Source: Geothrix sp. (lineage in GTDB: Bacteria > Acidobacteriota > Holophagae > Holophagales > Holophagaceae). Taken from it: 64,000 nt of DNA. Below the pieces are notes generated by a model. It did no database searches and had not been told where the DNA came from. It saw only the letters and a program-made list of their open reading frames with translations. Numbering within the stretch: position 1 is the first letter of the stretch; every line of letters begins with the position of its first letter. Position numbers and translations under genes: made by a program. Below are positions 1 through 64,000 of this stretch, piece by piece. The stretch spans positions 1 to 64,000 of the forward strand of contig JAVBYJ010000074.1 of NCBI GenBank assembly GCA_030824075.1, in the 5' to 3' direction.

Positions 1-588
1 CAGGGGGACCGTGGCGCGCTCGATCTCGTGGGCCTGGAAGGCTGCCAGGCCACCCTCGACATAGACGCGCTCCGCTTCGTCGCTGAAGAGCACGGCGTCA
101 CCGTCGAAGGCGATGCGGATCTCATCAGGATGGTGATCGGCGGCGACGGCGCTGTCGGTATAGACCCGGGCGGCGGCGAACCCCGCGTTGAGGGCAGCCC
201 GCACATCCTCTTCCTTGGCGGAGAGGAACAGGTGGGCACCCAGGGAGGTGAGATAGGGGTATGGATTCCGGCCCCGGGTGAAGACGCCGCTTTCCAACCG
301 GAGGTTCGACTCCTGGGCGCTACGGAAGACCCGCAGGCCGCTCACGGGATCATTGCGGGAGAGGATCACCACGGCCACGCGGTCTTCTTCCTCGGTGTTG
401 AAGGCGAGCAGTTTCTTCACGAGGGGAAAGGCCACCCCAGGTTTGGCGGGCACATCCAGGCGGGACAATTGGAGGTCCATGTAGGCCCGGTCATCCGATT
501 CCTCGAAGACGCGGTTTTCCTCCTCGAAATCGAACAGAGCGCGGGAGGAGATGGCGACGACGAGCTTGCCTTTCAGGGATTTGGGCAT
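1..588 (-). CDS. Cytosolic 5'-nucleotidase (NT5C1-type), 3' end missing
   Basis: Reading the minus strand from the ATG at 588 gives 196 codons open to the left window edge, so the C-terminus lies outside. The product starts MPKSLKGKLVVAISSRALFD, followed by an EEENRVFEESD segment, KPGVAFPLVKKLLAFN, and VAVVILSRNDPVSGLRVF. This is the layout I know from the cytosolic 5'-nucleotidase family (PF06189) that dephosphorylates nucleoside monophosphates. The segment IRIAFDGDAVLFSDE looks like a HAD-type acidic motif. No signal peptide is visible. It is divergent from the cysteine desulfurase-like gene across about 50 bases. The family call is fairly secure; the substrate is not determined. Confidence 0.75.
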   Translation of the reverse strand, partial: MPKSLKGKLVVAISSRALFDFEEENRVFEESDDRAYMDLQLSRLDVPAKPGVAFPLVKKLLAFNTEEEDRVAVVILSRNDPVSGLRVFRSAQESNLRLESGVFTRGRNPYPYLTSLGAHLFLSAKEEDVRAALNAGFAAARVYTDSAVAADHHPDEIRIAFDGDAVLFSDEAERVYVEGGLAAFQAHEIERATVPL

Positions 589-640
589 GGCATCAGGGTA
601 GCCTGCCAGGGCGGGGCCCGGGATCTGTAGACTGAGTGCC

Positions 641-1675
641 ATGCCGCGCCTCTACTTTGATGCCAACGCCTCGACGCCGCCCCATCCGGATGCGATGGAG
701 GCGGTTCGGCGGACCATGATCGAGGACTGGGCCAACCCCACCAGCACCCACCGCGAGGGCCAGCGGGCCCGCTTCCGGATTGAGGAGGCCCGGCGGGAGA
801 TCGCGGTGTCGCTCGGCGCGGCGCCCGGAGAGCTGGTCTTCTGCGCCAGCGCCACCGAAGCCCTGCACCTGTTGATCCGGGGGCTTCAACCAGCCCAGGG
901 CGACCGTTCCGCCGCGGTGTTCGCGGGTGAGCACAGCGCCTGCCTGAATCCCCTGCGGGACTGGTCGCGGGTGACCTGGCTGCCGGAGATCCCTGCGGAC
1001 TGTGCCACGGTGGTGCAGATGGCCGCCAGCAACGAGACAGGCATCCTCTACGCCATGCCGTCCGCGCTTGATGCGGTGCGGATCCAGGATTGCGCACAGG
1101 CCTGGGGCAAGGTGCCCGTGGACCTGTCGGACTGCGATGCCGCCGTGTTCAGCGGTCACAAGATGGGCGGCCCCCGTGGCGTGGCCCTGCTCTGGATGCG
1201 GCCGGGGCTGCCCTGGGATCCCGTGATGGAGGGCCCGCAGGAACGTCGACGCCGGGGCGGCACGGAGGATCTGCCCGCCATCCTGGGCTTGGCGGCGGCG
1301 GTGCGCCACTTGACGGAGCGTCAAGCCGCGAACGCATCACTGGCCCCGCTCCGGGACGCATTCGAGACGGAAATCACATCCTGGAACCGGGATATCGAGG
1401 TCATCGGCCAGGGGGTGTCCCGCCTTCCCAATACCAGCTGCATCCTGTTTAGAGGCAGGAATGGTGAGGCTCTGCACGCTTCCCTGGACATGGCCGGATT
1501 TGCGGTGAGTACCGGCAGCGCCTGCCATAGCGGGTCCGTGAAGCCGAGTCATGCAATCACGACCATCGGGTATAGTTTGGATGATGCGCGCTCGGTGCTT
1601 CGCTTCTCGATGCTTCCCGACGCGCAGTCCAGCGAGGTGGAGGCCCTGGCGGCGGCCATCAAGCGGTTGACATGA
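641..1675 (+). CDS. Cysteine desulfurase-like class V aminotransferase
   Basis: This 344-residue PLP enzyme should take sulfur from cysteine to form an enzyme persulfide. YFDANASTPPHP is the typical NifS/IscS start. The PLP lysine is K174 in SGHKMGG, and the sulfur-carrying cysteine is C295 in STGSACHSG. It is shorter than IscS (about 400), and the active-site loop differs from the usual SSGSAC pattern, so it may be a divergent specialised desulfurase. No iscU or sufE is adjacent. ttcA, which needs persulfide sulfur, lies about 4 kb downstream; a link is inference. Start is the ATG just after the divergent promoter gap. Confidence 0.8.
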   Translation: MPRLYFDANASTPPHPDAMEAVRRTMIEDWANPTSTHREGQRARFRIEEARREIAVSLGAAPGELVFCASATEALHLLIRGLQPAQGDRSAAVFAGEHSACLNPLRDWSRVTWLPEIPADCATVVQMAASNETGILYAMPSALDAVRIQDCAQAWGKVPVDLSDCDAAVFSGHKMGGPRGVALLWMRPGLPWDPVMEGPQERRRRGGTEDLPAILGLAAAVRHLTERQAANASLAPLRDAFETEITSWNRDIEVIGQGVSRLPNTSCILFRGRNGEALHASLDMAGFAVSTGSACHSGSVKPSHAITTIGYSLDDARSVLRFSMLPDAQSSEVEALAAAIKRLT

Positions 1676-1709
1676 ATCCCCGACAAGCCAGTCCGGACGC
1701 GGAGCGAGC

Positions 1710-3395
1710 ATGATCGAACAGGTCCTATTCTTCTTCGCGCACAATCCGCTGCTGATGCTGTTCGCCGTGGTGGCGCTGGGCTATCCCATCAGCAAGATCC
1801 GCATCGCCGGCGCCTCCTTTGGCATCGCCAGCATCCTCTTCGCCGGCATCGCCCTGGGTGCGTTGGTGATGGCCCCTGGCCTGGACCCTGTTCTCAAGAA
1901 GGACATCTCGAAGGAGATGAAGCTGGTCTATGAGCTTGGTTTGGCGGTGTTTGTCTACGCCATGGGCCTGTCGATTTCCCACAGTTTCTGGGCAGCCTTC
2001 AGCCGCGAAGGCATGAAGAAGAACGCCGTGGTCTTCCTGGTGATGCTGACCTCCACGGCCTTCGTGGTGCTGCTGGCCAAGGTCATGGGCTTCAATGCCC
2101 GCTACGCCGCGGGCCTGCTCACGGGCAGCTTCACCAACATGCCGGCCCTGGCGGGCGTCATCGAGCGCGTGAAGACCATGACGGGTGTGGGTCCCGTGGA
2201 GCTGGCCGAACCCACGGTGGCCTCGGCCATTGCGTATCCCATTGGCGTGCTGGTGCCCATGCTGATCATTCTCATCAGCTCGAAGGTTTTCCGCGTAAAC
2301 CTCCAGGAGGAGGCGGATGGCCTCAAGGACTACCAGACCGGCCACCAGAAACTGGAGGTCTGGACGCTGCGGGTGACGAAGCCCGAGGCTGAAGCCATGA
2401 GCAAGCGGGAACTCTGCGCCGTCGGCAACATGCGCGTGGTCTTCGGGCGGGTGCTGCGCAAGGCCGACCTGCTGCTGCCGGGGCCGGATTTCCGGCTGAA
2501 GATGGATGACCTGGTGACGGTGGTGGGTTCGCTGGATGACTTGGCGCAGATGGAGCGGCTCATCGGCGAGCGCAGCCATGTGGAACTGGATCGCGATCAG
2601 AGCGCCCTCGATGCCACGCGGGTCTTCGTGTCCCGCTGGGATGTGGTGGGTGTTCCCCTCGGGAAGTTGGATCTGGTGAACAAGTACCAGGCGATCATCA
2701 CCCGGGTCCGCCGGGGCGATCTCTGGTTCGTGCCGGATGGCGACACGGTGCTGGAACTGGGCGACCGCGTGCGCGTGACCACGCGCCGCGACAACATCGA
2801 GGCCATCGAAGAGTTCTTCGGGGACAGCTACCGCGACCTCAGCGAAGTGAGCTTCCTCACCTTCGCCATGGGCCTGGCGGCGGGCCTCGCCTTGGGCCAG
2901 CTGCCGATTCCCCTTGGCCACGGCATCATTTTCAAGCTGGGCTTCGCGGGCGGCCCCCTGGCCGTGGCGCTGGTTCTCGGCCGCTTCCACCGCATTGGGC
3001 CGCTGGTCTGGAATTTTCCCTACAGCGCGAACCACACTGTCCGGCAGTTTGGCCTGGTGTTGTTCGCGGCGGGGATCGGCGTCATTTCGGGCGAGGGCTT
3101 TCGAGCCATCGTGTCCAAGGACGCCTCGGTGCTGCCGTTCTTCCTGGGCGCGGCCTTCCTGGTCTGCTTCGTGGCGGATTCCCTGACGATGCTCTTGGGC
3201 TACAAGGTGTTCCGCATTCCGCTCAACATCATGTTCGGCATCCTGGCGGGCACCCACACCCAGCCCGTGGTGCTGGGCTACGCCAATCACCACACGGGCA
3301 ACGACCTGCCCAATGTGGGCTTCGCCACGGTCTATCCGCTGGCCACCATCCTGAAGATCGTCCTGGCTCAGGTGCTGCTGGCGTTGATCCGCTAG
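1710..3395 (+). CDS. AspT/YidE/YbjL-type antiporter with TrkA-C domains
   Basis: This 561-residue inner-membrane protein has an N-terminal block of hydrophobic helices (about 1-190), a soluble middle of about 200 residues with two TrkA-C-like lobes (LRVTKPEAEAMSKRELCAVG... and VSRWDVVGVPLGKLDLVNKY...), and a second hydrophobic block with AGTHTQPVVLGYANHHTGND near the C-terminus. This is the architecture of the aspartate:alanine exchanger family (AspT, YidE, YbjL). The substrate cannot be read from sequence. GGAGCGAGC precedes the ATG at good spacing. It starts 34 bases after the desulfurase-like gene and may be cotranscribed with it. Confidence 0.8.
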   Translation: MIEQVLFFFAHNPLLMLFAVVALGYPISKIRIAGASFGIASILFAGIALGALVMAPGLDPVLKKDISKEMKLVYELGLAVFVYAMGLSISHSFWAAFSREGMKKNAVVFLVMLTSTAFVVLLAKVMGFNARYAAGLLTGSFTNMPALAGVIERVKTMTGVGPVELAEPTVASAIAYPIGVLVPMLIILISSKVFRVNLQEEADGLKDYQTGHQKLEVWTLRVTKPEAEAMSKRELCAVGNMRVVFGRVLRKADLLLPGPDFRLKMDDLVTVVGSLDDLAQMERLIGERSHVELDRDQSALDATRVFVSRWDVVGVPLGKLDLVNKYQAIITRVRRGDLWFVPDGDTVLELGDRVRVTTRRDNIEAIEEFFGDSYRDLSEVSFLTFAMGLAAGLALGQLPIPLGHGIIFKLGFAGGPLAVALVLGRFHRIGPLVWNFPYSANHTVRQFGLVLFAAGIGVISGEGFRAIVSKDASVLPFFLGAAFLVCFVADSLTMLLGYKVFRIPLNIMFGILAGTHTQPVVLGYANHHTGNDLPNVGFATVYPLATILKIVLAQVLLALIR

Positions 3396-3417
3396 GACCT
3401 TAGCGTGTGTTTTCTGG

Positions 3418-4551
3418 TCAGTGGATGATCCGGCCATCCGGTTGCCTGGCCCACCGGATGTCCAGCCAGGACGCTACGGTGGGGGCCAGATCCCAGAGGG
3501 GAACCCGGCCGAGCGGGCCGCGGCCCGCGCCGAGCACGACGAGCCAGGTGGGCATGGAACCAGCTTCGGAGGAATAGGCATGGGCCCCCTTCCGCCCGTG
3601 CCATTCCGCTGCCTCCTCGCGGCTGGAGCGGGCCTTGGACAACCACCATCCCTCGGGCGCGAGCGCCACCAGATCGCCCACCCGGGGGTTGCTGGCCAGG
3701 TGGTAGTGGGCGGGAATCTGGTTTCGGGCCCAGGCCTTCAACCCGGCCTGGCGCAAGCGCGCCAGGGCCTTGGAGGCGTTCCTTGGATCCTTGAGATAGA
3801 TATAGGCGCTGCCTCCATGGGTGATCAGGTCACAGCCGATGCCGTCCAGGACAGAGGGCAGGTGGATGCGGCGACGCATGTGAGCCATGCCGTGGTCCGC
3901 GGTGAGGACCACGCGCAGGCCCGGGTGCTCAGCTTGCATGCGCTGGAGCCAAGGGGCGAGTTCGTCGTCCATGCGCTTCAATTTTATTTTGGTCTCCGCA
4001 CTGCGGGGGCCTTGGAGATGGCCTTCCTCGTCGGTCCCGGAAAGGTAGGTCATGACGAGTCCGGCCCCATCCTTGAGCGCGGCTTCGCTGAAGGCCAGGG
4101 CGATGGCGTCCGTCCGGCCGGGCCGGAAGGGCTCCAGGCGCCAGGGCGTCACGCCCTCCCACGGGCCCGTGGCGCCGACCCACTGGAAGACCGCCGTGCG
4201 CACGCCGCTGCGGGTGGCGGCCACCCAGAGCGGTTCCCGCTGAAGGTCCTCGCTGCGGTTGGCGAACGCCACCATCACTTTCGATTTCGGGTCCGGATAG
4301 CTGTTGGCCACCACGCCGTGATGCTCTGGCCAGCAGCCCGTGGCCAAGGTGGCGTGACCGTTGTAGGTGGTGGCGGGGAAGGGTGGCAGTCCTTCTCCGC
4401 GACGACCCTGCTCTGACAGGGCCCAGACCTTCGGCATGGTGTGGGCCGTGAACTGATCCGCACCCAGTCCATCCGCGCTGACCATCAGCACCGGCGGGCC
4501 GGCCTGAAGGGCGGCGGAGAAGGCGACTGCGAGGACGGCTGAAAGGCGCAT
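3418..4551 (-). CDS. Secreted alkaline phosphatase superfamily protein (type I phosphodiesterase/NPP-like)
   Basis: The 377-residue product has an N-terminal signal peptide (MRLSAVLAVAFSAALQA). It carries the metal-binding aspartate in VLMVSADGLGADQF, the probable threonine nucleophile T62 in PPFPATTYNGHATLATG, and the late metal motif VVLTADHGMAH. These match nucleotide pyrophosphatase/phosphodiesterases of the alkaline phosphatase superfamily, probably acting in the periplasm or outside the cell. It is convergent with the antiporter gene (22-base gap) and divergent from the methyltransferase gene (30-base gap). Substrate unknown. Confidence 0.8.
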   Translation of the reverse strand: MRLSAVLAVAFSAALQAGPPVLMVSADGLGADQFTAHTMPKVWALSEQGRRGEGLPPFPATTYNGHATLATGCWPEHHGVVANSYPDPKSKVMVAFANRSEDLQREPLWVAATRSGVRTAVFQWVGATGPWEGVTPWRLEPFRPGRTDAIALAFSEAALKDGAGLVMTYLSGTDEEGHLQGPRSAETKIKLKRMDDELAPWLQRMQAEHPGLRVVLTADHGMAHMRRRIHLPSVLDGIGCDLITHGGSAYIYLKDPRNASKALARLRQAGLKAWARNQIPAHYHLASNPRVGDLVALAPEGWWLSKARSSREEAAEWHGRKGAHAYSSEAGSMPTWLVVLGAGRGPLGRVPLWDLAPTVASWLDIRWARQPDGRIIH

Positions 4552-4581
4552 CTCCCCAGGGTATCAAGCTAATCTGGACAC

Positions 4582-5772
4582 ATGAACACCACACGTTGGC
4601 CCTATCCCCTGCTCCGCCTGAAGCCCGGGAAGGAGGGGATGATGTCCAAGCGCCATCCCTGGGTGTTCTCCGGGGCCTTGGCGCAGACCCCCGAAGCCAC
4701 CCTGGTGCGGCTGGCCGATGATTCAGGGCAGGTCCTGGGCGTGGGCACGGCGAGCCCCGCGAACCCGCTGGCGGCGAGAATTTTCCGCTTCGAGGATGCG
4801 CCCCTCGATGAAACCTTCTTCCGCGCCCGCTTCGAATCGGCCCTGGCCCTGCGGAAGGATCTGGGCCTGTGGGATCCCGAGGGCGGCTGCCGCTGGCTCT
4901 TCGGCGAAGGCGACGGTCTGCCGGGCCTGGTGGTGGATCGCTATGCCCAGGCCCTGGTGCTGCAGGTGGGGACGGCGGGGCTGGAGGCCCTGCGCGACCT
5001 CTGGTGGCCCATCCTCTTCGAGATCGGAAAACGGGAAGGCATCACGGCCTTCGTGGAGCGCAGCCAGTCCGGCCGGCGCGACGAGGGCCTCGATCCAGTG
5101 AACCGCCTGCTCAAGGGCAGCCTCAGCGGCCCCATCACCCTGCGGGAAGGCGCCGCGAAGCTCACGGTGGATCTGCTGCGCGGCCAGAAGACCGGCTTCT
5201 TCCTGGACCAGCGGGAACACCGTCTGCAGTTGGGTCGCGTGGCGAAGGACAAGCGCGTGCTCAATGCCTTCGGCTACACCGGCGGCTTCAGCATCCATGC
5301 GGGGCTGGGCGGCGCCACCGAGGTGGCCACCCTGGACATCAGCGCCATGGCCCTGGATCAGGCGGAGCGCGACTGGGCCGCCAACGGTCTGGATCCCGCC
5401 GCGCACCTCCGCATGGAGGGCGACGCCTTCGAGGTGATGCGGCAGCTGGAACCCTTGAGTTGGGATCGCGTCATCGTGGATCCGCCCGCCTTCGCCAAGC
5501 AGCGCAAGGACGTGGACAAGGCCTTCAAGGCCTACAAGGACGTCTTCCGCCTCGGCGCCCGCGCCACCGCCCCTGGCGGCCTGCTCTGGTGCTTCTCCTG
5601 CAGCCAGCACCTGGATCGCACCCGCTTCCAGGAGGCGGTGTGGACGGCGCTATTGGAAGCCGGTCGCGAAGCGCGGGTGTTGGCGCATCTCGGGCAGCCG
5701 GCAGATCATCCGTACTCGCTGAATCATCCCGAGGGGTTCTACCTCAAGGGGCTGTGGCTGAGTCTGGACTAG
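4582..5772 (+). CDS. Class I SAM-dependent rRNA methyltransferase, RlmI-like
   Basis: This 396-residue protein follows the RlmI/YccW layout. An N-terminal PUA-like part (LKPGKEGMMSKRHPWVFSGAL) leads to the bridging motif GQKTGFFLDQREHR. A Rossmann methyltransferase core follows with VLNAFGYTGGFSIHAG (SAM motif I), VATLDIS, and the catalytic-type loop VIVDPPAFAK. The family methylates a cytosine C5 in 23S rRNA; the exact target here is inferred. The last four bases (CTAG) are shared with the stop of the convergent ttcA gene. Confidence 0.85.
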   Translation: MNTTRWPYPLLRLKPGKEGMMSKRHPWVFSGALAQTPEATLVRLADDSGQVLGVGTASPANPLAARIFRFEDAPLDETFFRARFESALALRKDLGLWDPEGGCRWLFGEGDGLPGLVVDRYAQALVLQVGTAGLEALRDLWWPILFEIGKREGITAFVERSQSGRRDEGLDPVNRLLKGSLSGPITLREGAAKLTVDLLRGQKTGFFLDQREHRLQLGRVAKDKRVLNAFGYTGGFSIHAGLGGATEVATLDISAMALDQAERDWAANGLDPAAHLRMEGDAFEVMRQLEPLSWDRVIVDPPAFAKQRKDVDKAFKAYKDVFRLGARATAPGGLLWCFSCSQHLDRTRFQEAVWTALLEAGREARVLAHLGQPADHPYSLNHPEGFYLKGLWLSLD

Positions 5773-6662
5773 CCCAACCGCTCCACCGCCTCATCCACGC
5801 CCGCGGCATGCAGGGCGCCGAGATTCAAATCCAGCAGGTGGCTCAGCTTCACGTTGCCCATGGCGCCGAGCATGGAGGCCTTGAGGCGGGGGATGCTGGG
5901 CTCCATCGAGGCGATGAGTTCCTTCACCTGCTTGCGGCGGCTCTCCAGGCTGGAGCAGCCGCAGAGGGGGCAGCCGCAGGGCACGATGGGGAACCCCCGC
6001 AGCCAGGCGTAGCGCTGCAGGTCCTTTTCCTCGCAGGTGCCCAGGGGGCGGATGACGGTATTGGCGCCATCATCGCTCACCAGGCGCAGGGGCATGGTGC
6101 TGAGGCGGCCCTCGAAGAACAGGTTGATGAGCAGCGTTTCGATGAGGTCGTCCAGGTGATGGCCCAGGGCGATCTTGGTGTAGCCGTGCTGCTTGGCGAA
6201 GGAGTAGAGCACGCCGCGCCGCAGCCGCGAGCAGATGATGCAGGGCAGCTCTTCAGGCTTGGTGCGCACCATCTTGTCGATGGGGGCGGGGATGATGTGG
6301 TGGGGCACGCCCAGGCGCTCGCAGGTCTCGGCGATGGGATCGGGGTTGAACTGAGGGAAGCCTGGATCCACCGTGACGGCGTCGACGGAGAAGGTCACAG
6401 GTGCCCGCTTGCGCAGCCGCTCCAGCACGTCCAGCAGGGCCCAGGAATCCTTGCCGCCGCTGACTGCCACCAGGATGTGGTCGCCATCTGCGATGAGCTT
6501 ATAGGCGGCGTTGGTCTCACCCACCCGGCGGGCGATCTTGCGCTCCAACCTGGGCAGGGTCAGAAGGTCAGCTTCGGTGGGCGGCAGGGCCAGGCTGGGA
6601 AGGGCGCAGGGATTACTCACGAATGCTCGTTCAGACAATGGCGCCGAAGGGAGGCTTTGCAT
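5769..6662 (-). CDS. ttcA: tRNA 2-thiocytidine biosynthesis protein TtcA
   Basis: TtcA installs 2-thiocytidine at tRNA position 32 using ATP and an Fe-S cluster. The PP-loop SGGKDS lies at residues 68-73 and the cluster/sulfur CxxC pair is C141/C144 in LPCIICSRLRRG. A further cysteine-rich knot, PCGCPLCGCSSLESRRK, holds C229, C231, C234 and C236. The 297 residues are close to family length. The first 35 residues (MQSLPSAPLSERAFVSNP...) are not family-like, so a start further in, such as the GTG at codon 15, is possible. It lies just downstream of the Rrf2 gene on the same strand, which makes Fe-S-responsive control plausible. Confidence 0.85.
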   Translation of the reverse strand: MQSLPSAPLSERAFVSNPCALPSLALPPTEADLLTLPRLERKIARRVGETNAAYKLIADGDHILVAVSGGKDSWALLDVLERLRKRAPVTFSVDAVTVDPGFPQFNPDPIAETCERLGVPHHIIPAPIDKMVRTKPEELPCIICSRLRRGVLYSFAKQHGYTKIALGHHLDDLIETLLINLFFEGRLSTMPLRLVSDDGANTVIRPLGTCEEKDLQRYAWLRGFPIVPCGCPLCGCSSLESRRKQVKELIASMEPSIPRLKASMLGAMGNVKLSHLLDLNLGALHAAGVDEAVERLG

Positions 6663-6731
6663 CCCTTCGGTGCGGGGATTCCAGGGGGGACGCAGAGGCC
6701 CGCAGGGCCGGGCGGTCCCTCTTGGACGGCA

Positions 6732-7238
6732 TTACATCACGCCGCAGGCTTTGCGTTCTCCGCGTACGATCTGGTTTTGCACATCCTTCACGTACTCGGG
6801 ACAGGTGCAGTCGGGACAGGTGTTGCTGGACGTCTCCGAGCACAGATCCGCGAAGGTCACCTTCTCCATGAAAGCGGAGATGTGATCGTTCAGCCGGTTC
6901 CAGAGCAGCTTGCTCATGCGCTCGTCGGCCAACAGAGCCTTGTTGGCCGACTTCGGATCTTCCTTGGCGGCCGCATAGAAGCTGCTGTCCGTGAGGCGCA
7001 GCACTTCACCCACGCTCACCTGATTGCACGGCCGCGTGAGGACGTAGCCGCCCTTGGGACCGCGCACACTGGCCACAACACCGGCCTTTTTCAATTTGTT
7101 GAAGATCTGTTCGAGAAAGGGCAGGGAGAGCTTCTGGCGTTCGGCGATCACGTGCAGGGGCACCGGCTGGCCATGGCTGTGGTGGGCCAGGTCGAACAGG
7201 GCCTGCATGCTGTACCTGCCTCGGGCCGAAATCTTCAC
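6732..7238 (-). CDS. Rrf2/IscR-family transcriptional regulator
   Basis: I start this at the GTG at 7238 (GGAG eight bases upstream), giving 168 residues beginning with the Rrf2-typical VKISARGRYSMQALFDLA. The winged helix with recognition segment SLPFLEQIFNKLKKAGVV and wing VRGPKGGYVLTRP is clear. The C-terminal half has C133, C141, C144 and C146 in DLCSETSSNTCPDCTCPEY, plus C165. This could hold an Fe-S cluster, although the spacing differs from E. coli IscR. An open frame extends 50 codons further upstream but looks non-coding. An IscR-type box overlaps its promoter, suggesting autoregulation. Confidence 0.85.
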   Translation of the reverse strand: MKISARGRYSMQALFDLAHHSHGQPVPLHVIAERQKLSLPFLEQIFNKLKKAGVVASVRGPKGGYVLTRPCNQVSVGEVLRLTDSSFYAAAKEDPKSANKALLADERMSKLLWNRLNDHISAFMEKVTFADLCSETSSNTCPDCTCPEYVKDVQNQIVRGERKACGVM

Positions 7239-7265
7239 GGAAGGTGCTCCAGCCTCCAGCCTAGT

Positions 7266-7290
7266 ATTCCTGAGTGAATGAGTCAAGTTT
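7266..7290 (-). promoter_or_regulatory. IscR type-1-like operator overlapping the Rrf2 promoter
   Basis: Read on the minus strand, these 25 bases hold a YYGACT half (CTTGACT), a short A/T-containing middle, and an ACTCAGG half in dyad arrangement. By eye they agree with the E. coli IscR type 1 consensus, as I remember it, at about 21 of 25 positions. The TTGACT is also a good -35 element for the regulator gene, with a weak -10 near TACTAG/TAGGCT. The site ends 27 bases before the GTG start. This is the classic layout for cluster-dependent autorepression. Confidence 0.6.
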
Positions 7291-7323
7291 AGGTGATGGA
7301 TACACTGGAGCCTGGAGATCCCC

Positions 7324-7899
7324 ATGAAAGCTGCCCTCCTGGCCCTTGGAACCGCCGGCCTGATGGCCCAGACTCCCCAGGCCGTCATCGCTTCACCGCC
7401 CGGGCACCTGCCGGCCGGGTCTCTTGTCGATGCGCGCGACCATCAGCCTCTGTTGCTGGGCGAAACCACCGTGAAGGCCATCCTGGCGCATCGAGCCATC
7501 TTCCGGGACAACCTGGCCAAGGTGAAGCTGCCCGTCGATGTGAAGGGCCGCTGGAAGGCCATCCGGCAGCCCTTCACGCTGGTGGCGGTGTTCGGTTCCT
7601 GGTGCGGCGATAGCCACTACCAGCTGCCTGACCTGCTGGCCCTTGAGGCGGATCCCAACCCCTTCATCGAGGTCCACTACCTGGGCGTCAACCGGGACAA
7701 GGCGGTCGAAACGGCCGCCTGGCCCAAGGGCTGCCCCCCACAGAAAGTGGTCCGGGTGCCGACGTTCTACCTCTTCGCCACTCAGCCAGGCGGAGCCCAG
7801 AAGCTGATGGGGTCCGTGGTGGAGAATCCCCCCCGGGCCGGACAGACCATGGCCGAGGCGCTGGTGGAACTGATGGAGGCTGATGCCCGGGCGCTCTGA
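7324..7899 (+). CDS. Secreted thioredoxin-fold protein with WCGDS motif
   Basis: The 191-residue product has a short signal-like N-terminus (MKAALLALGTAGLMAQ) and the segment LVAVFGSWCGDSHYQLPDLL, which resembles a thioredoxin active-site strand-helix. Only one cysteine occupies that site (WCGDS in place of CxxC). A second cysteine lies in PKGCPPQ, and VVRVPTFYLF supplies the cis-proline region. It is probably periplasmic; a disulfide oxidoreductase role is uncertain with a single active-site cysteine. GGAGATCCCC precedes the ATG. It is divergent from the Rrf2 gene and 37 bases upstream of the binding-protein gene. Confidence 0.65.
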   Translation: MKAALLALGTAGLMAQTPQAVIASPPGHLPAGSLVDARDHQPLLLGETTVKAILAHRAIFRDNLAKVKLPVDVKGRWKAIRQPFTLVAVFGSWCGDSHYQLPDLLALEADPNPFIEVHYLGVNRDKAVETAAWPKGCPPQKVVRVPTFYLFATQPGGAQKLMGSVVENPPRAGQTMAEALVELMEADARAL

Positions 7900-7936
7900 T
7901 TCATCCACGGGCCAGCCTGACCGATGAGATCCCATC

Positions 7937-9505
7937 ATGGGACTTCGATGGATCCTTCCGTTATGCATGGCTGGCCTGGTTTGGGCCGGTCCACCGATTT
8001 CAGTGGCACTGGACAAACCGGTCCTGAGCCTGAACCCGCTCCTGCTCACCCGGGAGGTCGAGTCGCAGGTGGCGGACCTGGTCTTCGATCGCCTGGTGGC
8101 CCGGGATGAACACGGCGGGTTCGTCCCCCAGCTCCTTGAAAGCTGGGAGATATCGAGGGATGGCCGCGACATCCTGCTGAAGCTCCGCCCAGGTCTCACC
8201 TGGCAGGACGGCACCGCGATCGAGGCCGAGGACCTGGTGGCGACCTGGCGGATGCTATCCCTTCCTCAGGTGAGAAAGATCTATGATCTCGTGGGCGTCC
8301 GGACCTTGGATAGCCTGGTGGTCGAGGGACCCCACAGCGTGCGGATTCGTTTGAAGCGGGCACGGGCCTCGCTCCTTTCAGATCTCTACAACTTCCAGCC
8401 CGTTCCTCGGCGGAGCTACGTCCTGGGAGCCCAGCCGCTGCAGCATCCGCTCAACTACGCACCGATTGGTTCCGGACCCTACCGCGTGCTTCCGGGGGCC
8501 GGTGCCCGGGAGATTCAGCTCCAGCGATGGGACGGCTACCGCGGGGCCCACCCCGGCCGCTGGGAGGCTTTCCGCTTCGGTGTCCAGCCGCACGATCCGG
8601 CGGAGTACGGACGTCAGCTCAAGGCCCGGGAGTTCCACTTTGGCGAGCTCGATTGGTTTCGTCACTATCTGCTTCGGCGAGGCGCTTTTGGAGACGGGAA
8701 TCTCCTCGCCCAGTCGACACCCAAGGCCTCCTTCAGCACGTTCTGGTTCAACTGCAACCCCAAGCGCAGCCTGTTGGCGGACGGACGAATCCGGAGGGCC
8801 CTCTCGGAGGCGTTGCCTTGGACCTTCCTGAAGGCGCAGCGGCGGTTGCGGCCCGAGCGGCTGGCTTCGAGCCTCTGGCCACCCCAAAGCTGGGCCTTCG
8901 ACCAGGCCGTCGAACCCCTTCCGAGCCTGGAGCGTGCGGCTTCCATCCTGGAAGAGGCTGGCTGGAAACCGGGTTCGGATGGCCTCCGGCGGGATGCCAA
9001 GGGCCGGGTGCTTAAACTCGTGATGTTTTCTGCGTGGGGCTACTCGGGTCGAGACTACGCCCAGGCCTTCTGCGAAGCCCTTCGCAAGGTCGGTGTGGAA
9101 GTCGATCTGCGAAGGACCCCTACGGGCGAACCCTACGTGCTGGCCACCAAGGGGGAAGGCGATATCTGGGATTTTCCCTGGAACACAGGCCTGGATCCGG
9201 ATAACGAAAGCCCGCTGTTCACGTCAGAAGGCATTCAGGGTGGCACCAATTTCATGAGGTACCAAAACACGGAGGTGGACCGGCTCTTCGAAGACGGTCG
9301 CCATGAGACGGATCCGACCCGGCGGCGGAACCTCTACCTCAGGATCAACGCGTGCATCCAGCGGGACCATCCCATGCTTCAGCTGACCTACGGTGTGGCC
9401 TACCTGGCCCTGGACCGACGGTTGCGAGGGGTGGGGTTCAATCCGCTCGGCCAGACCTACGGCTATGTTCCAGGCCGCCGGGGTTGGTGGCTGGAGGTTC
9501 CGTAG
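7937..9505 (+). CDS. Oligopeptide/nickel-type ABC substrate-binding protein (SBP_bac_5), no transporter nearby
   Basis: This 522-residue protein has a signal peptide (about 1-22) and the family 5 extracellular solute-binding fold: VADLVFDRLVARDEHGGFVPQLLESWEIS, LRPGLTWQDGTAIEAEDLVATWRM, YAPIGSGPYRV, and the late segment QRDHPMLQLTYGVAYLAL. Such proteins bind peptides, nickel or other small ligands in the periplasm and hand them to a DppBC-type permease. No permease or ATPase of that kind occurs in this window, so it is an orphan here. It follows the thioredoxin-fold gene and may be in its operon. Length is normal for the family. Confidence 0.8.
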   Translation: MGLRWILPLCMAGLVWAGPPISVALDKPVLSLNPLLLTREVESQVADLVFDRLVARDEHGGFVPQLLESWEISRDGRDILLKLRPGLTWQDGTAIEAEDLVATWRMLSLPQVRKIYDLVGVRTLDSLVVEGPHSVRIRLKRARASLLSDLYNFQPVPRRSYVLGAQPLQHPLNYAPIGSGPYRVLPGAGAREIQLQRWDGYRGAHPGRWEAFRFGVQPHDPAEYGRQLKAREFHFGELDWFRHYLLRRGAFGDGNLLAQSTPKASFSTFWFNCNPKRSLLADGRIRRALSEALPWTFLKAQRRLRPERLASSLWPPQSWAFDQAVEPLPSLERAASILEEAGWKPGSDGLRRDAKGRVLKLVMFSAWGYSGRDYAQAFCEALRKVGVEVDLRRTPTGEPYVLATKGEGDIWDFPWNTGLDPDNESPLFTSEGIQGGTNFMRYQNTEVDRLFEDGRHETDPTRRRNLYLRINACIQRDHPMLQLTYGVAYLALDRRLRGVGFNPLGQTYGYVPGRRGWWLEVP

Positions 9506-9509
9506 CGGG

Positions 9510-10571
9510 TCAGAGCCGATCGAAGCGGATGACCTCCACTTTGCCGGGTTTGCCCTTGGGGGACTCTTCCCGATCGCGTTCGGGACGTGCTTCGCGTTCG
9601 GGACGTGCTTCACGGTCGGGACGTGCTTCGCGGTCAGGACGCGCCTCACGGTCAGGACGCGCCTCGCGGGGGTGACGGGATTCCGCCCGGCGGGGTTCAG
9701 GCGCTGATTCAGGCCGGGAGGCAGGCTTGGGTGCTGAGGTGACCGCAGGCTGGCGTTCACGGCCGATCCACACGGCACCGACCTGCTTGATGCGATCCAC
9801 CAGGCGCGCCGGTTCGAGGGCCTGGATGCCGTCCCCGAACTGCATGGCCCAACGGGCGATGGCCCGGAGGTCCGTGGCGGTGAAGGAGACCAACGCCTGC
9901 CCATCCCCCTGCTCTTCAAGATGGAAATTCGGGAAGGCCGGAGGAGCCTGTTTCACGGCGAAAACCCACTGCTTGAGGAGGATGGCCTTCACCTGGATGG
10001 GCTCACCTCCCAGCCAGCCACCGATCTGGTTGGCGGGTGTGCCTTCCGGGTAGGGGCCCTGAGCAGCCCGGCCCACGCCTTCCACAGCGTTCGCCTCGGC
10101 CAGCAGGTCCACGCGGTGGTAGCGCTCGGCGTTGTAGCGGCGGTCCCAGCCCCAGACAAACCAGGCCTGGCTCAGGGCATCGAAGGTGAGGTGGCGAGGC
10201 TCGAAGGTGCGTGGGGCATTGGCCTCGGCGTCGGCAAAGATGAACTCGACGGCCTGGCCGTCTTGGATGGCGCGGAGGATGGTCCCCGCCAACGGAGGCA
10301 AGGCATTGGAGGAGGCTTCGACCGCCTTCTTCGCGACGGCCTTCGGCTCGGTGGCAGCGGGGATCGCTGCCACTTCAGGCGCGGGCTCCATGGCTTTGGC
10401 AGCCTTGGCGAGGGAAGGCGCCTTGGGGGCGGCCTTGACCTTGGGTTCTGCGGCCTCGGGTTTCTTCGCCGCAGTCTTCTTCGCCGGGGCGGTCTTGGCC
10501 TTGGCGGCGGGTTTGGCTCCCTCCACGCTGGCGGTGATGGGCTTTTTCCGGGGTGTCTTTGTTACGGCCAT
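9510..10571 (-). CDS. WYL-domain protein with histone-H1-like N-terminal tail and repeat C-terminal tail
   Basis: The 353 residues fall into three parts. Residues 1 to about 90 are Lys/Ala/Pro-rich (KPAAKAKTAPAKKTAAKKPE), like histone H1 or AlgP tails. About 95-280 resemble a WYL domain with its C-terminal extension (LPPLAGTILRAIQDGQAVEF, RHLTFDALSQAWFVWGWDRR, ERYHRVDLLAEA, ALVSFTATDLRAIARWAMQFG). The last 75 residues are charged and repetitive (REARPDREARPDR). WYL domains bind nucleotides or nucleic acid and usually follow a helix-turn-helix; no HTH is visible here, so the basic tail may provide DNA contact. It ends five bases from the binding-protein stop. Confidence 0.7.
   Translation of the reverse strand: MAVTKTPRKKPITASVEGAKPAAKAKTAPAKKTAAKKPEAAEPKVKAAPKAPSLAKAAKAMEPAPEVAAIPAATEPKAVAKKAVEASSNALPPLAGTILRAIQDGQAVEFIFADAEANAPRTFEPRHLTFDALSQAWFVWGWDRRYNAERYHRVDLLAEANAVEGVGRAAQGPYPEGTPANQIGGWLGGEPIQVKAILLKQWVFAVKQAPPAFPNFHLEEQGDGQALVSFTATDLRAIARWAMQFGDGIQALEPARLVDRIKQVGAVWIGRERQPAVTSAPKPASRPESAPEPRRAESRHPREARPDREARPDREARPDREARPEREARPERDREESPKGKPGKVEVIRFDRL
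9582..9671 (-). repeat. Five 18-base tandem units inside the WYL gene
   Basis: Five consecutive 18-base units (starts 9582, 9600, 9618, 9636, 9654) encode the six-residue repeat EARPDR or EARPER. Units 1-3 share GGGACGTGCTTC and units 4-5 share AGGACGCGCCTC, read on the plus strand, so they form two sub-groups. The unit length keeps the reading frame, so copy number can change without breaking the protein. Confidence 0.9.
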
Positions 10572-10671
10572 GGGTGTCAGGCTCCTGGCCCATCATCCTC
10601 CAATCCTGAGCGGGTGGTCCACCTCACAATTCGATGGCACGGTCACCGCCTGTCACGGCCATGCTGGATCC

Positions 10672-11553
10672 ATGAGCCAACGGAACCTTCGATTCGCCGC
10701 TGTCATGGGGCTCCACACCTTCATTTCGGCCGGAACCTTCCTCCTCGGCAAGGCGGCGGCGGACGCCTTGCCGACGCTGGCCCTGGGCCTGTTCCGGTTT
10801 CTCATCGCGGGGGTGGGATTCCTCCTGCTGGCGCGAATCCGCCACCTGGAACTGTGGGCCGTGGCGAAGTCTGATTGGCGCGCCTACCTCTGGGCGGGCT
10901 TCCTGGGCGTGGCCCTGAATCAGATCGCCTTCCTCGGCGGGCTGGCGCTCACCGTGCCATCCCATGCGGCGCTGCTGTACGCTCTGACACCCACGGTCGT
11001 GCTGCTGCTTGCCTGGGCGCGGGGGCAAGAGAAACCCGGACCGCGCAAGCTGGGTGGGCTTGTCCTGGCCTTCACTGGCGTGCTGGTCCTGCTGTCGGGC
11101 AGGGCGGGTTCCGGGGCCCTCCCTCCGAAGTGGATCCTCGGCGATCTGATGGTGCTGGTGGCGGTCGTCGCCTGGGCTGGCTATACCGTGATGAGCCGTC
11201 CCCTGGTGCAGAAGCATGGGGCGCAGCGGGCGACCACCCTGTCGATCCTGTTCGGCCTGGCGATCTTCGCGCCGCTGGGGATCTTCGGACTGCCGAAACT
11301 GATGGTGGCAGCCGTCCCGACCATGGCCTGGGTCGGCCTGATCTACCTGGGACTGATGACGAGCGTCGTGTCGTACCTGCTCTGGTTTCACGCTCTGTCC
11401 ATGAAGGAGCCTAGCCGCGTGGCCATCGCCACCAATGGCCAGCCCGTGGCCACCGCCTTCCTGGCCTGGATGTTCTACGGGCAGCCCGTCACACCGGCAT
11501 TCGCCGTGGGGGCGGTGCTGGTACTCAGTGGTGTCCTGCTCACGCAGGTGTGA
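10672..11553 (+). CDS. EamA/DMT-family transporter (10 TM)
   Basis: The 293-residue protein reads MSQRNLRFAAVMGLHTFISA from its ATG. It has ten hydrophobic segments in two EamA halves, with the typical internal duplication: FLGVALNQIAFLGGLALTVPSHAALLYALTPT in half one and GLMTSVVSYLLWFHALSMKEPSRVAIATN in half two. It lies in the inner membrane and probably exports or imports a small metabolite; the substrate cannot be read. An in-frame extension upstream overlaps the WYL gene antisense and is not credible. It is convergent with the Xer gene, three bases apart. Confidence 0.85.
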   Translation: MSQRNLRFAAVMGLHTFISAGTFLLGKAAADALPTLALGLFRFLIAGVGFLLLARIRHLELWAVAKSDWRAYLWAGFLGVALNQIAFLGGLALTVPSHAALLYALTPTVVLLLAWARGQEKPGPRKLGGLVLAFTGVLVLLSGRAGSGALPPKWILGDLMVLVAVVAWAGYTVMSRPLVQKHGAQRATTLSILFGLAIFAPLGIFGLPKLMVAAVPTMAWVGLIYLGLMTSVVSYLLWFHALSMKEPSRVAIATNGQPVATAFLAWMFYGQPVTPAFAVGAVLVLSGVLLTQV

Positions 11554-11556
11554 TGG

Positions 11557-12510
11557 CTATCGGCCATCGGCGGTCGGCGGTCCACTTCGCGGATGCATCT
11601 GGTCATAGAGGGCGCGGAGCCGGGTCTGGTGGACATGGGTGTAGATCTGGGTCGTGCTGATGTCGGCATGACCGAGCATGGCCTGCACGGCGCGGAGGTC
11701 GGCGCCGTGATCCAGGAGGTGGGTGGCGAATGCATGCCGCAGGACATGGGGACTGACAGCCTCGGCGCGAAGGCCGGCCGCGCGGGCGTAGCCCTTCAGC
11801 AGGCGCCACAGATGCTGGCGGGTCAGACCGTCGCCCCGCTGACCCACGAAGAGTTCACCGCCCGTGGGTTTGAAGCCGGGTCGAAGGGCAAGCCAGGCAC
11901 GGATCCATGTTTCCGCGCTGGATCCGAACGGGATCAGGCGATCTTTGCGGCCCTTGCCGGTCACCTTGAGGAAACCTTCATCAAGAAACACGGAAAGGGC
12001 CGGCAGGCCGGCGAGCTCCGAGACGCGGAGGCCCGAGGCATAGGTCAGTTCGAGCCAGGCCCGGTCGCGCACCCCCAGCGGCGTGGCGGTATCCGGAGCA
12101 TGGAGGAGGGCCTCCACCTGGTCTTCGCTCAGCGTGCGGGGGAGGATGCGAGGCGGGTGGGGTGATTTCACCACGGCCTCTGGACCCGCGCCCCCCCCGC
12201 CCTCCATGCGGAGGAAGGACAGGAAGGCGCGGAGGCTGGAACTCATCCGGGCGAGGCTGCGGGGGGCCTTCCCTTCAGACTGCTGGGAGACGAGAAAGAC
12301 CGTGAGGTGGTCGCGGGTCAGGTCGGTGGCGGGGACCTCCTGGTTGCAAGCCCAGGCGGCCAGGTGGTTCAGATCCGATAGGTATCCGGAAGTCGTGTGG
12401 GCGGAGAGGCCGCGCTCTACGGCCAGGTGGGTGCGGAATTCCAGAAGGCTTCCCCTCCAGCCCAGGGGCCATCCATGCTCGGGTTCCTCGTGGGTTTTCG
12501 CGCGGGGCAT
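11557..12510 (-). CDS. xerD: Tyrosine recombinase, XerD-like
   Basis: With start MPRAKTHEE at 12510 (GGATGG upstream) the product has 317 residues; in-frame ATGs at 12534 and 12561 are alternatives. The N-terminal SAM-like arm-binding part (LLEFRTHLAVERGLSAHT) precedes the catalytic domain. The active-site set is complete: Arg in YASGLRVSE, Lys in TGKGRKDR, His/Arg in SPHVLRHAF, His in MLGHADIS, and nucleophile Tyr in TTQIYTHV. The motif wording matches XerD more than XerC. With XerC it should resolve chromosome dimers at dif; a partner XerC is encoded near 54.2 kb. No phage genes are adjacent. Confidence 0.8.
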   Translation of the reverse strand: MPRAKTHEEPEHGWPLGWRGSLLEFRTHLAVERGLSAHTTSGYLSDLNHLAAWACNQEVPATDLTRDHLTVFLVSQQSEGKAPRSLARMSSSLRAFLSFLRMEGGGGAGPEAVVKSPHPPRILPRTLSEDQVEALLHAPDTATPLGVRDRAWLELTYASGLRVSELAGLPALSVFLDEGFLKVTGKGRKDRLIPFGSSAETWIRAWLALRPGFKPTGGELFVGQRGDGLTRQHLWRLLKGYARAAGLRAEAVSPHVLRHAFATHLLDHGADLRAVQAMLGHADISTTQIYTHVHQTRLRALYDQMHPRSGPPTADGR

Positions 12511-12656
12511 GGGTCCATCCTGCACGTCTGGCATGGAGGCGCAAGCCGGTCGTAGACGCACGCCACCGAGCGGATGCCAGGGTGGCCTTTACCCAGGGTT
12601 TGGAAATCCGGCCGGTGATGTGTTAGGGTTTCCAGGTTCGTTTGGAGGAGCCCCCG

Positions 12657-12896
12657 ATGGCTGATGTGCGTAAGAAGGTTATTGCAATTATCGCTGAACA
12701 GCTGGCGAAGCCCGAAGATTCCATCTCCGAGTCCAGCCACTTTGTGGATGATCTCGGTGCTGACAGCCTCGATACCGTCGAGATCATCATGGCCATCGAA
12801 GAGGCCTTCAGCCTCGAGATTCCCGAGAGTGAGCAGGAGAAGATCCGCACCGTGGGCGATGCGATCGCTTACATCGAGAAGCACGCGAAGGCTTGA
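12657..12896 (+). CDS. acpP: Acyl carrier protein
   Basis: The 79-residue product MADVRKKVIAIIAEQLAKPE is a standard type II fatty-acid ACP. The phosphopantetheine attachment serine is S37 in VDDLGADSLDTVE, inside an acidic helix. I choose the ATG at 12657 because GGAGGAG lies at ideal distance; an earlier in-frame ATG adds five residues and has no RBS. A possible promoter (TTGGAA, 17 bases, TTAGGG) precedes it. fabF follows after 83 bases containing a terminator-like hairpin, so ACP could be made in excess over FabF. Confidence 0.95.
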   Translation: MADVRKKVIAIIAEQLAKPEDSISESSHFVDDLGADSLDTVEIIMAIEEAFSLEIPESEQEKIRTVGDAIAYIEKHAKA

Positions 12897-12912
12897 TCCA
12901 TTCGCGATCGTG

Positions 12913-12955
12913 ACGTGCCGCAGCGCCCCCCACGGCCCTGCGGCATGTTTGTTTT
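12913..12955 (+). terminator. Terminator/attenuator hairpin between acpP and fabF
   Basis: ACGTGCCGCAG (12913-12923) pairs with CTGCGGCATGT (12938-12948) over 11 base pairs with one G-U, around a 14-base loop. TGTTTGTTTT overlaps and follows the stem. This is a good intrinsic terminator shape. Because the same-strand fabF lies 25 bases further on, partial read-through (attenuation) is the likely role. Confidence 0.65.
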
Positions 12956-12979
12956 CCCGATCCTACCCGAGGTGAACTC

Positions 12980-14233
12980 ATGAGCAGGACCGTCCAGCGC
13001 CGTCGCGTCGTCATCACCGGCATGGGGACCGTCAATCCCTGCGGCCTCACCGTGCCCGAGACCTGGGACAACCTCCTGGCCGGGAGGAGCGGCATCAGCA
13101 CCATCGACCGGTTCGATGTCTCCGATTTCGCCTGCAAGATCGCTGGACAGGTGAAGGGCTTCAACCCGGATCTGTTCATCGACAAGAAGGAACAGAAGAA
13201 GATGGACATCTTCATCCACTACGCCCTGGGCGCGGCCCACGAGGCCTGGGTGGATGCGGGCTTCGACCAGGTGCAGCTCACCAAGGCGGAGCGGGAGATC
13301 TTCGGCGTCTACATCGGCAGCGGCATCGGCGGCCTCAGCACCATCTGGGACGAAGCCAACGGCTACCGTGGCCCGCGGCGCACCAGCCCGTTCTTCATTC
13401 CCAGCCTCATCATCAACCTGGCCAGCGGCCAGGCCAGCATCAAGTACGGCCTGCAGGGGCCGAACAGCGCGGTGGCCACCGCCTGCGCCACCGGCGCTCA
13501 CGCCATTGGCGACGCATCCCGCCTCATCGCTTTTGGGTATGCGGACCGCATGATGGCCGGCGGCAGCGATTCCGTGGTGAATCAGCTGGGTGTGGGCGGC
13601 TTTGCCGCCATGCGCGCCCTCAGCACCCGCAACGACGAACCCGAACGAGCCTCCCGTCCCTTTGACGTGGATCGTGATGGCTTTGTCATGGGCGAGGGCG
13701 CGGGCATCGTCATCCTCGAGGAGTACGAGCTGGCGAAAGCCCGCGGCGCGAAGATCTATGCTGAGGTCGCGGGGTATGGCATGAGCGGTGATGCCAACCA
13801 CATCACGACCCCCGCCCCCGAGGGCGAGGGCGGCCAGCGCGTCATGCGTGCGGCCCTGAAGGATGCGGATATCGCGCCTGAGCAGGTGGGCTACGTGAAC
13901 ATGCATGGCACCAGCACCCCCGTGGGCGACAAGCTCGAGTGCCTGGCGATTCAAAAGGTCTTTGGGGACCATTCGAAGCGGATCAAGGTCAGCAGTTCCA
14001 AGTCCATGCATGGGCACCTGCTGGGTGCCGCGGGCGGTCTGGAGACCATCGTGGCCGTGCTGGCCGCCAAGACCGGCAAGATCCCGCCCACCATCAATGT
14101 GGATCGGCAGGACCCCGAATGCGATCTGGACGTGACCGCCAATGTCGCGGGCACCCTTGATTCCGAATACGTCATGAACAATGGCTTCGGCTTCGGTGGC
14201 ACCAACGGGTGCCTGGTGCTCAGGAAGGTCTAG
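12980..14233 (+). CDS. fabF: 3-oxoacyl-ACP synthase II (FabF)
   Basis: The 417-residue condensing enzyme elongates acyl-ACP with malonyl-ACP in fatty acid synthesis. The acyl-accepting cysteine is C169 in [14 protein letters not shown], and the two catalytic histidines lie in [12 protein letters not shown] and [12 protein letters not shown]. The C-terminal [14 protein letters not shown] loop is present. Length matches FabF. The pairing with acpP is the usual fatty-acid gene order. An AGGTGAACTC ribosome-binding site precedes the ATG. Confidence 0.93.
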
Positions 14234-14243
14234 GGAAAAACCA

Positions 14244-14315
14244 CCGCCAAGACGCCAAGGCGCCAAGAAAGAATCCCCTGAAAATTCTTTTCTTGGCGTC
14301 TTGGCGTCTTGGCGG
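14244..14315. repeat. Intergenic palindromic repeat, CCAAG family, copy 1
   Basis: The left arm (14244-14270) is built from CGCCAAG units, and the right arm (14289-14315) is its reverse complement with one mismatch, separated by 18 bases. Transcribed RNA would form a 27-pair hairpin between fabF and uvrB. A degenerate relative lies at 22709-22780. It is probably a dispersed repeat; it also lengthens a spurious upstream frame of uvrB. Confidence 0.85.
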
Positions 14316-14328
14316 TCTTCTTTTAGAT

Positions 14329-16341
14329 ATGGCCAAGGCAATCCCCTTCAAGCTCGTCGCACCCTATTCACCCGCCGGGGACCAGCCGGAGGCCATTGCG
14401 CAGCTGGTGGCCGGGCTCAAGCGAGGTGAACGCTGCCAGACGCTGCTGGGGGTGACGGGCTCAGGCAAGACCTACACCATGGCCAGCACCATCGCCCTGG
14501 CGGGCCGCCCCGCGCTGATCTTCGCACCCAACAAGACACTGGCCGCCCAGCTATTCAGCGAGTTCAAACAGTTCTTTCCTGAGAACGCCGTCGAGTACTT
14601 CGTCAGCTACTACGACTACTACCAGCCCGAGGCCTACGTGCCTGAGCGGGACCTGTTCATCGACAAGGACGCGAAGATCAACGAGGAGCTGGAGAAGTTG
14701 CGCCTCAGCGCCACCCGCTGCCTGCTGGAGCGCCGCGACACCATCGTGATCGCTTCCGTCAGTTGCATTTATGGTCTGGGCGATCCCAGCTCGTATCTGA
14801 ACCTGTCCGTGACCCTCAAAACCGGCCAGAGCATCGACCGGGCCATGCTTCTGCGTGACCTTGTGGCCATCCAATACCAGCGCAACCACCTGAGCTTCGA
14901 GCCCGGTATCTTCCGCGTGCGGGGCGATGTGGTGGAGGTTTACCCCGCCTACGAGGATGTGGCCTACCGCATCGAGCTGTGGGGCGATGAGGTGGAGCGC
15001 CTGTCGAAGATCGATCCGCTGCGGGGCGTGGTCATCGAGAAGCTGGACGAACTCACCATCTGGCCGAAGACCCACTACGTGACCCCTGAAGATAAGCTCA
15101 AGACGGCCATCCATGACATCAAGGCGGAACTGGAGGCACGGGAGAACGAGTTCCGGGCCGCGGGCAAGATCGTCGAGCTGCAGCGGCTCCATCAGCGCGT
15201 CATCTATGACGTGGAGATGATGAAGGAGATGGGTCACTGCAGCGGCATCGAGAATTACAGCCGCTTCCTGGATGGCCGCCAGCCGGGCCAGCCGCCCCAC
15301 ACGCTGCTGGACTACTTTCCAGAGGACTTCATCGTCCTCATGGATGAAAGCCACGTGGCCACGGGCCAGCTGCACGGCATGTACAACGGCGACCGCTCCC
15401 GGAAGACCACGCTCGTGGACTATGGCTTTCGGCTGCCCTCGGCCCTGGACAACCGTCCTCTCAAATTCGAAGAATTTGAGAGCAGAGTGAAACAGGTCGT
15501 GTACGTTTCAGCCACCCCAGGCGACTATGAGCTGAGGCAAAGCGGTGGCGCCTTCGTGGAGCAGGTGGTGCGACCCACGGGCCTGGTGGATCCCATCGTG
15601 GAAGTTCGTCCCGTGGGGACCCAAGTGGACGACCTGCTGGAGGAGATCCGTAAGGTCGTGGCCAAGGATGAACGGGTGCTGGTGACGGTGCTCACCAAGA
15701 AACTGGCGGAGCAGCTCACGGCCTATTACCAGGAGCTGGGCGTCAAGGCCGAGTACCTGCACAGCGAGATTGACACCCTGGAGCGTGTGGAGCTCCTCAA
15801 GAATCTCCGCCGAGGTGTGTTCGACGTGCTCGTCGGCATCAACCTGCTGCGGGAAGGCCTGGATCTGCCGGAGGTGAGCCTGGTGGCCATCCTGGACGCG
15901 GACAAGGAGGGGTTCCTCCGCAACAACCGCAGCCTCATCCAGACCATCGGCCGGGCGGCCCGGCACGTGAATGGCAAGGCCATCCTCTACGCCGACGTCA
16001 TGACGGGCTCCATGAAGCAGGCCATCGGCGAGACGGAGCGGCGGCGCAACAAGCAGCTGGCGCATAACGCCGCGCATGGCATCACACCCGCCACCGTGAA
16101 GCGCAACCTGGACGATGTCATGGGCGAGGCCCTGGCCCGGGAGTTCATCAACGTCACGAAGGAGGAGCGGGCTGCAGAGGAGCCCCTGCTCTACCTGGAG
16201 GACAAAGCCTTCGAACGCGAGGTGGCCAAGCTTGAAAAGCGCATGAAGGAACTGGCTTCCCAGATGAAGTTTGAGGATGCGGCGGAATTACGCGACAGAA
16301 TTCTACGTGCCCGACGGGAACGATTGACCTCCGTGACCTGA
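14329..16341 (+). CDS. uvrB: Excinuclease ABC subunit B
   Basis: The 670-residue DNA-damage recognition helicase of nucleotide excision repair. The start [20 protein letters not shown] matches the family, so the frame running through the upstream repeat is not used. Walker A is GVTGSGKT at 41-48. The beta-hairpin that probes DNA is [14 protein letters not shown], and the Walker B region is VLMDESH. Helicase motif VI is [13 protein letters not shown]. The C-terminal UVR motif ([20 protein letters not shown]) binds UvrC. uvrA and uvrC are not in this window. Confidence 0.95.
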
Positions 16342-16356
16342 CGCGGGAGGTCTCGC

Positions 16357-16373
16357 GTATGCCGTAGGCATAC
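16357..16373. repeat. Small perfect hairpin downstream of uvrB
   Basis: GTATGCC and GGCATAC pair perfectly around a three-base loop, 15 bases past the uvrB stop. There is no T-tract on the plus strand. It may act as a transcript-end stabiliser or be part of a dispersed element; the convergent Spy-like gene ends about 40 bases further on. Confidence 0.5.
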
Positions 16374-16410
16374 CGAGCGGATGCGGCGGAATGACGCGAC
16401 AGAACCGCGT

Positions 16411-16848
16411 TCAGGCCCCCCCGCGCTGCCTGCGCTGCTTGAGCTCTTGCCGCAGCTGCTGTTCCATCTGCTCGTATTGCTTTCTCTGCTGGTCGTCCAG
16501 GATCGCATTTATTTTTTGATCACTCTTCTGAAGGATGTCCTTCATTTTCCGCATCTTCGAAAAGCGATGCATGGAGGTGTCCGCCTTCAGCTCGGCCATC
16601 TGGCGCTGCCGGGTGGCCACTATGGGCGTGATCTGCGCCTTCTGATCGCTGGTCAGGTTGAGCTTCGCCGAGAGCCGGGCCATGACGGAGTCGACGGAGG
16701 TCTCAGGTAGAGCCTGGCCTTGCGTGGCAGGGACGCCTTCCTGGTCCCGGGCCAGGGCGGGGACTGAAAGGGCCGTGCATGCCAGGGTGAGGATCAGGTT
16801 CAGCGGCAAGGATGGATGGATTCGATTCACAGACGAGGGGCGGGCCAT
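16411..16848 (-). CDS. Periplasmic Spy/CpxP-like LTxxQ protein
   Basis: From the ATG at 16848 (GGAG eight bases upstream) the product has 145 residues. It has a signal peptide ending near SVPALA and a helical, charged mature part with LSAKLNLTSDQKAQITPIV, which fits the LTxxQ pattern of CpxP/Spy. A second weak repeat is INAILDDQQRKQYEQMEQQL. The tail is rich in Gln and Arg. Spy-type proteins act as ATP-independent periplasmic chaperones. A start 11 codons earlier is open but lacks an RBS. Confidence 0.7.
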   Translation of the reverse strand: MARPSSVNRIHPSLPLNLILTLACTALSVPALARDQEGVPATQGQALPETSVDSVMARLSAKLNLTSDQKAQITPIVATRQRQMAELKADTSMHRFSKMRKMKDILQKSDQKINAILDDQQRKQYEQMEQQLRQELKQRRQRGGA

Positions 16849-16985
16849 GAGGAGGTCTCCTTCCAGGAAGCCTTGGTGCAAGAACCAGGAAACCCTTTGG
16901 ACCTGCTGCCCAGGGGGCAGGTTGAGGCTGAACCGAACGAAACCTGATCGCGGGGGCGTTGAGCTCTGGTTGTCGAGGCCCCTGT

Positions 16986-18368
16986 TTACTTCACGTACTG
17001 CCCGATCACGCGTTCAATGGCAGCCCTGCAGGCGGCGCAAAAACCCGCGTCATCACGCGTGAACATGAGGCAGTCTTCCTGGCTGCGGAAGTAGCCCTTG
17101 GCTTCGTAGTTGGCACCTTCGAAGGCGCCGACCTTGCCGCTGTGGGTGTCGGTGCCGAGCAGCTTCGTCTCGAAGACCTTCTCCCGGGCGAAGAGGGCGT
17201 CCATGTCGGCTTCGGGCTTGTTGGCGGCGCGGATGGCGCGGCGCTCCTTCTGGTAGGCGTGGCTGTGGGCTTCGAATTCGTCTTTCTTCCAGGGCGTGGG
17301 CAGAGGCGTGCCGGGGGTCAGCAGGGCCTGCCACTTGGGGTGTTTGGGATCCGCTGTGACATTGGGTTCCCAGGGTTCGGGGCGCGTGGGGCTGTTGGTG
17401 ACGGCCACGTCGGACGTGTAGTACTCGTCGGCCAGCCCGGCAAAGTGGTGGCCGAACTCGTGGACGAAGAGGTAGCCGATGGTGCTGTTGCCGGCGGAAG
17501 CTGTGCTGTAGAGGTTGTGGATGCCGCCACCGCCGTAGGTCTCGGCGTTCACCAGGATCTCCACGAACTCGTAGGGCGCCTGGGCGGCGATGTCGCGGAA
17601 GGCGCGGTTGTCGTACGTGAGCACATAGCGCTCACTGCCAAAGGCGTCGTACGTGGTGCCCAGAGGCGTGCGCTTATGCACCCCCGTGGAGGGCCTGGAA
17701 ATACCGCTTTCCTTGGCGGGCGGGCAGAGGGCCCACACGTTGAAATCCTTGCGGTGTTCCTTGAAGGGGGATTGTACGAAGAGAAGGTCCATGACCTTGC
17801 GGGCCTGCGCCTCGAAAGTGCCGCGTTCAGCGGTCGTGTAGCCGTCCCCCAGGATGAGAAAATCCACCTTGTCGGCGGGGTCCCCGGCCTTCTGCAGGGC
17901 GATGAGGCCGCCGGCCTCCGGGGCCGGGGTCCGCTCGATGAGGGGGTCCTTGGGATCGAGGTCGAAGGTCCAGAGGGTCTTGAAGGCGTTCTGGGCATCG
18001 CGCTTCTTCAACTGGATGCGCACGGGCGCGTCGGGCTGGGGGAAGCGGAGGGATTCGGAGAAGGTGCGACTCAGGGCCTTGGCCTCGTCTGTGGTTTCCC
18101 ACTCGCCATAGATGCTGGCGAAGCCACGGGAGTAAAAGAGCTTCCCGGTGGCCTTGTCGGTTACGTCGAAGCTGTACTTTCCAAGGTTGCTGGTATCCAC
18201 AGCCTTGGCGGGATTGCCGGGCCAGGGCAGGGGTTCCAGCACCACCCGATCCACGCCGAAGCGTTCGGAGGTGGCATCCCCCGTATGACCATAATCCACG
18301 CGCAGGGTGCGGGGCGGGGCGGCCAGGCAGGCCAGGGCGGCGAGGGCAAGCAGCAGGGGGCGGATCAT
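16986..18368 (-). CDS. Secreted M64-family (IgA peptidase-like) metallopeptidase
   Basis: The 460-residue product starts with signal peptide MIRPLLLALAALACLA (GAGGTG upstream of the ATG at 18368). The zinc motif is VHEFGHHFAGLADEYYTS: HExxH, with the third ligand in the DEY segment typical of M64. VDFLILGDGYTTAERG is the characteristic family start of the catalytic domain, and an N-terminal beta-rich part of about 150 residues precedes it. Probably extracellular or periplasmic. IgA cleavage itself is not implied; many soil bacteria carry M64 enzymes of unknown substrate. It is divergent from the YhbY gene over 46 bases. Confidence 0.85.
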   Translation of the reverse strand: MIRPLLLALAALACLAAPPRTLRVDYGHTGDATSERFGVDRVVLEPLPWPGNPAKAVDTSNLGKYSFDVTDKATGKLFYSRGFASIYGEWETTDEAKALSRTFSESLRFPQPDAPVRIQLKKRDAQNAFKTLWTFDLDPKDPLIERTPAPEAGGLIALQKAGDPADKVDFLILGDGYTTAERGTFEAQARKVMDLLFVQSPFKEHRKDFNVWALCPPAKESGISRPSTGVHKRTPLGTTYDAFGSERYVLTYDNRAFRDIAAQAPYEFVEILVNAETYGGGGIHNLYSTASAGNSTIGYLFVHEFGHHFAGLADEYYTSDVAVTNSPTRPEPWEPNVTADPKHPKWQALLTPGTPLPTPWKKDEFEAHSHAYQKERRAIRAANKPEADMDALFAREKVFETKLLGTDTHSGKVGAFEGANYEAKGYFRSQEDCLMFTRDDAGFCAACRAAIERVIGQYVK

Positions 18369-18414
18369 GGAACACCTCGCCAACGAGGATAGACTGTTCA
18401 GATCCGGAGACCCG

Positions 18415-18714
18415 ATGCTCACCCCAAAACAACGCCAGTACCTCAAGGCCCAGGCCCACAAGCTCAAGCCCGTCATGCACGTGGGGAAGGGGGGCGTGAC
18501 ACCCGCCCAGGCTGCGGAGCTCGATGTGATGGTGGACAGCCTCGAACTTGTGAAGGTCAAGATCAATCCCAACAGCTTTGAGGACGAGGACACCGCCGCC
18601 AAGGCCCTGTGCGCGTCGGTCCCCGCCCTGGAGCATGTCTGGACCATCGGCCACACCATGCTCTTCTTCCGGGCCAGCCGGACCCGCGACACAAGGTATC
18701 CTTTGCCCGCTTGA
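18415..18714 (+). CDS. yhbY: YhbY/CRS1-YhbY RNA-binding protein
   Basis: This 99-residue single-domain protein (MLTPKQRQYLKAQAHKLKPV) has the KH-like CRS1-YhbY fold, including VMHVGKGGVTPAQ where the GKGG-type loop contacts RNA, and IGHTMLFFRASR at the end. The E. coli relative associates with pre-50S ribosomal particles. The ATG at 18415 has GGAG upstream; longer in-frame starts overlap the divergent peptidase gene. The FHA gene follows 47 bases downstream. Confidence 0.88.
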   Translation: MLTPKQRQYLKAQAHKLKPVMHVGKGGVTPAQAAELDVMVDSLELVKVKINPNSFEDEDTAAKALCASVPALEHVWTIGHTMLFFRASRTRDTRYPLPA

Positions 18715-18761
18715 TTTAGGATGGGGGCGGATCCACCCGAAACATTCGGTGTGGAGGTCCG

Positions 18762-20864
18762 ATGCCCTACCTGTCCTGGCTGGAGGGAAGTCAGCTCATG
18801 CGGCATGCCGTCCACGAGGCATGCCAGGTGGGCAGGGATCCGCTGGCGTGTGCTCTGGCCCAACCGAATCTGGCCGGGCTCTCCAGGGTCCATGCCGCCA
18901 TCGATTGCATCGGCGGAATCTGGTGGGTGAAGGATCTGGATTCAGTGAATGGCACCCAGTTGAACGGCCTGCCCCTTAATCACCCCCAGGGCAATGCGCT
19001 CCAGGACGGGGATGACCTCGATGTGGGGGGGTGGCACCTGACCTTCACGGATGGCTTCCCGGGCCTGGACAACCAGGTCTTCGTGGAAAGGGTAGGCGAC
19101 CTGTTTCACGAGGTCCGACCCGAACCGGCCCAGGCGATGGTGCTGATCCGGGGCATCGAGCTGCTCCATCGATCCACGGAAAAGCTCCTGAGACAGGCCG
19201 ATTCCGACGCCATGGTGAAGGGACTCCTTGAGGAATCGTTGCGTCTCCTGGGCGGCGACCGTGGCTTTCTCGTCATGAAGCAAAAGGAAGGGGAATGGCG
19301 CACGGCACATCGCGTGGGCGATGTGCAGGAGGGGATCGGTCTCTCCCGTTCCGTCCTCGACTATGTGGCGCGGGAGCGCACTGCGGTGTTGTCCAACCAG
19401 CCACTCGCGGATCCGCGGTTTGGGGGCATGAGCCTGGTGGAACTGCATCGGGGATCCCTGCTTTGTGCCCCCATGGAGGATGAAGGGGAGATCCTTGGCG
19501 CCCTCTACCTGGACCGGGAATCAGAAGGGCGCCCCTTCAGCCGCTTCGACTTGGCCATCTTCCAGACCTTTGTTCGGCTCGGGTCCATGGCCCTTCGTCA
19601 GGCCATGCTCAACCGGCGGGCCCTCGGCCAGGCAGAACAACAGGGCGAACTCTTGAGGTTGCGCACGGAGCGCCAGCGCGAGGCTGATCGCCACGGCGAA
19701 CTGCTTTCTGCCATGGCTGCTCCGCTCAGACGCGTGCACAGCTGGGCGGAGAACCTCCCGGACCGCGCGGGAGAGGCCATCCGCTCCCAGATTGAACAAC
19801 TGGCGGCGCTGCTCGATCACGGCAGCAGGGAGGGGCTGGGAGGGGAAGCGCCCCTGGTGGGTCATCCACTTCCGGTGGCCGCCCTCCAGGAGGACTTCGT
19901 CCGGCGCTGGGAGGCGCTGCTTCACCTGCGAAAGGCCCGCTTGTGCGCGGGAGAGGCCCCAGTTGCTTCAGTCTGGATGACCGGCGGCCCCTTGGTGGTC
20001 GCCCTCGCCGGTTTGGTGGAGCCCATGCTCATGCAACTGGCCGAAGGGGGCACGGTCTCCACCCGCTGGGATCAGGAGCGGGGTTTCCGAATTCTTCGGT
20101 TGAGCCTTCCGGCCGGATTGCATGGCCCCTTACCCGATCCTTGGACCCAACGGATGCTGCAGGACGCCGGAGTGCGATGGCACTGGGCCGACCAGGCTCT
20201 GGACCTTTTCCTTCCGGAAGGTCCGGATGCCATGCCTGAAGAGCCCGACCGGCCCCTGCTGGGCCTGGTGAGCGAGGATCTGAATCTGCTGGGCCTCTTC
20301 CAGACCGTGGCTGAGGCCGGGGATCTGTGGCTTCACCCGCTGGAGCAGGGGCCGCCACCACCGCCGCTGCCCAAGTTCCGCTTCCTCGTGGTGGATGCCC
20401 AAGGCACCCGGGACCTAGAGGGTTGCATCCGCGCCTACCGCCACCATCCCTCGTTCGCCACGACGCCGATCCTGGTGATTCGCTGCACTGAGGACGATAC
20501 GCCTCGGCTCATCGAGGCCGGTGCGACGGACTGGCTGGCGGAGGGTTTCCGCTGGGAGGCGCTCCACCACCGTCTCCAGGTGCTGCGTGGGCACACCGAA
20601 CTGCAGCAGCGCGCCCTCGCCGCCGAACGGCTGGAATCCTTCCGGCAGATGGCAGGCACCCTGAAGCACGAGATCAACAACCCGCTGGCGATCATCTCTA
20701 TGCAGGTGGAGATGCTGCAGCGGAAATACCCCGAAGAGGTCAAGCTCGCGAAGATCGGGGAGATGGTGGACCGCATCCGGGCCCTGGTGCAGGTGCTCCA
20801 GAAGATGCGGGAAACCCCCACGGAGGACTACGCGGACGGTTCAAGCATCCTGCGGTTGGGATGA
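18762..20864 (+). CDS. FHA-GAF protein with degenerate kinase/receiver parts and a C-terminal HisKA-like helix
   Basis: The 700 residues show an unusual order. An FHA domain comes first (about 1-100: VGRDPLACALAQ, SRVHAAI, DLDSVNGTQLNG), then a GAF domain (about 130-285: LLEESLRLLGGDRGFLVMK, GSLLCAPMEDEGEILGALYL). After a coiled stretch there is a segment resembling a histidine-kinase ATPase without recognisable N/G boxes (about 330-490) and a receiver-like segment without the full acidic pocket (about 545-630). Last comes TLKHEINNPLAIISMQVEML with H636, a HisKA dimerisation/phosphoacceptor helix, 65 residues from the end. No catalytic domain follows it. GGAGGTCCG precedes the ATG. Function is unassigned; a scaffold or phosphotransfer partner is possible. 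Confidence 0.65.
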   Translation: MPYLSWLEGSQLMRHAVHEACQVGRDPLACALAQPNLAGLSRVHAAIDCIGGIWWVKDLDSVNGTQLNGLPLNHPQGNALQDGDDLDVGGWHLTFTDGFPGLDNQVFVERVGDLFHEVRPEPAQAMVLIRGIELLHRSTEKLLRQADSDAMVKGLLEESLRLLGGDRGFLVMKQKEGEWRTAHRVGDVQEGIGLSRSVLDYVARERTAVLSNQPLADPRFGGMSLVELHRGSLLCAPMEDEGEILGALYLDRESEGRPFSRFDLAIFQTFVRLGSMALRQAMLNRRALGQAEQQGELLRLRTERQREADRHGELLSAMAAPLRRVHSWAENLPDRAGEAIRSQIEQLAALLDHGSREGLGGEAPLVGHPLPVAALQEDFVRRWEALLHLRKARLCAGEAPVASVWMTGGPLVVALAGLVEPMLMQLAEGGTVSTRWDQERGFRILRLSLPAGLHGPLPDPWTQRMLQDAGVRWHWADQALDLFLPEGPDAMPEEPDRPLLGLVSEDLNLLGLFQTVAEAGDLWLHPLEQGPPPPPLPKFRFLVVDAQGTRDLEGCIRAYRHHPSFATTPILVIRCTEDDTPRLIEAGATDWLAEGFRWEALHHRLQVLRGHTELQQRALAAERLESFRQMAGTLKHEINNPLAIISMQVEMLQRKYPEEVKLAKIGEMVDRIRALVQVLQKMRETPTEDYADGSSILRLG

Positions 20865-20876
20865 GGCTTGCAGCGA

Positions 20877-21434
20877 TCAGCCGTCAGCGGTCAGCAGGTG
20901 GAGGCCGCGCTCGCTCAAGAGGGCCTGGACGGGCCAATCGTGAGGTTCCACGGGGACGGGGAGGTGCATCTGGGCCTCGAAACCCACGCCGACGGTAAGC
21001 ACCCCCTCGGGCAGGTTCACCAACAGGGCGTCGTAGAACCCTCGCCCATAGCCGAGGCGGTGACCCTGGTCGTTGAAGGCCAGCCCGGGCACCAGGAGCA
21101 ACTGCACCGGCGGTAGGAAGTGCTGGGCCAGGGTGGGTTCCATGAGACCCCAGGGGCCTTTCTCCAGTGGTTCCGTGCCCCAGGCGAGACGCGGAGGCTG
21201 GGTGGAGACCACTCTGGGGAAGAACCAGAGCCAGTCCGGGTGAGCGGCGACGGCGGGGCGCAGGTCGATCTCGGAACCGAAGGGCCAGAAGGCCCCGAAG
21301 CGGGTGAGGCGCCGGCTCTGGCCAAGGCGATCAAGGTGGCCTGCGATGGCTGCGGACCATGCCGCGCGGGCGTCCGCCGGGAGGTGGTCCCTGCGAGCCT
21401 TCATGTGAGTCCGGAATTCAGGTTTTGTAGCCAC
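20877..21434 (-). CDS. 5-formyltetrahydrofolate cyclo-ligase
   Basis: This 185-residue enzyme converts 5-formyl-THF to 5,10-methenyl-THF with ATP. The hallmarks are LLLVPGLAFNDQGHRLGYGRGFYD near the C-terminus and the basic N-terminus FRTHMKARRDHLP. The start is a GTG; an internal ATG (MKARR) is an alternative. It is convergent with the FHA gene (12-base gap) and divergent from the phospholipase D-like gene. Genes of this family are called fau, ygfA or MTHFS. Confidence 0.88.
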   Translation of the reverse strand: MATKPEFRTHMKARRDHLPADARAAWSAAIAGHLDRLGQSRRLTRFGAFWPFGSEIDLRPAVAAHPDWLWFFPRVVSTQPPRLAWGTEPLEKGPWGLMEPTLAQHFLPPVQLLLVPGLAFNDQGHRLGYGRGFYDALLVNLPEGVLTVGVGFEAQMHLPVPVEPHDWPVQALLSERGLHLLTADG

Positions 21435-21499
21435 GTCTTCACATCAGCAGGGCAGGAGCGTTCCCGTCAACGGGGTATCCTCAACCCTGGAGTGACGCC

Positions 21500-22702
21500 A
21501 TGACTGTTCGTTCCCTCGTCCTCATCCTCGCCGCCGCCCTGTCTCTGGTCGTCCCCCAGCCCGCGCGGGCGCAGTCCGGGAGCCAGCGTCAGGTGCCAGC
21601 CACCCGACTGGTGCAGTCCATCCCGGTGGAGACGGATCTGGCGGATCCAGCGCTGCCCTTCGCCAAGGATGTGTGGGTGGACATGATCCACCGGGCGAAG
21701 ACGAGCGTAGAGGCCGCCGAGTTCTATGTCACCAGCCGTGCCGGGAGCGCCCTGGAACCTGTGCTGGCCGAGCTGGAAAAGGCCGGTGCTCGAGGCGTGA
21801 AGGTGCGCTTCCTGCTCTCGTCGAAGATGCTGGGCCAGGACCCCGCCTCCGTGGGCCGGATCCGTCGCATTCCCGGTGCCGAGGTGCGCAGCTTCGATCT
21901 GACCGGCGTCTCCAGGGGCATCCTCCACGCCAAGTATTTCGTGGTGGACGGCCAAGAGGCCTTCCTGGGAAGCCAGAACTTCGACTGGCGGGCCCTGGAG
22001 CAGATTCACGAACTGGGCGTGCAGACTTCCGATCCGCGCATCGTGTTGCGGCTGTCAGAGCTCTTTGCCATCGATTGGCGCTTCGCCGAGGGGGGGAAAC
22101 TTCCTGATTTTCCTGCGCAGCCGCCGATGTCCGCGCGTTCCCAGGTGGAGCTGGTGGCCAGTCCGCCCTTCCTGACGCCGAAGGATATCCGGCCGGCCAT
22201 CGCGGCGCTGGTGGACTTGCTGGAGCAAGCGAAGCAGACCGTGCGGGTGCAGCTGCTGGTCTATTCGCCCATCTCGGGACAGGATCACTACTGGCCGGTG
22301 CTGGACAACGCCCTCCGCGCCGCCGCCGTCCGAGGCGTGAAGGTCCGCCTCCTGGTATCGGATTGGGTGCTGGGGGGCCGGGGCCTCCCGCACCTGAAGG
22401 CTCTCACGCTAATTCCAAACCTGGAGGTGAAGGTGGCCTCCATCCCCGAGGCCAAGGAGGGGCACATACCTTTTGCGCGCACCATCCACAGCAAATACCT
22501 GGTGGTGGACGAGACGCATCTGGCCTTGGGCACCAGCAACTGGGAGGAGGGCTACTTCACCGAGTCCCGGAACATCGAGCTGATCTTCCGGGACTCGTCC
22601 ATGGCGGGCCAAGCCGCTGGGATCTTCGATCGCCTGTGGAACAGCCGCTACACCTTCACGCTGGATCCCACGAAGGTCTACGAGAAACGGAAAGTGGATT
22701 AA
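21500..22702 (+). CDS. Secreted phospholipase D-like/cardiolipin synthase-type protein
   Basis: The 400-residue protein has a signal peptide (about 1-25, ending PARAQ) and two PLD catalytic motifs: ILHAKYFVVDGQEAFLGSQN (HxKxxxxD) and TIHSKYLVVDETHLALGTSN. Each half has a substrate/strand region (LEPVLAELEKAGARGVKVRF and LDNALRAAAVRGVKVRLLVS), the bilobed PLD arrangement. A cleavable signal rather than a membrane anchor suggests a periplasmic phosphodiesterase instead of a true cardiolipin synthase. A palindromic repeat follows its stop. Confidence 0.82.
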   Translation: MTVRSLVLILAAALSLVVPQPARAQSGSQRQVPATRLVQSIPVETDLADPALPFAKDVWVDMIHRAKTSVEAAEFYVTSRAGSALEPVLAELEKAGARGVKVRFLLSSKMLGQDPASVGRIRRIPGAEVRSFDLTGVSRGILHAKYFVVDGQEAFLGSQNFDWRALEQIHELGVQTSDPRIVLRLSELFAIDWRFAEGGKLPDFPAQPPMSARSQVELVASPPFLTPKDIRPAIAALVDLLEQAKQTVRVQLLVYSPISGQDHYWPVLDNALRAAAVRGVKVRLLVSDWVLGGRGLPHLKALTLIPNLEVKVASIPEAKEGHIPFARTIHSKYLVVDETHLALGTSNWEEGYFTESRNIELIFRDSSMAGQAAGIFDRLWNSRYTFTLDPTKVYEKRKVD

Positions 22703-22708
22703 AAGATC

Positions 22709-22780
22709 ACCGCCAAGGCGCCAAGAACTGCAATAGCGGGCTTCTGTTTCTTTTCTTGGCGTGCTTGGCGTCTTGGCTGT
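22709..22780. repeat. Intergenic palindromic repeat, CCAAG family, copy 2
   Basis: ACCGCCAAGGCGCCAAGAA (22709-22727) faces TTCTTGGCGTGCTTGGCG and TCTTGGC on the right. Arms are imperfect, but it is the same sequence family as 14244-14315. It sits in the convergent gap between the PLD gene and mqnE, so it could end both transcripts. Confidence 0.7.
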
Positions 22781-22802
22781 TAAAGCATTTCTTTTCGAAT
22801 TG

Positions 22803-23930
22803 CTAGGCGTTGGCGTACACATTGTAGAGATTGTCCCGTTCCAGGGCCTCGAAACCGGCCTCGCGGATGAGGCGTACCAGTTCGCCTTGCTGGAGCCCTT
22901 GGGGGCTCTTGGCGCCTGCCAGGTGGGCGATCTCCTCGGCGATGACCGTTCCGTCCAGGTCATCGGCGCCGTAGCTGAGGCCCGCCTGGGCCAGGCCCGG
23001 GGAGATCATCACCCAGTAGGCCTTGATGTGAGGAATGTTGTCGAGCAGCAACCGGGCCACGGCGATCTCGCGGAGATCCTGGGTGCCCGTGGTTTCGTGG
23101 ATCACGTGGGTGGCGCTCAGCTCGTTGTCCTCGTTCTGATAGGCCAGAGGAATGTAGGCGAGGAAGCCCGTATAGCCCGCGGCCAGCGAGCGGTCCTGCA
23201 GGTCGCGCAGGCGCAGCAGGTGGTCCACCCGGTGCTTGGCTTCCTCGATGTGGCCATAGAGCATGGTGCAGTTGGTGGGCAGCCCCTTGCGGTGGCAGAG
23301 CTCGGCGGTGTCGAGCCAGACTTGGGCGTCCTTCTTGCCGATGCAGATCTTCTTGCGGAGTTCCTCGTCGAAGATTTCCGCGCCGCCGCCGGGGCAGCTT
23401 TCCAGGCCCGCGGCCATGCAGCGATCCAGGAAGGCGTCGGTGGACAGGCCTGAAATGCGGGCGTAGTAGTCCATCTCGATCATGGTGAAGACCTTGAGGT
23501 GGATGGAGGGGAACCGCGCCTTGATTTTCCCGAACAGATCCTCGAAGTAGTCGATCTTCAGCTTCGGGTTGTGCCCCGAGGTCATGTGCAGCTCACGGAC
23601 GCCCGTGTTCTCGGGCTTCTCCAGCTCCTGGATGATGTCCTCTGCGGAAAGGGCGTAGGCCCGTGGGTCGCCGGGTTTGGCCTGGAAGGCGCAGAACTGG
23701 CAGTGGGTGTAACAGACGTTGGTATACGACAAGCGGCGGCTCACCACGTAGTAGGCGGCCCGGCCGTGCTTCTGCAGTCTGACGTGATGAGCCATGGCGC
23801 CCACGCCGGTGAGATCCGGTGTCGCGTAGAGCAGCAGGCCATCGTCGAAGGTCAGGCGCTCGCCCCGCAGCACCTTGTCCGCCAGGGGCAGCAGGCGTGG
23901 GTCGCGAATCCTCGAATGAAGTGACAACAT
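22803..23930 (-). CDS. mqnE: Aminofutalosine synthase (radical SAM)
   Basis: The 375-residue protein uses a radical SAM 4Fe-4S cluster bound by C73, C77 and C80 (NVCYTHCQFCAF, CxxxCxxC). It joins a chorismate-derived enolpyruvyl compound to SAM in the futalosine menaquinone pathway. ELHMTSGHNPKLKIDYFE and MEAGLESCPGG-like text (CMAAGLESCPGGGAEIFD) are typical of MqnE rather than MqnC or the F420 enzyme CofH. I choose the ATG at 23930 (GAGG upstream); a longer frame exists. No other mqn gene is in the window. Confidence 0.88.
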   Translation of the reverse strand: MLSLHSRIRDPRLLPLADKVLRGERLTFDDGLLLYATPDLTGVGAMAHHVRLQKHGRAAYYVVSRRLSYTNVCYTHCQFCAFQAKPGDPRAYALSAEDIIQELEKPENTGVRELHMTSGHNPKLKIDYFEDLFGKIKARFPSIHLKVFTMIEMDYYARISGLSTDAFLDRCMAAGLESCPGGGAEIFDEELRKKICIGKKDAQVWLDTAELCHRKGLPTNCTMLYGHIEEAKHRVDHLLRLRDLQDRSLAAGYTGFLAYIPLAYQNEDNELSATHVIHETTGTQDLREIAVARLLLDNIPHIKAYWVMISPGLAQAGLSYGADDLDGTVIAEEIAHLAGAKSPQGLQQGELVRLIREAGFEALERDNLYNVYANA

Positions 23931-24032
23931 CGATACCTCGGCCCTCCAGTGTAGCGCTGCCTCGATGCGGTTCCGAACCCTGCCTGAAACCCCTGGCAGA
24001 TCCTGACCTGGTGGCACCAGCGTCTGGCGGGG

Positions 24033-25781
24033 TCAGGGGCCTTCGGGCAGTCGGGGAAGGCGGACCTGGAAGGTCGTACCCAGTCCGACTTGGGTGGTAA
24101 AGGCAATGGACCCGCCCGCGTTCTCCAGCAGCGACTTCACGGAGACCAGGCCGAGCCCGGTTCCTGTGCCAGAGGCCTTCGTGGTGAAGAAGGGCTGGAA
24201 TACCTGATCGAGAAGGCTTTCGGGAATCCCGCCGCCGGTGTCCTGGACCTCGAGGAGAGGCCCCATGGCAGGCTCATCGAAGTATGGGGACCGGGCCCGG
24301 AGGGTAATGGTTCCTCCGGACGGCATGGCGTCCCGGGCGTTGCTGACCAGGTTCACAAGGATCTGTTCCAGCATGCCGCGGGTGCCCATGAAGGGTACCG
24401 GTCCGGCCACGTGCTCCACCCAGAGTGTCTGGTTCCGGGGCAGCAGCATCTGGAGCAGGGGTTGGATCGCTTTAAGCTCGTCATTCAGATCCATGACCTG
24501 CGGGATCTCGGAGTTCTGGCGGCCCAGGGCCATCAAACGATTGCTCAAGGAAGCCACATGCTGCGTGGCGCCCTGGACCCGGACCATGTCTTCGCGGTTC
24601 GGAAGCCTGCCTTCATCCAGATCCAGGATCACGAGTTCCGCCCGGCTCTGGATCGCGCTCAACAGGTTGTTCATGTCATGGGCGAGACCTGCGCCCAGCG
24701 AGGCCAGCGCGTTCATGCGCTCCGTGCGCAAAAGCATGGCCTGGGCCCTTTCCAGGGCCGCGGTGCGTTCGGCCACGCGGGACTCCAGATGCCGGGAAAG
24801 GACCGAATAATCCCGAAGCGCCAGATACTGGCGGGCCAGCAACACGACGACCAGGCTCAGAGCCAGCCACACGAGAACGAGGCTGTTCCCGGACCCGGAA
24901 GAGCCCGCCACCAACAGCCACATGCCCAGCACCATGCCCCCCAGCACGGGGAGGTAGGGGAGGACGTGGACGATGCGCGTTTGCCCGCCAGTGGGGGTGG
25001 TGGACCCCACCGGGCGAGGCGAAAGAGCCGCTCCAAGGTAGGCCAAGGGGATGATAAAGATCAGGGGCGGCCCTCCGGGAAATTCGAAGAGGGGTTTGCC
25101 TGAAAGAGCGCCCAGCAGCCAATTGAAGTTATACATGCTCGCAAGCAGGAACGCGCCTGCGAGCCACCCCAAGGGCCCGCGAAAGCGGGAGGGCTCGGGA
25201 AGCCCCAGGTAGACCGCCAGGCCCAGCAGCAGATCGTAGATCAGGAAGGTCGCCAACCACAGCAGGCGATCTCCGAGGGGGAAACGGTCGCTGAGGAATA
25301 CCGGGCCCAGCACCAGGCCCCAGAGGATGAAGAACACGGCGAGGGCGAACAGGAGGCCGTCCAGGCCATGGCGGATGCGGTCGAACCGCGTGCGGGGAGC
25401 GAGGTGCCAGACAAGCAGGGCCCCGATCTGGATGCAAGAACCCAGAGCCGGGAGGACGATGGTGGCCTCTACGATCAAGGTGGGTAAGGGGTATCCGAGG
25501 AAGGTGGGGATGCGCGTGGCTTGGATGAGGACGGCGATGAACAGCGAGAGTGACAAAAGTTTCCAGCCCATCGCCTCAGGGCCGGGTCTCCACGCGCGCC
25601 GTGCCGAAGCGAGCAGGGCCGCGGAGGTCAGAAGGAGCGTCCCCACCAGGATGGCCAGGACCCGCGGGCGTCCCGAGAGCCAAGTTTGCATCGCGAACCC
25701 AGTCAGGGCCGCCAGGCCCGCCACCACCCCTAGCGTCAATCCTGGGCGGGTGGGGTCGGAATCTTCGTGTGAGGAACCCAT
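24033..25781 (-). CDS. Membrane sensor histidine kinase with seven to nine TM helices
   Basis: The 582-residue protein has a hydrophobic N-terminal half (about residues 15-330, MASE/7TM-like, no known sensor fold recognised). A coiled linker (SVLSRHLESRVAERTAALER) and a kinase core follow: H368 in GAGLAHDMNNLLSA, N box NLVSNARDAMPSGG, G1 DTGGGIPE, F box FQPFFTTK, G2 GTGTGLGLVSV. It resembles NtrB/HupT-like kinases. No partner response regulator is adjacent. The start at 25781 has no ribosome-binding site. A far longer open frame covers the pyrD region out of frame and is spurious. Confidence 0.82.
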   Translation of the reverse strand: MGSSHEDSDPTRPGLTLGVVAGLAALTGFAMQTWLSGRPRVLAILVGTLLLTSAALLASARRAWRPGPEAMGWKLLSLSLFIAVLIQATRIPTFLGYPLPTLIVEATIVLPALGSCIQIGALLVWHLAPRTRFDRIRHGLDGLLFALAVFFILWGLVLGPVFLSDRFPLGDRLLWLATFLIYDLLLGLAVYLGLPEPSRFRGPLGWLAGAFLLASMYNFNWLLGALSGKPLFEFPGGPPLIFIIPLAYLGAALSPRPVGSTTPTGGQTRIVHVLPYLPVLGGMVLGMWLLVAGSSGSGNSLVLVWLALSLVVVLLARQYLALRDYSVLSRHLESRVAERTAALERAQAMLLRTERMNALASLGAGLAHDMNNLLSAIQSRAELVILDLDEGRLPNREDMVRVQGATQHVASLSNRLMALGRQNSEIPQVMDLNDELKAIQPLLQMLLPRNQTLWVEHVAGPVPFMGTRGMLEQILVNLVSNARDAMPSGGTITLRARSPYFDEPAMGPLLEVQDTGGGIPESLLDQVFQPFFTTKASGTGTGLGLVSVKSLLENAGGSIAFTTQVGLGTTFQVRLPRLPEGP

Positions 25782-25800
25782 GAAAGTCAGTATAGACACA
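25782..25800 (-). promoter_or_regulatory. Possible promoter giving a leaderless kinase mRNA
   Basis: On the minus strand TATACT (25794-25789) lies seven bases before the ATG at 25781. Transcription from this -10 would begin at or next to the start codon. No Shine-Dalgarno sequence precedes that ATG, which fits leaderless translation. The -35 region is poor, so confidence is low. Confidence 0.35.
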
Positions 25801-25870
25801 GGTCTCGGTTCACCCGGAGGCGCGGACGGGCCCTGCGGTTGGGGACCGGCAGCCGGTGAAGGGTGCGCCT

Positions 25871-26887
25871 TCAACCGGCGCGATTGATGCGACTCACCAG
25901 CGCTGGTCCTTCGAAGATCAATGCGCTGTAGATCTGGGCCAGGGCCGCGCCGTCGTCGAGGGCCTCCCGTACGTCCTCCGCCGAGCCCAGGCCGCCGCAG
26001 GCCACCAGAGGCAGCCGCCCGCGCAAGGCGCCGAGGAGGCGCTGGCGGACCGCACGCGCCTTGGCCTTGAGGGGTAAGCCGCTGAGGCCGCCTGCGCCCT
26101 TGGCTTCCACCCGGGTGCGCAGAGGCTCCGCCACCACCCCGCGATCGAGGGTGGTGTTGGTGGCGATGAGCCCAGTGATGCCAGAGGCCACCGCCACTTC
26201 CACGATGGCGTCGAGGTCCTCCGGGGCCAGGTCCGGTGCGAGCTTGAGCAGTAGGGGCTGGTGTTCCAGGCCCATGTCCTTGCGGAGATCCAGCATCCCT
26301 TCGAGCAGGGGCTTCAGGGCCTCGGGTGCCTGCAGGTTTCGCAGGCCGGGCGTGTTGGGGCTGCTCACGTTGAGGGCGATGTAGTCCACCTGCGGCGCGA
26401 TGAGCCGGTAGGCGGCGCGGTAGTCGTCCAGGGCCAGCCTCTCGGGTGTCTCCTTGTTCTTGCCGAGGTTGCCGCCCACGATGAGCCCCGCGGGGCGCGT
26501 GCGCAGGCGGGTGGCCACCACGTCGGCGCCTTCGCTGTTGAACCCCATGCGGTTGAGGATCAGGCCTGCCTCGGGAAAGCGGAACAGGCGCGGCTTCGGG
26601 TTGCCGGGCTGGGGTCGCGGCGTGACTGTGCCGATCTCCACGTGGCCGAACCCCAGGGCCTTCCAGAGGGGCAGCAGGGTGGCGCCCTTGTCCAGGCCGG
26701 CAGCCAGGCCCAGGGGGGTGGGGAAGGTCAGGCCGAAGGTGGTCCGGTGCAGGGCCGCCGGATGTTCCGGCGTCGGCAGCCATGGCCAGGAACACGCCCG
26801 CTCCCCCAACCAGAAGGCCAGGTTATGGGCGGTCTCAGGATCCAGGCGAAAGATCAGCGGGCGCAGCGCGCCATACAGATCCATCAC
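25871..26887 (-). CDS. pyrD: Dihydroorotate dehydrogenase, quinone-dependent (class 2)
   Basis: This 338-residue enzyme oxidises dihydroorotate in pyrimidine synthesis and passes electrons to quinone. Visible parts are the N-terminal membrane-associating helices (ALRPLIFRLDPETAHNLAFW), the FMN/orotate site LAAGLDKGATLLPLWKALGFGHVEIGTVTP, NRMGFNS, ALNVSSPNTPGLR with the class 2 catalytic serine, and NTTLDR. The start overlaps the stop of the upstream lipoprotein gene by ATGA. Menaquinone (mqnE lies nearby) would be the expected acceptor. Confidence 0.92.
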   Translation of the reverse strand: MMDLYGALRPLIFRLDPETAHNLAFWLGERACSWPWLPTPEHPAALHRTTFGLTFPTPLGLAAGLDKGATLLPLWKALGFGHVEIGTVTPRPQPGNPKPRLFRFPEAGLILNRMGFNSEGADVVATRLRTRPAGLIVGGNLGKNKETPERLALDDYRAAYRLIAPQVDYIALNVSSPNTPGLRNLQAPEALKPLLEGMLDLRKDMGLEHQPLLLKLAPDLAPEDLDAIVEVAVASGITGLIATNTTLDRGVVAEPLRTRVEAKGAGGLSGLPLKAKARAVRQRLLGALRGRLPLVACGGLGSAEDVREALDDGAALAQIYSALIFEGPALVSRINRAG

Positions 26888-27240
26888 TTCACCGTGACGG
26901 TCGCCGTGGCTGAAACCTCCGGGAAATCCTCCCGGACGACCTTTACATGAAAGACCCCGGCAGCGGCGGGGGCCGTGTAGAGGCCCGCGCCGGTGATGGC
27001 GCCGCCTTCGGCTTCCACCACGCTCCAGGCCACCGGCTGCTTCATGTAGCGCATGCCTTCGGGATAGTTGATCTCTGCCTGGAAAACCTGGGTGGCTCCC
27101 TTGGCCAAGCTGACGGCCACGGGACGCAGGCTCAGGGTGGGCCTGAAGGGCTCGGCGGGTTTGGTGGGCACGGCATTCCCCGGGGCAGTGCAGGCGAAGG
27201 CCAGCAGGAGGGAGGTTGCGGAAAGGGTACGGATCAGCAT
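26884..27240 (-). CDS. Small lipoprotein with an Ig-like domain
   Basis: About 118 residues starting MLIRTLSATSLLLAFACTAP, with lipobox LAFAC, then a single beta-rich domain with repeated valines (SLAKGATQVFQAEINYP, VVEAEGGAITGAGLYTAPAAAG, VSATATVTVK). GLYTAP is typical of bacterial Ig-like folds in surface proteins. It is probably anchored to a membrane. Start is ATG 27240; a GTG six bases earlier is possible. It sits between the CoA-transferase subunit (stop two bases upstream of that GTG) and pyrD. Confidence 0.7.
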   Translation of the reverse strand: MLIRTLSATSLLLAFACTAPGNAVPTKPAEPFRPTLSLRPVAVSLAKGATQVFQAEINYPEGMRYMKQPVAWSVVEAEGGAITGAGLYTAPAAAGVFHVKVVREDFPEVSATATVTVK

Positions 27241-27247
27241 GAGCACC

Positions 27248-27910
27248 TCAGATACCAGTCATTTCAGTGACACCATCCATCACCAGCGGCGGTTCGGTCC
27301 GGGCCTGAACTTCCTCGCGGGTGACGCCCGGCGCCACCTCTACCAGCCGCAGTCCCTCGCGCCCGGGCACCACGTCGATAACGGCAAGGTCCGTGATGAT
27401 GCGATGCACGCAACGCTGGCCCGTGAGGGGCAGGTTGCACTTGCGGAGGATCTTGAATTCACCGTCCTTGTTGGTGTGGTCCATCACCACCACCACGCGT
27501 TTCGCGGTGGCGACGAGATCCATGGCCCCGCCCATGCCCTTGACCATCTTGCCGGGGATCATCCAGTTGGCGAGGTTGCCTTCCATATCCACCTGCATGG
27601 CGCCGAGGATGCTGAGATCGATCTTGCCGCCGCGGATCATGGCGAAGCTGTCGGCGCTGCTGAAGTAGCTGGCGCCTGGCGCGGCCGTGACGGTCTGCTT
27701 GCCTGCGTTGATGAGATCCGCGTCCACCTCGTCAGGTGTGGGGAAGGGGCCGATGCCCAGCAGGCCGTTCTCGCTCTGGAGGATGACGTCCATGCCCTCG
27801 GGGATCGCGTTGGTAATGAGGGTGGGGATGCCGATGCCCAGGTTCACATAGGTGCCATCACGCAGCTCCTGCGCCGCGCGGCGGACGAGTTGATCGCGGG
27901 ACAACGCCAT
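27248..27910 (-). CDS. scoB: 3-oxoacid CoA-transferase, subunit B, without an adjacent subunit A
   Basis: The 220-residue protein matches the beta subunit of succinyl-CoA:acetoacetate CoA-transferase or Ato[21 protein letters not shown], the catalytic glutamate in [18 protein letters not shown], and the tail [16 protein letters not shown]. In most bacteria the alpha subunit is immediately next to it. Here the upstream gene is the Wzi-like barrel and the downstream one a lipoprotein, so the partner must be elsewhere or lost. CoA-acceptor specificity is not certain. Confidence 0.85.
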
Positions 27911-27962
27911 GCGGACCTCGTGGGAGGTATCCAGGATAACGCAGGGGCTGCAGTGCCCCCCA

Positions 27963-29591
27963 TCAGAAGACCCGGAACGACTGGAAGACGCTGAAGGCCC
28001 AGCCCCAGCGGGGTGCGGTGCCGCTGACGAACTGGGGATTCCTTTCCCGTTCCGAGGCAATGGACGCCCCGACACGCCCGTAAGGGGTTCGCCAATGCGC
28101 GTCTGCCTGGAGGAACCAGAAGGGGTTCAGCTGCGGGTTCTCGCCTGGGTGTGCTGAGGTCCAGAGAGCCAGGTTGTCTCGGAAGACGCGGGTTCCCCGC
28201 ACGACCTTCAAGCGGCCCTTCCCCTCGCCGGGCAGGGGGAAACCCAGATCCAGGGTGCGCGTCAAGGTATCCCCTCCGAAAGGGAGGCCCAGGGGATCGC
28301 CATACCGGGACAGTCCGGCCAGGTAGGTGCTGTGCGAGTAGACCCGGTAGCCCCCTCCGTCCGCCGGGATGTTCACGGTGTCGGCGTAATCCAGGGCGAG
28401 GTCCCAGGCTTCATAGACGAGCTGGAGGCCGATCATGTCGTTGGCGTGTTCCAGGGTGGGTACCGCTTCCCGGGTGCCCCGGCCCCAGATGCTATCCATG
28501 TAGTCGCCGCCCTGGATGCGGCCCCGTTTGATGAGTTCCCAGTCCTTGCTCAGGTCGCGACGGATGGCCGCGCCGGGATGGCGCAGGAAGTCTTTCCACT
28601 GCCAGTTGACGTTCTTCGACCCCCGGCTCAGGTAGACCGAGGCGCCCTTGGCACCGAGGAGATTCGCAAGGGCGGGAATCCGCACGCGAGCCTCGGCCAG
28701 GGCATGGCCCATGGAGATCTGCTTGAAGTTGCTGAGGTCGAAGTTGCCCTGGCCACCACTGGCCTCGGAACGGCCGATGTTCTCGGCGCCGACGAAACCC
28801 AGGAGGTAGTCCTCCCAGGTATAGCCCCGCTGGCGGTTGCGGCCCTGGGGATCCACTCCACCCCACATGGACACGCCGGCGAGGTTCAACTCCACGTGAG
28901 GCCCGAAGCGGCCTGTGAATCGGGCTCCAGAGAGGTCTGGGCGGCGGATGTCGCCGTAGGAGTCCCGGGCCGAGAGTTGGGTCAATCGATTGCTGATCCA
29001 CTCGGGGATCTCGCGGTTCCATTCCAGGCGGCCGTAGAAAAAGGCTGCGGACCAGCGTCCGAGGGGCACGTGCCAGAGGTGGAGGGCCGCCTCTGGGGTG
29101 CTGACAGACACCCTGGGAAAGGGCCTGGCGCTATCCCCCATCAGGTAGCCACCGTTGGGTCCGAACCCCCACTGGAAGGGGGTTTGTTCCAGGGCGAATC
29201 GCCATCCGCCTTGAGTCTGGTAGGCGAGGGTGCCCCGTTGCAGACTCCCTCTGGTGATCTCTCCATCCCGGAAGGCCACGGCTGTGCCGGACAGGGACCA
29301 GCCGCCGTGGAAATAGGCCCCCTGGAGGCCGATCCCCCATCCCTGCATGCCGTGGCCGAAGCCCTCGCCACCAATGAGTGGCGTGTAGGTTCCTTCTGAC
29401 CCGGCGCCTCCTAGTCCCACTTCAAGGGATGGGATCCGCAGGGTCACAGGTGCGGGATCTCCCAAGGTCCAGGCCAGCCGGGCATCACGAAGCGCCGAGG
29501 CACCGTCCTGGAGGACGGGGGCCTGGGCCCAGGCCCGCGATCCCAGGGCAAAGCCGAGGGCCATCCAGCGTGTCGAGCACATCCGCATCAA
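27963..29591 (-). CDS. Wzi-like outer-membrane beta-barrel (capsule assembly family)
   Basis: The 542-residue product has a signal peptide ([22 protein letters not shown]...) and a long series of amphipathic strands ending in phenylalanine ([10 protein letters not shown]), the classic barrel C-terminus. Segments such as [40 protein letters not shown] and [15 protein letters not shown] match the capsule assembly Wzi family. Wzi binds surface polysaccharide in the outer membrane. The start overlaps the upstream cyclophilin stop by four bases, suggesting a linked role. scoB follows after 52 bases. Confidence 0.75.
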
Positions 29592-31396
29592 AACTCCAAT
29601 ACTCGGACGGACAGAACCTTTGCGCCCAGTTCCAGGTCATCGAGGACCTTCAGTGCTCGGTCCAGATCTTCCACTTCGCCCAGGCGGGTGTATCTGCCGG
29701 TGAGGTGCGGCGTGGCGTTGGTGGTGATGAAGAACTGGCTGCCGCCCGTGTCCTTGCCCGACAGTGCCATGCCCACACTTCCCGGGCCGTACCAGGTCAG
29801 GCTGTTCTCGCAGCGCACCGTGTAGCCCGGTCCGCCATCCATGGTGTCGTAGGGCGATCCCATCTGCACCACGAAGTCCGGCACCACGCGGGGCACCAGA
29901 CGGCCATCGAAGTAGCCCTTCCGGGCCAGCAGCACCAGGTTGGCGACATTCATGGGGGCCAGTGTGGGATCAAGTTTCAACGTGACGACGCGCTTGCCCG
30001 CGAAGGTGATGCGAAGCCGGACTGGCTTGCCGCGCTCCGCCAGGCGGGTAGCTTCCTTCAAGATCGCTTTGTCCGTCGGTGTGGGTTTTGGTGCGGCAGG
30101 CCAGGGTGTCGCGGGATCCAGCGACCGCAGGGCCTGAGTGGCCTCCCAGCGGCAGGCCCAGTCCGGGTGTTGCAACCAGGGCAGCAATTGGGCCTTCTGC
30201 TCCTCCGGTGCCAGCTTCCACCGGGCATAGCTCTGGATGAGGGCCTGCTGCGATTCGAATTGGGTGTCATTCCACGTTCGCTTGGTGAGCAGGTCGAGGT
30301 CAGCGGGAACGGCCTGGAAATCCTCGATGGCGGCGGCGCGGGCGACAGGATTCTCTTTCACGAGGAGTCTGTCTCGAAGACGATCGGCGTGGGCGGCAGA
30401 GACCTTTCGCAGGGCAGGGAGAAGGGTTGCGGCGCGGATGTCATCTTTCACGGCACACAATCGGGAAAGAAAGGCTTCCCGAACAGCCGGATCGGATACT
30501 TGCATCAGCGGGTCTTTGGCGAATTGATGCACTGAGATGGTTCTTGGCGCTCGAAGGGCAGCGCCGGGCCTTAGATGGCCGGGCCACGGCCGATCATCCG
30601 GAAGACCATCGCAGATCCTGCTCCAAAGGGCCCAGGTCTCAGGCGTCGTTAACCGATGGGTGACCCGGATCCCGAGGGAACCCAGGTCGACAGACGGCGT
30701 GGCCTTCGCTTTTCCAAGTGGGGTCTCAAGGGCGGCAACTGCCCGCCCCAACCGGATATGAGCCGGTTCTCTCTTCAACCAAGGCTCTGGGTTCCAAGCA
30801 TCCATCAATGCCAACAAGCTCCCCGGCGTGGCAGGCACCAGGGGCAATAGCTCCTTTTCTTTTCCTGCCAACACGAGCCGCAGCCGTGCGGCCTGGGCTC
30901 GCACGGGATCCACCTTGCCGGCTTTTTGCCGGGCATCCAGGAAGGCCTGAAGGGCAGGGGGTACCTCCGAGCCATTGAGGCGAGCCGTCGCGATGGACGC
31001 CTCGAGATGTAGATGTTTCGGCCAGGTGGCGACATCCTCGGGAGCGAGACCCTCCAGCGCTGCGAGGGCCTTCGGGCTCTTCAGGCGATTCAAGAAGAAC
31101 AACGCCGTGAAACGCTCCTGGGGCGTGCGGGCGGTTTTCGCCTTGGCCTCCCAGGCGCTCAGCGTGGGCTTTTCTAGCTCCAGGGGCAACAGGGGGGGAG
31201 CGCCCGGAGCGCCGATCCGCTGCAGGGTCCGCTCCAGGCGGGCGCGGTCCTCCGCCATCAGGGTGGACTTCTGAGCTTCGGTGAAGGTCAGCGGTTGCCG
31301 CGTCCATTCGGCCTGGATGGCATCCCGGACCGAGAAATGAGGTGCCTGGGCGAACAGGGGAATGGTAAGGAGCAGGATCGAGGTTCGAAGATTCAT
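29588..31396 (-). CDS. Secreted HEAT-like repeat protein with C-terminal cyclophilin peptidyl-prolyl isomerase
   Basis: The 602-residue protein has a signal peptide (ILLLTIPLFAQ), then about 400 helical residues with HEAT-like units (LQHPDWACRWEATQALRSL is the clearest). A cyclophilin domain fills about 455-602: TLKLDPTLAPMNVANLVLLA, YFDGRLVPRVVPDFVVQMG, GSVGMALSGKDTGGSQFFIT. The catalytic arginine region (RVVPDFVVQ) and the QFFIT strand are present. It should act in the periplasm. Overlaps of four bases with both neighbours place it tightly between an FkbM-like gene and the Wzi-like barrel, hinting at a foldase role for the barrel. Confidence 0.78.
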   Translation of the reverse strand: MNLRTSILLLTIPLFAQAPHFSVRDAIQAEWTRQPLTFTEAQKSTLMAEDRARLERTLQRIGAPGAPPLLPLELEKPTLSAWEAKAKTARTPQERFTALFFLNRLKSPKALAALEGLAPEDVATWPKHLHLEASIATARLNGSEVPPALQAFLDARQKAGKVDPVRAQAARLRLVLAGKEKELLPLVPATPGSLLALMDAWNPEPWLKREPAHIRLGRAVAALETPLGKAKATPSVDLGSLGIRVTHRLTTPETWALWSRICDGLPDDRPWPGHLRPGAALRAPRTISVHQFAKDPLMQVSDPAVREAFLSRLCAVKDDIRAATLLPALRKVSAAHADRLRDRLLVKENPVARAAAIEDFQAVPADLDLLTKRTWNDTQFESQQALIQSYARWKLAPEEQKAQLLPWLQHPDWACRWEATQALRSLDPATPWPAAPKPTPTDKAILKEATRLAERGKPVRLRITFAGKRVVTLKLDPTLAPMNVANLVLLARKGYFDGRLVPRVVPDFVVQMGSPYDTMDGGPGYTVRCENSLTWYGPGSVGMALSGKDTGGSQFFITTNATPHLTGRYTRLGEVEDLDRALKVLDDLELGAKVLSVRVLEF

Positions 31397-32397
31397 GGAG
31401 ATTGCACATCCCGCAGGGCAATGGTCTGGCCGGATTCCAGATCCACCACTGGAAGGTCAGCGATGGCCTCCAACCGGGCGAGCCCGCTCAGCCGGTTCAT
31501 GCGGCCCTGTTCGTCTCGCGATTCGCGGAAGCGGCTGTCCTGGAAACCTATCTCCGGGGACAGACTCAGGAAGGAAGCCGCCAGGTCCTTGCGGACGAAG
31601 TAGGCGTTGTTGCCAGCCCCGTTGCAACCCACGAAGGCGTACCCCTTTTCCTCGCCCAGGTTGCAAAGGGCACGGAGGGAGGCACCGAAGTAGAGCCAGG
31701 AATGATGGGCCTGCTGGCGTGTAAAGGACGGCTCGTAGGGAATGGTGACGGACCGCTTGGATCCGAATACGGCGTTGTATTCGACCACGACGATCTGGGG
31801 CTGGATGCAGGTGATCGCCTTCCAGACCCAGTAGTCGTTGCCATCAATATCAACGCTCAGGAGGCCGATCTCGCCGGAGATACCGGCACCTTGGATCAGG
31901 TCGTTGATGTTCTCGGCGGTGATGAAGGCGCTCCGGACCTCAAGGTCATAGAGCATCGGGAGGCCCTGGGCAGCCACCACGGCATCCAGGTCGGGGCGGC
32001 CATCCAGGATGAGACCCCGCCATTGATTGTGGATCAGGAGGAAGCGTGTGTTGGCCTCGGTGTAGTCCTCTACGCCGAATTCCACAAAACAAGGGACTGC
32101 GGGGAGGTGGGTGATGAGGTACTGGATGATGCCGTCATCCCCGAACTGGGAATAGACCTTGAACTCGGTCTCCCGTAGCGGAGTGCGCGGGGGCAGGGCG
32201 GAGACCCGCTTCGCCTCGGTGTTGGCCACGAGTTCCATGGTGGTGGCCAGCTGCCGGCGGAGGGCCGCCATCTCGGTTCTGACGAGTTGGATCCTTCGGT
32301 GGTGACGGCTGGACCGGGTGTGGCCCAGGCGATGGAAAAGGCTCCTGAACCATCCACCCATGGGATCAGCGGTATCCCGCGCGAGGCGCTTCAGCAT
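31393..32397 (-). CDS. FkbM-like methyltransferase-fold protein of surface polysaccharide loci
   Basis: The 334-residue protein has a basic helical start and a core with [49 protein letters not shown] and [11 protein letters not shown]. This looks like the SAM-methyltransferase Rossmann fold of FkbM-type proteins found next to glycosyltransferases. A canonical GxGxG is not evident, so activity is uncertain. The start MLKRL overlaps gmd by 32 bases (GAGG upstream); an ATG at 32361, just after the gmd stop, is an alternative. Substrate unknown, presumably a glycan. Confidence 0.6.
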
Positions 32398-33409
32398 GCC
32401 CGGCCTCGCGGAGGACCAATTCCTTCTGGGCCAGTTTGAGATCCGAATCCACCATCATCGCGGCCAGGGCGCGGATGTCAGTCTTGGGCTCCCAGCCCAG
32501 GATGCGGCGGCTCTTGCCGGGATCGCCCTCGAGGTGATCCACCTCGGCGGGTCGGAAGTAGCGGGGGTCAATCTCCACGTGCTTCTGCCAGTCCAGGTCC
32601 AGCCGCCCGAAAGTGAGACCGAGGAAATCGCGGATGCTGATGCTCTCGCCCGTGGCCACGACGTAGTCGTCCGGCGTGTCCTGCTGCAGCATCCGCCACA
32701 TGGCTTCCACGTAGTCGCCCGCGAAGCCCCAGTCCCGCTTGGCGTCGAGGTTGCCGAGGAACAGCTTGTCCTGCATTCCCAACTTGATGCGCGTGGCGGC
32801 GCGGGTGATCTTGCGGGTGACGAAGGTTTCCCCGCGGCGCGGGCTCTCGTGGTTGAACAGGATGCCGTTGCAGGCGAAGAGGCCGTAGCTTTCGCGGTGG
32901 TTGATCACCTGGTAGTGGGCGTAGACCTTGGCGCAGGCATAGGGGCTGCGAGGTTCGAAGCGGGTGTTCTCGTGCTGCCGGGGCTTGGCGCTGCCGAACA
33001 TCTCGGAGCTGCCGGCCTGGTAGAAGCGGATCGTCTTGCCGCTGTGCTTCATGAAGCTGCGGATGGCCTCCAGCAGGCGGATGACGCCCACGCCCACCAC
33101 GTCCACGGTGTATTCGGGCTGGTCGAAGCTCACCCGCACATGGCTCTGGGCGCCCAGGTTGTAGACCTCATCCGGCTGCACATCGTCGAGCACATTGCGC
33201 AGGGCACCGGCGTCCGACAGGTCGCCGTAGTGCAGGTGGAAGTCAGAGTTGGGCGTTTCGCCCACGTGCAGGTGGTCGATGCGGTCCGTGTTGAACAGGC
33301 TGGCCCGGCGCACGATGCCATGGACCTGATAGCCCTTGGAGAGCAGCAGCTCCGCCAGGTAACTCCCGTCCTGGCCGGTCACGCCGGTGATGAGTGCGAT
33401 CTTCGTCAT
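32366..33409 (-). CDS. gmd: GDP-mannose 4,6-dehydratase
   Basis: The 347-residue extended SDR enzyme converts GDP-mannose to GDP-4-keto-6-deoxymannose. The NADP motif is [19 protein letters not shown], followed by [26 protein letters not shown], the active-site Tyr/Lys in [13 protein letters not shown] and [18 protein letters not shown]. These are near-invariant in Gmd. Paired with the reductase gene upstream it would supply GDP-D-rhamnose or a related 6-deoxyhexose to the surface polysaccharide genes around it. Confidence 0.93.
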
Positions 33410-33490
33410 GTGTCCCTCGGAGTCGGATGGGAAACCCCCACTTTAACCCGCGGGGCGCGAGTGCAGGAAGGGCCCGACCCGATCAGAGAT

Positions 33491-34360
33491 TCAGCGGGCG
33501 GCGGCGATGGCCTCGGCCGAATCCTTCAGGCTGCGGGACGGGGACCAACCGGTATCCACCTTCAGGCGGGAAGGATCACCGACCAGGGACTCGACTCCGG
33601 GGTCCGCGAACAGGACCGGACGGTCCACGCCGCAGGCCAGGAGCAGCGCGCGGACCAGTTCGGACACCCGGGTGGGGCGACCCGAACAGAGGTTCCAGAT
33701 GGATCCGCTGGGCGCATCGACTGTCAGGAGGCGCAGGTAGGCGTCCATGGCGTCCCGCCAGTCGAGGAAATCACGGATATCGTCGCGGCCCCGCATCTGG
33801 ATGGGGGTCTCACCGCGCCGGATGCGCTCCAGGAGCTCGGGCACGAGCAGGCCCGAGGGCATGCCAGGACCGACCTGGTTGAAGGAGCGCACAATGAACA
33901 CCTTCAACGCCGCGCGGTGGCTCAAGGCCCAGACTTCCCCAAGCTGTTTAGACAGGGCATAAGGATGAGCGGATCCAATAGGGTCGGTCTCCTTGATCGG
34001 ATTGCACCCTGGGGCGTAGACAAAGGCACTGGACGCGAAAATGGTCCGGCATCCGGGCGCCACCTTTGCCAAGTGATCGAAGACCCGGGCCGTCATGCGC
34101 AGGTTCGCCATGACCAGGTCCTGGGTCCATTCCATTCCAGGTACCGAGTAGGCGGCGAGATGGAAGGCCCCGTCCCAGGGACGGCCTTCAGGTCGCGGCA
34201 GGTCCTCCTGCGCGAGAAGGTCGACCGCCTGACACTGGAGCCCTGGGGTTTCGTCACCCAAGGTCCGATCCCAGGCCTCGACCTCGTGCCCCGCTTCCAG
34301 AAGACGGGACACCAGCGCCCTCCCCACGAAACCGGAACCTCCTACCACCAGGACTTTCAT
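33491..34360 (-). CDS. rmd: NAD-dependent epimerase/reductase, probably GDP-4-keto-6-deoxymannose reductase
   Basis: Starting MKVLVVGGSGFVGRALVSRL at 34360, the 289-residue SDR protein has the Rossmann glycine motif, FHLAAYSVPG, serines before the catalytic pair (FASSAFVY) and YxxxK in HPYALSKQLGE. FNQVGPGM and IRDFLDWRDAMDAY resemble RMD, which reduces the Gmd product to GDP-D-rhamnose. It lies 81 bases before gmd on the same strand. RMD is favoured over fucose synthase by size and context, but not proven. Confidence 0.75.
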   Translation of the reverse strand: MKVLVVGGSGFVGRALVSRLLEAGHEVEAWDRTLGDETPGLQCQAVDLLAQEDLPRPEGRPWDGAFHLAAYSVPGMEWTQDLVMANLRMTARVFDHLAKVAPGCRTIFASSAFVYAPGCNPIKETDPIGSAHPYALSKQLGEVWALSHRAALKVFIVRSFNQVGPGMPSGLLVPELLERIRRGETPIQMRGRDDIRDFLDWRDAMDAYLRLLTVDAPSGSIWNLCSGRPTRVSELVRALLLACGVDRPVLFADPGVESLVGDPSRLKVDTGWSPSRSLKDSAEAIAAAR

Positions 34361-34433
34361 TCGTTCCGCTCCATGTTCTTGAAGGTGGTTCCCATTCCAC
34401 CCCGGGCCGGGCGTGGGCATCGCCAAGTGAGGC

Positions 34434-34467
34434 TTAGCGAAATGCTAACATCTGGTCTATTCAGACC
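34434..34467. promoter_or_regulatory. Two small inverted repeats in the divergent rmd/glycosyltransferase gap
   Basis: TTAGC-GAAAT-GCTAA (34434-34448) and GGTCT-ATTC-AGACC (34454-34467) lie close together in the 141-base gap that must hold both promoters. Either could be an operator. There is no further evidence, and short dyads like these can arise by chance. Confidence 0.3.
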
Positions 34468-34501
34468 CTGTGATGTTGAGGCGTTTTGCGGAGGAGGCCA
34501 G

Positions 34502-35728
34502 ATGCGCCTTGGGATCTTTCATCCAGCTTTCATGGCGGTGGGCGGTGCCGAGCTCCTGGTCGCAGCCCAGGTCCAGTATTTTCGGGCTCAAGGGGTCCAG
34601 TCAGAAGTCGTCACGTTTGGATTCGACACGGCAAAGTGGGATACGAACCTGACGGGTGCTCAGATCCGTCTTGTCCAGAAGCGGCACTGGACCGACCCCT
34701 TATACGGTTTTAGCCGGTTGGCGAAGCTTCGCCGCCGGGGACGTCGCGCCGCTGAAGTCCTGAAAGACTATGACCTGGTGATCGCCCACAACTTTCCCGC
34801 AAACGCCATGCTGGGCGCAGCCCGCATCAAGGGGCGGAAGATCTGGCAGTGCAACGAGCCGCCTCGGGGGATTCACATGAGCATGGCCAACCCGGTGCTC
34901 ACGGCGCGGGTCCTGGCCACCAAGGGCAAGGGTGAGGAAGAGGCGTGCCGGCGGTTTGCCGAGGACCTCAAACACCATGAACAGGTCTTGAACCGGGAAT
35001 CCACTGCGAGAGCCCGATACCTCTACGATCTGGAGGCCGCGAAGGGCCTGGATCTGATTTATGCCATCAGCGAGTTCAGTCGGGACAATGCCCGCCGGAT
35101 CTACGGTCATTGCCGAGATGAGGTGATCTACCCCATCGTCCGGTTTCCCGAGGGAGGACGGAATCGGAGCGGCTTGGAACGGATGGTCCGGCGGGTCCTG
35201 GTCCATTCTCGCCTTGAGGTAATCAAGAATATCGACACCGTGATCCGCGGATTCCAGCGGTTCCAGGCGGTCAGCCCTGTCCCCTGTGAACTTCACGTGG
35301 TGGGAGACGGTCCATTCAGGTCCAACCTGGAGACCTTGGCCTCTGCCCTTTGCACGCCGGGGTCGGTTCGATTCCATGGGTACCTGCCGGACAACATGCT
35401 TCGCCAGGTTTACGAGGCCTGCGATGTCCTTGCCCTGCTCACGTTGGATGAACCCTTCGGCATGGTCTATCCGGAGGCCGCAGCCAAGGGGCTTCTCCTC
35501 ATCGGTCCCGATCACGGCGGACCCTTCGAGATTCTGGATGGCGGGCGGCTGGGCTGGGCAGTGGACGCCTTCTCGCCCGAGGCGCTGGCCCAGGCGCTCA
35601 GTGAGGTCTGGAGCCTGGATGATGTGGAGGTGGATCGTCGGCGGGAAGCCACGGATCGCGCCTGCCGGGCCAGGTACGGCCTCGAAGCCGTGGGCCCTCA
35701 GCTGATGGCGCTTCTGAGGGAGTCCTGA
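34502..35728 (+). CDS. GT4-type glycosyltransferase
   Basis: The 408-residue protein starts MRLGIFHPAFMAVGGAELLV after GGAGGAGG. The N-lobe glycine motif (VGGAELLV) and the C-lobe donor site (VLVHSRLEVIKNIDTVIRGF, LHVVGDGPFRS, VRFHGYLPDNMLRQVYEACD, and the E-x7-E element in EPFGMVYPEAAAKGL) define a GT-B fold, family GT4/GT1-like. It probably adds a sugar to the surface glycan, possibly the GDP-linked 6-deoxyhexose made by the divergent gmd/rmd pair (inference). The much longer frame upstream is antisense to rmd/gmd and spurious. Confidence 0.85.
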   Translation: MRLGIFHPAFMAVGGAELLVAAQVQYFRAQGVQSEVVTFGFDTAKWDTNLTGAQIRLVQKRHWTDPLYGFSRLAKLRRRGRRAAEVLKDYDLVIAHNFPANAMLGAARIKGRKIWQCNEPPRGIHMSMANPVLTARVLATKGKGEEEACRRFAEDLKHHEQVLNRESTARARYLYDLEAAKGLDLIYAISEFSRDNARRIYGHCRDEVIYPIVRFPEGGRNRSGLERMVRRVLVHSRLEVIKNIDTVIRGFQRFQAVSPVPCELHVVGDGPFRSNLETLASALCTPGSVRFHGYLPDNMLRQVYEACDVLALLTLDEPFGMVYPEAAAKGLLLIGPDHGGPFEILDGGRLGWAVDAFSPEALAQALSEVWSLDDVEVDRRREATDRACRARYGLEAVGPQLMALLRES

Positions 35729-35743
35729 AGGTAGACTGGCGGG

Positions 35744-36919
35744 ATGCTCTTCGACTCCCCCTCCACCTTCGGCCGCACCTTCCGGATCATCACCTTCGGG
35801 GAGAGCCATGGACCTGCGGTGGGGGTGGTGATGGATGGGGTGAGGCCTGGGTTGGCCTTCGACCTGGAGGGCATCCAGTGCGAGATGGACCGGCGGCGCC
35901 CGGGGCAGTCGGACCTGGTGACGCCGCGCAGCGAGGCGGACCGGGTGCGGGTGCTGAGCGGAGTTTTTGAAGGGCGGACCACCGGCCATCCCATCGCGCT
36001 GGTGGTGTTCAACGAGAATCAGGAGAGCGGCGACTACAAGGCCATTGCCGACCTCTTCCGTCCGGGCCATGCGGACCTCACCTACGACCGGAAGTACGGT
36101 ATCCGCGATCCGCGTGGCGGTGGGCGCAGCAGCGGGCGGGAGACCCTGGCCCGGGTGGCCGCAGGGGCCTGGGCCAAACAGCAATTGGCGACCCTGGGCG
36201 TGACGGTGCGGGGTTTCAACCGGGAAATCGCAGGCATCGCGGGAGCGGCCATTGACTGGGCTTTCGTGGAGTCGAATCCCCTGCGGGCGGGGGATTCCAG
36301 CGCCTTTCCGGAGCAGCGTGCGGCGGTGGAGGCGGCGCGGGCCGAGGGCGATAGCGTGGGCGGCATTTGCGAGGTGTGGATCGAAGGCCTGCCAGCTGGC
36401 CTCGGCGATCCTGCTTTTGGCAAGCTGGATGGCCTGCTGGCGCTGGCCTGCATGTCCATCGGGGCGGTGAAGGGCGTGGAATTGGGCGCCGGGTTTGAAA
36501 GCGCTCGAAGGCGCGGCAGCGAGAACAACGACCCGCTGGGGCCCGAGGGGCCTGTGAAGAACGACGCCGGCGGGACCCTCGGCGGCATCAGCACCGGGGC
36601 GCCCGTGGTGGTGCGGCTGGCGGTGAAACCCACCAGCTCCATTTCCAAGAGCCAGAAGACCATCACTCGGGAAGGACAGCCCGCCGACATCGCCACCCAC
36701 GGGCGACACGACCCCTGCATCGCCCCACGCATCGTACCTGTGGCCGAAGCCATGTGCGCGCTGGTGGTCTACGACGCCTGGCTCACCCAGCAGGCGCTTC
36801 GGGAGGGTTTACCCAGAACGGAGGAATGGGACTGGGAAGCCGTCGAGGCGCTGTTGCCGCCCGGAAAAGCAGACGGTTGTGATGGCGGCCGCTTTCCGGA
36901 AGGCATGACGAAGCGATGA
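35744..36919 (+). CDS. aroC: Chorismate synthase
   Basis: The 391-residue flavoenzyme makes chorismate from EPSP. Signature blocks are FGRTFRIITFGESHGPAVG, DRRRPGQSDLVTPRSEAD, GVFEGRTTGHPIAL, RPGHADLTYDRKYGIRDPRGGGRSSGRE (in pieces of the conserved FMN site) and GRHDPCIAPRIVPVAEAM. It starts 15 bases after the glycosyltransferase stop and overlaps hemA by ATGA. Chorismate also feeds the futalosine pathway through mqnE. It is likely the first gene of, or read through into, the heme operon. Confidence 0.95.
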   Translation: MLFDSPSTFGRTFRIITFGESHGPAVGVVMDGVRPGLAFDLEGIQCEMDRRRPGQSDLVTPRSEADRVRVLSGVFEGRTTGHPIALVVFNENQESGDYKAIADLFRPGHADLTYDRKYGIRDPRGGGRSSGRETLARVAAGAWAKQQLATLGVTVRGFNREIAGIAGAAIDWAFVESNPLRAGDSSAFPEQRAAVEAARAEGDSVGGICEVWIEGLPAGLGDPAFGKLDGLLALACMSIGAVKGVELGAGFESARRRGSENNDPLGPEGPVKNDAGGTLGGISTGAPVVVRLAVKPTSSISKSQKTITREGQPADIATHGRHDPCIAPRIVPVAEAMCALVVYDAWLTQQALREGLPRTEEWDWEAVEALLPPGKADGCDGGRFPEGMTKR

Positions 36920-38121
36920 CCGAGTCAGACCCCGGCCAACCGATCATGAGATCCGATATGGAACCCGTGCTGATCAGTTTCCACGCTCCCATCCACGACC
37001 TGGACGTGGTGGCGCAGCATGTGGTACGGGATGGGATACCCGCCCGGCTTCGGGACTGGCAGCGGCGATCCGACGCGCGGGAGATGGTGTACCTTGCCAC
37101 CTGCCAGCGGGTGCTCTGGATGGTGTGGGGCGGTGAACCCGATGCCATCGATCCTGGAGCAGGCGCCCGGCGCTACCAGGGCGAAGAGGCCTGGACCCAT
37201 CTGCTGGCCATGTCTGCCGGGCTGGAATCCGCCAACCTTGGGGACCGGGAGATCCCGGGGCAGTTGAAGGACTCCCTCGTGCAGGCTCGACAGGTGGGCG
37301 TGGCCGGGGAGGAAGCTCAGGCCTCCATCGAGGACGTGATCCGTGAAGGTCAGCGACTGCGAGCCCGCCTCGGGCTCGCCGATGGCAACGTCAGTGTCGC
37401 CACGGTGGCTCTCAAACACCTGATCGAAGGGTTGGCGCCAGGGTCATCCATCGCGCTGGTGGGCGTCGGTCCCATGACTCAGTATTTGGCGGAGCGCCTG
37501 CCGGAACACGGGTTCAGGGTTTCGGTCGCGAATCGCACCCGTGGGAAGGCCCATGACCTGGCGGATCCCTTGGGCCTCCTGGTGGTGGATCTGGCCCAGC
37601 TCCAGCACGACCCTGCAGGCTTCGATGCCATTGTCAGCGCCACGGCCGCCCCTGAACCGATCTTCACCCTGGACGCATGGCAGTCCCTAAAGCGCCCCAT
37701 CCTCCGCATTCTGGATCTGGCCCTGCCGCCGGATTCCGAGCCCGGATTGGAACAGCTGCCCTGGGTGCATCGCATTGACCTCAACGCATTCCTGGCCCAG
37801 ACGGCCACCGCCAGGGCCCAGCGGGCCGAGGCTGCCCTGAAGGCTGAACCCTACCTGATCGGTGCGGCCAGGCGCCTGCGGCACCGGGCCCTTGCCAGGG
37901 CCCATAAGCGCCAGCTGGTCAGCGCCCAGGAGCGCCTGGACGCGGCTTGGGGGGCCCTGGAAGAGGAAGCGAAAATCCTTGAGGACTCCATGCATGGATT
38001 GGATGAAGCCCAGCGCGAGGCCCTCAAGGAGATCCTGACCCGGGGCCGCACCTTGGCGTTCAGAGCCCTGATTCAGACTCAGCCCAAACCAAATGCGAAC
38101 GGAGAGGCGGCCACCCCATGA
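36916..38121 (+). CDS. hemA: Glutamyl-tRNA reductase, divergent
   Basis: The 401-residue protein is the first enzyme of C5 tetrapyrrole synthesis: glutamyl-tRNA to glutamate-1-semialdehyde. The catalytic cysteine appears as C63 in YLATCQRVLW, where most members have TCNR. The tRNA/domain motif reads LESANLGDREIPGQLKDSL in place of GLDSxxxGExQIxGQ. The NADPH domain is IALVGVGPMTQYLAERLPEHG with VANRTRGKA, and a helical dimerisation tail follows. Operon position with hemC, B, L, E and N supports the call. The start ATG overlaps the aroC stop. Confidence 0.85.
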   Translation: MTESDPGQPIMRSDMEPVLISFHAPIHDLDVVAQHVVRDGIPARLRDWQRRSDAREMVYLATCQRVLWMVWGGEPDAIDPGAGARRYQGEEAWTHLLAMSAGLESANLGDREIPGQLKDSLVQARQVGVAGEEAQASIEDVIREGQRLRARLGLADGNVSVATVALKHLIEGLAPGSSIALVGVGPMTQYLAERLPEHGFRVSVANRTRGKAHDLADPLGLLVVDLAQLQHDPAGFDAIVSATAAPEPIFTLDAWQSLKRPILRILDLALPPDSEPGLEQLPWVHRIDLNAFLAQTATARAQRAEAALKAEPYLIGAARRLRHRALARAHKRQLVSAQERLDAAWGALEEEAKILEDSMHGLDEAQREALKEILTRGRTLAFRALIQTQPKPNANGEAATP

Positions 38122-38252
38122 GAACGGAGCAGGAGCGGAGTTCCACTTTGGTGAAGCCGAAGCCCGAAGGGTGCGGCACAGGGAGGCTCCGCCTCGGCGA
38201 GTGGAGCGAGCCGGAGCACGCACCGCGTGCGATAGGCGGAGGTGCCGCATGA
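38118..38252 (+). CDS. Small ORF A (44 residues) coupled between hemA and hemC
   Basis: The ATG lies in the ATGA that ends hemA, and the TGA lies in the ATGA that starts ORF B. The peptide is MRTEQERSSTLVKPKPEGCG, then TG, an 18-residue insert (RLRLGEWSEPEHAPRAIG), and GGAA. The first 22 residues match ORF B at 17 positions. Nothing known is recognised. It may be a translated repeat element that keeps hemA-hemC coupling. Whether the peptide has a function is open. Confidence 0.45.
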   Translation: MRTEQERSSTLVKPKPEGCGTGRLRLGEWSEPEHAPRAIGGGAA

Positions 38253-38313
38253 GCCCGAAGCAGGAGCGAAGGGCCACTTTGGTGAAGCCGAAGCCCGAAG
38301 GGTGCGGCACAGG
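38143..38313 (+). repeat. Direct repeat pair between hemA and hemC
   Basis: Forty bases are identical at 38143-38182 and 38274-38313 (beginning CCACTTTGGTGAAGCCGAAG). The wider units both end GGAGGTGCCGCATGA, which supplies a ribosome-binding site and start codon. The first unit carries 57 extra bases, a multiple of three, rich in small inverted repeats (GGCTCCGCC, GCACGCACCGCGTGC). This looks like a duplicated element. Confidence 0.85.
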
Positions 38314-38326
38314 AGGTGCCGCATGA
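38249..38326 (+). CDS. Small ORF B (25 residues) immediately before hemC
   Basis: It begins in the ATGA that ends ORF A (GGAGGTGCCGC before the ATG) and ends in the ATGA that starts hemC. The peptide is MSPKQERRATLVKPKPEGCG followed by TGGAA. The ribosome-binding site copy in front of it is the same as that in front of hemC. No known family. It has the form of a translated leader, but may simply be a decoy start created by the duplication. Confidence 0.45.
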   Translation: MSPKQERRATLVKPKPEGCGTGGAA

Positions 38327-39201
38327 AGCACGTCACGGTCGCTACCCGAGGATCTGCCCTGGCCGTGGGCCAGGCCGAACCCATGGTTAGATTCCTCGAA
38401 TCCAAGGGTTACGAGGTGTCGTGGCGGAAATTCTCTACTTCCGGCGACCAGTGGTTGCAAGGCCCCCTCGATAAACAGGTGGGCGGTGGCTTCTTCACCA
38501 AGGAGTTGGAGGACGCCATGGCCGCGGGCGCGGCGGACCTGCTCATCCACAGCCTCAAGGATGTGTCTCTGGAGCGTCCCGCCGGCATCGTGTCCGCCTG
38601 CATTCCACGGCGTGAGGACCCATCCGATTGGCTGGTGATGAGACCCGACGCCCCGGAGGATCTGGTCATCGGAACCAGCGCGGTACGCCGTGAGCGCGTG
38701 TTGAGCCTGCTTTTCCCCCAAGCCCGGTTCACCTGGATCCGGGGCAATGTCCAGACCCGTCTCCAGCGTGTGCGGGATGGCGTGCTGCGAGAGGCGCCCC
38801 TCCATGCCACCATGCTCGCCGCGGCGGGCCTGAAGCGCCTGGGCCTGGATCTGTCCGGCCTGACCGTGCGTCCACTGGGGCCCGAGGAACTGCCGCCGGC
38901 GCCAGGGCAGGGCGCCCTGCTGGCCGAGGCCCGCGCCGACCGCCCGGATCTGCTTGAGGTTCTGGCCGAGATCCACGATGTCATGACGGCTCGCTGCGTC
39001 ACCCTGGAACGCCAGGTGCTGGCGGGCATCGGCGGTGGTTGCCAGCAGCCCCTGGGTGCCTTGGCCACGCCACAGGCAGATGGCACGCTGCTCCTCCAGG
39101 CCGTCTACGTGCCGGATGGAGGCCTCCGCCGCGCCGAGGCGCGGGGTACGGATGATGCAGCGTTGCTGAAGGCCGTCCTTGCGGGCATCGGCCTCTCATG
39201 A
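38323..39201 (+). CDS. hemC: Porphobilinogen deaminase (hydroxymethylbilane synthase)
   Basis: The 292-residue enzyme joins four porphobilinogens into hydroxymethylbilane. The dipyrromethane cofactor attaches at C240 in LAGIGGGCQQPLGA. TVATRGSALAVGQAEPM, LLIHSLKDVSLERP, GTSAVRRERVLS, and IRGNVQTRL are the expected motifs. The start MKHVTVATRGS has AGGAGGTG upstream and overlaps ORF B by ATGA. The stop overlaps the hemD start by ATGA. Confidence 0.93.
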   Translation: MKHVTVATRGSALAVGQAEPMVRFLESKGYEVSWRKFSTSGDQWLQGPLDKQVGGGFFTKELEDAMAAGAADLLIHSLKDVSLERPAGIVSACIPRREDPSDWLVMRPDAPEDLVIGTSAVRRERVLSLLFPQARFTWIRGNVQTRLQRVRDGVLREAPLHATMLAAAGLKRLGLDLSGLTVRPLGPEELPPAPGQGALLAEARADRPDLLEVLAEIHDVMTARCVTLERQVLAGIGGGCQQPLGALATPQADGTLLLQAVYVPDGGLRRAEARGTDDAALLKAVLAGIGLS

Positions 39202-39890
39202 TGCCTGCGGATTCTCGCCCCCGTCTGGCGCTGGCCCGGCCCGCTCAGCATCCGCTGTCCGAAACCGTGCACAAAGCGGGGTGGAAGCCCGTGCCCTATC
39301 CCTTCACGCGCCTGCAAGAATCGACCATGCCTCCACCGAGGCCCTTTTCCAGCAGTGCGGCCATTCTGATCCTCAGCCCCTCCGGGGCGCGCGTGGCGGG
39401 TTCAAAACTCCCCGCCGGGACCATCTGCCTCGTGCAGGGCGCGGGTACTGCGGATGTCCTGGGACGGGAAGACCTGGTGGTGCATTTGCCTTCGGAGGCT
39501 CGGGCCGAGGCGTTGTGGGATCTGCTCCAGACACGGTTCCCGGAGGGTGGTGACTTCATCCTGGTCCGGGGCGAACGAAGCCGGGAATACCTCGAGGAGG
39601 CTGCCAAGGGATCCCGCTGGCGCGTCCACCCCTGGGTGACCCATCGCGAGGCCGCTCGGGTGCCCTTTCCAGCCCTGCCGAATGTGGCCGGTGTACTGGC
39701 CATGAGCCCCCTTCAGGCGGAGATCCTCGCCCCCCTCTCGATCCATGTCCAACGGTTCGCCTGGGGCGAGGCCACTGCCGAGGCCTTCGCCAGGGCCGGT
39801 GCCCCCGCCCATGCCCACTGCGAACCGAAGCCCAGCCTGCTTTGGGCCATGCTTTCGCAGCATCTCCAGCAGAAGGAGTCCCCATGTTGA
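39198..39890 (+). CDS. hemD: Probable uroporphyrinogen-III synthase, very divergent
   Basis: The 230-residue protein sits between hemC and hemB (ATGA overlap with hemC, seven-base overlap with hemB), the usual hemD position. Sequence support is weak, as is common for HemD: LALARPAQHPLSETVHKAGW at the start, a strand like AILILSPSGARV, FILVRGERSREYLEEAAKGS, and VAGVLAMSPLQAEILAPL. These fit the two-lobed HemD4 fold (the RG.../LxxxG... and TSP/S-x-x-A elements). I rely mainly on context. Confidence 0.65.
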   Translation: MMPADSRPRLALARPAQHPLSETVHKAGWKPVPYPFTRLQESTMPPPRPFSSSAAILILSPSGARVAGSKLPAGTICLVQGAGTADVLGREDLVVHLPSEARAEALWDLLQTRFPEGGDFILVRGERSREYLEEAAKGSRWRVHPWVTHREAARVPFPALPNVAGVLAMSPLQAEILAPLSIHVQRFAWGEATAEAFARAGAPAHAHCEPKPSLLWAMLSQHLQQKESPC

Positions 39891-40861
39891 ACCGCTCCCG
39901 CCGTCTCCGCACCAGCGCAGCCATGCGCAACCTCGTGGCCGAGACCGATCTTCGCCCGCGCCACCTGATCCAGCCCTATTTCGTACAGCCCCAAGCGGGC
40001 AGTTCGGAGATCCCCAGCCTCCCGGGCATCGGGCGGACCAGCGTGGAGGACACGGTCCGGCAGGCCGAGAAGGACCTGAAGCGCGGTCTCGCCAGTGTGC
40101 TTCTGTTCGGGGTTCCGGATGCCGACGCCAAGAGCCCCGACGCGTCCTATTGCTGTGACCATGATGGCGTGATTCCCCAGGCGGTACGGGCCCTGAAGAA
40201 GGCCTTCGGTTCCGACCTCATCGTCATGACTGACGTCTGCCTCTGTGGCTACACGAGCCACGGCCACTGCGGTCTGGTGGACGACGAGGGCGTGGTGATG
40301 AACGACAAGACCCTTCCCATTCTGGCGGAGATGGCCCTGCGCCATGCCGAGGCCGGTGCCGACGTGGTCGCCCCCAGCGACATGATGGATGGCCGGGTGG
40401 GCGCCATGCGCGCCCTGCTCGAGAAGAACGGCTTCACCCAGACCAGCATCCTCAGCTACGCCATCAAGCACGCCGGCGCCTATTACGGCCCCTTTCGCGA
40501 TGCCGCGGACAGCAGCCCGAAGTTTGGTGACCGCAAGACCTACCAGATGGATCCGCGGAACGCCCGGGAAGGCCTGCGGGATGGACTGCTCGACCTTGAG
40601 GAGGGTGCGGACATGCTCATGATCAAGCCCGCCTTGCCCAACCTGGACCTCATCTGGCGCATGCGCGAAGCCTCTCTGGCGCCCATCTGCGCCTACCACG
40701 TGTCCAGCGAGTTCAGCAGCGTGAAGGCTGCCGACCGCCTGGGCTGGGTCAGCGGAGATCAACTGATGTACGAGCATCTCATCGCCATCCGGCGTGCCGG
40801 CGCCGACATGATCGTCACCTACGCCGGCCGCGAGGCCGTGGAAAAGGGCTGGGTCTCTTAG
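39884..40861 (+). CDS. hemB: Delta-aminolevulinic acid dehydratase (porphobilinogen synthase)
   Basis: The 325-residue enzyme condenses two ALA molecules. The start MLNRSRRLRTSAAMRNLVAE follows hemD with a seven-base overlap. The metal-site cysteines lie in MTDVCLCGYTSHGHCG, followed by the APSDMMDGRVGAMR helix. The two active-site lysines fall in SYAIKHAGAYYGPFRDAAD and ADMLMIKPALP. The first lysine context is IKHAG where most enzymes read AKYAS, a mild deviation. A palindromic repeat follows the stop. Confidence 0.93.
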   Translation: MLNRSRRLRTSAAMRNLVAETDLRPRHLIQPYFVQPQAGSSEIPSLPGIGRTSVEDTVRQAEKDLKRGLASVLLFGVPDADAKSPDASYCCDHDGVIPQAVRALKKAFGSDLIVMTDVCLCGYTSHGHCGLVDDEGVVMNDKTLPILAEMALRHAEAGADVVAPSDMMDGRVGAMRALLEKNGFTQTSILSYAIKHAGAYYGPFRDAADSSPKFGDRKTYQMDPRNAREGLRDGLLDLEEGADMLMIKPALPNLDLIWRMREASLAPICAYHVSSEFSSVKAADRLGWVSGDQLMYEHLIAIRRAGADMIVTYAGREAVEKGWVS

Positions 40862-40871
40862 AAAGGACTCA

Positions 40872-40963
40872 TCCACAGATTTCACAGATTCACACAGATT
40901 CACCTGCTGAAATCGTTCACCCGCCCGCTCATGTCTTCTTTTCTAATCTGTGAAATCTGTGGA
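40872..40963. repeat. Intergenic palindromic repeat, CCACAGATT family, copy 1
   Basis: TCCACAGATTTCACAGATT (40872-40890) and AATCTGTGAAATCTGTGGA (40945-40963) are perfect 19-base complements separated by 54 bases. Extra CACAGATT and AATCTGTGGA units flank the arms. It lies between hemB and hemL on the operon transcript and could form a hairpin. A second copy lies after hemL. Confidence 0.9.
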
Positions 40964-40992
40964 ATCTGTGGACCAAATCTTTTGAGGTTCTG

Positions 40993-42246
40993 ATGAGCAA
41001 CGACACCCTGTTTCAAGAAGCCCTGACGCATTTTCCCGGCGGGGTTTCCAGCCCCGTGCGGGCCTTCCGGGCTGTGGGCGGCACGCCCAAGTTCTTCAAG
41101 AAGGCCAGCGGCGCCTGGTTCGAGGATGAAGACGGCCAGCGCTTCCTGGACCTCTGCATGTCCTGGGGCCCGCTGATCCTGGGCCATGCCCATCCCGACA
41201 TCCTGGCGGCTGTGAACGAGGCCATGCACGAGGGCCTCACCTTCGGCGCCCCCAGCCGCCGGGAGTTGTTCTTGGCCCGCCGCATCAAGGAGATGGTGCC
41301 TTTCATCGAGAAGATGCGCTTCGTGTCCTCGGGCACTGAGGCCGTCATGTCCGCCCTGCGCGCCGCCCGTGGCTTCACGGGCCGGGAGCGCATCCTGAAG
41401 TTCGAGGGCTGCTACCACGGGCACAGCGATGGTCTGCTGGTGAAGGCTGGATCAGGCCTGGTCACTTTCGGCGCCCCCACCAGCGCGGGCGTCCCCAAGG
41501 CCATCGCCGAGCTGACTTCCGTGGTGTCCCTGGACGACATGGAAACCCTTGAGCGGACCTTCGCGGAGATCGGCAACGAACTGGCTGCGGCCATCATCGA
41601 GCCCATCCCTGCCAACAACGGCCTGCTGCTCCAGCGGCCCGAGTTCCTCAAGCGCCTCCGGGAACTGTGCACCAAGCACGGCGTGGTCCTCATCTTCGAC
41701 GAGGTCATCAGTGGCTTCCGCGTGGCCCCCGGCGGCGCGGCCGAGCGCCTGGGCATTACGCCGGACCTGGGCACCTACGGCAAGATCATCGGCGGCGGCA
41801 TGCCCGTGGGCCTCTACGGTGGCCGCAAGGACATCATGGGCGTGGTCGCCCCGGACGGCCCCGTCTACCAGGCGGGCACCCTCTCGGGCAATCCCGTGGC
41901 CATGGCGGCCGGTCTGGCGACCATGGAAAAGCTCACGCCTGCTTTCTACGCAGACCTGGAAATCAACGCCGCGAAGTGGGCCACGGCCTTCGAGACCATC
42001 CCCGGCCTCCACTGCCCGCGCTATGGCAGCCTGCTCTGGCCGCTGTTCCAAGACGGTGTTCGCCGCAGCGACGCGGTGAAGGGCGAGTCCATCAGCACCT
42101 TCAACCGCCTGCACAAGGCGCTGCTGGGTCAGGGCGTCTACCTGCCGCCCAGCGGCTACGAAGTGGCCTTCCTCGGCGCCGCCCACGGCGAGCCCGAGCT
42201 GGCCCACTTCCAGAAGGCCGTGGCCACCGTGGCGAAAGATTTTTGA
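40993..42246 (+). CDS. hemL: Glutamate-1-semialdehyde 2,1-aminomutase
   Basis: The 417-residue PLP enzyme turns glutamate-1-semialdehyde into 5-aminolevulinate, the partner of HemA in the C5 route. VSSPVRAFRAVGGTPKFFKK is the classic N-terminus. FEGCYHGHSDGLLVKAGSG, VILIFDEVISGFR-like text (VVLIFDEVISGFRVAPG) and the PLP lysine in TYGKIIGGGMPVGLYGG follow. It is flanked on both sides by copies of the same palindromic repeat. Confidence 0.95.
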   Translation: MSNDTLFQEALTHFPGGVSSPVRAFRAVGGTPKFFKKASGAWFEDEDGQRFLDLCMSWGPLILGHAHPDILAAVNEAMHEGLTFGAPSRRELFLARRIKEMVPFIEKMRFVSSGTEAVMSALRAARGFTGRERILKFEGCYHGHSDGLLVKAGSGLVTFGAPTSAGVPKAIAELTSVVSLDDMETLERTFAEIGNELAAAIIEPIPANNGLLLQRPEFLKRLRELCTKHGVVLIFDEVISGFRVAPGGAAERLGITPDLGTYGKIIGGGMPVGLYGGRKDIMGVVAPDGPVYQAGTLSGNPVAMAAGLATMEKLTPAFYADLEINAAKWATAFETIPGLHCPRYGSLLWPLFQDGVRRSDAVKGESISTFNRLHKALLGQGVYLPPSGYEVAFLGAAHGEPELAHFQKAVATVAKDF

Positions 42247-42351
42247 TCCACAGATTTCACAGATTCACACAGATTCAACTGCTGAAATCGTCCGCACCAT
42301 CGGTTCTCAATTCCATTTGCCTTTGCTTTTTTAATCTGTGAAATCGGTGGA
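42247..42351. repeat. Intergenic palindromic repeat, CCACAGATT family, copy 2
   Basis: The left arm TCCACAGATTTCACAGATT (42247-42265) is identical to copy 1. The right arm (42333-42351) has one mismatch (AAATCGGTGG). The inner bases after the left arm (CACACAGATTCA, then CTGCTGAAATCGT) are also shared with copy 1. It starts at the first base after the hemL stop codon. Confidence 0.9.
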
Positions 42352-42388
42352 ATCTGTGGACCCTTTGCTTTTTCGATTTGGAGTTTCC

Positions 42389-43375
42389 ATGCAGCCTCTC
42401 CTTCGTGTCCTCAATGGCGAGACCCTCGACAAGCCCCCGGTCTGGTTCATGCGCCAAGCCGGGCGCTTCCTGCCTGAGTACCGCGCCATTCGGGCCAAGG
42501 TCACCTTCGAGCAGCTGCTGAACGATTCAGACCTGGCAGCGGAAGTCTCGCTGCAACCCATCCGCCGTTTCCCCAAGATCGATGGCGCCATCATCTTCAG
42601 CGACATCCTGGTGATCCTGGATGCCCTGGGGTGCGAAGTCACGATTCCCGAGGGCGGACCCCGCATTGGCAAGACCCTGGATCAGATCGACATCAACCGT
42701 CCCCTAGACGAGTCCGTGTTCGAGCCAGTTTGCAACGCCATCCGCAAGGTGAAGGCAAACCTCCCTCCCCAGGTCACCATTCTCGGTTTCGCGGGCGCCC
42801 CCTGGACCCTGTTGGCCTACGGCATCGAAGGGAAGGGCAGCAAGAGCTGGTCGAAGGCCAAGGCCTTCATTCATCAGAATCCCGTCTTGGCCCAGAAATG
42901 GATGGAAAAGCTCGCGGACGCCGCTGCCCGCTTGCTCAACCTGCACATCGAAGCCGGTGCCCAAGGCGTGCAGCTCTTCGACACCTGGGCTGGTGAGCTG
43001 GACGCGGACGACTACGCGACCTTCGCGCTGCCTGCCGTGGAACGCACCCTGTCCCAGGTGACCGCCGCTCCCACCCTGTTCTTCGCCCGCACGGGCTACC
43101 TGCCGGATTCGCTCAACAACCTGCCCTGCAAGGGGCTGGCGGTGCCCTGGCAGGTGCCCATCAGCGAGGCCCGGCGCCGTTTCCCCAAGATGGTGCTGCA
43201 GGGCAACCTCGATCCCATTGCCCTGCTGGCGGGCGCTGACACGGCCAAGCGGAAGGCCCGGGCCATCGTGGACGCCATGAAGGGCCATCCCCACATCTTC
43301 AACCTTGGTCATGGCCTGGTGCCCGAGACCGATCCGGCCGTGGTGGCCGCCGTGATTGATGAGGTGAAGGCATGA
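42389..43375 (+). CDS. hemE: Uroporphyrinogen decarboxylase
   Basis: The 328-residue enzyme makes coproporphyrinogen III from uroporphyrinogen III. Start MQPLLRVLNGETLDKPPVWF with TTGGAG upstream; an earlier in-frame start inside the repeat is not used. PPVWFMRQAGRFLPEYRAIR and the IIFSDILVILDALG, GFAGAPWTLLAYGIEGKGS and FDTWAGELDADDY blocks are family-typical. Its stop overlaps the hemN start by ATGA. Confidence 0.94.
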   Translation: MQPLLRVLNGETLDKPPVWFMRQAGRFLPEYRAIRAKVTFEQLLNDSDLAAEVSLQPIRRFPKIDGAIIFSDILVILDALGCEVTIPEGGPRIGKTLDQIDINRPLDESVFEPVCNAIRKVKANLPPQVTILGFAGAPWTLLAYGIEGKGSKSWSKAKAFIHQNPVLAQKWMEKLADAAARLLNLHIEAGAQGVQLFDTWAGELDADDYATFALPAVERTLSQVTAAPTLFFARTGYLPDSLNNLPCKGLAVPWQVPISEARRRFPKMVLQGNLDPIALLAGADTAKRKARAIVDAMKGHPHIFNLGHGLVPETDPAVVAAVIDEVKA

Positions 43376-44742
43376 ACCAGCTCGCTGACCTCATTCGCCG
43401 CTACGACCGGCCCGGCCCGCGCTATACGGGCTATCCCATGCCCCCGGTCTGGTCCGACGACTTTCCCGAACCCGAGGTGCTCGCCGCCCTGGACCGCGCC
43501 AATGCCCGCCCCGACGAGGCGCTGTCGCTCTATCTGCACATCCCCTTCTGCCCCCGCCGCTGCGCTTACTGCGGCTGCAACGTGGTGGTGAGCCCCCAGT
43601 ACGACCCTGTCGAGGCCTACCTCGCGGCGGTGACGAAAGAACTCGATCTCGTCTGCTCGCACCTGCCGGATCGTCGAAAGGTGTTGCAGCTGCACTGGGG
43701 CGGTGGCACGCCCACCTACCTGAACGCCGCGGACCTGAAGCGCACCTTCCAGCTCTTCAAAGACCGCTTCGAGTTCCTGCCGGGCGCCGAGATCGCGATC
43801 GAGGTGGATCCCACGTTCCTGGAACCCGATCAGCTGCCTGCGTTGCGGGCCATGGGCTTCAACCGTGTCTCCTTCGGCGTGCAGGATCTGGACGAGAACG
43901 TGCAGGCCCTCATCACCCGGGGTCAGACCTGGGACCACACCCTCACGGCCATGCGCCAATGCCGGGAGCTGGGCTTCGAAGGCGTGAACCTGGACCTGGT
44001 CTACGGCCTGCCCGGCCAGACCATGGATACGTTCCGCAGGACGCTGGAATCGACCCTGGAGCTGTCGCCGGACCGCATGGCCATCTACGGCTTCGCGTAC
44101 CTGCCGAGCATCATGCCCTTCCAGCGCAGCATCCCCGCGGAGACGCTGCCCACGGCAGATCTGCGGCTTGACCTGCTGCTGATGGCTTCAGACATCCTGG
44201 AGAAATCGGGCTATGTGCCCATCGGGATGGATCACTTCGCCCACCCCAACGACCCCATGGCCAAGGCCGTGCAGGAGGGCAAGCTTATCCGCAATTTCAT
44301 GGGCTACGCCGTGAAGGCGGGCTCGGACCTGCTGGGCTTCGGCCCCAGCGCCATCTCCAATGTGGCGGGCGTCTATGCCCAGAACGAAAAGATTCTCGCC
44401 AAGTGGGAGCGCAGCATCACCGAGGGCCATCTTGCCGTTCACAAGGGCCACCGCCTGACCGAGGACGATGAGCTGCGCCGCTGGGTGATCCACCACCTCA
44501 TGGGCCACTTCGAGCTGCGCTGGGACGACCTGAAGCAACGGTTTAGTGTGGATGGTCCGATTCTCTTCGCCGAGGCCGTGGCCCAGTTGCAAGAGGAAGT
44601 ATCCCAGGGCACGGTGGAGCTTCGCCCCGAGGGCATCTTCATCACCCAGCTGGGACGGCGCTTCGTTCGCAACCTGGTGCAGCCCTTTGATGCCTACCTC
44701 GCGCAACTCAGCGCGAAGACGCCCTTCTCGCGCACGGTTTGA
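43372..44742 (+). CDS. hemN: Oxygen-independent coproporphyrinogen III dehydrogenase
   Basis: This 456-residue radical SAM enzyme converts coproporphyrinogen III to protoporphyrinogen IX without oxygen. The cluster motif C60-x3-C64-x2-C67-x-C69 (FCPRRCAYCGCN) is the true HemN form, not the HemW form. Other markers are LHWGGGTPTYL, VSFGVQDLDENVQ and YGLPGQTMDTF. The true HemN signature and 456-residue length point to protoporphyrin synthesis. The last steps (hemG/Y, hemH) are not in this window. Confidence 0.93.
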   Translation: MNQLADLIRRYDRPGPRYTGYPMPPVWSDDFPEPEVLAALDRANARPDEALSLYLHIPFCPRRCAYCGCNVVVSPQYDPVEAYLAAVTKELDLVCSHLPDRRKVLQLHWGGGTPTYLNAADLKRTFQLFKDRFEFLPGAEIAIEVDPTFLEPDQLPALRAMGFNRVSFGVQDLDENVQALITRGQTWDHTLTAMRQCRELGFEGVNLDLVYGLPGQTMDTFRRTLESTLELSPDRMAIYGFAYLPSIMPFQRSIPAETLPTADLRLDLLLMASDILEKSGYVPIGMDHFAHPNDPMAKAVQEGKLIRNFMGYAVKAGSDLLGFGPSAISNVAGVYAQNEKILAKWERSITEGHLAVHKGHRLTEDDELRRWVIHHLMGHFELRWDDLKQRFSVDGPILFAEAVAQLQEEVSQGTVELRPEGIFITQLGRRFVRNLVQPFDAYLAQLSAKTPFSRTV

Positions 44743-44882
44743 TCCAGGCTTGAATAGCTGACCCGAAGGCCTACATTGGGGGGGTGGAGACCCGCCCGCT
44801 GGGGCTCGGGTTCCTAGGCCAGGGCCCCTCCGGTGGTCTCCGTGAACCAGCCTGTTGTTCAGGCGATGTCGCGGAGGATTCC

Positions 44883-45392
44883 ATGTCTCGGACTCTGTTC
44901 CTGCTGTTGCTTCCGACCCTGGTGCTCCAGGCCCAGGACTCGGCCATCCCGGGCGCTGTGGAGGTGCGCTCTGGCGTCTTTGTCCTGCGCGGGGCACCCA
45001 ACGAGGGGACCTGCGCGGCGATGAAGAAGCAGCGCATCACCCATGTGGTGGACTTGCGGCGAGACGGCGAGCCCAGCTTGAACTGTGAATCGGAATCCAT
45101 CCGGATGCAGGAAATCGGGGTTCAGTACCAACGCTACGCCATCGGGAAGACCCCGCCCGCTGGGGACTTCGACTTCCTCCGGAGCTTCCTGAAGGATTTG
45201 CCGAGGGGATCCCGGGTGCTGCTCCACTGCAATAACGGCAACCGGGCTGCGGCGGCTGTCCTGCCCTGGCTGGTGCTGGACAAGGGGATGCCCTTGGAGG
45301 AAGCCATGAGGATCAGCAAGGCGGCAGGGCTGCAGCTCCCCGAGACCGAGGAGGCCGTGCGCCGCTACCTCGGCAGCAAGGGACGGGCCTAG
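44883..45392 (+). CDS. Secreted phosphatase-like protein (DUF442/dual-specificity type)
   Basis: The 169-residue product has a signal peptide (MSRTLFLLLLPTLVLQAQ). The fold resembles small tyrosine-phosphatase-like proteins: VFVLRGAPNEGTCAAMKKQR, THVVDLRRDGEP, and the loop VLLHCNNGNRAAAAVLPWL. That loop is HC-x4-R, as in the beta-lactamase-hydrolase-like DUF442 group, not HC-x5-R of classical tyrosine phosphatases. GGAGG precedes the ATG at 44883. It follows hemN after a 140-base gap in which I see no clear signal. The stop shares CTAG with the convergent membrane-protein gene. Confidence 0.65.
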   Translation: MSRTLFLLLLPTLVLQAQDSAIPGAVEVRSGVFVLRGAPNEGTCAAMKKQRITHVVDLRRDGEPSLNCESESIRMQEIGVQYQRYAIGKTPPAGDFDFLRSFLKDLPRGSRVLLHCNNGNRAAAAVLPWLVLDKGMPLEEAMRISKAAGLQLPETEEAVRRYLGSKGRA

Positions 45393-46381
45393 AGCTTCAG
45401 CGGTGACAGAACCATCCAGATTCCCACGATGAGGGTGAAGATCAGGGCGAGGACGAGGGCGCTCCAGGCGAGGCGTGCCTGCATCCGCGGCAGGGCCTCC
45501 GAGAGGCTCTTTCGCGCGCGGAAGGGGGCAAGGGCCCCCACCCCCAGGCCCAGAATCGCCCCGCCGAGCAGGGTTCCGTAAATGGGATAGCCTACGAACC
45601 CATACTCCCGCTGGAGCAGGCAGAAGGGGCAGTGGTGGGTGGGCAATTCATATATGTAGAGACAAAAGAAGGAGACGAGCGAAGTCACGGACACAAGCAG
45701 GAAGGCGAGGCTGAGGACCGAGAACACCCCAGCACCGCGGCGGGTGCGCAGGAGCAGGACCCCAGCCGCCACGAAGGCTCCCAGGGTGATCCAGAAGGCC
45801 GGCTGCATGATCCGTGGGGGCAGCCCGGCCAGCTCGGCGACAAGGCCTTCGCGGCCCTGGCCGAAGAGGCTTCCACAGCAGGAGGTCATCACATCGGCCT
45901 TCAATCCCGCAAGGTAGCTCGCCTGGAGCCAGGTCTCAGCCAGGACCATGGGCACCAGAATGAGGAGCAGCACGTATTTGGGTCGGATCAGAGGGTAGTC
46001 GTGCCCCTGGGTATCGGCCCGATGGAGGATCAGCCAGACTCCGGCGACCAGGCAGGTGGCGATCTTCGCCAGGAGGGTGGGATAACCGAAGGCATTGACC
46101 GCCAGGGAGCCTGCTGCGCACATGGCGCCCACGAACTGAGTGTGCAGACCCTCCGCCGTGAAGATGAAGAGGAACAGCGACAGAATCTGGATCACCAGGG
46201 CGTTCGCCACCAGGGTGGACACGAGGTAGGTGCGGCGCTCCAAGTCCAGCTGCACTTCGCTCCCACTCTGGAGGTTCCACCCGCGGAGAATTCGGAGGCC
46301 CTGCCAGCCCGCGGCCAGCAGCAGCAGGCTCACGAGCCCAGAAGCGAGCAGGAGTGCGAGGACGCCCGGGTGTTGGATCAC
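45389..46381 (-). CDS. Eight-to-nine-TM membrane protein with a DsbB-like CPFC...QR motif
   Basis: The 330-residue protein has about eight hydrophobic segments. Near the C-terminus HHCPFCLLQREYGFVGYPIY (C251, C254) recalls the CxxC...QR segment of DsbB. An earlier pair is C168/C169 in DVMTSCCGSLFGQG. Thiol or metal chemistry at the membrane is possible but not shown. It is the last gene of the nosL operon and overlaps the ABC ATPase gene by ATGA, so a role in moving copper or maturing a cofactor with NosL is a reasonable guess. No family name can be given. Confidence 0.6.
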   Translation of the reverse strand: MIQHPGVLALLLASGLVSLLLLAAGWQGLRILRGWNLQSGSEVQLDLERRTYLVSTLVANALVIQILSLFLFIFTAEGLHTQFVGAMCAAGSLAVNAFGYPTLLAKIATCLVAGVWLILHRADTQGHDYPLIRPKYVLLLILVPMVLAETWLQASYLAGLKADVMTSCCGSLFGQGREGLVAELAGLPPRIMQPAFWITLGAFVAAGVLLLRTRRGAGVFSVLSLAFLLVSVTSLVSFFCLYIYELPTHHCPFCLLQREYGFVGYPIYGTLLGGAILGLGVGALAPFRARKSLSEALPRMQARLAWSALVLALIFTLIVGIWMVLSPLKL

Positions 46382-47097
46382 GAGCCCGCCACGATCCGGC
46401 CGTCACGCATTTCAACCACGACATCAGCCAGCGGAGAACCATGCACGATGGGATCGTGGCTCGTGATGAGGAGGGTCTTGCCCGCGGCCTTGAACTGGCC
46501 CATGAGCTCCATGAAGTCCTCCGAGAGCCGGGAATCGAGGTGGGCTGTGGGTTCGTCGGCGATGATCACGGCTGGTTCGTTGATGAGGGCTCGGGCAATG
46601 GCCACGCGCTGGGCCTCGCCGCCCGAGAGGCGGTCCACCGAGGCGTGCAGGTGTCGCAGCAAACCGAGTTCCCCCAAGCGCTCGATGGCCCGGGCTTCGA
46701 CCCAGGCGTGATCCTCACCGGTGGGATAGGTGGGAAGCATCACGTTTTCCAGAACGGAGATGCCGCGCACCAGATTGAACTGCTGGAAGATGAAGCCGAA
46801 GGTGCGCCGCCGGATGGCCGTGAGAAAGCGTTCGGGCAAGCTGGTGATCTCCAGGGCGTCGCCCTCCGTGAGTTGGGGCAGGGTGCCGGCAGGAAGGCCG
46901 TGCAGGTGGATCCGGCCCGAGGTGGGCCGCGCCATGCAGCCGATCAGGGTGAGCAGCGTGGTCTTTCCTGAGCCGCTGGGGCCCTTGAGGACCGTGACCT
47001 TGCCCGCGGGAATCCGGAGGCTGACATCATCCACGGCGGTGAAAGGGGTGGCGAGGCCGGCCTGGTAGGTCTTCACGACCCGCGAGAGTTCGATCAT
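46378..47097 (-). CDS. MacB/LolD-type ABC transporter ATPase
   Basis: The 239-residue ATPase starts MIELSRVVKTYQAGLATPFT two bases after the permease stop. Walker A GPSGSGKTTLL, Q-loop FIFQQFNLVRGISVLENVML, signature LSGGEAQRVAIARAL, Walker B AVIIADEPTAHLD and H-loop ITSHDP are intact. It belongs to the LolD/MacB/FtsE group that works with FtsX-type permeases, as encoded next to it. A longer in-frame extension upstream overlaps the permease gene and is not used. Confidence 0.9.
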   Translation of the reverse strand: MIELSRVVKTYQAGLATPFTAVDDVSLRIPAGKVTVLKGPSGSGKTTLLTLIGCMARPTSGRIHLHGLPAGTLPQLTEGDALEITSLPERFLTAIRRRTFGFIFQQFNLVRGISVLENVMLPTYPTGEDHAWVEARAIERLGELGLLRHLHASVDRLSGGEAQRVAIARALINEPAVIIADEPTAHLDSRLSEDFMELMGQFKAAGKTLLITSHDPIVHGSPLADVVVEMRDGRIVAGS

Positions 47098-47099
47098 TG

Positions 47100-48233
47100 T
47101 CAGGACCTCATAGCCGCGTCGGGGTCCACGGTGGCCGCACGCCAGATAGGCACCAGGGTGGCGGCGGTATAGGGCAGCACGGTGAGGAAGAACAGCACGG
47201 CGAGCTGATAGCCGTCCAGGGCAGGCAGCAGGCGGTAGCGGGGGAAGAGCACGGACCAACCCTTGAGGGCGTGTTCGAAGAGCGATGCCGAAAAGAAGAA
47301 GACATGGACATAGGCCAGAAGGACACCGCCCAGAAAGGCCGTCAACGAGACCACAGAACCCTCCCAGAATTTCAGGAGCAGGACGTCGGCGCTTTCCCAT
47401 CCGATGGACTTGAGGATGCCGACTTCCTTGCGCTCCTCCGCGGATAGGCCGGTGGCCTTATCCCAGGCGAAAATGATGAAGGAGAGGATCGCCGAGCTCA
47501 GCACCACCACCATGAGTCCGCCCCGCCAGTCGAAGATGGCTTCGTAGGTGCGGAGGATCTCGGATTTCAGGATGGGCCGCGCATCCGGGAACTGTTCCAC
47601 GATCTTGGCGGCGATGGTGGGCAACTCGCGCGGGTTTCCGGCCTGGACCGCCAGGTCGGTGGCAAGGCCTTCCGAAAGATTGAAGAGGGACCGGACGTCC
47701 TGTGGCGACATCAGGATGAGGTCAGAGGACACAAGCTCGGACTCCTCTGGCAGGACCTTCTGGATGCTGAAGAGCATGGGGCCCGCATAGCCGCGCAGGC
47801 TGATCATGTCGCCTTCCTTCACACGCATGCTCCGGGCGACGCCCTGGCCGACCCATACGGATTCGACGGCCAGGGCCGTGTCGTCGGTCGCCATGACGGT
47901 GAGGTTCCCGCCGTAGACCGGGTCGTAATAGTACCCCCAGAGCCTCGGCTGAACCGCTTCCACCCCGCGGATGGCGCGGATGGTTTCGGCCTGGGCGACT
48001 GGCATGGGATCGTGGCGGCCGGCCACCATGCGTTGCACGACCATGTCGGGAGCCTGGACGAGGAGTTCGCGGGCCTCGCGCTTGAGCGCCTGCACGAAGA
48101 AGATCAGGGAGGCGATCACGAAGACGACCAGCGTGTAGACGCAGATCAAGGCCAGGTTCCGCCCCTTCCGCCTCAACAGCGAGGAGAGGGCGAAATCAAG
48201 GATGTTGCGGTACCGCTGGACGGAGGGGCGCAT
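47100..48233 (-). CDS. FtsX/MacB-type ABC permease
   Basis: From MRPSVQRYRNILDFALSSLL at 48233 the product has 377 residues. An N-terminal membrane helix (LALICVYTLVVFVIASLIFF) is followed by a large periplasmic MacB_PCD-like region (about 50-240). Three C-terminal helices lie around VVVLSSAILSFIIFAWDKA and LAVLFFLTVLPYTAATLVP, with ERKEVGILKSIGWESADVLL between them, the coupling segment of FtsX permeases. It is a mechanotransmission-type or export system with the next ATPase. The context is nosL, so the substrate may concern copper sites. Confidence 0.85.
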   Translation of the reverse strand: MRPSVQRYRNILDFALSSLLRRKGRNLALICVYTLVVFVIASLIFFVQALKREARELLVQAPDMVVQRMVAGRHDPMPVAQAETIRAIRGVEAVQPRLWGYYYDPVYGGNLTVMATDDTALAVESVWVGQGVARSMRVKEGDMISLRGYAGPMLFSIQKVLPEESELVSSDLILMSPQDVRSLFNLSEGLATDLAVQAGNPRELPTIAAKIVEQFPDARPILKSEILRTYEAIFDWRGGLMVVVLSSAILSFIIFAWDKATGLSAEERKEVGILKSIGWESADVLLLKFWEGSVVSLTAFLGGVLLAYVHVFFFSASLFEHALKGWSVLFPRYRLLPALDGYQLAVLFFLTVLPYTAATLVPIWRAATVDPDAAMRS

Positions 48234-48522
48234 GGGGACTCGGGAAGGTCGGTGGGGCCACGAGGGAACCGGACGGGAAATGATCCAGGCCCATGGGGTG
48301 GTCCTGGAAAGCCGCGTGGCGGTCGGCCATGGCGGGATGGCGGGTGTAGCGGGCTTCGGTGAAAAGGCAGAGGTCGGTGAGGCCGAGGCTCCGTACCAAG
48401 GCAGCGCTGGATTGGCGCTGCTGCGCCGCGCGGCCCTCCTGGGCTCTCGCATGAAGCAGCATGGCCACGAACAGCGCCGATTGAACGCCGATCAGGGACA
48501 AGCAGAGGGTGGATTTGCGCAT
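48196..48522 (-). CDS. Small single-helix protein in the nosL operon
   Basis: The 108-residue product MRKSTLCLSLIGVQSALFVA has one N-terminal hydrophobic helix and then a His- and Pro-rich, probably periplasmic tail (TRHPAMADRHAAFQDHPMGL). The histidines could bind metal, but this is speculation. It overlaps the permease start by 38 bases and follows nosL after 42 bases. Overlap and signal-like N-terminus favour a real gene. I recognise no family. Confidence 0.55.
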   Translation of the reverse strand: MRKSTLCLSLIGVQSALFVAMLLHARAQEGRAAQQRQSSAALVRSLGLTDLCLFTEARYTRHPAMADRHAAFQDHPMGLDHFPSGSLVAPPTFPSPHAPLRPAVPQHP

Positions 48523-48564
48523 GAGCGGACGGGCTTTCCGGAATGGTCCCTTAGAGGATAGCCG

Positions 48565-49053
48565 TCACTCCAGGCTTTTCATGGTTTGGGAGGTGATCTC
48601 CTGGAAGGGCAGGACCCTCTGCCCTCGATGGTCCTTGAGGAAATCCCTCGCGCTGGCCTCGGTGGCAAAGGGCACCAGCTCCTTGCCCATGGGCCCCATG
48701 ACATCGCTTCCGAGCACATAGAACGCCTTCTGGCCGTCGATGTGCTTCAGGCCGTAGTAGTCCTTCACCTGGACCGAGAGGATGTCCGAGGAATTCCGTT
48801 TCGCGGCGTAGTGTTTCAGGTCGAGGAGGTAGGTGAAGAGGTCTTTGGGCCCATCAAACCAGGCCTGGGCGTTGTCCTTGAAGGTGACCACAGCGGCCCA
48901 GTCTGGGAAGTTCGCCACATACATTCCGCACACGGCGCAGTTGCCCTTGGGGAGGGGACCCTTCGGAGCTGCGGACGGCTTGGGTCCAGCGGAAAACAGG
49001 GAAACCGCGCCCGTCAGGAGGGCGGGAAGGAGCAGGCGTGAAGATCGGTTCAT
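48565..49053 (-). CDS. nosL: NosL-family copper-binding protein
   Basis: The 162-residue protein has a signal peptide (LLPALLTGAVSLFSAG) and the NosL core. KGNCAVCGMYVANFPDW carries C39, C42 and M44 near the Cu(I) site, then AAVVTFKDNAQAWFDGPKDL, LGSDVMGPMGKELVPFATE and the end FQEITSQTM. In nos clusters NosL delivers Cu(I) to N2O reductase. No nosZ, nosD or nosF lies here, and the lipobox cysteine of E. coli-type NosL is absent. It heads a five-gene minus-strand operon. Confidence 0.82.
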   Translation of the reverse strand: MNRSSRLLLPALLTGAVSLFSAGPKPSAAPKGPLPKGNCAVCGMYVANFPDWAAVVTFKDNAQAWFDGPKDLFTYLLDLKHYAAKRNSSDILSVQVKDYYGLKHIDGQKAFYVLGSDVMGPMGKELVPFATEASARDFLKDHRGQRVLPFQEITSQTMKSLE

Positions 49054-49176
49054 CAGGAGTCCCTACTGGCAAGAGTGCAACGATATCCATTTGTTTGTGA
49101 CGTCGGGGGTTGAATCGGATACCTGCCCGGATATGCGGCAGTCCAGGAAAGTCTCGCGGGCGCTCGCCGGCCCTCC

Positions 49177-49195
49177 AATAGGGGTTTCCCCTATT
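49177..49195. promoter_or_regulatory. Perfect dyad in the nosL/response-regulator intergenic region
   Basis: AATAGGGG and CCCCTATT flank three T bases. It sits in the 245-base divergent gap between nosL and the NarL-type regulator gene, about 100 bases from each start. A regulator binding site is the simplest reading. The half-sites are not an obvious NarL heptamer. Nothing else in the gap is clear besides GGGTGAAAACCC just downstream. Confidence 0.4.
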
Positions 49196-49298
49196 AGAAG
49201 GGGGTGAAAACCCGTATTTTCTCCCCCGAAAGCCCTAGGCAGGAGGGGCCGGTCGCCGCTAGCCTCTGGAAACACGATCGCGTGGATCAAGGACAGAC

Positions 49299-49961
49299 AT
49301 GGCCCCCGAACAGAGGCACCGATTGGTCATCGCCGAGGACCACACCATCCTTAGGGAGGGACTGAAAGCCCTGCTGGCCTCCCGGCCGGATCTGGAGGTG
49401 GTGGGGGAGGCTTCGGACGGGCGTGAGGCCGTGCGCTGCGCGGAGGAATTCCAGCCCGACCTGATGATGCTGGATCTCTCCATGCCCAGGTCCAACGGAC
49501 TGGAGGCGCTGAAAGAGATCAAGCGGGTCAGTCCTCTGACCAAGGTGCTGGTACTCACGGTCCACAAGACCGAGGACTACGTGTTTACTGCTCTCCAGGC
49601 GGGTGCGGACGGATATGTGCTCAAGGATTCCTCTTCCACAGAATTGATGCTGGCGGTCCGCAGCGTCTTGAATGGGGAACGGTACCTCGCTCCAGCCATC
49701 GCTTCCACCGTGGTTTCGGGCTACCTGGGTGCCAATGACTCGTCCTTTCTGAGGCCCAGTTTCGATGATCTGTCCACCCGCGAGCGGGAGGTGCTGAAAC
49801 TCATCGCTGAAGGCTATCGAACCAAGGACATCGCAGAGTACCTTTGCATCAGCCCCAAGACCGTGGAGAAGCACCGGGCCAACCTGATGGACCGGCTCAA
49901 GCTGCACACGGTATCCGCCCTGACGACCTATGCCATCGAGAAGGGCCTGGTCACGAAGTAG
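49299..49961 (+). CDS. NarL/FixJ-family response regulator
   Basis: The 220-residue regulator has a receiver (RLVIAEDHTILREGLKALLA; phosphoacceptor Asp in LMMLDLSMPRSNGLEAL; Lys in GYVLKDSS). A LuxR-type helix-turn-helix follows (LSTREREVLKLIAEGYRTKD, ISPKTVEKHRANLMDRL). It is the likely partner of the NarX-like kinase encoded convergently; the two genes overlap by 11 bases at their 3' ends. AAGGA precedes the ATG. The targets are unknown; divergent nosL is a candidate. Confidence 0.9.
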   Translation: MAPEQRHRLVIAEDHTILREGLKALLASRPDLEVVGEASDGREAVRCAEEFQPDLMMLDLSMPRSNGLEALKEIKRVSPLTKVLVLTVHKTEDYVFTALQAGADGYVLKDSSSTELMLAVRSVLNGERYLAPAIASTVVSGYLGANDSSFLRPSFDDLSTREREVLKLIAEGYRTKDIAEYLCISPKTVEKHRANLMDRLKLHTVSALTTYAIEKGLVTK

Positions 49962-51774
49962 CATCTTCGGGCAGGGACCAGCGGGCGATGATCATGGTGC
50001 CCTCGCCGGGGGAGGACGTCAGGATCAGGGAGCCGCCGAACAGTTCCGCGCGTTCGCGCATGGAGACGAGCCCGAAGCCCCCACCCGATGAATGTCTCAG
50101 CGGCCCTCCTGGAATGAATCCAATCCCGTTGTCTCCCACCAGCAACTGCAGGTCCCCAAGCACCTGTCGCAGAGCCACCGTGATCCGCGTCGCCTGGCTG
50201 TATTTGGCAGCATTGTTCATGGCTTCCTGCAGGATCCGAAAGATGTTCGTTTTGAGCATGTCGGGGACCTCGAATTCCTCAACCTGGATCAATCGCTCCA
50301 CCTCCATGTGGGGGTAGGTGATCTCGAATTCCCGGGTGAACCAGGCGATGGTGGCGAGCAGCCCTAGATCATCCAAGGTCGTGGGGCGGAGAGCCATCGA
50401 GATGCGACGGACTTCCTCTACAGCCCCCTGAATCACGGGGACCACCGTGCGCAGCGTCTGGCCCTGCTTGTCCTCGCCGTATTCGATCTGCTCATCGATG
50501 GCCCGTTCCACGATGAACTTCACCGCGCTGAGGGACTGCCCGATGCTGTCATGGAGCTCCCGGGCGACCCGCTGTCGTTCACTCTCCTGGGCAGACATGA
50601 GCCGTGCCGAGAGTTTATGAAGCGCCTCCCGGGAGTCCAGAACCTCCTGCTCGGCCTTTTTGCGTTCCGTGATGTCCTGAATGTTTCCGAGCAGAGCTGG
50701 TTCACCGCCGTAACGGATGAGCGCCGTTCTTCCACTGATCCAGCGGGTTTCCCCCTTGGCGTGGAGGATCCGGCACTCATAGTCCTGCGTGGCGCCCAAT
50801 CCGGCGAGCCTGCTTCGCCAGAGTTCCCGGACCGTGGGCCAGTCCGTGGGATGGACCATTTCGGCCACATCCAGGCGGGCAAGGTCGTTTTGGGAACGGC
50901 CCACCATCTGGAAGAACCGTTGATTGCCGAATTCGAGCCGACCATTCCGATAGATGAAGATCCCCGTGGGTGAGTTCTCGACGACAGTGCTGTATTTCTC
51001 CTCGGAATCGCGGATGGCGGCTTCCGCGGACTTGCGGTCCGTGATGTCGATGAAGGTGTATACGAACCCGGCGACGGAACCGTCCGCCCGCCAGATCGGC
51101 GAGCAGGTCAGGTAGGCCGGGAAGGACGAGCCATCGCGACGGACCGCTTTCACTTCCCCGTTCCATCCCTTCACGGCTCCGAACCCGGAGAGGCCGCTGC
51201 TGGCGGCCTCTGACGTGAATCCGGTCACCTTGGCGAGGGTCTGGTTTCGGACCTCATCCTCGGTCCAACCGAACATCCATTCCGCGAACCGGTTCCAGTA
51301 AAGGATGACGCCGCCTTTTCCGGTGGCCACCACGCCCTGCTGGACCACCGCCAGGATCCGCGCCTGGAACTGGATCCGGGCATCCGCCTTGCTCCGCTCC
51401 AGCGTCTCGTTCTGGATGCGCTCTGCTGCATCCTGGCGGATGAATTCGTTGGTGGCCTGCATCTCTTTCAGGGCCCGGTCGGATTCGGCCTTCTCGACGA
51501 GGTTGCGAACCATGGGCTTGATGAGCAGGTAGTAGATGGATGGGAAGCAGACCAGGATGAGGGTTCCGGAATCCACGAACGCCATGGTCCAGTGGTCGTC
51601 CAGGAATACCGGCTCCAGAAGCACCATGATGGTGAGTTCCGTGAGGACGATGATCACGCAGACGAGCAGGAAGGACCGGAGCAGTTCCCGAGATCGAGAC
51701 GCGGCCATCGGACTTCCCTCCGGCCGAACCGGCTGGATGGGGATCGGAAGCTTCTCTCGGCGGGGGGCGGTCAC
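49951..51774 (-). CDS. NarX-type sensor histidine kinase with two PAS domains
   Basis: The 607-residue kinase starts at GTG 51774 (GAGGTG upstream). It has two N-terminal TM helices (about 30-85: LLVCVIIVLTELTIMVLLEP, MAFVDSGTLILVCFPSIYYL) and a coiled linker. Two PAS domains follow, each ending in a PAC segment (FVYTFIDITDRKSAEAAI and LLGNIQDITERKKAEQEV). A HisKA_3 core (SERQRVARELHDSIGQSLSA, His in ELHDSIGQ) and an ATPase (QEAMNNAAKYS, VGDNGIGF, GGFGLVSMRERAEL) finish it. No distinctive ligand residues identify the signal. Confidence 0.88.
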   Translation of the reverse strand: MTAPRREKLPIPIQPVRPEGSPMAASRSRELLRSFLLVCVIIVLTELTIMVLLEPVFLDDHWTMAFVDSGTLILVCFPSIYYLLIKPMVRNLVEKAESDRALKEMQATNEFIRQDAAERIQNETLERSKADARIQFQARILAVVQQGVVATGKGGVILYWNRFAEWMFGWTEDEVRNQTLAKVTGFTSEAASSGLSGFGAVKGWNGEVKAVRRDGSSFPAYLTCSPIWRADGSVAGFVYTFIDITDRKSAEAAIRDSEEKYSTVVENSPTGIFIYRNGRLEFGNQRFFQMVGRSQNDLARLDVAEMVHPTDWPTVRELWRSRLAGLGATQDYECRILHAKGETRWISGRTALIRYGGEPALLGNIQDITERKKAEQEVLDSREALHKLSARLMSAQESERQRVARELHDSIGQSLSAVKFIVERAIDEQIEYGEDKQGQTLRTVVPVIQGAVEEVRRISMALRPTTLDDLGLLATIAWFTREFEITYPHMEVERLIQVEEFEVPDMLKTNIFRILQEAMNNAAKYSQATRITVALRQVLGDLQLLVGDNGIGFIPGGPLRHSSGGGFGLVSMRERAELFGGSLILTSSPGEGTMIIARWSLPEDATS

Positions 51775-51804
51775 GAAGCACCTCGGATGGCGGGGACCCG
51801 AGGG

Positions 51805-52248
51805 CTACCGAATATCGATGAGTTCCAGTTCGAACAGAAGGATGGCTCCGGAGGGGATGTCGTTGCCCGCCTCAACGGGGGAGTAGCCGAGGCTGGGAGG
51901 CACACGGAGCAGCCGCTTTCCACCTTTCTTCATGGTCGCAAGGCCCTCATCCCAGCCCTTGATGACCCGGCCAACCCCGAGCGGGAAGGTGGCGGGGTAC
52001 CCGCGCTTGCGCGTGTCCAGAAAGAGGCGCCCCTTGCCGCCCTTCTCCTCGATCCAGCCCAGGGCCTCGATCACGCAGGTCTGGCCCAGCTGCGGGGAGC
52101 CACCGGTCCCGAGGGTGATATCTGTGGAACCGAGGCCGCTCGGGGACGTGGATAAGACGGGCTGACGAACCGCCGAAGCTTCTGGCGCCTTGCATCCGAA
52201 GGGCGCAGCGAGAAGCAGGATGGATAGGCAGGCGATGGTGGCACGCAC
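51805..52248 (-). CDS. FKBP-type peptidyl-prolyl isomerase, exported
   Basis: The 147-residue protein has a signal-like N-terminus with a cysteine at 19 (ILLLAAPFGCKAP), only weakly a lipobox. One FKBP domain follows: CVIEALGWIEEKGGKGRLFL, FPLGVGRVIKGWDEGLATMK, KRLLRVPPSLGYSP, IPSGAILLFELELID. The VIKGWDEG and LLFELEL motifs are family-typical. It lies 30 bases before the kinase gene on the same strand and may be cotranscribed with it. Periplasmic folding helper is the natural role. Confidence 0.8.
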   Translation of the reverse strand: MRATIACLSILLLAAPFGCKAPEASAVRQPVLSTSPSGLGSTDITLGTGGSPQLGQTCVIEALGWIEEKGGKGRLFLDTRKRGYPATFPLGVGRVIKGWDEGLATMKKGGKRLLRVPPSLGYSPVEAGNDIPSGAILLFELELIDIR

Positions 52249-52257
52249 GGAAGAACC

Positions 52258-52309
52258 CCCCTGAGCTGGATAAGGGGTCCAGCCTATCAGAGGTCGTTTC
52301 AGGGGGTGT
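52258..52309 (-). terminator. Possible hairpin between the acyl-CoA ligase and FKBP genes
   Basis: CCCCCTGA near 52259-52266 pairs with TCAGGGGG at 52301-52308 across a 34-base loop. On the minus strand it comes after the ligase stop and is followed by TTCTTCC. The loop is long and the tail short, so it is at best a weak terminator. Confidence 0.3.
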
Positions 52310-52351
52310 CCGGAGGGGTAGGGAATTCCCCCATCGCCAGTGGCCCGGGAA

Positions 52352-54208
52352 TCAGGCCTTGGGTTCGGAATACATCGCCTCGATCTGGGTGGCGTACATC
52401 TGATTCACCACGCGGCGTTTCACCTTGAGGGAGGGCGTCAGCTGACCGCCTTCGAGGGTCATCTCCTGGTCCAGGAGAACGATCTTCTTGATGCGTTCGT
52501 AGTTCGACAGGTGCTCGTTGATGCGTTCCACCCGGCTTCCGACCTTGGCGATGGCGAGGGGGTTCTGGATGAGCTCGGCGTGGGAGGCGAAGGCGATCTT
52601 CTTGTAGCCAGCCCAGCGGACCAGGCTGTCAAAATTCGGGACGATGAGCGCTGTGATGAAGTTCCGCTGATCGCCAATGAGGACGGCCTGGGAAATGTAC
52701 TTGTCCCCCTTCAGGAGGTTCTCGAGGGGCTGGGGAGCCACCTTCTTGCCGCCGCTGGTGACGATGAGCTCTTTCTTCCTGTCCGTGATGTATAGGCGGC
52801 CCTGGTCGTCCTGGTGGCCGATGTCGCCGGTGTGGAGGTACCCATCCGCGTCGATGGCCTCCTGGGTGGCCTTTTCGTTGTTCCAGTAGCCCACCATGAT
52901 GTTCGGTCCCTGGCAGAGGATTTCGCCATCCTCGGCGATCTTGACGAAGGGACGGCCATTCCAGTCCTTGTAGAGGGGGCGTCCCACACAGCCTGGCACG
53001 ACCTCCCCGAGGCGGTTGATGGTGATGACGGGGCTGGTTTCCGTGAGGCCGTAGCCTTCGAGGACCGGCAGACCCACGATCCAGAAGAACTCCATGATTT
53101 TGGGGCCCAAGGGGGCACCGCCGCTGATGGCGAGTTGCAGGCGGCCTCCGAGGCGGGCTGCGATCTTGTCGAAGACGACCTTGCGCGCCATGCCGTAGCA
53201 GAACCCCTTCCATCCCTTGGGCATCTGGCCCAGGTAGAGCTGGGGCACCACGCGGCGTCCCGCCACCATCGCCCAATGGAAGATCAGGCGCTTGATCAGG
53301 CTCGCAGAGGCCACGCCTTCATAGATGCGGCCGAAGATCTTCTCGTAAATGCGGGGCACGGAGGCGATGACGGTGGGGCTGACCACCGCCAGATCGGCGG
53401 CGACGGTATTCACGCTTTCGGCGTAATAGATGGAAGCGCCGATGTGGATCATGAGGAAATGCCCGGCCATGCGCTCAAAGATGTGCGTAAGAGGAAGGAA
53501 GCTGAGGCACCGGTGGCCCTCCTGCATGGGCACAGCCTGGATTGCGGTGAGGACGTTCGACACCAGGTTGCCGTGAGTGAGCATGGCGCCCTTGGGATCG
53601 GCCGTGGTGCCGGAGGTGTAGATGAGGGTGAGGAGGTCCGAGGCTTTCCGCTGGTCGCCCCAGGCGCGGACTTCGGAGCGACGGGCCTCCATCGCCTCAC
53701 CCTCGCGCAGGAGATCCGACCAGGTGACAAGGCTGCGCCCAGTGCCTTCGGGAAGGTCCCCATCGAAGAGGACGGCCGCCTCAAGGTTGGGCAGCTGATC
53801 CCAGTGGGCGAGAACCTTGTCCAGCTGCTCCCGGGTTGAGCACATGACCCACCGGGCTTGGCTGTCCTTGAGGATATAGGCCGCCTGTCCGGGATTCAGC
53901 GTGGCGTAGATGGTGACGTCCGGCAGGCCCTGGATCGCGCAGGCGAAATCCGCGATGGCCCATTCGGGCCGGTTCTCGGACATGATCGCGATCCGGTCAC
54001 CAGTCTTGAGCCCCCGTGCCGCCATGGCGAGGGCCAGGCGTTCAACGCGGGTGACCAACTCGGCATGGGAGATGGGCTCATAGGTCCCGTTGCGCTTGAC
54101 CGCCAGGGCGTCGGGAAGGCCGCGCTGGATCGCCTGATAGAAAAGCTGGGCAATGGTCTCGATGGGCTGCGCCACAATGACTCCGTACATTTGGGGATGT
54201 GACGGCAT
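52352..54208 (-). CDS. Long-chain fatty-acid-CoA ligase (AMP-binding)
   Basis: The protein (618 residues from ATG 54208, or 612 from ATG 54190) activates fatty acids as acyl-AMP then acyl-CoA. The motifs are LLTLIYTSGTTADPKGAMLT (phosphate loop), GLPVLEGYGLTETSPVI, and LHTGDIGHQDDQGRLYITDR with KKELIVTSGGKKVAP. The C-terminal catalytic lysine region of many ligases is less clear. This is the FadD15/FACL type common in Acidobacteria and actinobacteria. The start codon overlaps the xerC start on the other strand. Confidence 0.88.
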   Translation of the reverse strand: MPSHPQMYGVIVAQPIETIAQLFYQAIQRGLPDALAVKRNGTYEPISHAELVTRVERLALAMAARGLKTGDRIAIMSENRPEWAIADFACAIQGLPDVTIYATLNPGQAAYILKDSQARWVMCSTREQLDKVLAHWDQLPNLEAAVLFDGDLPEGTGRSLVTWSDLLREGEAMEARRSEVRAWGDQRKASDLLTLIYTSGTTADPKGAMLTHGNLVSNVLTAIQAVPMQEGHRCLSFLPLTHIFERMAGHFLMIHIGASIYYAESVNTVAADLAVVSPTVIASVPRIYEKIFGRIYEGVASASLIKRLIFHWAMVAGRRVVPQLYLGQMPKGWKGFCYGMARKVVFDKIAARLGGRLQLAISGGAPLGPKIMEFFWIVGLPVLEGYGLTETSPVITINRLGEVVPGCVGRPLYKDWNGRPFVKIAEDGEILCQGPNIMVGYWNNEKATQEAIDADGYLHTGDIGHQDDQGRLYITDRKKELIVTSGGKKVAPQPLENLLKGDKYISQAVLIGDQRNFITALIVPNFDSLVRWAGYKKIAFASHAELIQNPLAIAKVGSRVERINEHLSNYERIKKIVLLDQEMTLEGGQLTPSLKVKRRVVNQMYATQIEAMYSEPKA

Positions 54209-55127
54209 GGTAACAGGGAAGAGAGAGGCCCCTCTGGGCGAGGCGATCCAGGCCTACCACCTGGAGCAGCGCGCACGCGGCGTCTCCCCCCACACGGCCC
54301 GGGCCCAGACCGGCGATCTGGGGAAACTTCTCGATCATGCCATCCGCGCCCAGTGGGAAAGCTGGGACGTCAGTCCCCGCACGCTGCGGGGATTCGCCCT
54401 GGAACTGGGGGATCGGGGGCTGGACCCCGCCAGCCAGGCGCGCATTCTTTCCACCGTGCGGACCTTTTTCAAATGGTCATGGGAGACGCGGCGGATTCCC
54501 AAGAACCCCGCCTCCGGCCTTCGGAATCCGAAACAACCTCAGCGGCTGCCGGCCTTCCTCACCGAAGGGGAGAGCCAGGCCTTGCTGGACCTTCCACCTG
54601 CGGTCGACTTTCCGACTTCCCGCCTGGCCTGCCTTCTGGAACTGCTCTACGCCTCCGGGTTGCGGGTCTCCGAGTTGGTGGGCCTGGATCTCCAGGATTT
54701 GATCACCGGTCAGCGGACCCTCCGGGTCCTGGGGAAGGGGCGGAAGGAGCGCCTGGTGCCCTACCACGCCCAGGCGGCGGATGTCCTCGACTTATACCTC
54801 GCCTTCCGTTCGGCCTTTCTGGCGCTCAAAGAACTCCCGCCGAGTCCGGCGCTCTTCCTGAACCAGCGGGGTGGCCGTCTCACGCCCACCAGTGTGCGGG
54901 CCTTGCTCCGGTCCGCGCTGGAGGCGGCGGCCGTTCGATCGAGGGTGAGTCCCCACGCCCTTCGACACAGCTTCGCCACGCATCTGCTTAATCGCGGCAT
55001 GGACCTGCGGGCCATCCAGGAATTGCTTGGTCATGCGAGTCTGAGCACCACCCAGCGATACACTCATCTGGGGCTGGAGGAACTGGCCCGGACCTACGAA
55101 AAGGCCCACCCCCGGGCCAAGCGTTGA
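54207..55127 (+). CDS. xerC: Tyrosine recombinase XerC
   Basis: The 306-residue recombinase starts MVTGKREAPLGEAIQAYHLE. The catalytic set is complete: Arg in YASGLRVSE, Lys in LGKGRKERLVPY, His/Arg in SPHALRHSFATH, His in LLGHASLS, nucleophile Tyr in TTQRYTHL. The wording LRAIQELLGHASLSTTQ is closer to XerC than XerD. Partner of the XerD-like protein encoded at 11.6-12.5 kb. The two start codons of xerC and the divergent ligase share the bases CATG. No dif-like site was recognised in the window. Confidence 0.85.
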   Translation: MVTGKREAPLGEAIQAYHLEQRARGVSPHTARAQTGDLGKLLDHAIRAQWESWDVSPRTLRGFALELGDRGLDPASQARILSTVRTFFKWSWETRRIPKNPASGLRNPKQPQRLPAFLTEGESQALLDLPPAVDFPTSRLACLLELLYASGLRVSELVGLDLQDLITGQRTLRVLGKGRKERLVPYHAQAADVLDLYLAFRSAFLALKELPPSPALFLNQRGGRLTPTSVRALLRSALEAAAVRSRVSPHALRHSFATHLLNRGMDLRAIQELLGHASLSTTQRYTHLGLEELARTYEKAHPRAKR

Positions 55128-55152
55128 ATCCCTGATCCGCCGGAGCCCATCC

Positions 55153-55839
55153 ATGGAATCGGTCATCCCTATCCCCGCCACGCCCGCCATTCCGGTCTAC
55201 GGATCCCCTGCGGTGTTCCCGGTCCGTCGGATCTACTGCGTCGGACGCAACTACGCGGACCATGCCCGTGAGATGGGTGGCGATCCCAACCGGGAGCCCC
55301 CCTTCTTTTTCGGAAAGCCCCACGATGCGGTGGTGCCGGGCGGTGGCGATGTTTCCTACCCACCCTGCACCTCAAACCTGCATTACGAAGTGGAGCTGGT
55401 GGTGGCCCTCGCGAGGGGAGGCCGGGACATTCCTGTGGCCGAGGCCCACGGCTGCATCTTCGGCTATGCCGTGGGCATCGACCTGACCCGCCGCGACCTT
55501 CAGGCCGGGTCCAAGGAAAAGGGGCAACCCTGGGACACGGCCAAGGGTTTTGACCAGTCCGCGCCGATCTCACCCATCACACCGGTCTCGCCGGAGGGAC
55601 ATCCTGCATCAGGGGCCATCTGGCTGTCCGTGAACGGTGTGGAGAAGCAGCGCGGCGACCTGTCCCAGATGACCTGGCGGGTATCCGAGGTGATTGCGCA
55701 CATCTCCCGTTTCGTGGCCCTGGCGCCGGGGGACCTCATCTTCACGGGTACGCCTTCGGGCGTCGGGCCCATCGTTCCGGGGGACCGGGTGCGATGCGGC
55801 ATCGACGGGTTGGGCGAGTTGGAAATCGTGATGGTTTGA
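55153..55839 (+). CDS. Fumarylacetoacetate hydrolase family protein (fumarylpyruvate hydrolase-like)
   Basis: The 228-residue enzyme has the FAH fold with VRRIYCVGRNYADHAREMGG, FFFGKPHDAVV, and metal-ligand glutamates in LHYEVELVVAL. The later segment IFGYAVGIDLTRRDLQ, KGFDQSAPISP and GDLIFTGTPSGVGPI follow. Size and motifs match the NagK/fumarylpyruvate hydrolase subgroup that cleaves C-C bonds in aromatic or keto-acid catabolism. No other catabolic genes lie close, so the substrate is open. It follows xerC by 25 bases. Confidence 0.82.
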   Translation: MESVIPIPATPAIPVYGSPAVFPVRRIYCVGRNYADHAREMGGDPNREPPFFFGKPHDAVVPGGGDVSYPPCTSNLHYEVELVVALARGGRDIPVAEAHGCIFGYAVGIDLTRRDLQAGSKEKGQPWDTAKGFDQSAPISPITPVSPEGHPASGAIWLSVNGVEKQRGDLSQMTWRVSEVIAHISRFVALAPGDLIFTGTPSGVGPIVPGDRVRCGIDGLGELEIVMV

Positions 55840-55848
55840 TCCGCGGGA

Positions 55849-56778
55849 TCAGTTTCCGCTGCCCTTCTTGAACCGGGCGATGATGTCGTCGACGCTGTCC
55901 TTGTGGCTGTCAGCCTCCAGAACCGTGTCGAAGATGCGGTCCTGGGTGGCCACCTTCCGTTCGGCGAAACCCTGGCCGCCCAGGGCCTCGGTTTGGATGT
56001 TGAAGATCACGAGGAGGCGGTTCAACCCGCCCTGGAACTGCTTGAGGAGGGTCACCACCTTCTCGATTTTCTGGCGGGTGATGTCCTGGAACTGGAGAAT
56101 GTTCAGGATTTCAAAAGCTTCATCACTGACGTTCTGGAGGCAGGCCTTGGTGGAACCAAGATCCACCTCGACCGCTGGGGCCGCGATTTGATGCGCGAAT
56201 AGGAATTCCAGGACCTCCTGGGCCAGACCGTTCTGGTCCTCTCCTGCGGAAGCCCGGTCCAGGAATCCGGCGATGGCGGCGTGGAGGGCCGCTTGATTCT
56301 CGTTTTGGCGGGAGAAGCCGTCCTGGCAGGCCTGGAGTGCGCGGGTGGCGTCGTCGGAGGCGGCCATGAGGGTGTCCAGGCGGTTCATGACGCTCTGGGT
56401 GGCCTCCTCGGTGTCTGAGGTGATCGCGTCCAGCTGGGCGGCCAGTTCGGGCACCTGGGTGCTCTGGTGCTTCACCGAGGCGTCCAGCTGCTGGAGGTTC
56501 ATCAGGGTCTGGTTGATGCTCGATACCAGGGCGCCCAGTTCACCTTTGGCCTCGATATCGACCTTCTGGTAGACCCGGCCATTGGCCATGTCCTGGGCGG
56601 CCTCGGCCAAGCGATGCAGGCTGACCTGGGAGTCGCCCTGCAGTTCATTGCGAAGGTCGGCGATCAGTTCTTCGAGGCTCACCAGACGCTGATCGAGGCG
56701 GTCCCGGCGGGCCTGAAACTCCAGCACCAGGCTATCGGGACTGCTGTCTGAGGGCTGCTCTTCGGGGGATTCAGTCAT
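55849..56778 (-). CDS. CheZ-like protein phosphatase with N-terminal HAMP-like/coiled part
   Basis: The 309-residue, mostly helical protein contains LQFQDITRQKIEKVVTLLK. Its D232 and Q236 match the D-x3-Q active pair of CheZ (D143/Q147 in E. coli), and the C-terminal end SVDDIIARFKKG resembles the CheY-binding tail. The N-terminal half (about 55-150) reads like a HAMP and coiled coil (DMANGRVYQKVDIEAKGELG). It would remove phosphate from a CheY-like receiver; a receiver is encoded two genes upstream. Substrate pairing is inference. Confidence 0.7.
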   Translation of the reverse strand: MTESPEEQPSDSSPDSLVLEFQARRDRLDQRLVSLEELIADLRNELQGDSQVSLHRLAEAAQDMANGRVYQKVDIEAKGELGALVSSINQTLMNLQQLDASVKHQSTQVPELAAQLDAITSDTEEATQSVMNRLDTLMAASDDATRALQACQDGFSRQNENQAALHAAIAGFLDRASAGEDQNGLAQEVLEFLFAHQIAAPAVEVDLGSTKACLQNVSDEAFEILNILQFQDITRQKIEKVVTLLKQFQGGLNRLLVIFNIQTEALGGQGFAERKVATQDRIFDTVLEADSHKDSVDDIIARFKKGSGN

Positions 56779-56797
56779 GGAAACTCCAGGGGCGCCC

Positions 56798-57616
56798 TCA
56801 TGGTGCGGGCCTCACCTTTACATGGGATCCTTCGGCCAACCCCCAGGCCTGCATGAGTTCTCGGGGGATCGCCACCTGTTTGTCCGGCACCGTTGCCGCG
56901 AATTCAACCCGCTCCACGGCGGGTCCCTTCGGCCAGATCACCCGCAGGTTCTTGATGCCATGGCGATAGGGAGCGAGAACGGTCCACCACCCTTCCATGG
57001 CCTTGGGCAGTTCGAGGTGGTCCCCTTTTTTGAAGAGGCCGGTCTTCAGGGGAACGACGGTCACATGGGCATCCGGCTCAAGCACGTCGAGCCGCCCGGC
57101 GTCCTTGAGGATGGCCGCGGCTTGGAGGACGGCCACATCATGCTGGCCCGAGGCGGCCATGACGTCCTGGAAGTCCCGGTAGCCATCGAAGTAGGGGAGA
57201 ATCCGCCGTTCCTCGGTGAAGAGCTTGAGCCCTTCCATCAGCTGGGGCGCGGGAAGGGTGGGCCACGGCACCGCCGTCATGCGAGGGAAGATCGTGTGGA
57301 ACCGTTTCCGGCTGTCCTGGAGCCTGGCGGAGTCCATGAGGAGGTCCGGCACGGTGCGCCGAATCGTGACCGGAATCTGCACGTGAGTGGACAGAAACTC
57401 GAACCGCCCCGATACCCATTCCAGGATCTCGAAGGCAGCTGGTTCCCCCTGGGCGGCCATGGTTTCGGCATGGATCACTTCGCCGCTGGAGAAATACAGC
57501 ACCCCGCTGACTTTGCCGGAACTCACCTGGAGCATCCCGGTCTTGCGGTTCGCGTGGAGCAGCTGCGCCACGTCCGTGAGGGAAATGCTTTCGAGGGTGC
57601 CGCGGAGATTGCTCAT
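56798..57616 (-). CDS. DUF4388 (PATAN) domain protein
   Basis: The 272-residue protein starts MSNLRGTLESISLTDVAQLL, followed by HANRKTGMLQVSSGKVSGVLYFSSGEVIHAE, the DUF4388 (PATAN) pattern. Such domains occur in chemotaxis, gliding and two-component proteins of myxobacteria, cyanobacteria and Acidobacteria. The remaining 170 residues include a helical part and a strand-rich C-terminus ending in AWGLAEGSHVKVRPAP, unlike a known domain to me. It overlaps the receiver gene by four bases and precedes the CheZ-like gene by 19. Function unknown. Confidence 0.75.
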   Translation of the reverse strand: MSNLRGTLESISLTDVAQLLHANRKTGMLQVSSGKVSGVLYFSSGEVIHAETMAAQGEPAAFEILEWVSGRFEFLSTHVQIPVTIRRTVPDLLMDSARLQDSRKRFHTIFPRMTAVPWPTLPAPQLMEGLKLFTEERRILPYFDGYRDFQDVMAASGQHDVAVLQAAAILKDAGRLDVLEPDAHVTVVPLKTGLFKKGDHLELPKAMEGWWTVLAPYRHGIKNLRVIWPKGPAVERVEFAATVPDKQVAIPRELMQAWGLAEGSHVKVRPAP

Positions 57617-57990
57617 GCGGGGCTCTCGGGGGAGAGGAGCTCTTTGAGCAGCACCTTGATCCGCTCCCGGTTCACCGGCTTCACGACGAAGATGTCGGCG
57701 CCGCTGCGGAGCCCCTGCTGCCAGGCCCGTTCTCCATCGAAGCCAGTCAGTAGAATCACCTTGATGCCACGGCACTCTGGATCGTCCTTGATGGCATGGC
57801 AGAAGGACGTGCCGCTCTCTCCCGCCATCAGAACATCCAGGAAGACGAGATCCACGGGTTCCTGGGCCATGGCCCGCCGAGCGGAGGTGGCATCGGCCGC
57901 TTCGAGCACGCGATGTCCTTCCAGCTCGATAAACTCCCGTAGGATTTGCCGAATGCTGGAATCGTCGTCCACCACCAGCACAGTGCTCAT
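57613..57990 (-). CDS. Stand-alone CheY-like response regulator
   Basis: The 125-residue receiver (MSTVLVVDDDSSIRQILREF) has the acidic pair DDD, the phosphoacceptor Asp in DLVFLDVLMAGESG, Thr in VILLTGFDG, and Lys in VVKPVNRERIKVLL. No output domain. It overlaps pdxJ upstream and the DUF4388 gene downstream, each by four bases. A natural target of the CheZ-like phosphatase in the same operon. Confidence 0.9.
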   Translation of the reverse strand: MSTVLVVDDDSSIRQILREFIELEGHRVLEAADATSARRAMAQEPVDLVFLDVLMAGESGTSFCHAIKDDPECRGIKVILLTGFDGERAWQQGLRSGADIFVVKPVNRERIKVLLKELLSPESPA

Positions 57991-58739
57991 GGCCGGGCCT
58001 CGGCCATGGCGGAAATCATTTCCTCTACGGCTCGTTCGAGACCCACGAGCACGGCCCTTCCGATGAGGCTGTGGCCGATGTTCAGTTCCTCGACCTCGGG
58101 AATGGCTGCCACCGGAGCAACGTTCTGAAGGTTCAGGCCGTGCCCGGCAAGTACCCGAAGGCCCAGGCGGCTGGCCAGTCTGGCCGCCTCGCGGAGCCGG
58201 CCCAGTTCCAGGGTCGCATCCGAATCCATGGGCAGGTCGCTGTACGCACCCGTGTTCAACTCCACCGCATCGGCCTCCAGCTTGGCGGCCATCTTCACCT
58301 GGTCGAGCACGGGATCCACGAAGAGGCTGACGCGGATGCCTGCGCCCCGCAGCTCCCGCATCACCGGTCGCAGCATCCCCTGGAGGAAAATCGTGTCCAG
58401 ACCGCCCTGGGTGGTGAGCTCTTCCCGGTTTTCAGGCACCAGGGTCACCCAGGAGGGCTTGGTGGGAATGACGGACTCCAGCGTCTCAGGCGTGGCCGCG
58501 CACTCCACATTCAGAGGTATGGCGAGAACGTCCTTCAGCACCCGGAGATCACGCTCCTGGATGTGGCGGCGGTCCCCTCGGAGATGCACCGTGATGCCAT
58601 GGGCACCCGCGCTCTGAGCCAGCAGGGCTGCGGCCACGGGCTCGGGCTCATGCCCGCCGCGGGCCTGCCGCAGGGTGGCCACATGATCGACATTCACACC
58701 AAGCCTGAGGTTCAATGCGGGCTCCAGGGACTGATCCAC
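57987..58739 (-). CDS. pdxJ: Pyridoxine 5'-phosphate synthase
   Basis: The 250-residue TIM barrel (LRLGVNVDHVATLRQARGGH) closes the pyridoxine ring of vitamin B6 from 1-deoxyxylulose-5-phosphate and 3-amino-1-hydroxyacetone phosphate. GITVHLRGDRRHIQERDL and LRVLAGHGLNLQNVAPVA with NIGHSLIGRAVLVGLERAV are signature motifs. It is first in a four-gene operon with signalling genes downstream, probably for transcriptional convenience. Confidence 0.93.
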   Translation of the reverse strand: MDQSLEPALNLRLGVNVDHVATLRQARGGHEPEPVAAALLAQSAGAHGITVHLRGDRRHIQERDLRVLKDVLAIPLNVECAATPETLESVIPTKPSWVTLVPENREELTTQGGLDTIFLQGMLRPVMRELRGAGIRVSLFVDPVLDQVKMAAKLEADAVELNTGAYSDLPMDSDATLELGRLREAARLASRLGLRVLAGHGLNLQNVAPVAAIPEVEELNIGHSLIGRAVLVGLERAVEEMISAMAEARP

Positions 58740-58843
58740 CTTAGCCTACCCCCTGCCTGTTGCGATCGGCACCCACGAAGCTGAGGGCAAGTGTTTTAAA
58801 AAAGAAGTTGAAACACCTAAATCCACCTGTGATGATCCTCCTC

Positions 58844-59626
58844 ATGGACGTGTCCGCGGCTGTTCCATCCCTGTTTCTTGCACACGGATCTCCCATGCTC
58901 GCCGTGGATGGGGGCGACTGGGGTCGGGCGGTGTCGGCCCTGGGACGTGACCTGCCCAGGCTTAGCGGCGTTCTGGTCTGCTCGGCCCACTGGGAGGCGC
59001 CGGGTTCATTCCGGCTGTCCTCGGCAGAGCATCCAGGTGTCATGCACGATTTCGGGGGCTTCTCAGAGGCCCTGTACACCCTGGATTACCCGGCTCCCGG
59101 ATCCCCGGGACTGGCCATCGAGGCCGCCCGGCTGTTGCGGCAAGCTGGACTCGAAACTGAACTGGACCCCCAGTGTCGCCTCGACCACGGAGCCTGGGTG
59201 CCCTTGCGCTACCTGATCCCGGAAGCGAATGTCCCCGTGGTGCAGCTGTCGCTCCCCCGGCCTCGGACCCCGGACATGCTGGTGACGGCGGGCCGGGCCC
59301 TGGCGCCGCTCCGCCGGCGCGGCGTGCTAATCCTTGGCAGCGGCGGGGTGGTGCACAACCTTCGGCGACTGGATTGGGAGGGGGCTGCCGGCCCTCAACC
59401 TTGGGCGAAGGCCTTCGATGCCTGGATCACAGACCAGCTTCTGACCGGCGATGAGGCCCTTCTACCGGACTGGCGGCAGGCTCCCGGCGCTGCGGAGGCG
59501 GTCCCCACCTCCGAGCATCTGGACCCGCTCTTCGTGGCGATGGGGGCGGCTGAGGGGCGGCCCAACCTCCTTTTCAAAGGGTGGCAGCTGGGCAACCTCA
59601 GCCTGACGAGCTACCTGTTTTCTTGA
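58844..59626 (+). CDS. LigB/DODA-type extradiol dioxygenase
   Basis: The protein (260 residues from ATG 58844; ATG 58832 would add four) resembles class III extradiol dioxygenases of the DODA/YgiD group. Metal ligands are H14 in LFLAHGSPM, H49 in LVCSAHWEAPG and a histidine in LILGSGGVVHNL. A further family motif is CRLDHGAWVPLRYLIP. No good ribosome-binding site precedes either start. The physiological phenol or other substrate is unknown. Divergent from pdxJ. Confidence 0.8.
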   Translation: MDVSAAVPSLFLAHGSPMLAVDGGDWGRAVSALGRDLPRLSGVLVCSAHWEAPGSFRLSSAEHPGVMHDFGGFSEALYTLDYPAPGSPGLAIEAARLLRQAGLETELDPQCRLDHGAWVPLRYLIPEANVPVVQLSLPRPRTPDMLVTAGRALAPLRRRGVLILGSGGVVHNLRRLDWEGAAGPQPWAKAFDAWITDQLLTGDEALLPDWRQAPGAAEAVPTSEHLDPLFVAMGAAEGRPNLLFKGWQLGNLSLTSYLFS

Positions 59627-59629
59627 GGT

Positions 59630-60757
59630 TCAATCCTCCGCCCGCTTCATGCTCCGCAGGGCGATGGTCCAGATCAGGACCGTGAGGCCCATCAGCTTCA
59701 GCACCTCCGGCCAGAAGGCTGCCAGCCCCGCGCCGCGGAGCACGATGGCGCGGATGATGATGATGAAATGGGTGAGCGGCATGAGCTCACCGATGAGGAA
59801 GAAGGGCAGGGGCATGCCTTCGCGGGGGAAGATGTAGCCGCTGAGGAACACGAAGGGCAGGATCGTCAGCATGCTCATCTGAGCGCTCTGGCCCTGGTTC
59901 TGGGCGATGGTGGAGATCCGGATTCCGATGCCCAGCATGGGGATGATGAAAAAGGCCGCCATGACGAAGAGCAGGGGGATGGACCCGGCGACAGGCACCT
60001 GGAAGAACAGATGGGCGACGCCGAACATGAAGATCATCTGCAAATAGGCCATGACGATCACAGGGATGATCTTCCCGGCGAACAGCTCCATGGGGGTGAC
60101 CGGGGTCACCATCACCTGATCCAGGGTGCCGCGTTCCTTCTCCCGGACGATGGCGTTGGACGCGAACATGATGCAGGTCATGGACAGGATGACGCCCACC
60201 AGGCCAGGCACGATGAAGGTGGGGCTGCGGAGATCCGGGTTGTACCAGGGCCGGACGCGCACCTCCACGGGCATCACAGGCTTGGCGGCGCCGCCGAAGC
60301 CCATACGGTCATAGAGCAGCTGGGTGTTCCGGAGCTGGCCCACACCCTGGGCCGTGGCCATGGCACTGGAGGCGGTGGTGGGACTGGAGCCATCCACGAG
60401 GATCATCACCTCCCCGGTCTGGCCGGACCGGATGCGGCGGGCGTAGTCGGGGGGGAACCACACACCCACCTGGGCCTTCCCGCGGTCGATGGCCGCCCTC
60501 AGATCCGTCTCGGAGTTCACCCGCACCTTCACGTCGAAATACTGCGTGGCCACGAGTCCGTCCACGAAGCTGCGGCTCTCCTGGCTCTGGGATTCGTCGA
60601 GCACCACGGCGGGCATGTGCTTCACGTCGTAGTTGATGGCGAGCCCGAAGATGATGAGCTGCATGAGCGGCATTCCCAGCGTGAAGGCCAGGGTCAACCG
60701 GTCGCGGCGGAGCTGGAGAAACTCCTTCCAGACCAGGGCTTTGATGCGATTCCACAT
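59630..60757 (-). CDS. ABC-2 type multidrug exporter permease
   Basis: The 375-residue permease has an N-terminal cytoplasmic/TM start (RIKALVWKEFLQLRRDRLTL), a periplasmic region (about 45-175), and five C-terminal TM helices. PGLVGVILSMTCIMFASNAI, VREKERGTLDQVMVTPV and PLTHFIIIIRAIVLRG are typical of the YhhJ/YbhS/YbhR class. It exports hydrophobic drugs or lipids together with the two ATPases encoded before it. Only this one permease gene is present in the operon. Confidence 0.88.
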   Translation of the reverse strand: MWNRIKALVWKEFLQLRRDRLTLAFTLGMPLMQLIIFGLAINYDVKHMPAVVLDESQSQESRSFVDGLVATQYFDVKVRVNSETDLRAAIDRGKAQVGVWFPPDYARRIRSGQTGEVMILVDGSSPTTASSAMATAQGVGQLRNTQLLYDRMGFGGAAKPVMPVEVRVRPWYNPDLRSPTFIVPGLVGVILSMTCIMFASNAIVREKERGTLDQVMVTPVTPMELFAGKIIPVIVMAYLQMIFMFGVAHLFFQVPVAGSIPLLFVMAAFFIIPMLGIGIRISTIAQNQGQSAQMSMLTILPFVFLSGYIFPREGMPLPFFLIGELMPLTHFIIIIRAIVLRGAGLAAFWPEVLKLMGLTVLIWTIALRSMKRAED

Positions 60758-60765
60758 GGGATTCC

Positions 60766-61695
60766 TCAGGCGGTACGAGAGCGTTGGACCAGATCGACGA
60801 ACAGATCTTCAAGGGAGGGCGGCTCCGGGGGCTGGGCCTCGAAGACATACCCGTCCTGCCGCAACCGGGCGAGAAGGCCTGCAGGCTCGAGGTCACCGGG
60901 CAGCGACAGGCGGACACTCCGCCCCAGCAATTCGGCGGCCAGCACTTCGGGTTGGCTGCGGGCCGCGATCTGGAGGGCGCGAAACCGTTCGGTCCGCAGT
61001 TCGATCACTTGGCGGAGCAGGGCCTCCTTCAGGGTCCGGGGACGGCCGTAGGCCATGAGCTTCCCGCCGAGGATGAAGGCCAGGCGGTCACACTGATCGG
61101 CCTCGCCAAGGTTGTGGGTGGTGACCAGGATGCTCATGCCCTCGGCCACAAGTTCGTCCATGGCCTCCCAGAAGAGGCGGCGGCGCAAGGGATCCACCCC
61201 GCTCGTGGGCTCATCCAGGAATAGGATCTCGGGCCGATGCAGGGTCGCCGCGGCGAGGGCCACGCGCTGGCGCTCGCCGGTGGAAAGGGCTGATACCAGG
61301 AGATCCCGATCGTCCCAAACCTGCATTTCGCGCAGCCGGAATTCGACTTCAGTGGTCAACCGCTGGCCTTCGAGCCCGTAGAGTCCACCGAAGAAATGCA
61401 GATTCTCGGCCACGGTGAGATCGGTCAGGAGGCTGGATTTCTGGCTCATGTAGCCCATGTGGGCGCGCACCTGATCGGCCTCGGTGAAGAGGTCCCTGCC
61501 CAGTGCGCGGGCCTTCCCGGCGCTGGGGGCCAGCACCCCGCAGAGCATGCGGATGGTGGTGCTCTTGCCGGCGCCGTTGGGTCCCAGGAACCCGAAGATC
61601 TCGCCAGGCTGGATCTCGAAGCTGAGATCCGATACGGCGGTGAAGTTGCCGAATCGGCGTGTGAGGCCCCGGACCTCGAGGACGGGGTCAGCCAT
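60766..61695 (-). CDS. ABC transporter ATPase (second of pair)
   Basis: The 309-residue ATPase starts MADPVLEVRGLTRRFGNFTA and ends eight bases before the permease gene. Walker A GPNGAGKSTTIR, signature LSTGERQRVALAAATL, Walker B ILFLDEPTSGVD and ITTHN-type switch (LVTTHNLGEAD) are intact. A C-terminal regulatory part follows. Its start overlaps the first ATPase gene by eight bases. The N-terminal extension available upstream belongs to the other ATPase's region. Confidence 0.9.
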   Translation of the reverse strand: MADPVLEVRGLTRRFGNFTAVSDLSFEIQPGEIFGFLGPNGAGKSTTIRMLCGVLAPSAGKARALGRDLFTEADQVRAHMGYMSQKSSLLTDLTVAENLHFFGGLYGLEGQRLTTEVEFRLREMQVWDDRDLLVSALSTGERQRVALAAATLHRPEILFLDEPTSGVDPLRRRLFWEAMDELVAEGMSILVTTHNLGEADQCDRLAFILGGKLMAYGRPRTLKEALLRQVIELRTERFRALQIAARSQPEVLAAELLGRSVRLSLPGDLEPAGLLARLRQDGYVFEAQPPEPPSLEDLFVDLVQRSRTA

Positions 61696-62575
61696 GGCCG
61701 CCTCCCGCGCTGGCGAGGGCGTGCAGGAAGATGTCTTCGAGATTCGCCTCCGCCAGTCGTACCTGCTCCACTCCGGGAAGGGCCGCCAGGCGGGCCATGA
61801 GAGGGGCCGGATCCTGGTCGGGAAAACGGGCGCGGATGATCTCGCCTTCCGCGAAGAGATCCAGGGGGCCCAGGGCGGCGACGGCCTTCTGGACGTCCCG
61901 GCGGTTCGGACTGACCAGGCGGAACACCAGACCCGGAAGGCTCCGGCGAAAGGCGGGCAGGTCCCCTTCTTCAAGGACGCGACCCTCGTGCATCAGGAGC
62001 ATCCGGTGGGCGTACTCGGCCTCGTCCATGTAGGGGCTGGAAAAGAGGATGGCCACCCCCTGGTCGTGGACGGTGTGAAGCAGCTCCCAGAATTCCCGGC
62101 GACTGACCGGGTCCACACCCGTGGTGGGCTCGTCCAGCAGCAGCAGGCGGGGTTCCGTCAGCAGGGCGGTGCAGAGGGCCAGCTTCTGTTTCATGCCCCC
62201 TGACAGGGCGCCGGAGAGCCGGTCCTGGAAGGGGGCGAGGTCCACAGAGCCGAGCAGCCGCGAGATCCGATTCTCGGCCCCGGTCATGCCGTAGAGCCTG
62301 GCCTGAAGCTGCATGTTCTCCATCACGGTGAGGTCCGGGGCCAGGCTGAAGGACTGAGGCACATAGCTGATGCCCTGACGGTCCAGGTGGCGGTGCAGCT
62401 CACCACCGGTGGGCCGCTGGAGTCCGGCCAGCATGCGGAAGGTGGTGGTTTTCCCCGCCCCGTCCGGGCCGATGAGGCCCACCAACTCACCCTCGGACAG
62501 GGTGAGCTCCAGGCTCTGGACCGCCACTTTGGGACCAAAGCGACACGCCAGGGAGTGGGCCTCCAGGAGCATCAT
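61688..62575 (-). CDS. ABC transporter ATPase (first of pair)
   Basis: The 295-residue ATPase has Walker A GPDGAGKTTTFR, signature LSGGMKQKLALCTAL, Walker B LLLDEPTTGVDP, and a C-terminal segment ending LEDIFLHALAS, as in drug-export ATPases. ATG 62575 is followed by a second ATG 62572; the first overlaps the HlyD gene stop. In E. coli YbhF the two ATPase halves are fused; here they are separate genes. Confidence 0.9.
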   Translation of the reverse strand: MMLLEAHSLACRFGPKVAVQSLELTLSEGELVGLIGPDGAGKTTTFRMLAGLQRPTGGELHRHLDRQGISYVPQSFSLAPDLTVMENMQLQARLYGMTGAENRISRLLGSVDLAPFQDRLSGALSGGMKQKLALCTALLTEPRLLLLDEPTTGVDPVSRREFWELLHTVHDQGVAILFSSPYMDEAEYAHRMLLMHEGRVLEEGDLPAFRRSLPGLVFRLVSPNRRDVQKAVAALGPLDLFAEGEIIRARFPDQDPAPLMARLAALPGVEQVRLAEANLEDIFLHALASAGGGHG

Positions 62576-63522
62576 CGCGCTGGGGCCTCCAGGCGGACAT
62601 CCACAGCCAGGCCGGGAACCAGGCCCTTGTCCCAGCCCTGGGGAAGGTTCACGCGGGCAGGATAGACCAGGTTCACGCGCTCGTCTCGGCTCTCCACCAT
62701 CTTGGGTGTGAATTCGGATTCGGAACTGATCTCATCCAGGGTGGCCGCCAGGCTGCGGTGGTCCGGTGTCAGCACGGTCACCGCAGCGCCGAGCCGCGCC
62801 TGGCTCTGGATGGCCTGGGGCAGGTAAATCCGCACCCACAGTTGGTCCAGGCGGGCCAGGGTGACCACGGGCTGTCCGGCGCCAATGACGCTGCCAGGTT
62901 CCCTCAGGCGATGGGTGACCACGCCATCGAAGGGCGCCCGGATCTCGGTGAATCCCGCCTGGATGCGGCTCTGCTGAAGCACGGCCTGGGCCTTGCGGGC
63001 TTCGGCCCCGCCTGCCTGGCGCTGCTCGATGCGGGCACCGGCCTTCAGTTCCGCCAGGGCCTTGGTCTGCAGGTTCAGAGCGGCGGCCGCCCGGTCCCGC
63101 TCGGCGGTCACCCGGTCCAGCTCGGCCTGGGAAAGCACCCTGTCACCCACCAGCCGCGTGGTGCGCTGGAGGTTCTCCTCCCCGAGCTTGAGTGCTGCCT
63201 GGGCGTCGCGCACCCGGGCTTCGCCTTGGGCGATCTGTTCGGTCCGGGAGCCCCGGTCCAGTTCCAGCCGCTTCGCATCGGCGCTGTCGAAGCCCGCCTG
63301 ATCACGGAGCACCGCCGCGTCGAGTTCCTCGGCGGCGACCCGGGCCAGCAGGTCCCCGGCCTTCACCCGCTGCCCTTCGCGCACGTGCAGTTCCGCCAGG
63401 CGTCCGCCCACCCGGGGACCGAGGTCCGTGAGGTAGGCCTCCACGCGGCCATTGAGCACAGGACGGCTATCCCTGTGGCAGGCGGTCAGGACGAGGGGCA
63501 GCAGGAGGAGGAGCTGACGCAT
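62572..63522 (-). CDS. HlyD/YbhG-type membrane fusion protein
   Basis: The 316-residue protein has a lipoprotein-like start (MRQLLLLLPLVLTACHRD, lipobox LTAC). HlyD features are the biotinyl-lipoyl half VGGRLAELHVREGQRVKAGD, a long coiled coil (about 85-190), and the second lipoyl half TEIRAPFDGVVTHRLREPGS. A beta barrel ends with VKAGLVPG-like text (GLVPGLAVDVRLE). It links the ABC-2 permease to an outer-membrane channel or the periplasm. Overlap with the ATPase gene indicates one operon. Confidence 0.9.
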   Translation of the reverse strand: MRQLLLLLPLVLTACHRDSRPVLNGRVEAYLTDLGPRVGGRLAELHVREGQRVKAGDLLARVAAEELDAAVLRDQAGFDSADAKRLELDRGSRTEQIAQGEARVRDAQAALKLGEENLQRTTRLVGDRVLSQAELDRVTAERDRAAAALNLQTKALAELKAGARIEQRQAGGAEARKAQAVLQQSRIQAGFTEIRAPFDGVVTHRLREPGSVIGAGQPVVTLARLDQLWVRIYLPQAIQSQARLGAAVTVLTPDHRSLAATLDEISSESEFTPKMVESRDERVNLVYPARVNLPQGWDKGLVPGLAVDVRLEAPAR

Positions 63523-63532
63523 GGGGATCCTT

Positions 63533-64000
63533 TCAGTCGGCGGGATCGGGCAGGGGGGGCAGCGAGGCGGACGGATCGAGGGCTACGCCGCGCCAGAACA
63601 GGTCAAACCAGGCGCGCATGCCGATCACGACAACCTCACCGGGGGGCAGAGCCATGAGGCGAGGCAGCACCACCGGCAGCACGTCCAGGATTTCCATCTG
63701 CATCTTCACCAGGAAGAAGGTCGCCAGCAGGGGCTGAAGGTCCGGGCGCAGGTCCCCCCGGGCGATACCTTGATCGAAGATCTGCCGGATGGCGGTGGTG
63801 ACCTGGCGAATTTGATTCTCGATGAGATGGTTGAGCCCTTCGGCGCCCCGGACGATCTCGCCCCGGATGAGGGAGCGGATACCTGGATCGTCCTTGAGGT
63901 GACGGTGGTAGATCAGCAGCACCGCCCAGAGTCGCAGGGCCGTGGGGCGGAGGTCCGCGGGGTCCGTGAGCTGCTCTACTTCCAGGCGGACTGCCGGGAA
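63533..64000 (-). CDS. TetR-type regulator, N-terminus outside the window
   Basis: The minus-strand frame is open to base 64000, giving the last 155 residues. They are all-helical, with ALRLWAVLLIYHRHLKDDPG, IRSLIRGEIVRGAEGLNHLI, ATFFLVKMQMEILDVLP and a C-terminal helix MRAWFDLFWRG. This resembles the ligand domain of TetR regulators next to HlyD/ABC-2 exporters (YbiH/CecR type). It stops 10 bases before the HlyD gene and probably controls this operon. The DNA-binding domain is not seen. Confidence 0.7.
   Translation of the reverse strand, partial: FPAVRLEVEQLTDPADLRPTALRLWAVLLIYHRHLKDDPGIRSLIRGEIVRGAEGLNHLIENQIRQVTTAIRQIFDQGIARGDLRPDLQPLLATFFLVKMQMEILDVLPVVLPRLMALPPGEVVVIGMRAWFDLFWRGVALDPSASLPPLPDPAD

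What the first reader, a model, noticed from the sequence alone, without database searches (positions are those of the whole stretch)
45389..49053. NosL-ABC-DsbB-like membrane protein operon without nitrous oxide reductase genes
Seen: nosL, a small His-rich one-helix protein, an FtsX-type permease, a LolD-type ATPase and an eight-helix protein with CPFCLLQRE, tightly spaced. Known: NosL supplies Cu(I) to NosZ in nos clusters. No nosZ, nosD or nosF is here. Inference: a self-contained periplasmic metal-delivery or thiol-redox module for another enzyme, maybe a cytochrome or a copper oxidase.
Basis: partly seen in the sequence, partly recalled or inferred. Interest (0 to 1): 0.5.

Follow-up and report, generated by a model that had tools for sequence, protein, structure and literature searches.

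The report
Copper-loading gene block, probably for oxidases
A conserved block of membrane and periplasmic genes, at first sight a stray piece of nitrous-oxide respiration, looks like a machine that handles copper, and among the Geothrix genomes examined it is found only in those that also carry giant copper oxidases of a type tied elsewhere to iron and manganese chemistry.

Summary
The five genes are real: NosL, a small one-helix protein, an FtsX-type permease, a LolD/FtsE-type ATPase and an eight-helix protein (here VK8) form a tight operon (45389-49053, minus). The genome has no nosZ. The set recurs in Holophagaceae, Nitrospirota, Gammaproteobacteria and a Geobacter bin. In Geothrix it belongs to an eight-gene block, with a response regulator, a histidine kinase and an FKBP isomerase, that is present or absent as a unit. 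VK8 matches no Pfam or NCBIfam family; its invariant Met/Cys/His lie in loops on one side, and its apparent CxxC is not conserved, so "DsbB-like" fails. A diverged sister set lies near nosZ-like genes in three Nitrospirota contigs. Among 21 Geothrix genomes a giant multicopper oxidase was found in 7 of 7 with the block and 0 of 14 without; haem-copper oxidases do not follow it. One Geothrix block contains such an oxidase, and one Nitrospirota cluster joins the set to two oxidases, SCO1 and a cytochrome c. In Nitrospirota overall, oxidase presence does not follow the set. Best reading: a NosL-centred, ATP-driven Cu(I)-delivery system serving OmpB/MofA-type oxidases here and other cuproenzymes elsewhere. 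Copper binding and client are inferred.

The parts
48565..49053 (-). NosL, Cu(I) chaperone family; CAVCGM (CXXCXM) motif and GPMG; no Cys before the motif, so no lipobox
   Evidence: PF05573 101 bits; PDB NosL chains 7og7, 7osf, 7znq E 1.6e-8 to 2.3e-7; alignment; sequence
48196..48522 (-). small one-helix protein (108 aa) with conserved TDLxLFTEARYTRHPxxAD...AFQDHPxxLxHFPSGS; overlaps FtsX start
   Evidence: beside VK8 in 49 of 55 chosen free-standing loci; no Pfam match; alignments
47100..48233 (-). FtsX/MacB-type ABC permease (type VII ABC)
   Evidence: PF02687 27 bits; TIGR02212 LolCE E 3.5e-9, below its cut-off
46378..47097 (-). LolD/FtsE-type ABC ATPase
   Evidence: PF00005 101 bits; NCBIfam order FtsE, MacB, DevA, LolD
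45389..46381 (-). VK8: eight-helix membrane protein of no named family; Met87, Cys88, Cys168, Cys169, His249 in all 62 homologues aligned, Cys251 in 60, position 254 Cys or Asp
49299..49961 (+). LuxR-type response regulator, divergent from nosL
   Evidence: PF00072, PF00196; near the operon in Geothrix loci and G284
49951..51774 (-). PAS-PAS histidine kinase
   Evidence: match at E<=1e-100 in the 7 block-bearing Geothrix and G284, in none of the other 19 Holophagaceae tested
51805..52248 (-). FKBP-type peptidyl-prolyl isomerase, possible lipoprotein
   Evidence: PF00254 77 bits; beside HK-RR in G244 and G284; no match at the empty sites
49177..49195 (.). perfect inverted repeat AATAGGGGAAACCCCTATT in the RR-nosL intergenic region, possible RR site
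   Evidence: only loosely kept in close relatives

Best explanation
The operon encodes an ATP-driven periplasmic Cu(I)-delivery machine. NosL binds Cu(I) through CxxCxM; the FtsX-type ABC transporter moves periplasmic parts by ATP hydrolysis rather than carrying copper across the membrane; VK8 is a membrane copper-binding or docking subunit with soft ligands (Met87, Cys88, Cys168, Cys169, His249, Cys251) on the periplasmic face; the small protein is an accessory subunit. The HK-RR pair controls the set and the FKBP isomerase helps clients fold. In Geothrix the main client is a secreted giant multicopper oxidase of the OmpB/MofA kind, usually encoded elsewhere, with SCO1 and a cytochrome c. Shown: gene content, conservation, the eight-gene presence/absence unit, co-occurrence with the oxidase in Geothrix, physical linkage in a few genomes, no NosZ found. 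Inferred: copper binding by this NosL and by VK8, mechanical action of the ABC pair, regulation by HK-RR, the client.
For: NosL family match and CXXCXM motif (meaning of the motif from PMC6530538, passages). Giant MCO open frames by PF07731 in 7/7 block-bearing Geothrix and in G284, 0/14 other Geothrix (Fisher p 8.6e-6); copper motifs checked by pattern: four of four in G000, three of four in G027, G053, G190, G205 and G284; the G244 protein read in full; G076 not read. The block changes state at least 5 times on a hemN-hemE-hemL tree. In G244 a giant MCO lies between RR and NosL. In G398 one strand carries NosL, FtsX, ABC, VK8, a receiver protein, MCO, a 251-aa protein that I read as FKBP-like, an SCO1-like protein, a cytochrome c and a giant MCO. 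In G362 two MCOs precede NosL. SCO1 and the cytochrome c lie beside the set in G530 and G443. He et al. 2017 (PMC5566968, passages) describe OmpB/MofA clusters with a MofC cytochrome and a MofB isomerase or SCO1. PCuAC-family genes lie near the set in G298, G303 and G328 (Pfam on one member). No haem-copper oxidase type tracks the block.
Against: In Nitrospirota the link to MCO is not general: 15 of 29 set-bearing and 11 of 22 set-lacking genomes tested have a PF07731 match (p 1.0), and set-lacking G411, G464, G506 and G521 have giant MCO-like open frames. G097 has a diverged set but no PF07731 match and no HK. In Geothrix the MCO is usually not next to the set (in single-contig G027 about 1 Mb away). 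Three of four gammaproteobacterial genomes with the set (G299, G300, G302; not G301) also have nosZ elsewhere. The giant MCOs score only 23-31 bits with PF07731, and PF07732 misses them, so a diverged one could be missed in a block-lacking genome. The tree has weak inner support, and genomes of one genus are not independent. No copper binding or activity was tested.
Confidence: 0.58

Rival explanations
1. The set assembles copper sites of haem-copper oxidases (CuA, CuB), like SCO1 and PCuAC.
For: SCO1- or PCuAC-family genes lie near the set in several Nitrospirota genomes (G530, G443, G429, G398; G298, G303, G328); G000 has four COX1 matches.
Against: The high-scoring COX1 form (482-500 bits, which I take as aa3) is in 20 of 21 Geothrix, with or without the block; the 311-318-bit form is in 3 of 7 with and 2 of 14 without; the 784-aa-type form in 4 of 7 and 10 of 14.
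Confidence: 0.12
2. It is a remnant or orphan of a nos system, kept for an N2O reductase gained and lost.
For: A sister clade lies near nosZ-like genes in G303, G520 and G429; nosZ-like genes of 460 bits or more are in 10 of 42 set-bearing and 4 of 203 set-lacking Nitrospirota (p 4.9e-6).
Against: No NosZ over the cut-off in any of 27 Holophagaceae genomes, single-contig ones included; the genes are intact and conserved; in G299 and G300 the nosZ contig carries its own NosL-like gene apart from the set.
Confidence: 0.08
3. A periplasmic thiol-redox module, VK8 acting like DsbB or VKOR.
For: Cys residues in loops on one side; a thioredoxin-like (TlpA-like by eye) family in 14 of 59 loci clustered and a DsbD_2 family in 3 (Pfam on one DsbD_2 member).
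Against: The CxxC is C-x-x-D in 20 of 62 homologues; no DsbB or VKOR match at E<=1 among 17 members; Cys/Asp swaps suit metal ligation better (inference).
Confidence: 0.1
4. A copper-stress (detoxification or sensing) system rather than enzyme maturation.
For: Linked two-component system; multicopper oxidases can also serve copper tolerance (general knowledge).
Against: The co-occurring Geothrix oxidases are giant forms with repeat domains; in the gene lists that I read by eye I noticed no copper efflux pump beside the set, but I did not search for one.
Confidence: 0.12

Closest known systems
NosDFYL copper-insertion machinery of N2O reductase
   Same: NosL plus an ABC transporter; the PDB chains that match our NosL are named NosL or copper-binding lipoprotein NosL (that some belong to a NosDFY-NosL complex is recalled)
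   Different: permease is FtsX/MacB type, ATPase LolD/FtsE type; VK8 and the small protein are extra; no NosZ found in Holophagaceae
OmpB/MofA multicopper oxidase clusters (Geobacter, Leptothrix)
   Same: giant secreted MCO with SCO1 and a cytochrome c, and an FKBP isomerase in the block (MofB is described as an isomerase, PMC5566968)
   Different: no NosL-ABC-VK8 set appears in the passages that I read of that paper; in Geothrix the oxidase and the set mostly lie apart
CutF-CutO (Rhodobacter)
   Same: a periplasmic factor needed for multicopper oxidase maturation (PMC8456105, passages)
   Different: a single small CXXXC protein; no ABC transporter or NosL in the mechanism described in the passages read
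MacB/LolCDE/FtsEX type VII ABC systems
   Same: FtsX-type permease and matching ATPase
   Different: paired with NosL and VK8; scores well below the named NCBIfam equivalogs

Membership tests
NosL (PF05573) | profile match with C-x-M Cu(I) motif | tested here: met
   101 bits; CAVCGM conserved
nos system (NosZ maturation) | NosZ encoded in the genome | tested here: not met
   no match over the cut-off in G000 or the other 26 Holophagaceae genomes; assembly of G000 94.6% complete
nos system (NosZ maturation) | NosD, NosF, NosY partners | not tested
   not searched; none recognised beside the operon
type VII ABC (MacB/LolCDE/FtsEX) | FtsX-domain permease with cognate ATPase | tested here: met
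   PF02687 27 bits over a cut-off of 25.5; PF00005 101 bits
DsbB/VKOR thiol oxidoreductases | conserved catalytic CxxC | tested here: not met
   position 254 is Cys in 42 and Asp in 20 of 62 homologues
DsbB/VKOR thiol oxidoreductases | DsbB/VKOR fold | tested here: inconclusive
   no Foldseek match at E<=0.001; VIA-align rows are helical bundles
OmpB/MofA-type oxidase (the proposed client) | multicopper oxidase copper motifs in a large secreted protein | tested here: met
   motifs; PF07731; CotA laccase 1gsk E 3e-44; secretion not tested
OmpB/MofA-type oxidase (the proposed client) | cluster with SCO1 and MofC-like cytochrome c | tested here: met
   by reading of L240, L241 and L247; Pfam SCO1 on the L144 member and Peripla_BP_6 with a weak cytochrome c match on the L196 member
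OmpB/MofA-type oxidase (the proposed client) | direct sequence homology to OmpB, MofA, MofB, MofC | not tested
   no OmpB or MofABC sequence was fetched

The most novel reading that the evidence does not exclude
A previously undescribed ATP-driven copper-loading machine, built on NosL, an FtsX-type ABC transporter and a new family of copper-binding eight-helix membrane proteins, that matures different large cuproenzymes in different bacteria: giant OmpB/MofA-type metal-cycling oxidases in Geothrix and some Nitrospirota, NosZ-like reductases in others.
Probability: 0.45. Interest if true: 0.8.

Novelty: new variant of a known kind. Interest (0 to 1): 0.6.

Why it matters
NosL has been described as a dedicated copper chaperone for N2O reductase (title and passages of PMC6530538). 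If the same chaperone, with another ABC transporter, loads secreted multicopper oxidases, then finding nosL need not signal N2O reduction, and the maturation of oxidases linked to extracellular iron and manganese chemistry gains a testable pathway, including a new membrane protein family (VK8) with a fixed set of soft metal ligands.

Tried and rejected
VK8 as DsbB or VKOR: rejected on the non-conserved CxxC and lack of profile match. VK8 fold: Foldseek and VIA-align against the PDB gave no convincing relative; VIA rows such as CcmF or cytochrome oxidase chains are four-helix similarities within the range the tool warns of. VK8 as a tandem duplication: hhalign of the two halves gave probability 1%. 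Haem-copper oxidases as client: no type follows the block. PF07732 as MCO probe: misses the giant oxidases (E 0.029 on the G244 protein), so its near absence in Geothrix alone would have misled. Conserved RR operator upstream of nosL: the inverted repeat at 49177-49195 is not kept as a perfect repeat elsewhere. Association of MCO with the set in Nitrospirota: not found. Among the same 29 set-bearing Nitrospirota, nosZ-like genes occur only in genomes without a PF07731 match (5 of 14 against 0 of 15, p 0.017), but by the VK8 tree close relatives are among the five, so I do not lean on it.

Rows dropped before counts: I used one or two loci per genome, picked from those fetched, 55 free-standing and 7 sister-clade; some loci lack genes because the contig or the stretch ends (L142, L099, L028), while L154 and L161 lack all four partners nearby. 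In one search I gave 29 of 34 Nitrospirota with a free-standing set (not G303, G435, G463, G538, and G461, which is only a fragment) and 22 of 203 without a set, because of the 80-handle limit. Eight further Nitrospirota have weak partial NosZ matches (79-138 bits; three with the set, five without) that I left out of the NosZ-like count.
Full report
What is there. The five genes of the finding are real and lie as described on the minus strand: NosL 48565-49053, a 108-aa one-helix protein 48196-48522, an FtsX-type permease 47100-48233, an ABC ATPase 46378-47097 and an eight-helix protein 45389-46381 that I call VK8. Pfam identifies NosL (101 bits), FtsX (27 bits, just over its cut-off) and the ATPase (101 bits); VK8 and the small protein match nothing, and NCBIfam names none of the five above its cut-offs. 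The organism is Geothrix-like: the closest named loci are Geothrix sp. and Holophagaceae bins at 81-88% identity in VK8, and G190, called same genus by the tool, has the set on a contig of the same length (40513) as JAUXSE010000054.1, Geothrix sp.. I therefore call genus g1 Geothrix.

No N2O reductase found. The assembly (94.6% complete) has one NosL and no NosZ; the only TIGR04246 match is a Cu-A stretch near a COX1 match. Of 27 Holophagaceae genomes (21 Geothrix, six others), none passes the NosZ cut-off, while NosL is present in the nine that have VK8 and in none of the other 18. The single-contig genomes G027, G205 and G097 are among the nine, so missing contigs do not explain the absence.

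Conservation. VK8 is found in 11 of 297 genomes of the window's phylum, in 42 of 245 of the phylum of G303, which I take as Nitrospirota from its record title, and in Gammaproteobacteria and a Geobacter bin. In 55 free-standing loci that I selected, all with VK8, the ATPase is beside it in 53, FtsX in 52, the small protein in 49 and NosL in 43, often in the order NosL, small protein, FtsX, ATPase, VK8. Some loci carry a second NosL-like gene. In 59 loci clustered, thioredoxin-like (TlpA-like by eye) proteins occur in 14, a DsbD_2 family in three, an SCO1 family in three and a PCuAC family in four, two of these from one genome (Pfam on one member each of the last three).

Relation to nos. In the Nitrospirota genome G303 a diverged copy (two NosL, a small protein, FtsX, ATPase, VK8) lies downstream of a NosZ-like gene with NosR/H-, NosF- and NosY-like genes (these names by eye; NosL, NosZ). 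Seven diverged VK8 copies form one clade (support 1.0). Of ten genomes with such a copy (three seen only as fragments), three have it on the same contig as a NosZ-like gene of 480-488 bits (G303, G520, G429), 12 to 17 kb apart; these NosZ-like genes lie below the curated cut-off of 625. Over all VK8, NosZ-like genes of at least 460 bits are in 10 of 42 set-bearing and 4 of 203 set-lacking Nitrospirota (p 4.9e-6; not corrected for kinship). So the set is kin to nos machinery. For the free-standing clade I saw no such cluster; in G299, G300 and G302 nosZ is on a different contig from the set, and in G299 and G300 that contig carries its own NosL-like gene.

The unit is larger. The histidine kinase at 49951-51774 has a match at E<=1e-100 in the seven block-bearing Geothrix and in G284 of another genus, and in none of the other 19 Holophagaceae tested (G097, which has a diverged set, is among the 19). 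In G244 and G284 the set lies at other genomic places but still near FKBP, HK and RR. In 12 of the 14 block-lacking Geothrix the phosphatase-like and acyl-CoA-synthetase-like genes (names partly by eye) that flank the window's block both lie at the hemN site, and VK8, NosL, RR, HK and FKBP give no match there; in G040 and G268 the second flank was not found in the stretch. The block is thus an eight-gene presence/absence unit, 45389-52248.

VK8. Across 62 homologues Gly85, Met87, Cys88, Gly91, Trp116, Cys168, Cys169 and His249 never vary; Cys251 is kept in 60; position 254 is Cys in 42 and Asp in 20. The model (pLDDT 88) puts these Met/Cys/His in the stretches after helices 2, 4 and 6, all on one side; the other side has somewhat more Arg/Lys, mainly in the loops after helices 5 and 7, which suggests, weakly, that the Cys side is periplasmic. 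That is a good set of Cu(I) ligands and a poor DsbB.

The client. The G244 block contains, between RR and NosL, a 1757-aa protein with the multicopper oxidase motifs and carboxypeptidase-type repeats, similar to CotA laccase (E 3e-44). PF07731 finds at least one giant open frame (1479-1774 aa) in all seven block-bearing Geothrix, and in G284, but none in 14 block-lacking Geothrix, 13 of which have no match at all; G220 has an ordinary 522-aa one (Fisher p 8.6e-6). Six of these giants besides that of G244 were checked for motifs; those of G076 were not. Block-bearing Geothrix are scattered on a hemN-hemE-hemL tree (at least five changes; shuffled labels mean 6.0, 26% of shuffles five or fewer), so one shared ancestor does not explain the match, although inner support is weak and the shared insertion site suggests repeated loss. 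In G027 and G205 the giant oxidase lies with an SCO1-like protein and a cytochrome c fused to a binding-protein-like domain, next to what I read as rpoC. In the Nitrospirota genome G398 one strand carries NosL, FtsX, ATPase, VK8, a receiver protein, a 664-aa oxidase, a 251-aa protein that I read as FKBP-like, SCO1, the cytochrome and a 2095-aa oxidase (names by eye; the small protein is found there too). In G362 two oxidases directly precede NosL. In G530 and G443 SCO1 and the cytochrome lie beside the set. On longer contigs a giant oxidase lies some 25-30 kb from the set in G528 and G426. He et al. 2017 (PMC5566968; [quoted passage not shown] the kit here is the same by gene type. I did not compare sequences with OmpB or MofABC themselves.

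Against. In Nitrospirota MCO presence does not follow the set (15 of 29 against 11 of 22, p 1.0), and four set-lacking genomes have giant MCO-like open frames. So the oxidase is at most one client among several, or can be loaded otherwise. Haem-copper oxidases do not follow the block in Geothrix. G097 has a diverged set with neither HK nor MCO match.

Mechanism proposed. Bennett et al. 2019 (PMC6530538; [quoted passage not shown] Type VII ABC systems move periplasmic domains by ATP hydrolysis (recalled). I therefore propose that NosL takes up Cu(I), docks on FtsX and VK8, and that ATP turnover drives hand-over, through VK8's soft ligands, to the unfolded or secreted oxidase with help of FKBP and SCO1. 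Copper binding, hand-over and client are inferred.

Print. Searches for NosL with FtsX/LolD, with SCO1/PCuAC/cbb3, with Geothrix/Nitrospirota names, with multicopper oxidase/MofA/OmpB/Geobacter, with manganese oxidation, for MofABC, for Geothrix with multicopper oxidase, and for NosDFY (capped listings only, apart from passages of PMC6530538, PMC5566968 and PMC8456105) showed no title or abstract start that joins NosL to an FtsX-type transporter or to OmpB/MofA oxidases. Subscription papers are mostly not held, so this is weak evidence of novelty.

Noticed in passing
L106 13109-16845 and L107 11451-15006 (Nitrospirota): A second FtsX-type permease (with a QCCD-like motif) and ATPase next to a PCuAC copper chaperone and a beta-propeller-like protein: perhaps a second, related copper-handling ABC system.
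   Followed up: partly
G303:C23 (L092 3713-5572): NosZ-like proteins of 460-488 bits, below the curated cut-off of 625, in 14 of 245 Nitrospirota: a possible divergent NosZ clade.
   Followed up: no
window 49177-49195: Perfect inverted repeat AATAGGGGAAACCCCTATT between the response regulator and nosL; only loosely kept in close relatives.
   Followed up: partly
G411, G464, G506, G521: Set-lacking Nitrospirota with giant oxidase-like open frames of 1302-1613 aa, which raises the question of how those are loaded with copper.
   Followed up: no
L240 1970-13368: Giant oxidase of G027 flanked by two further large Ig- or Kelch-type proteins; the like is seen in G244 (L196) and, in part, G205 and G284.
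   Followed up: no
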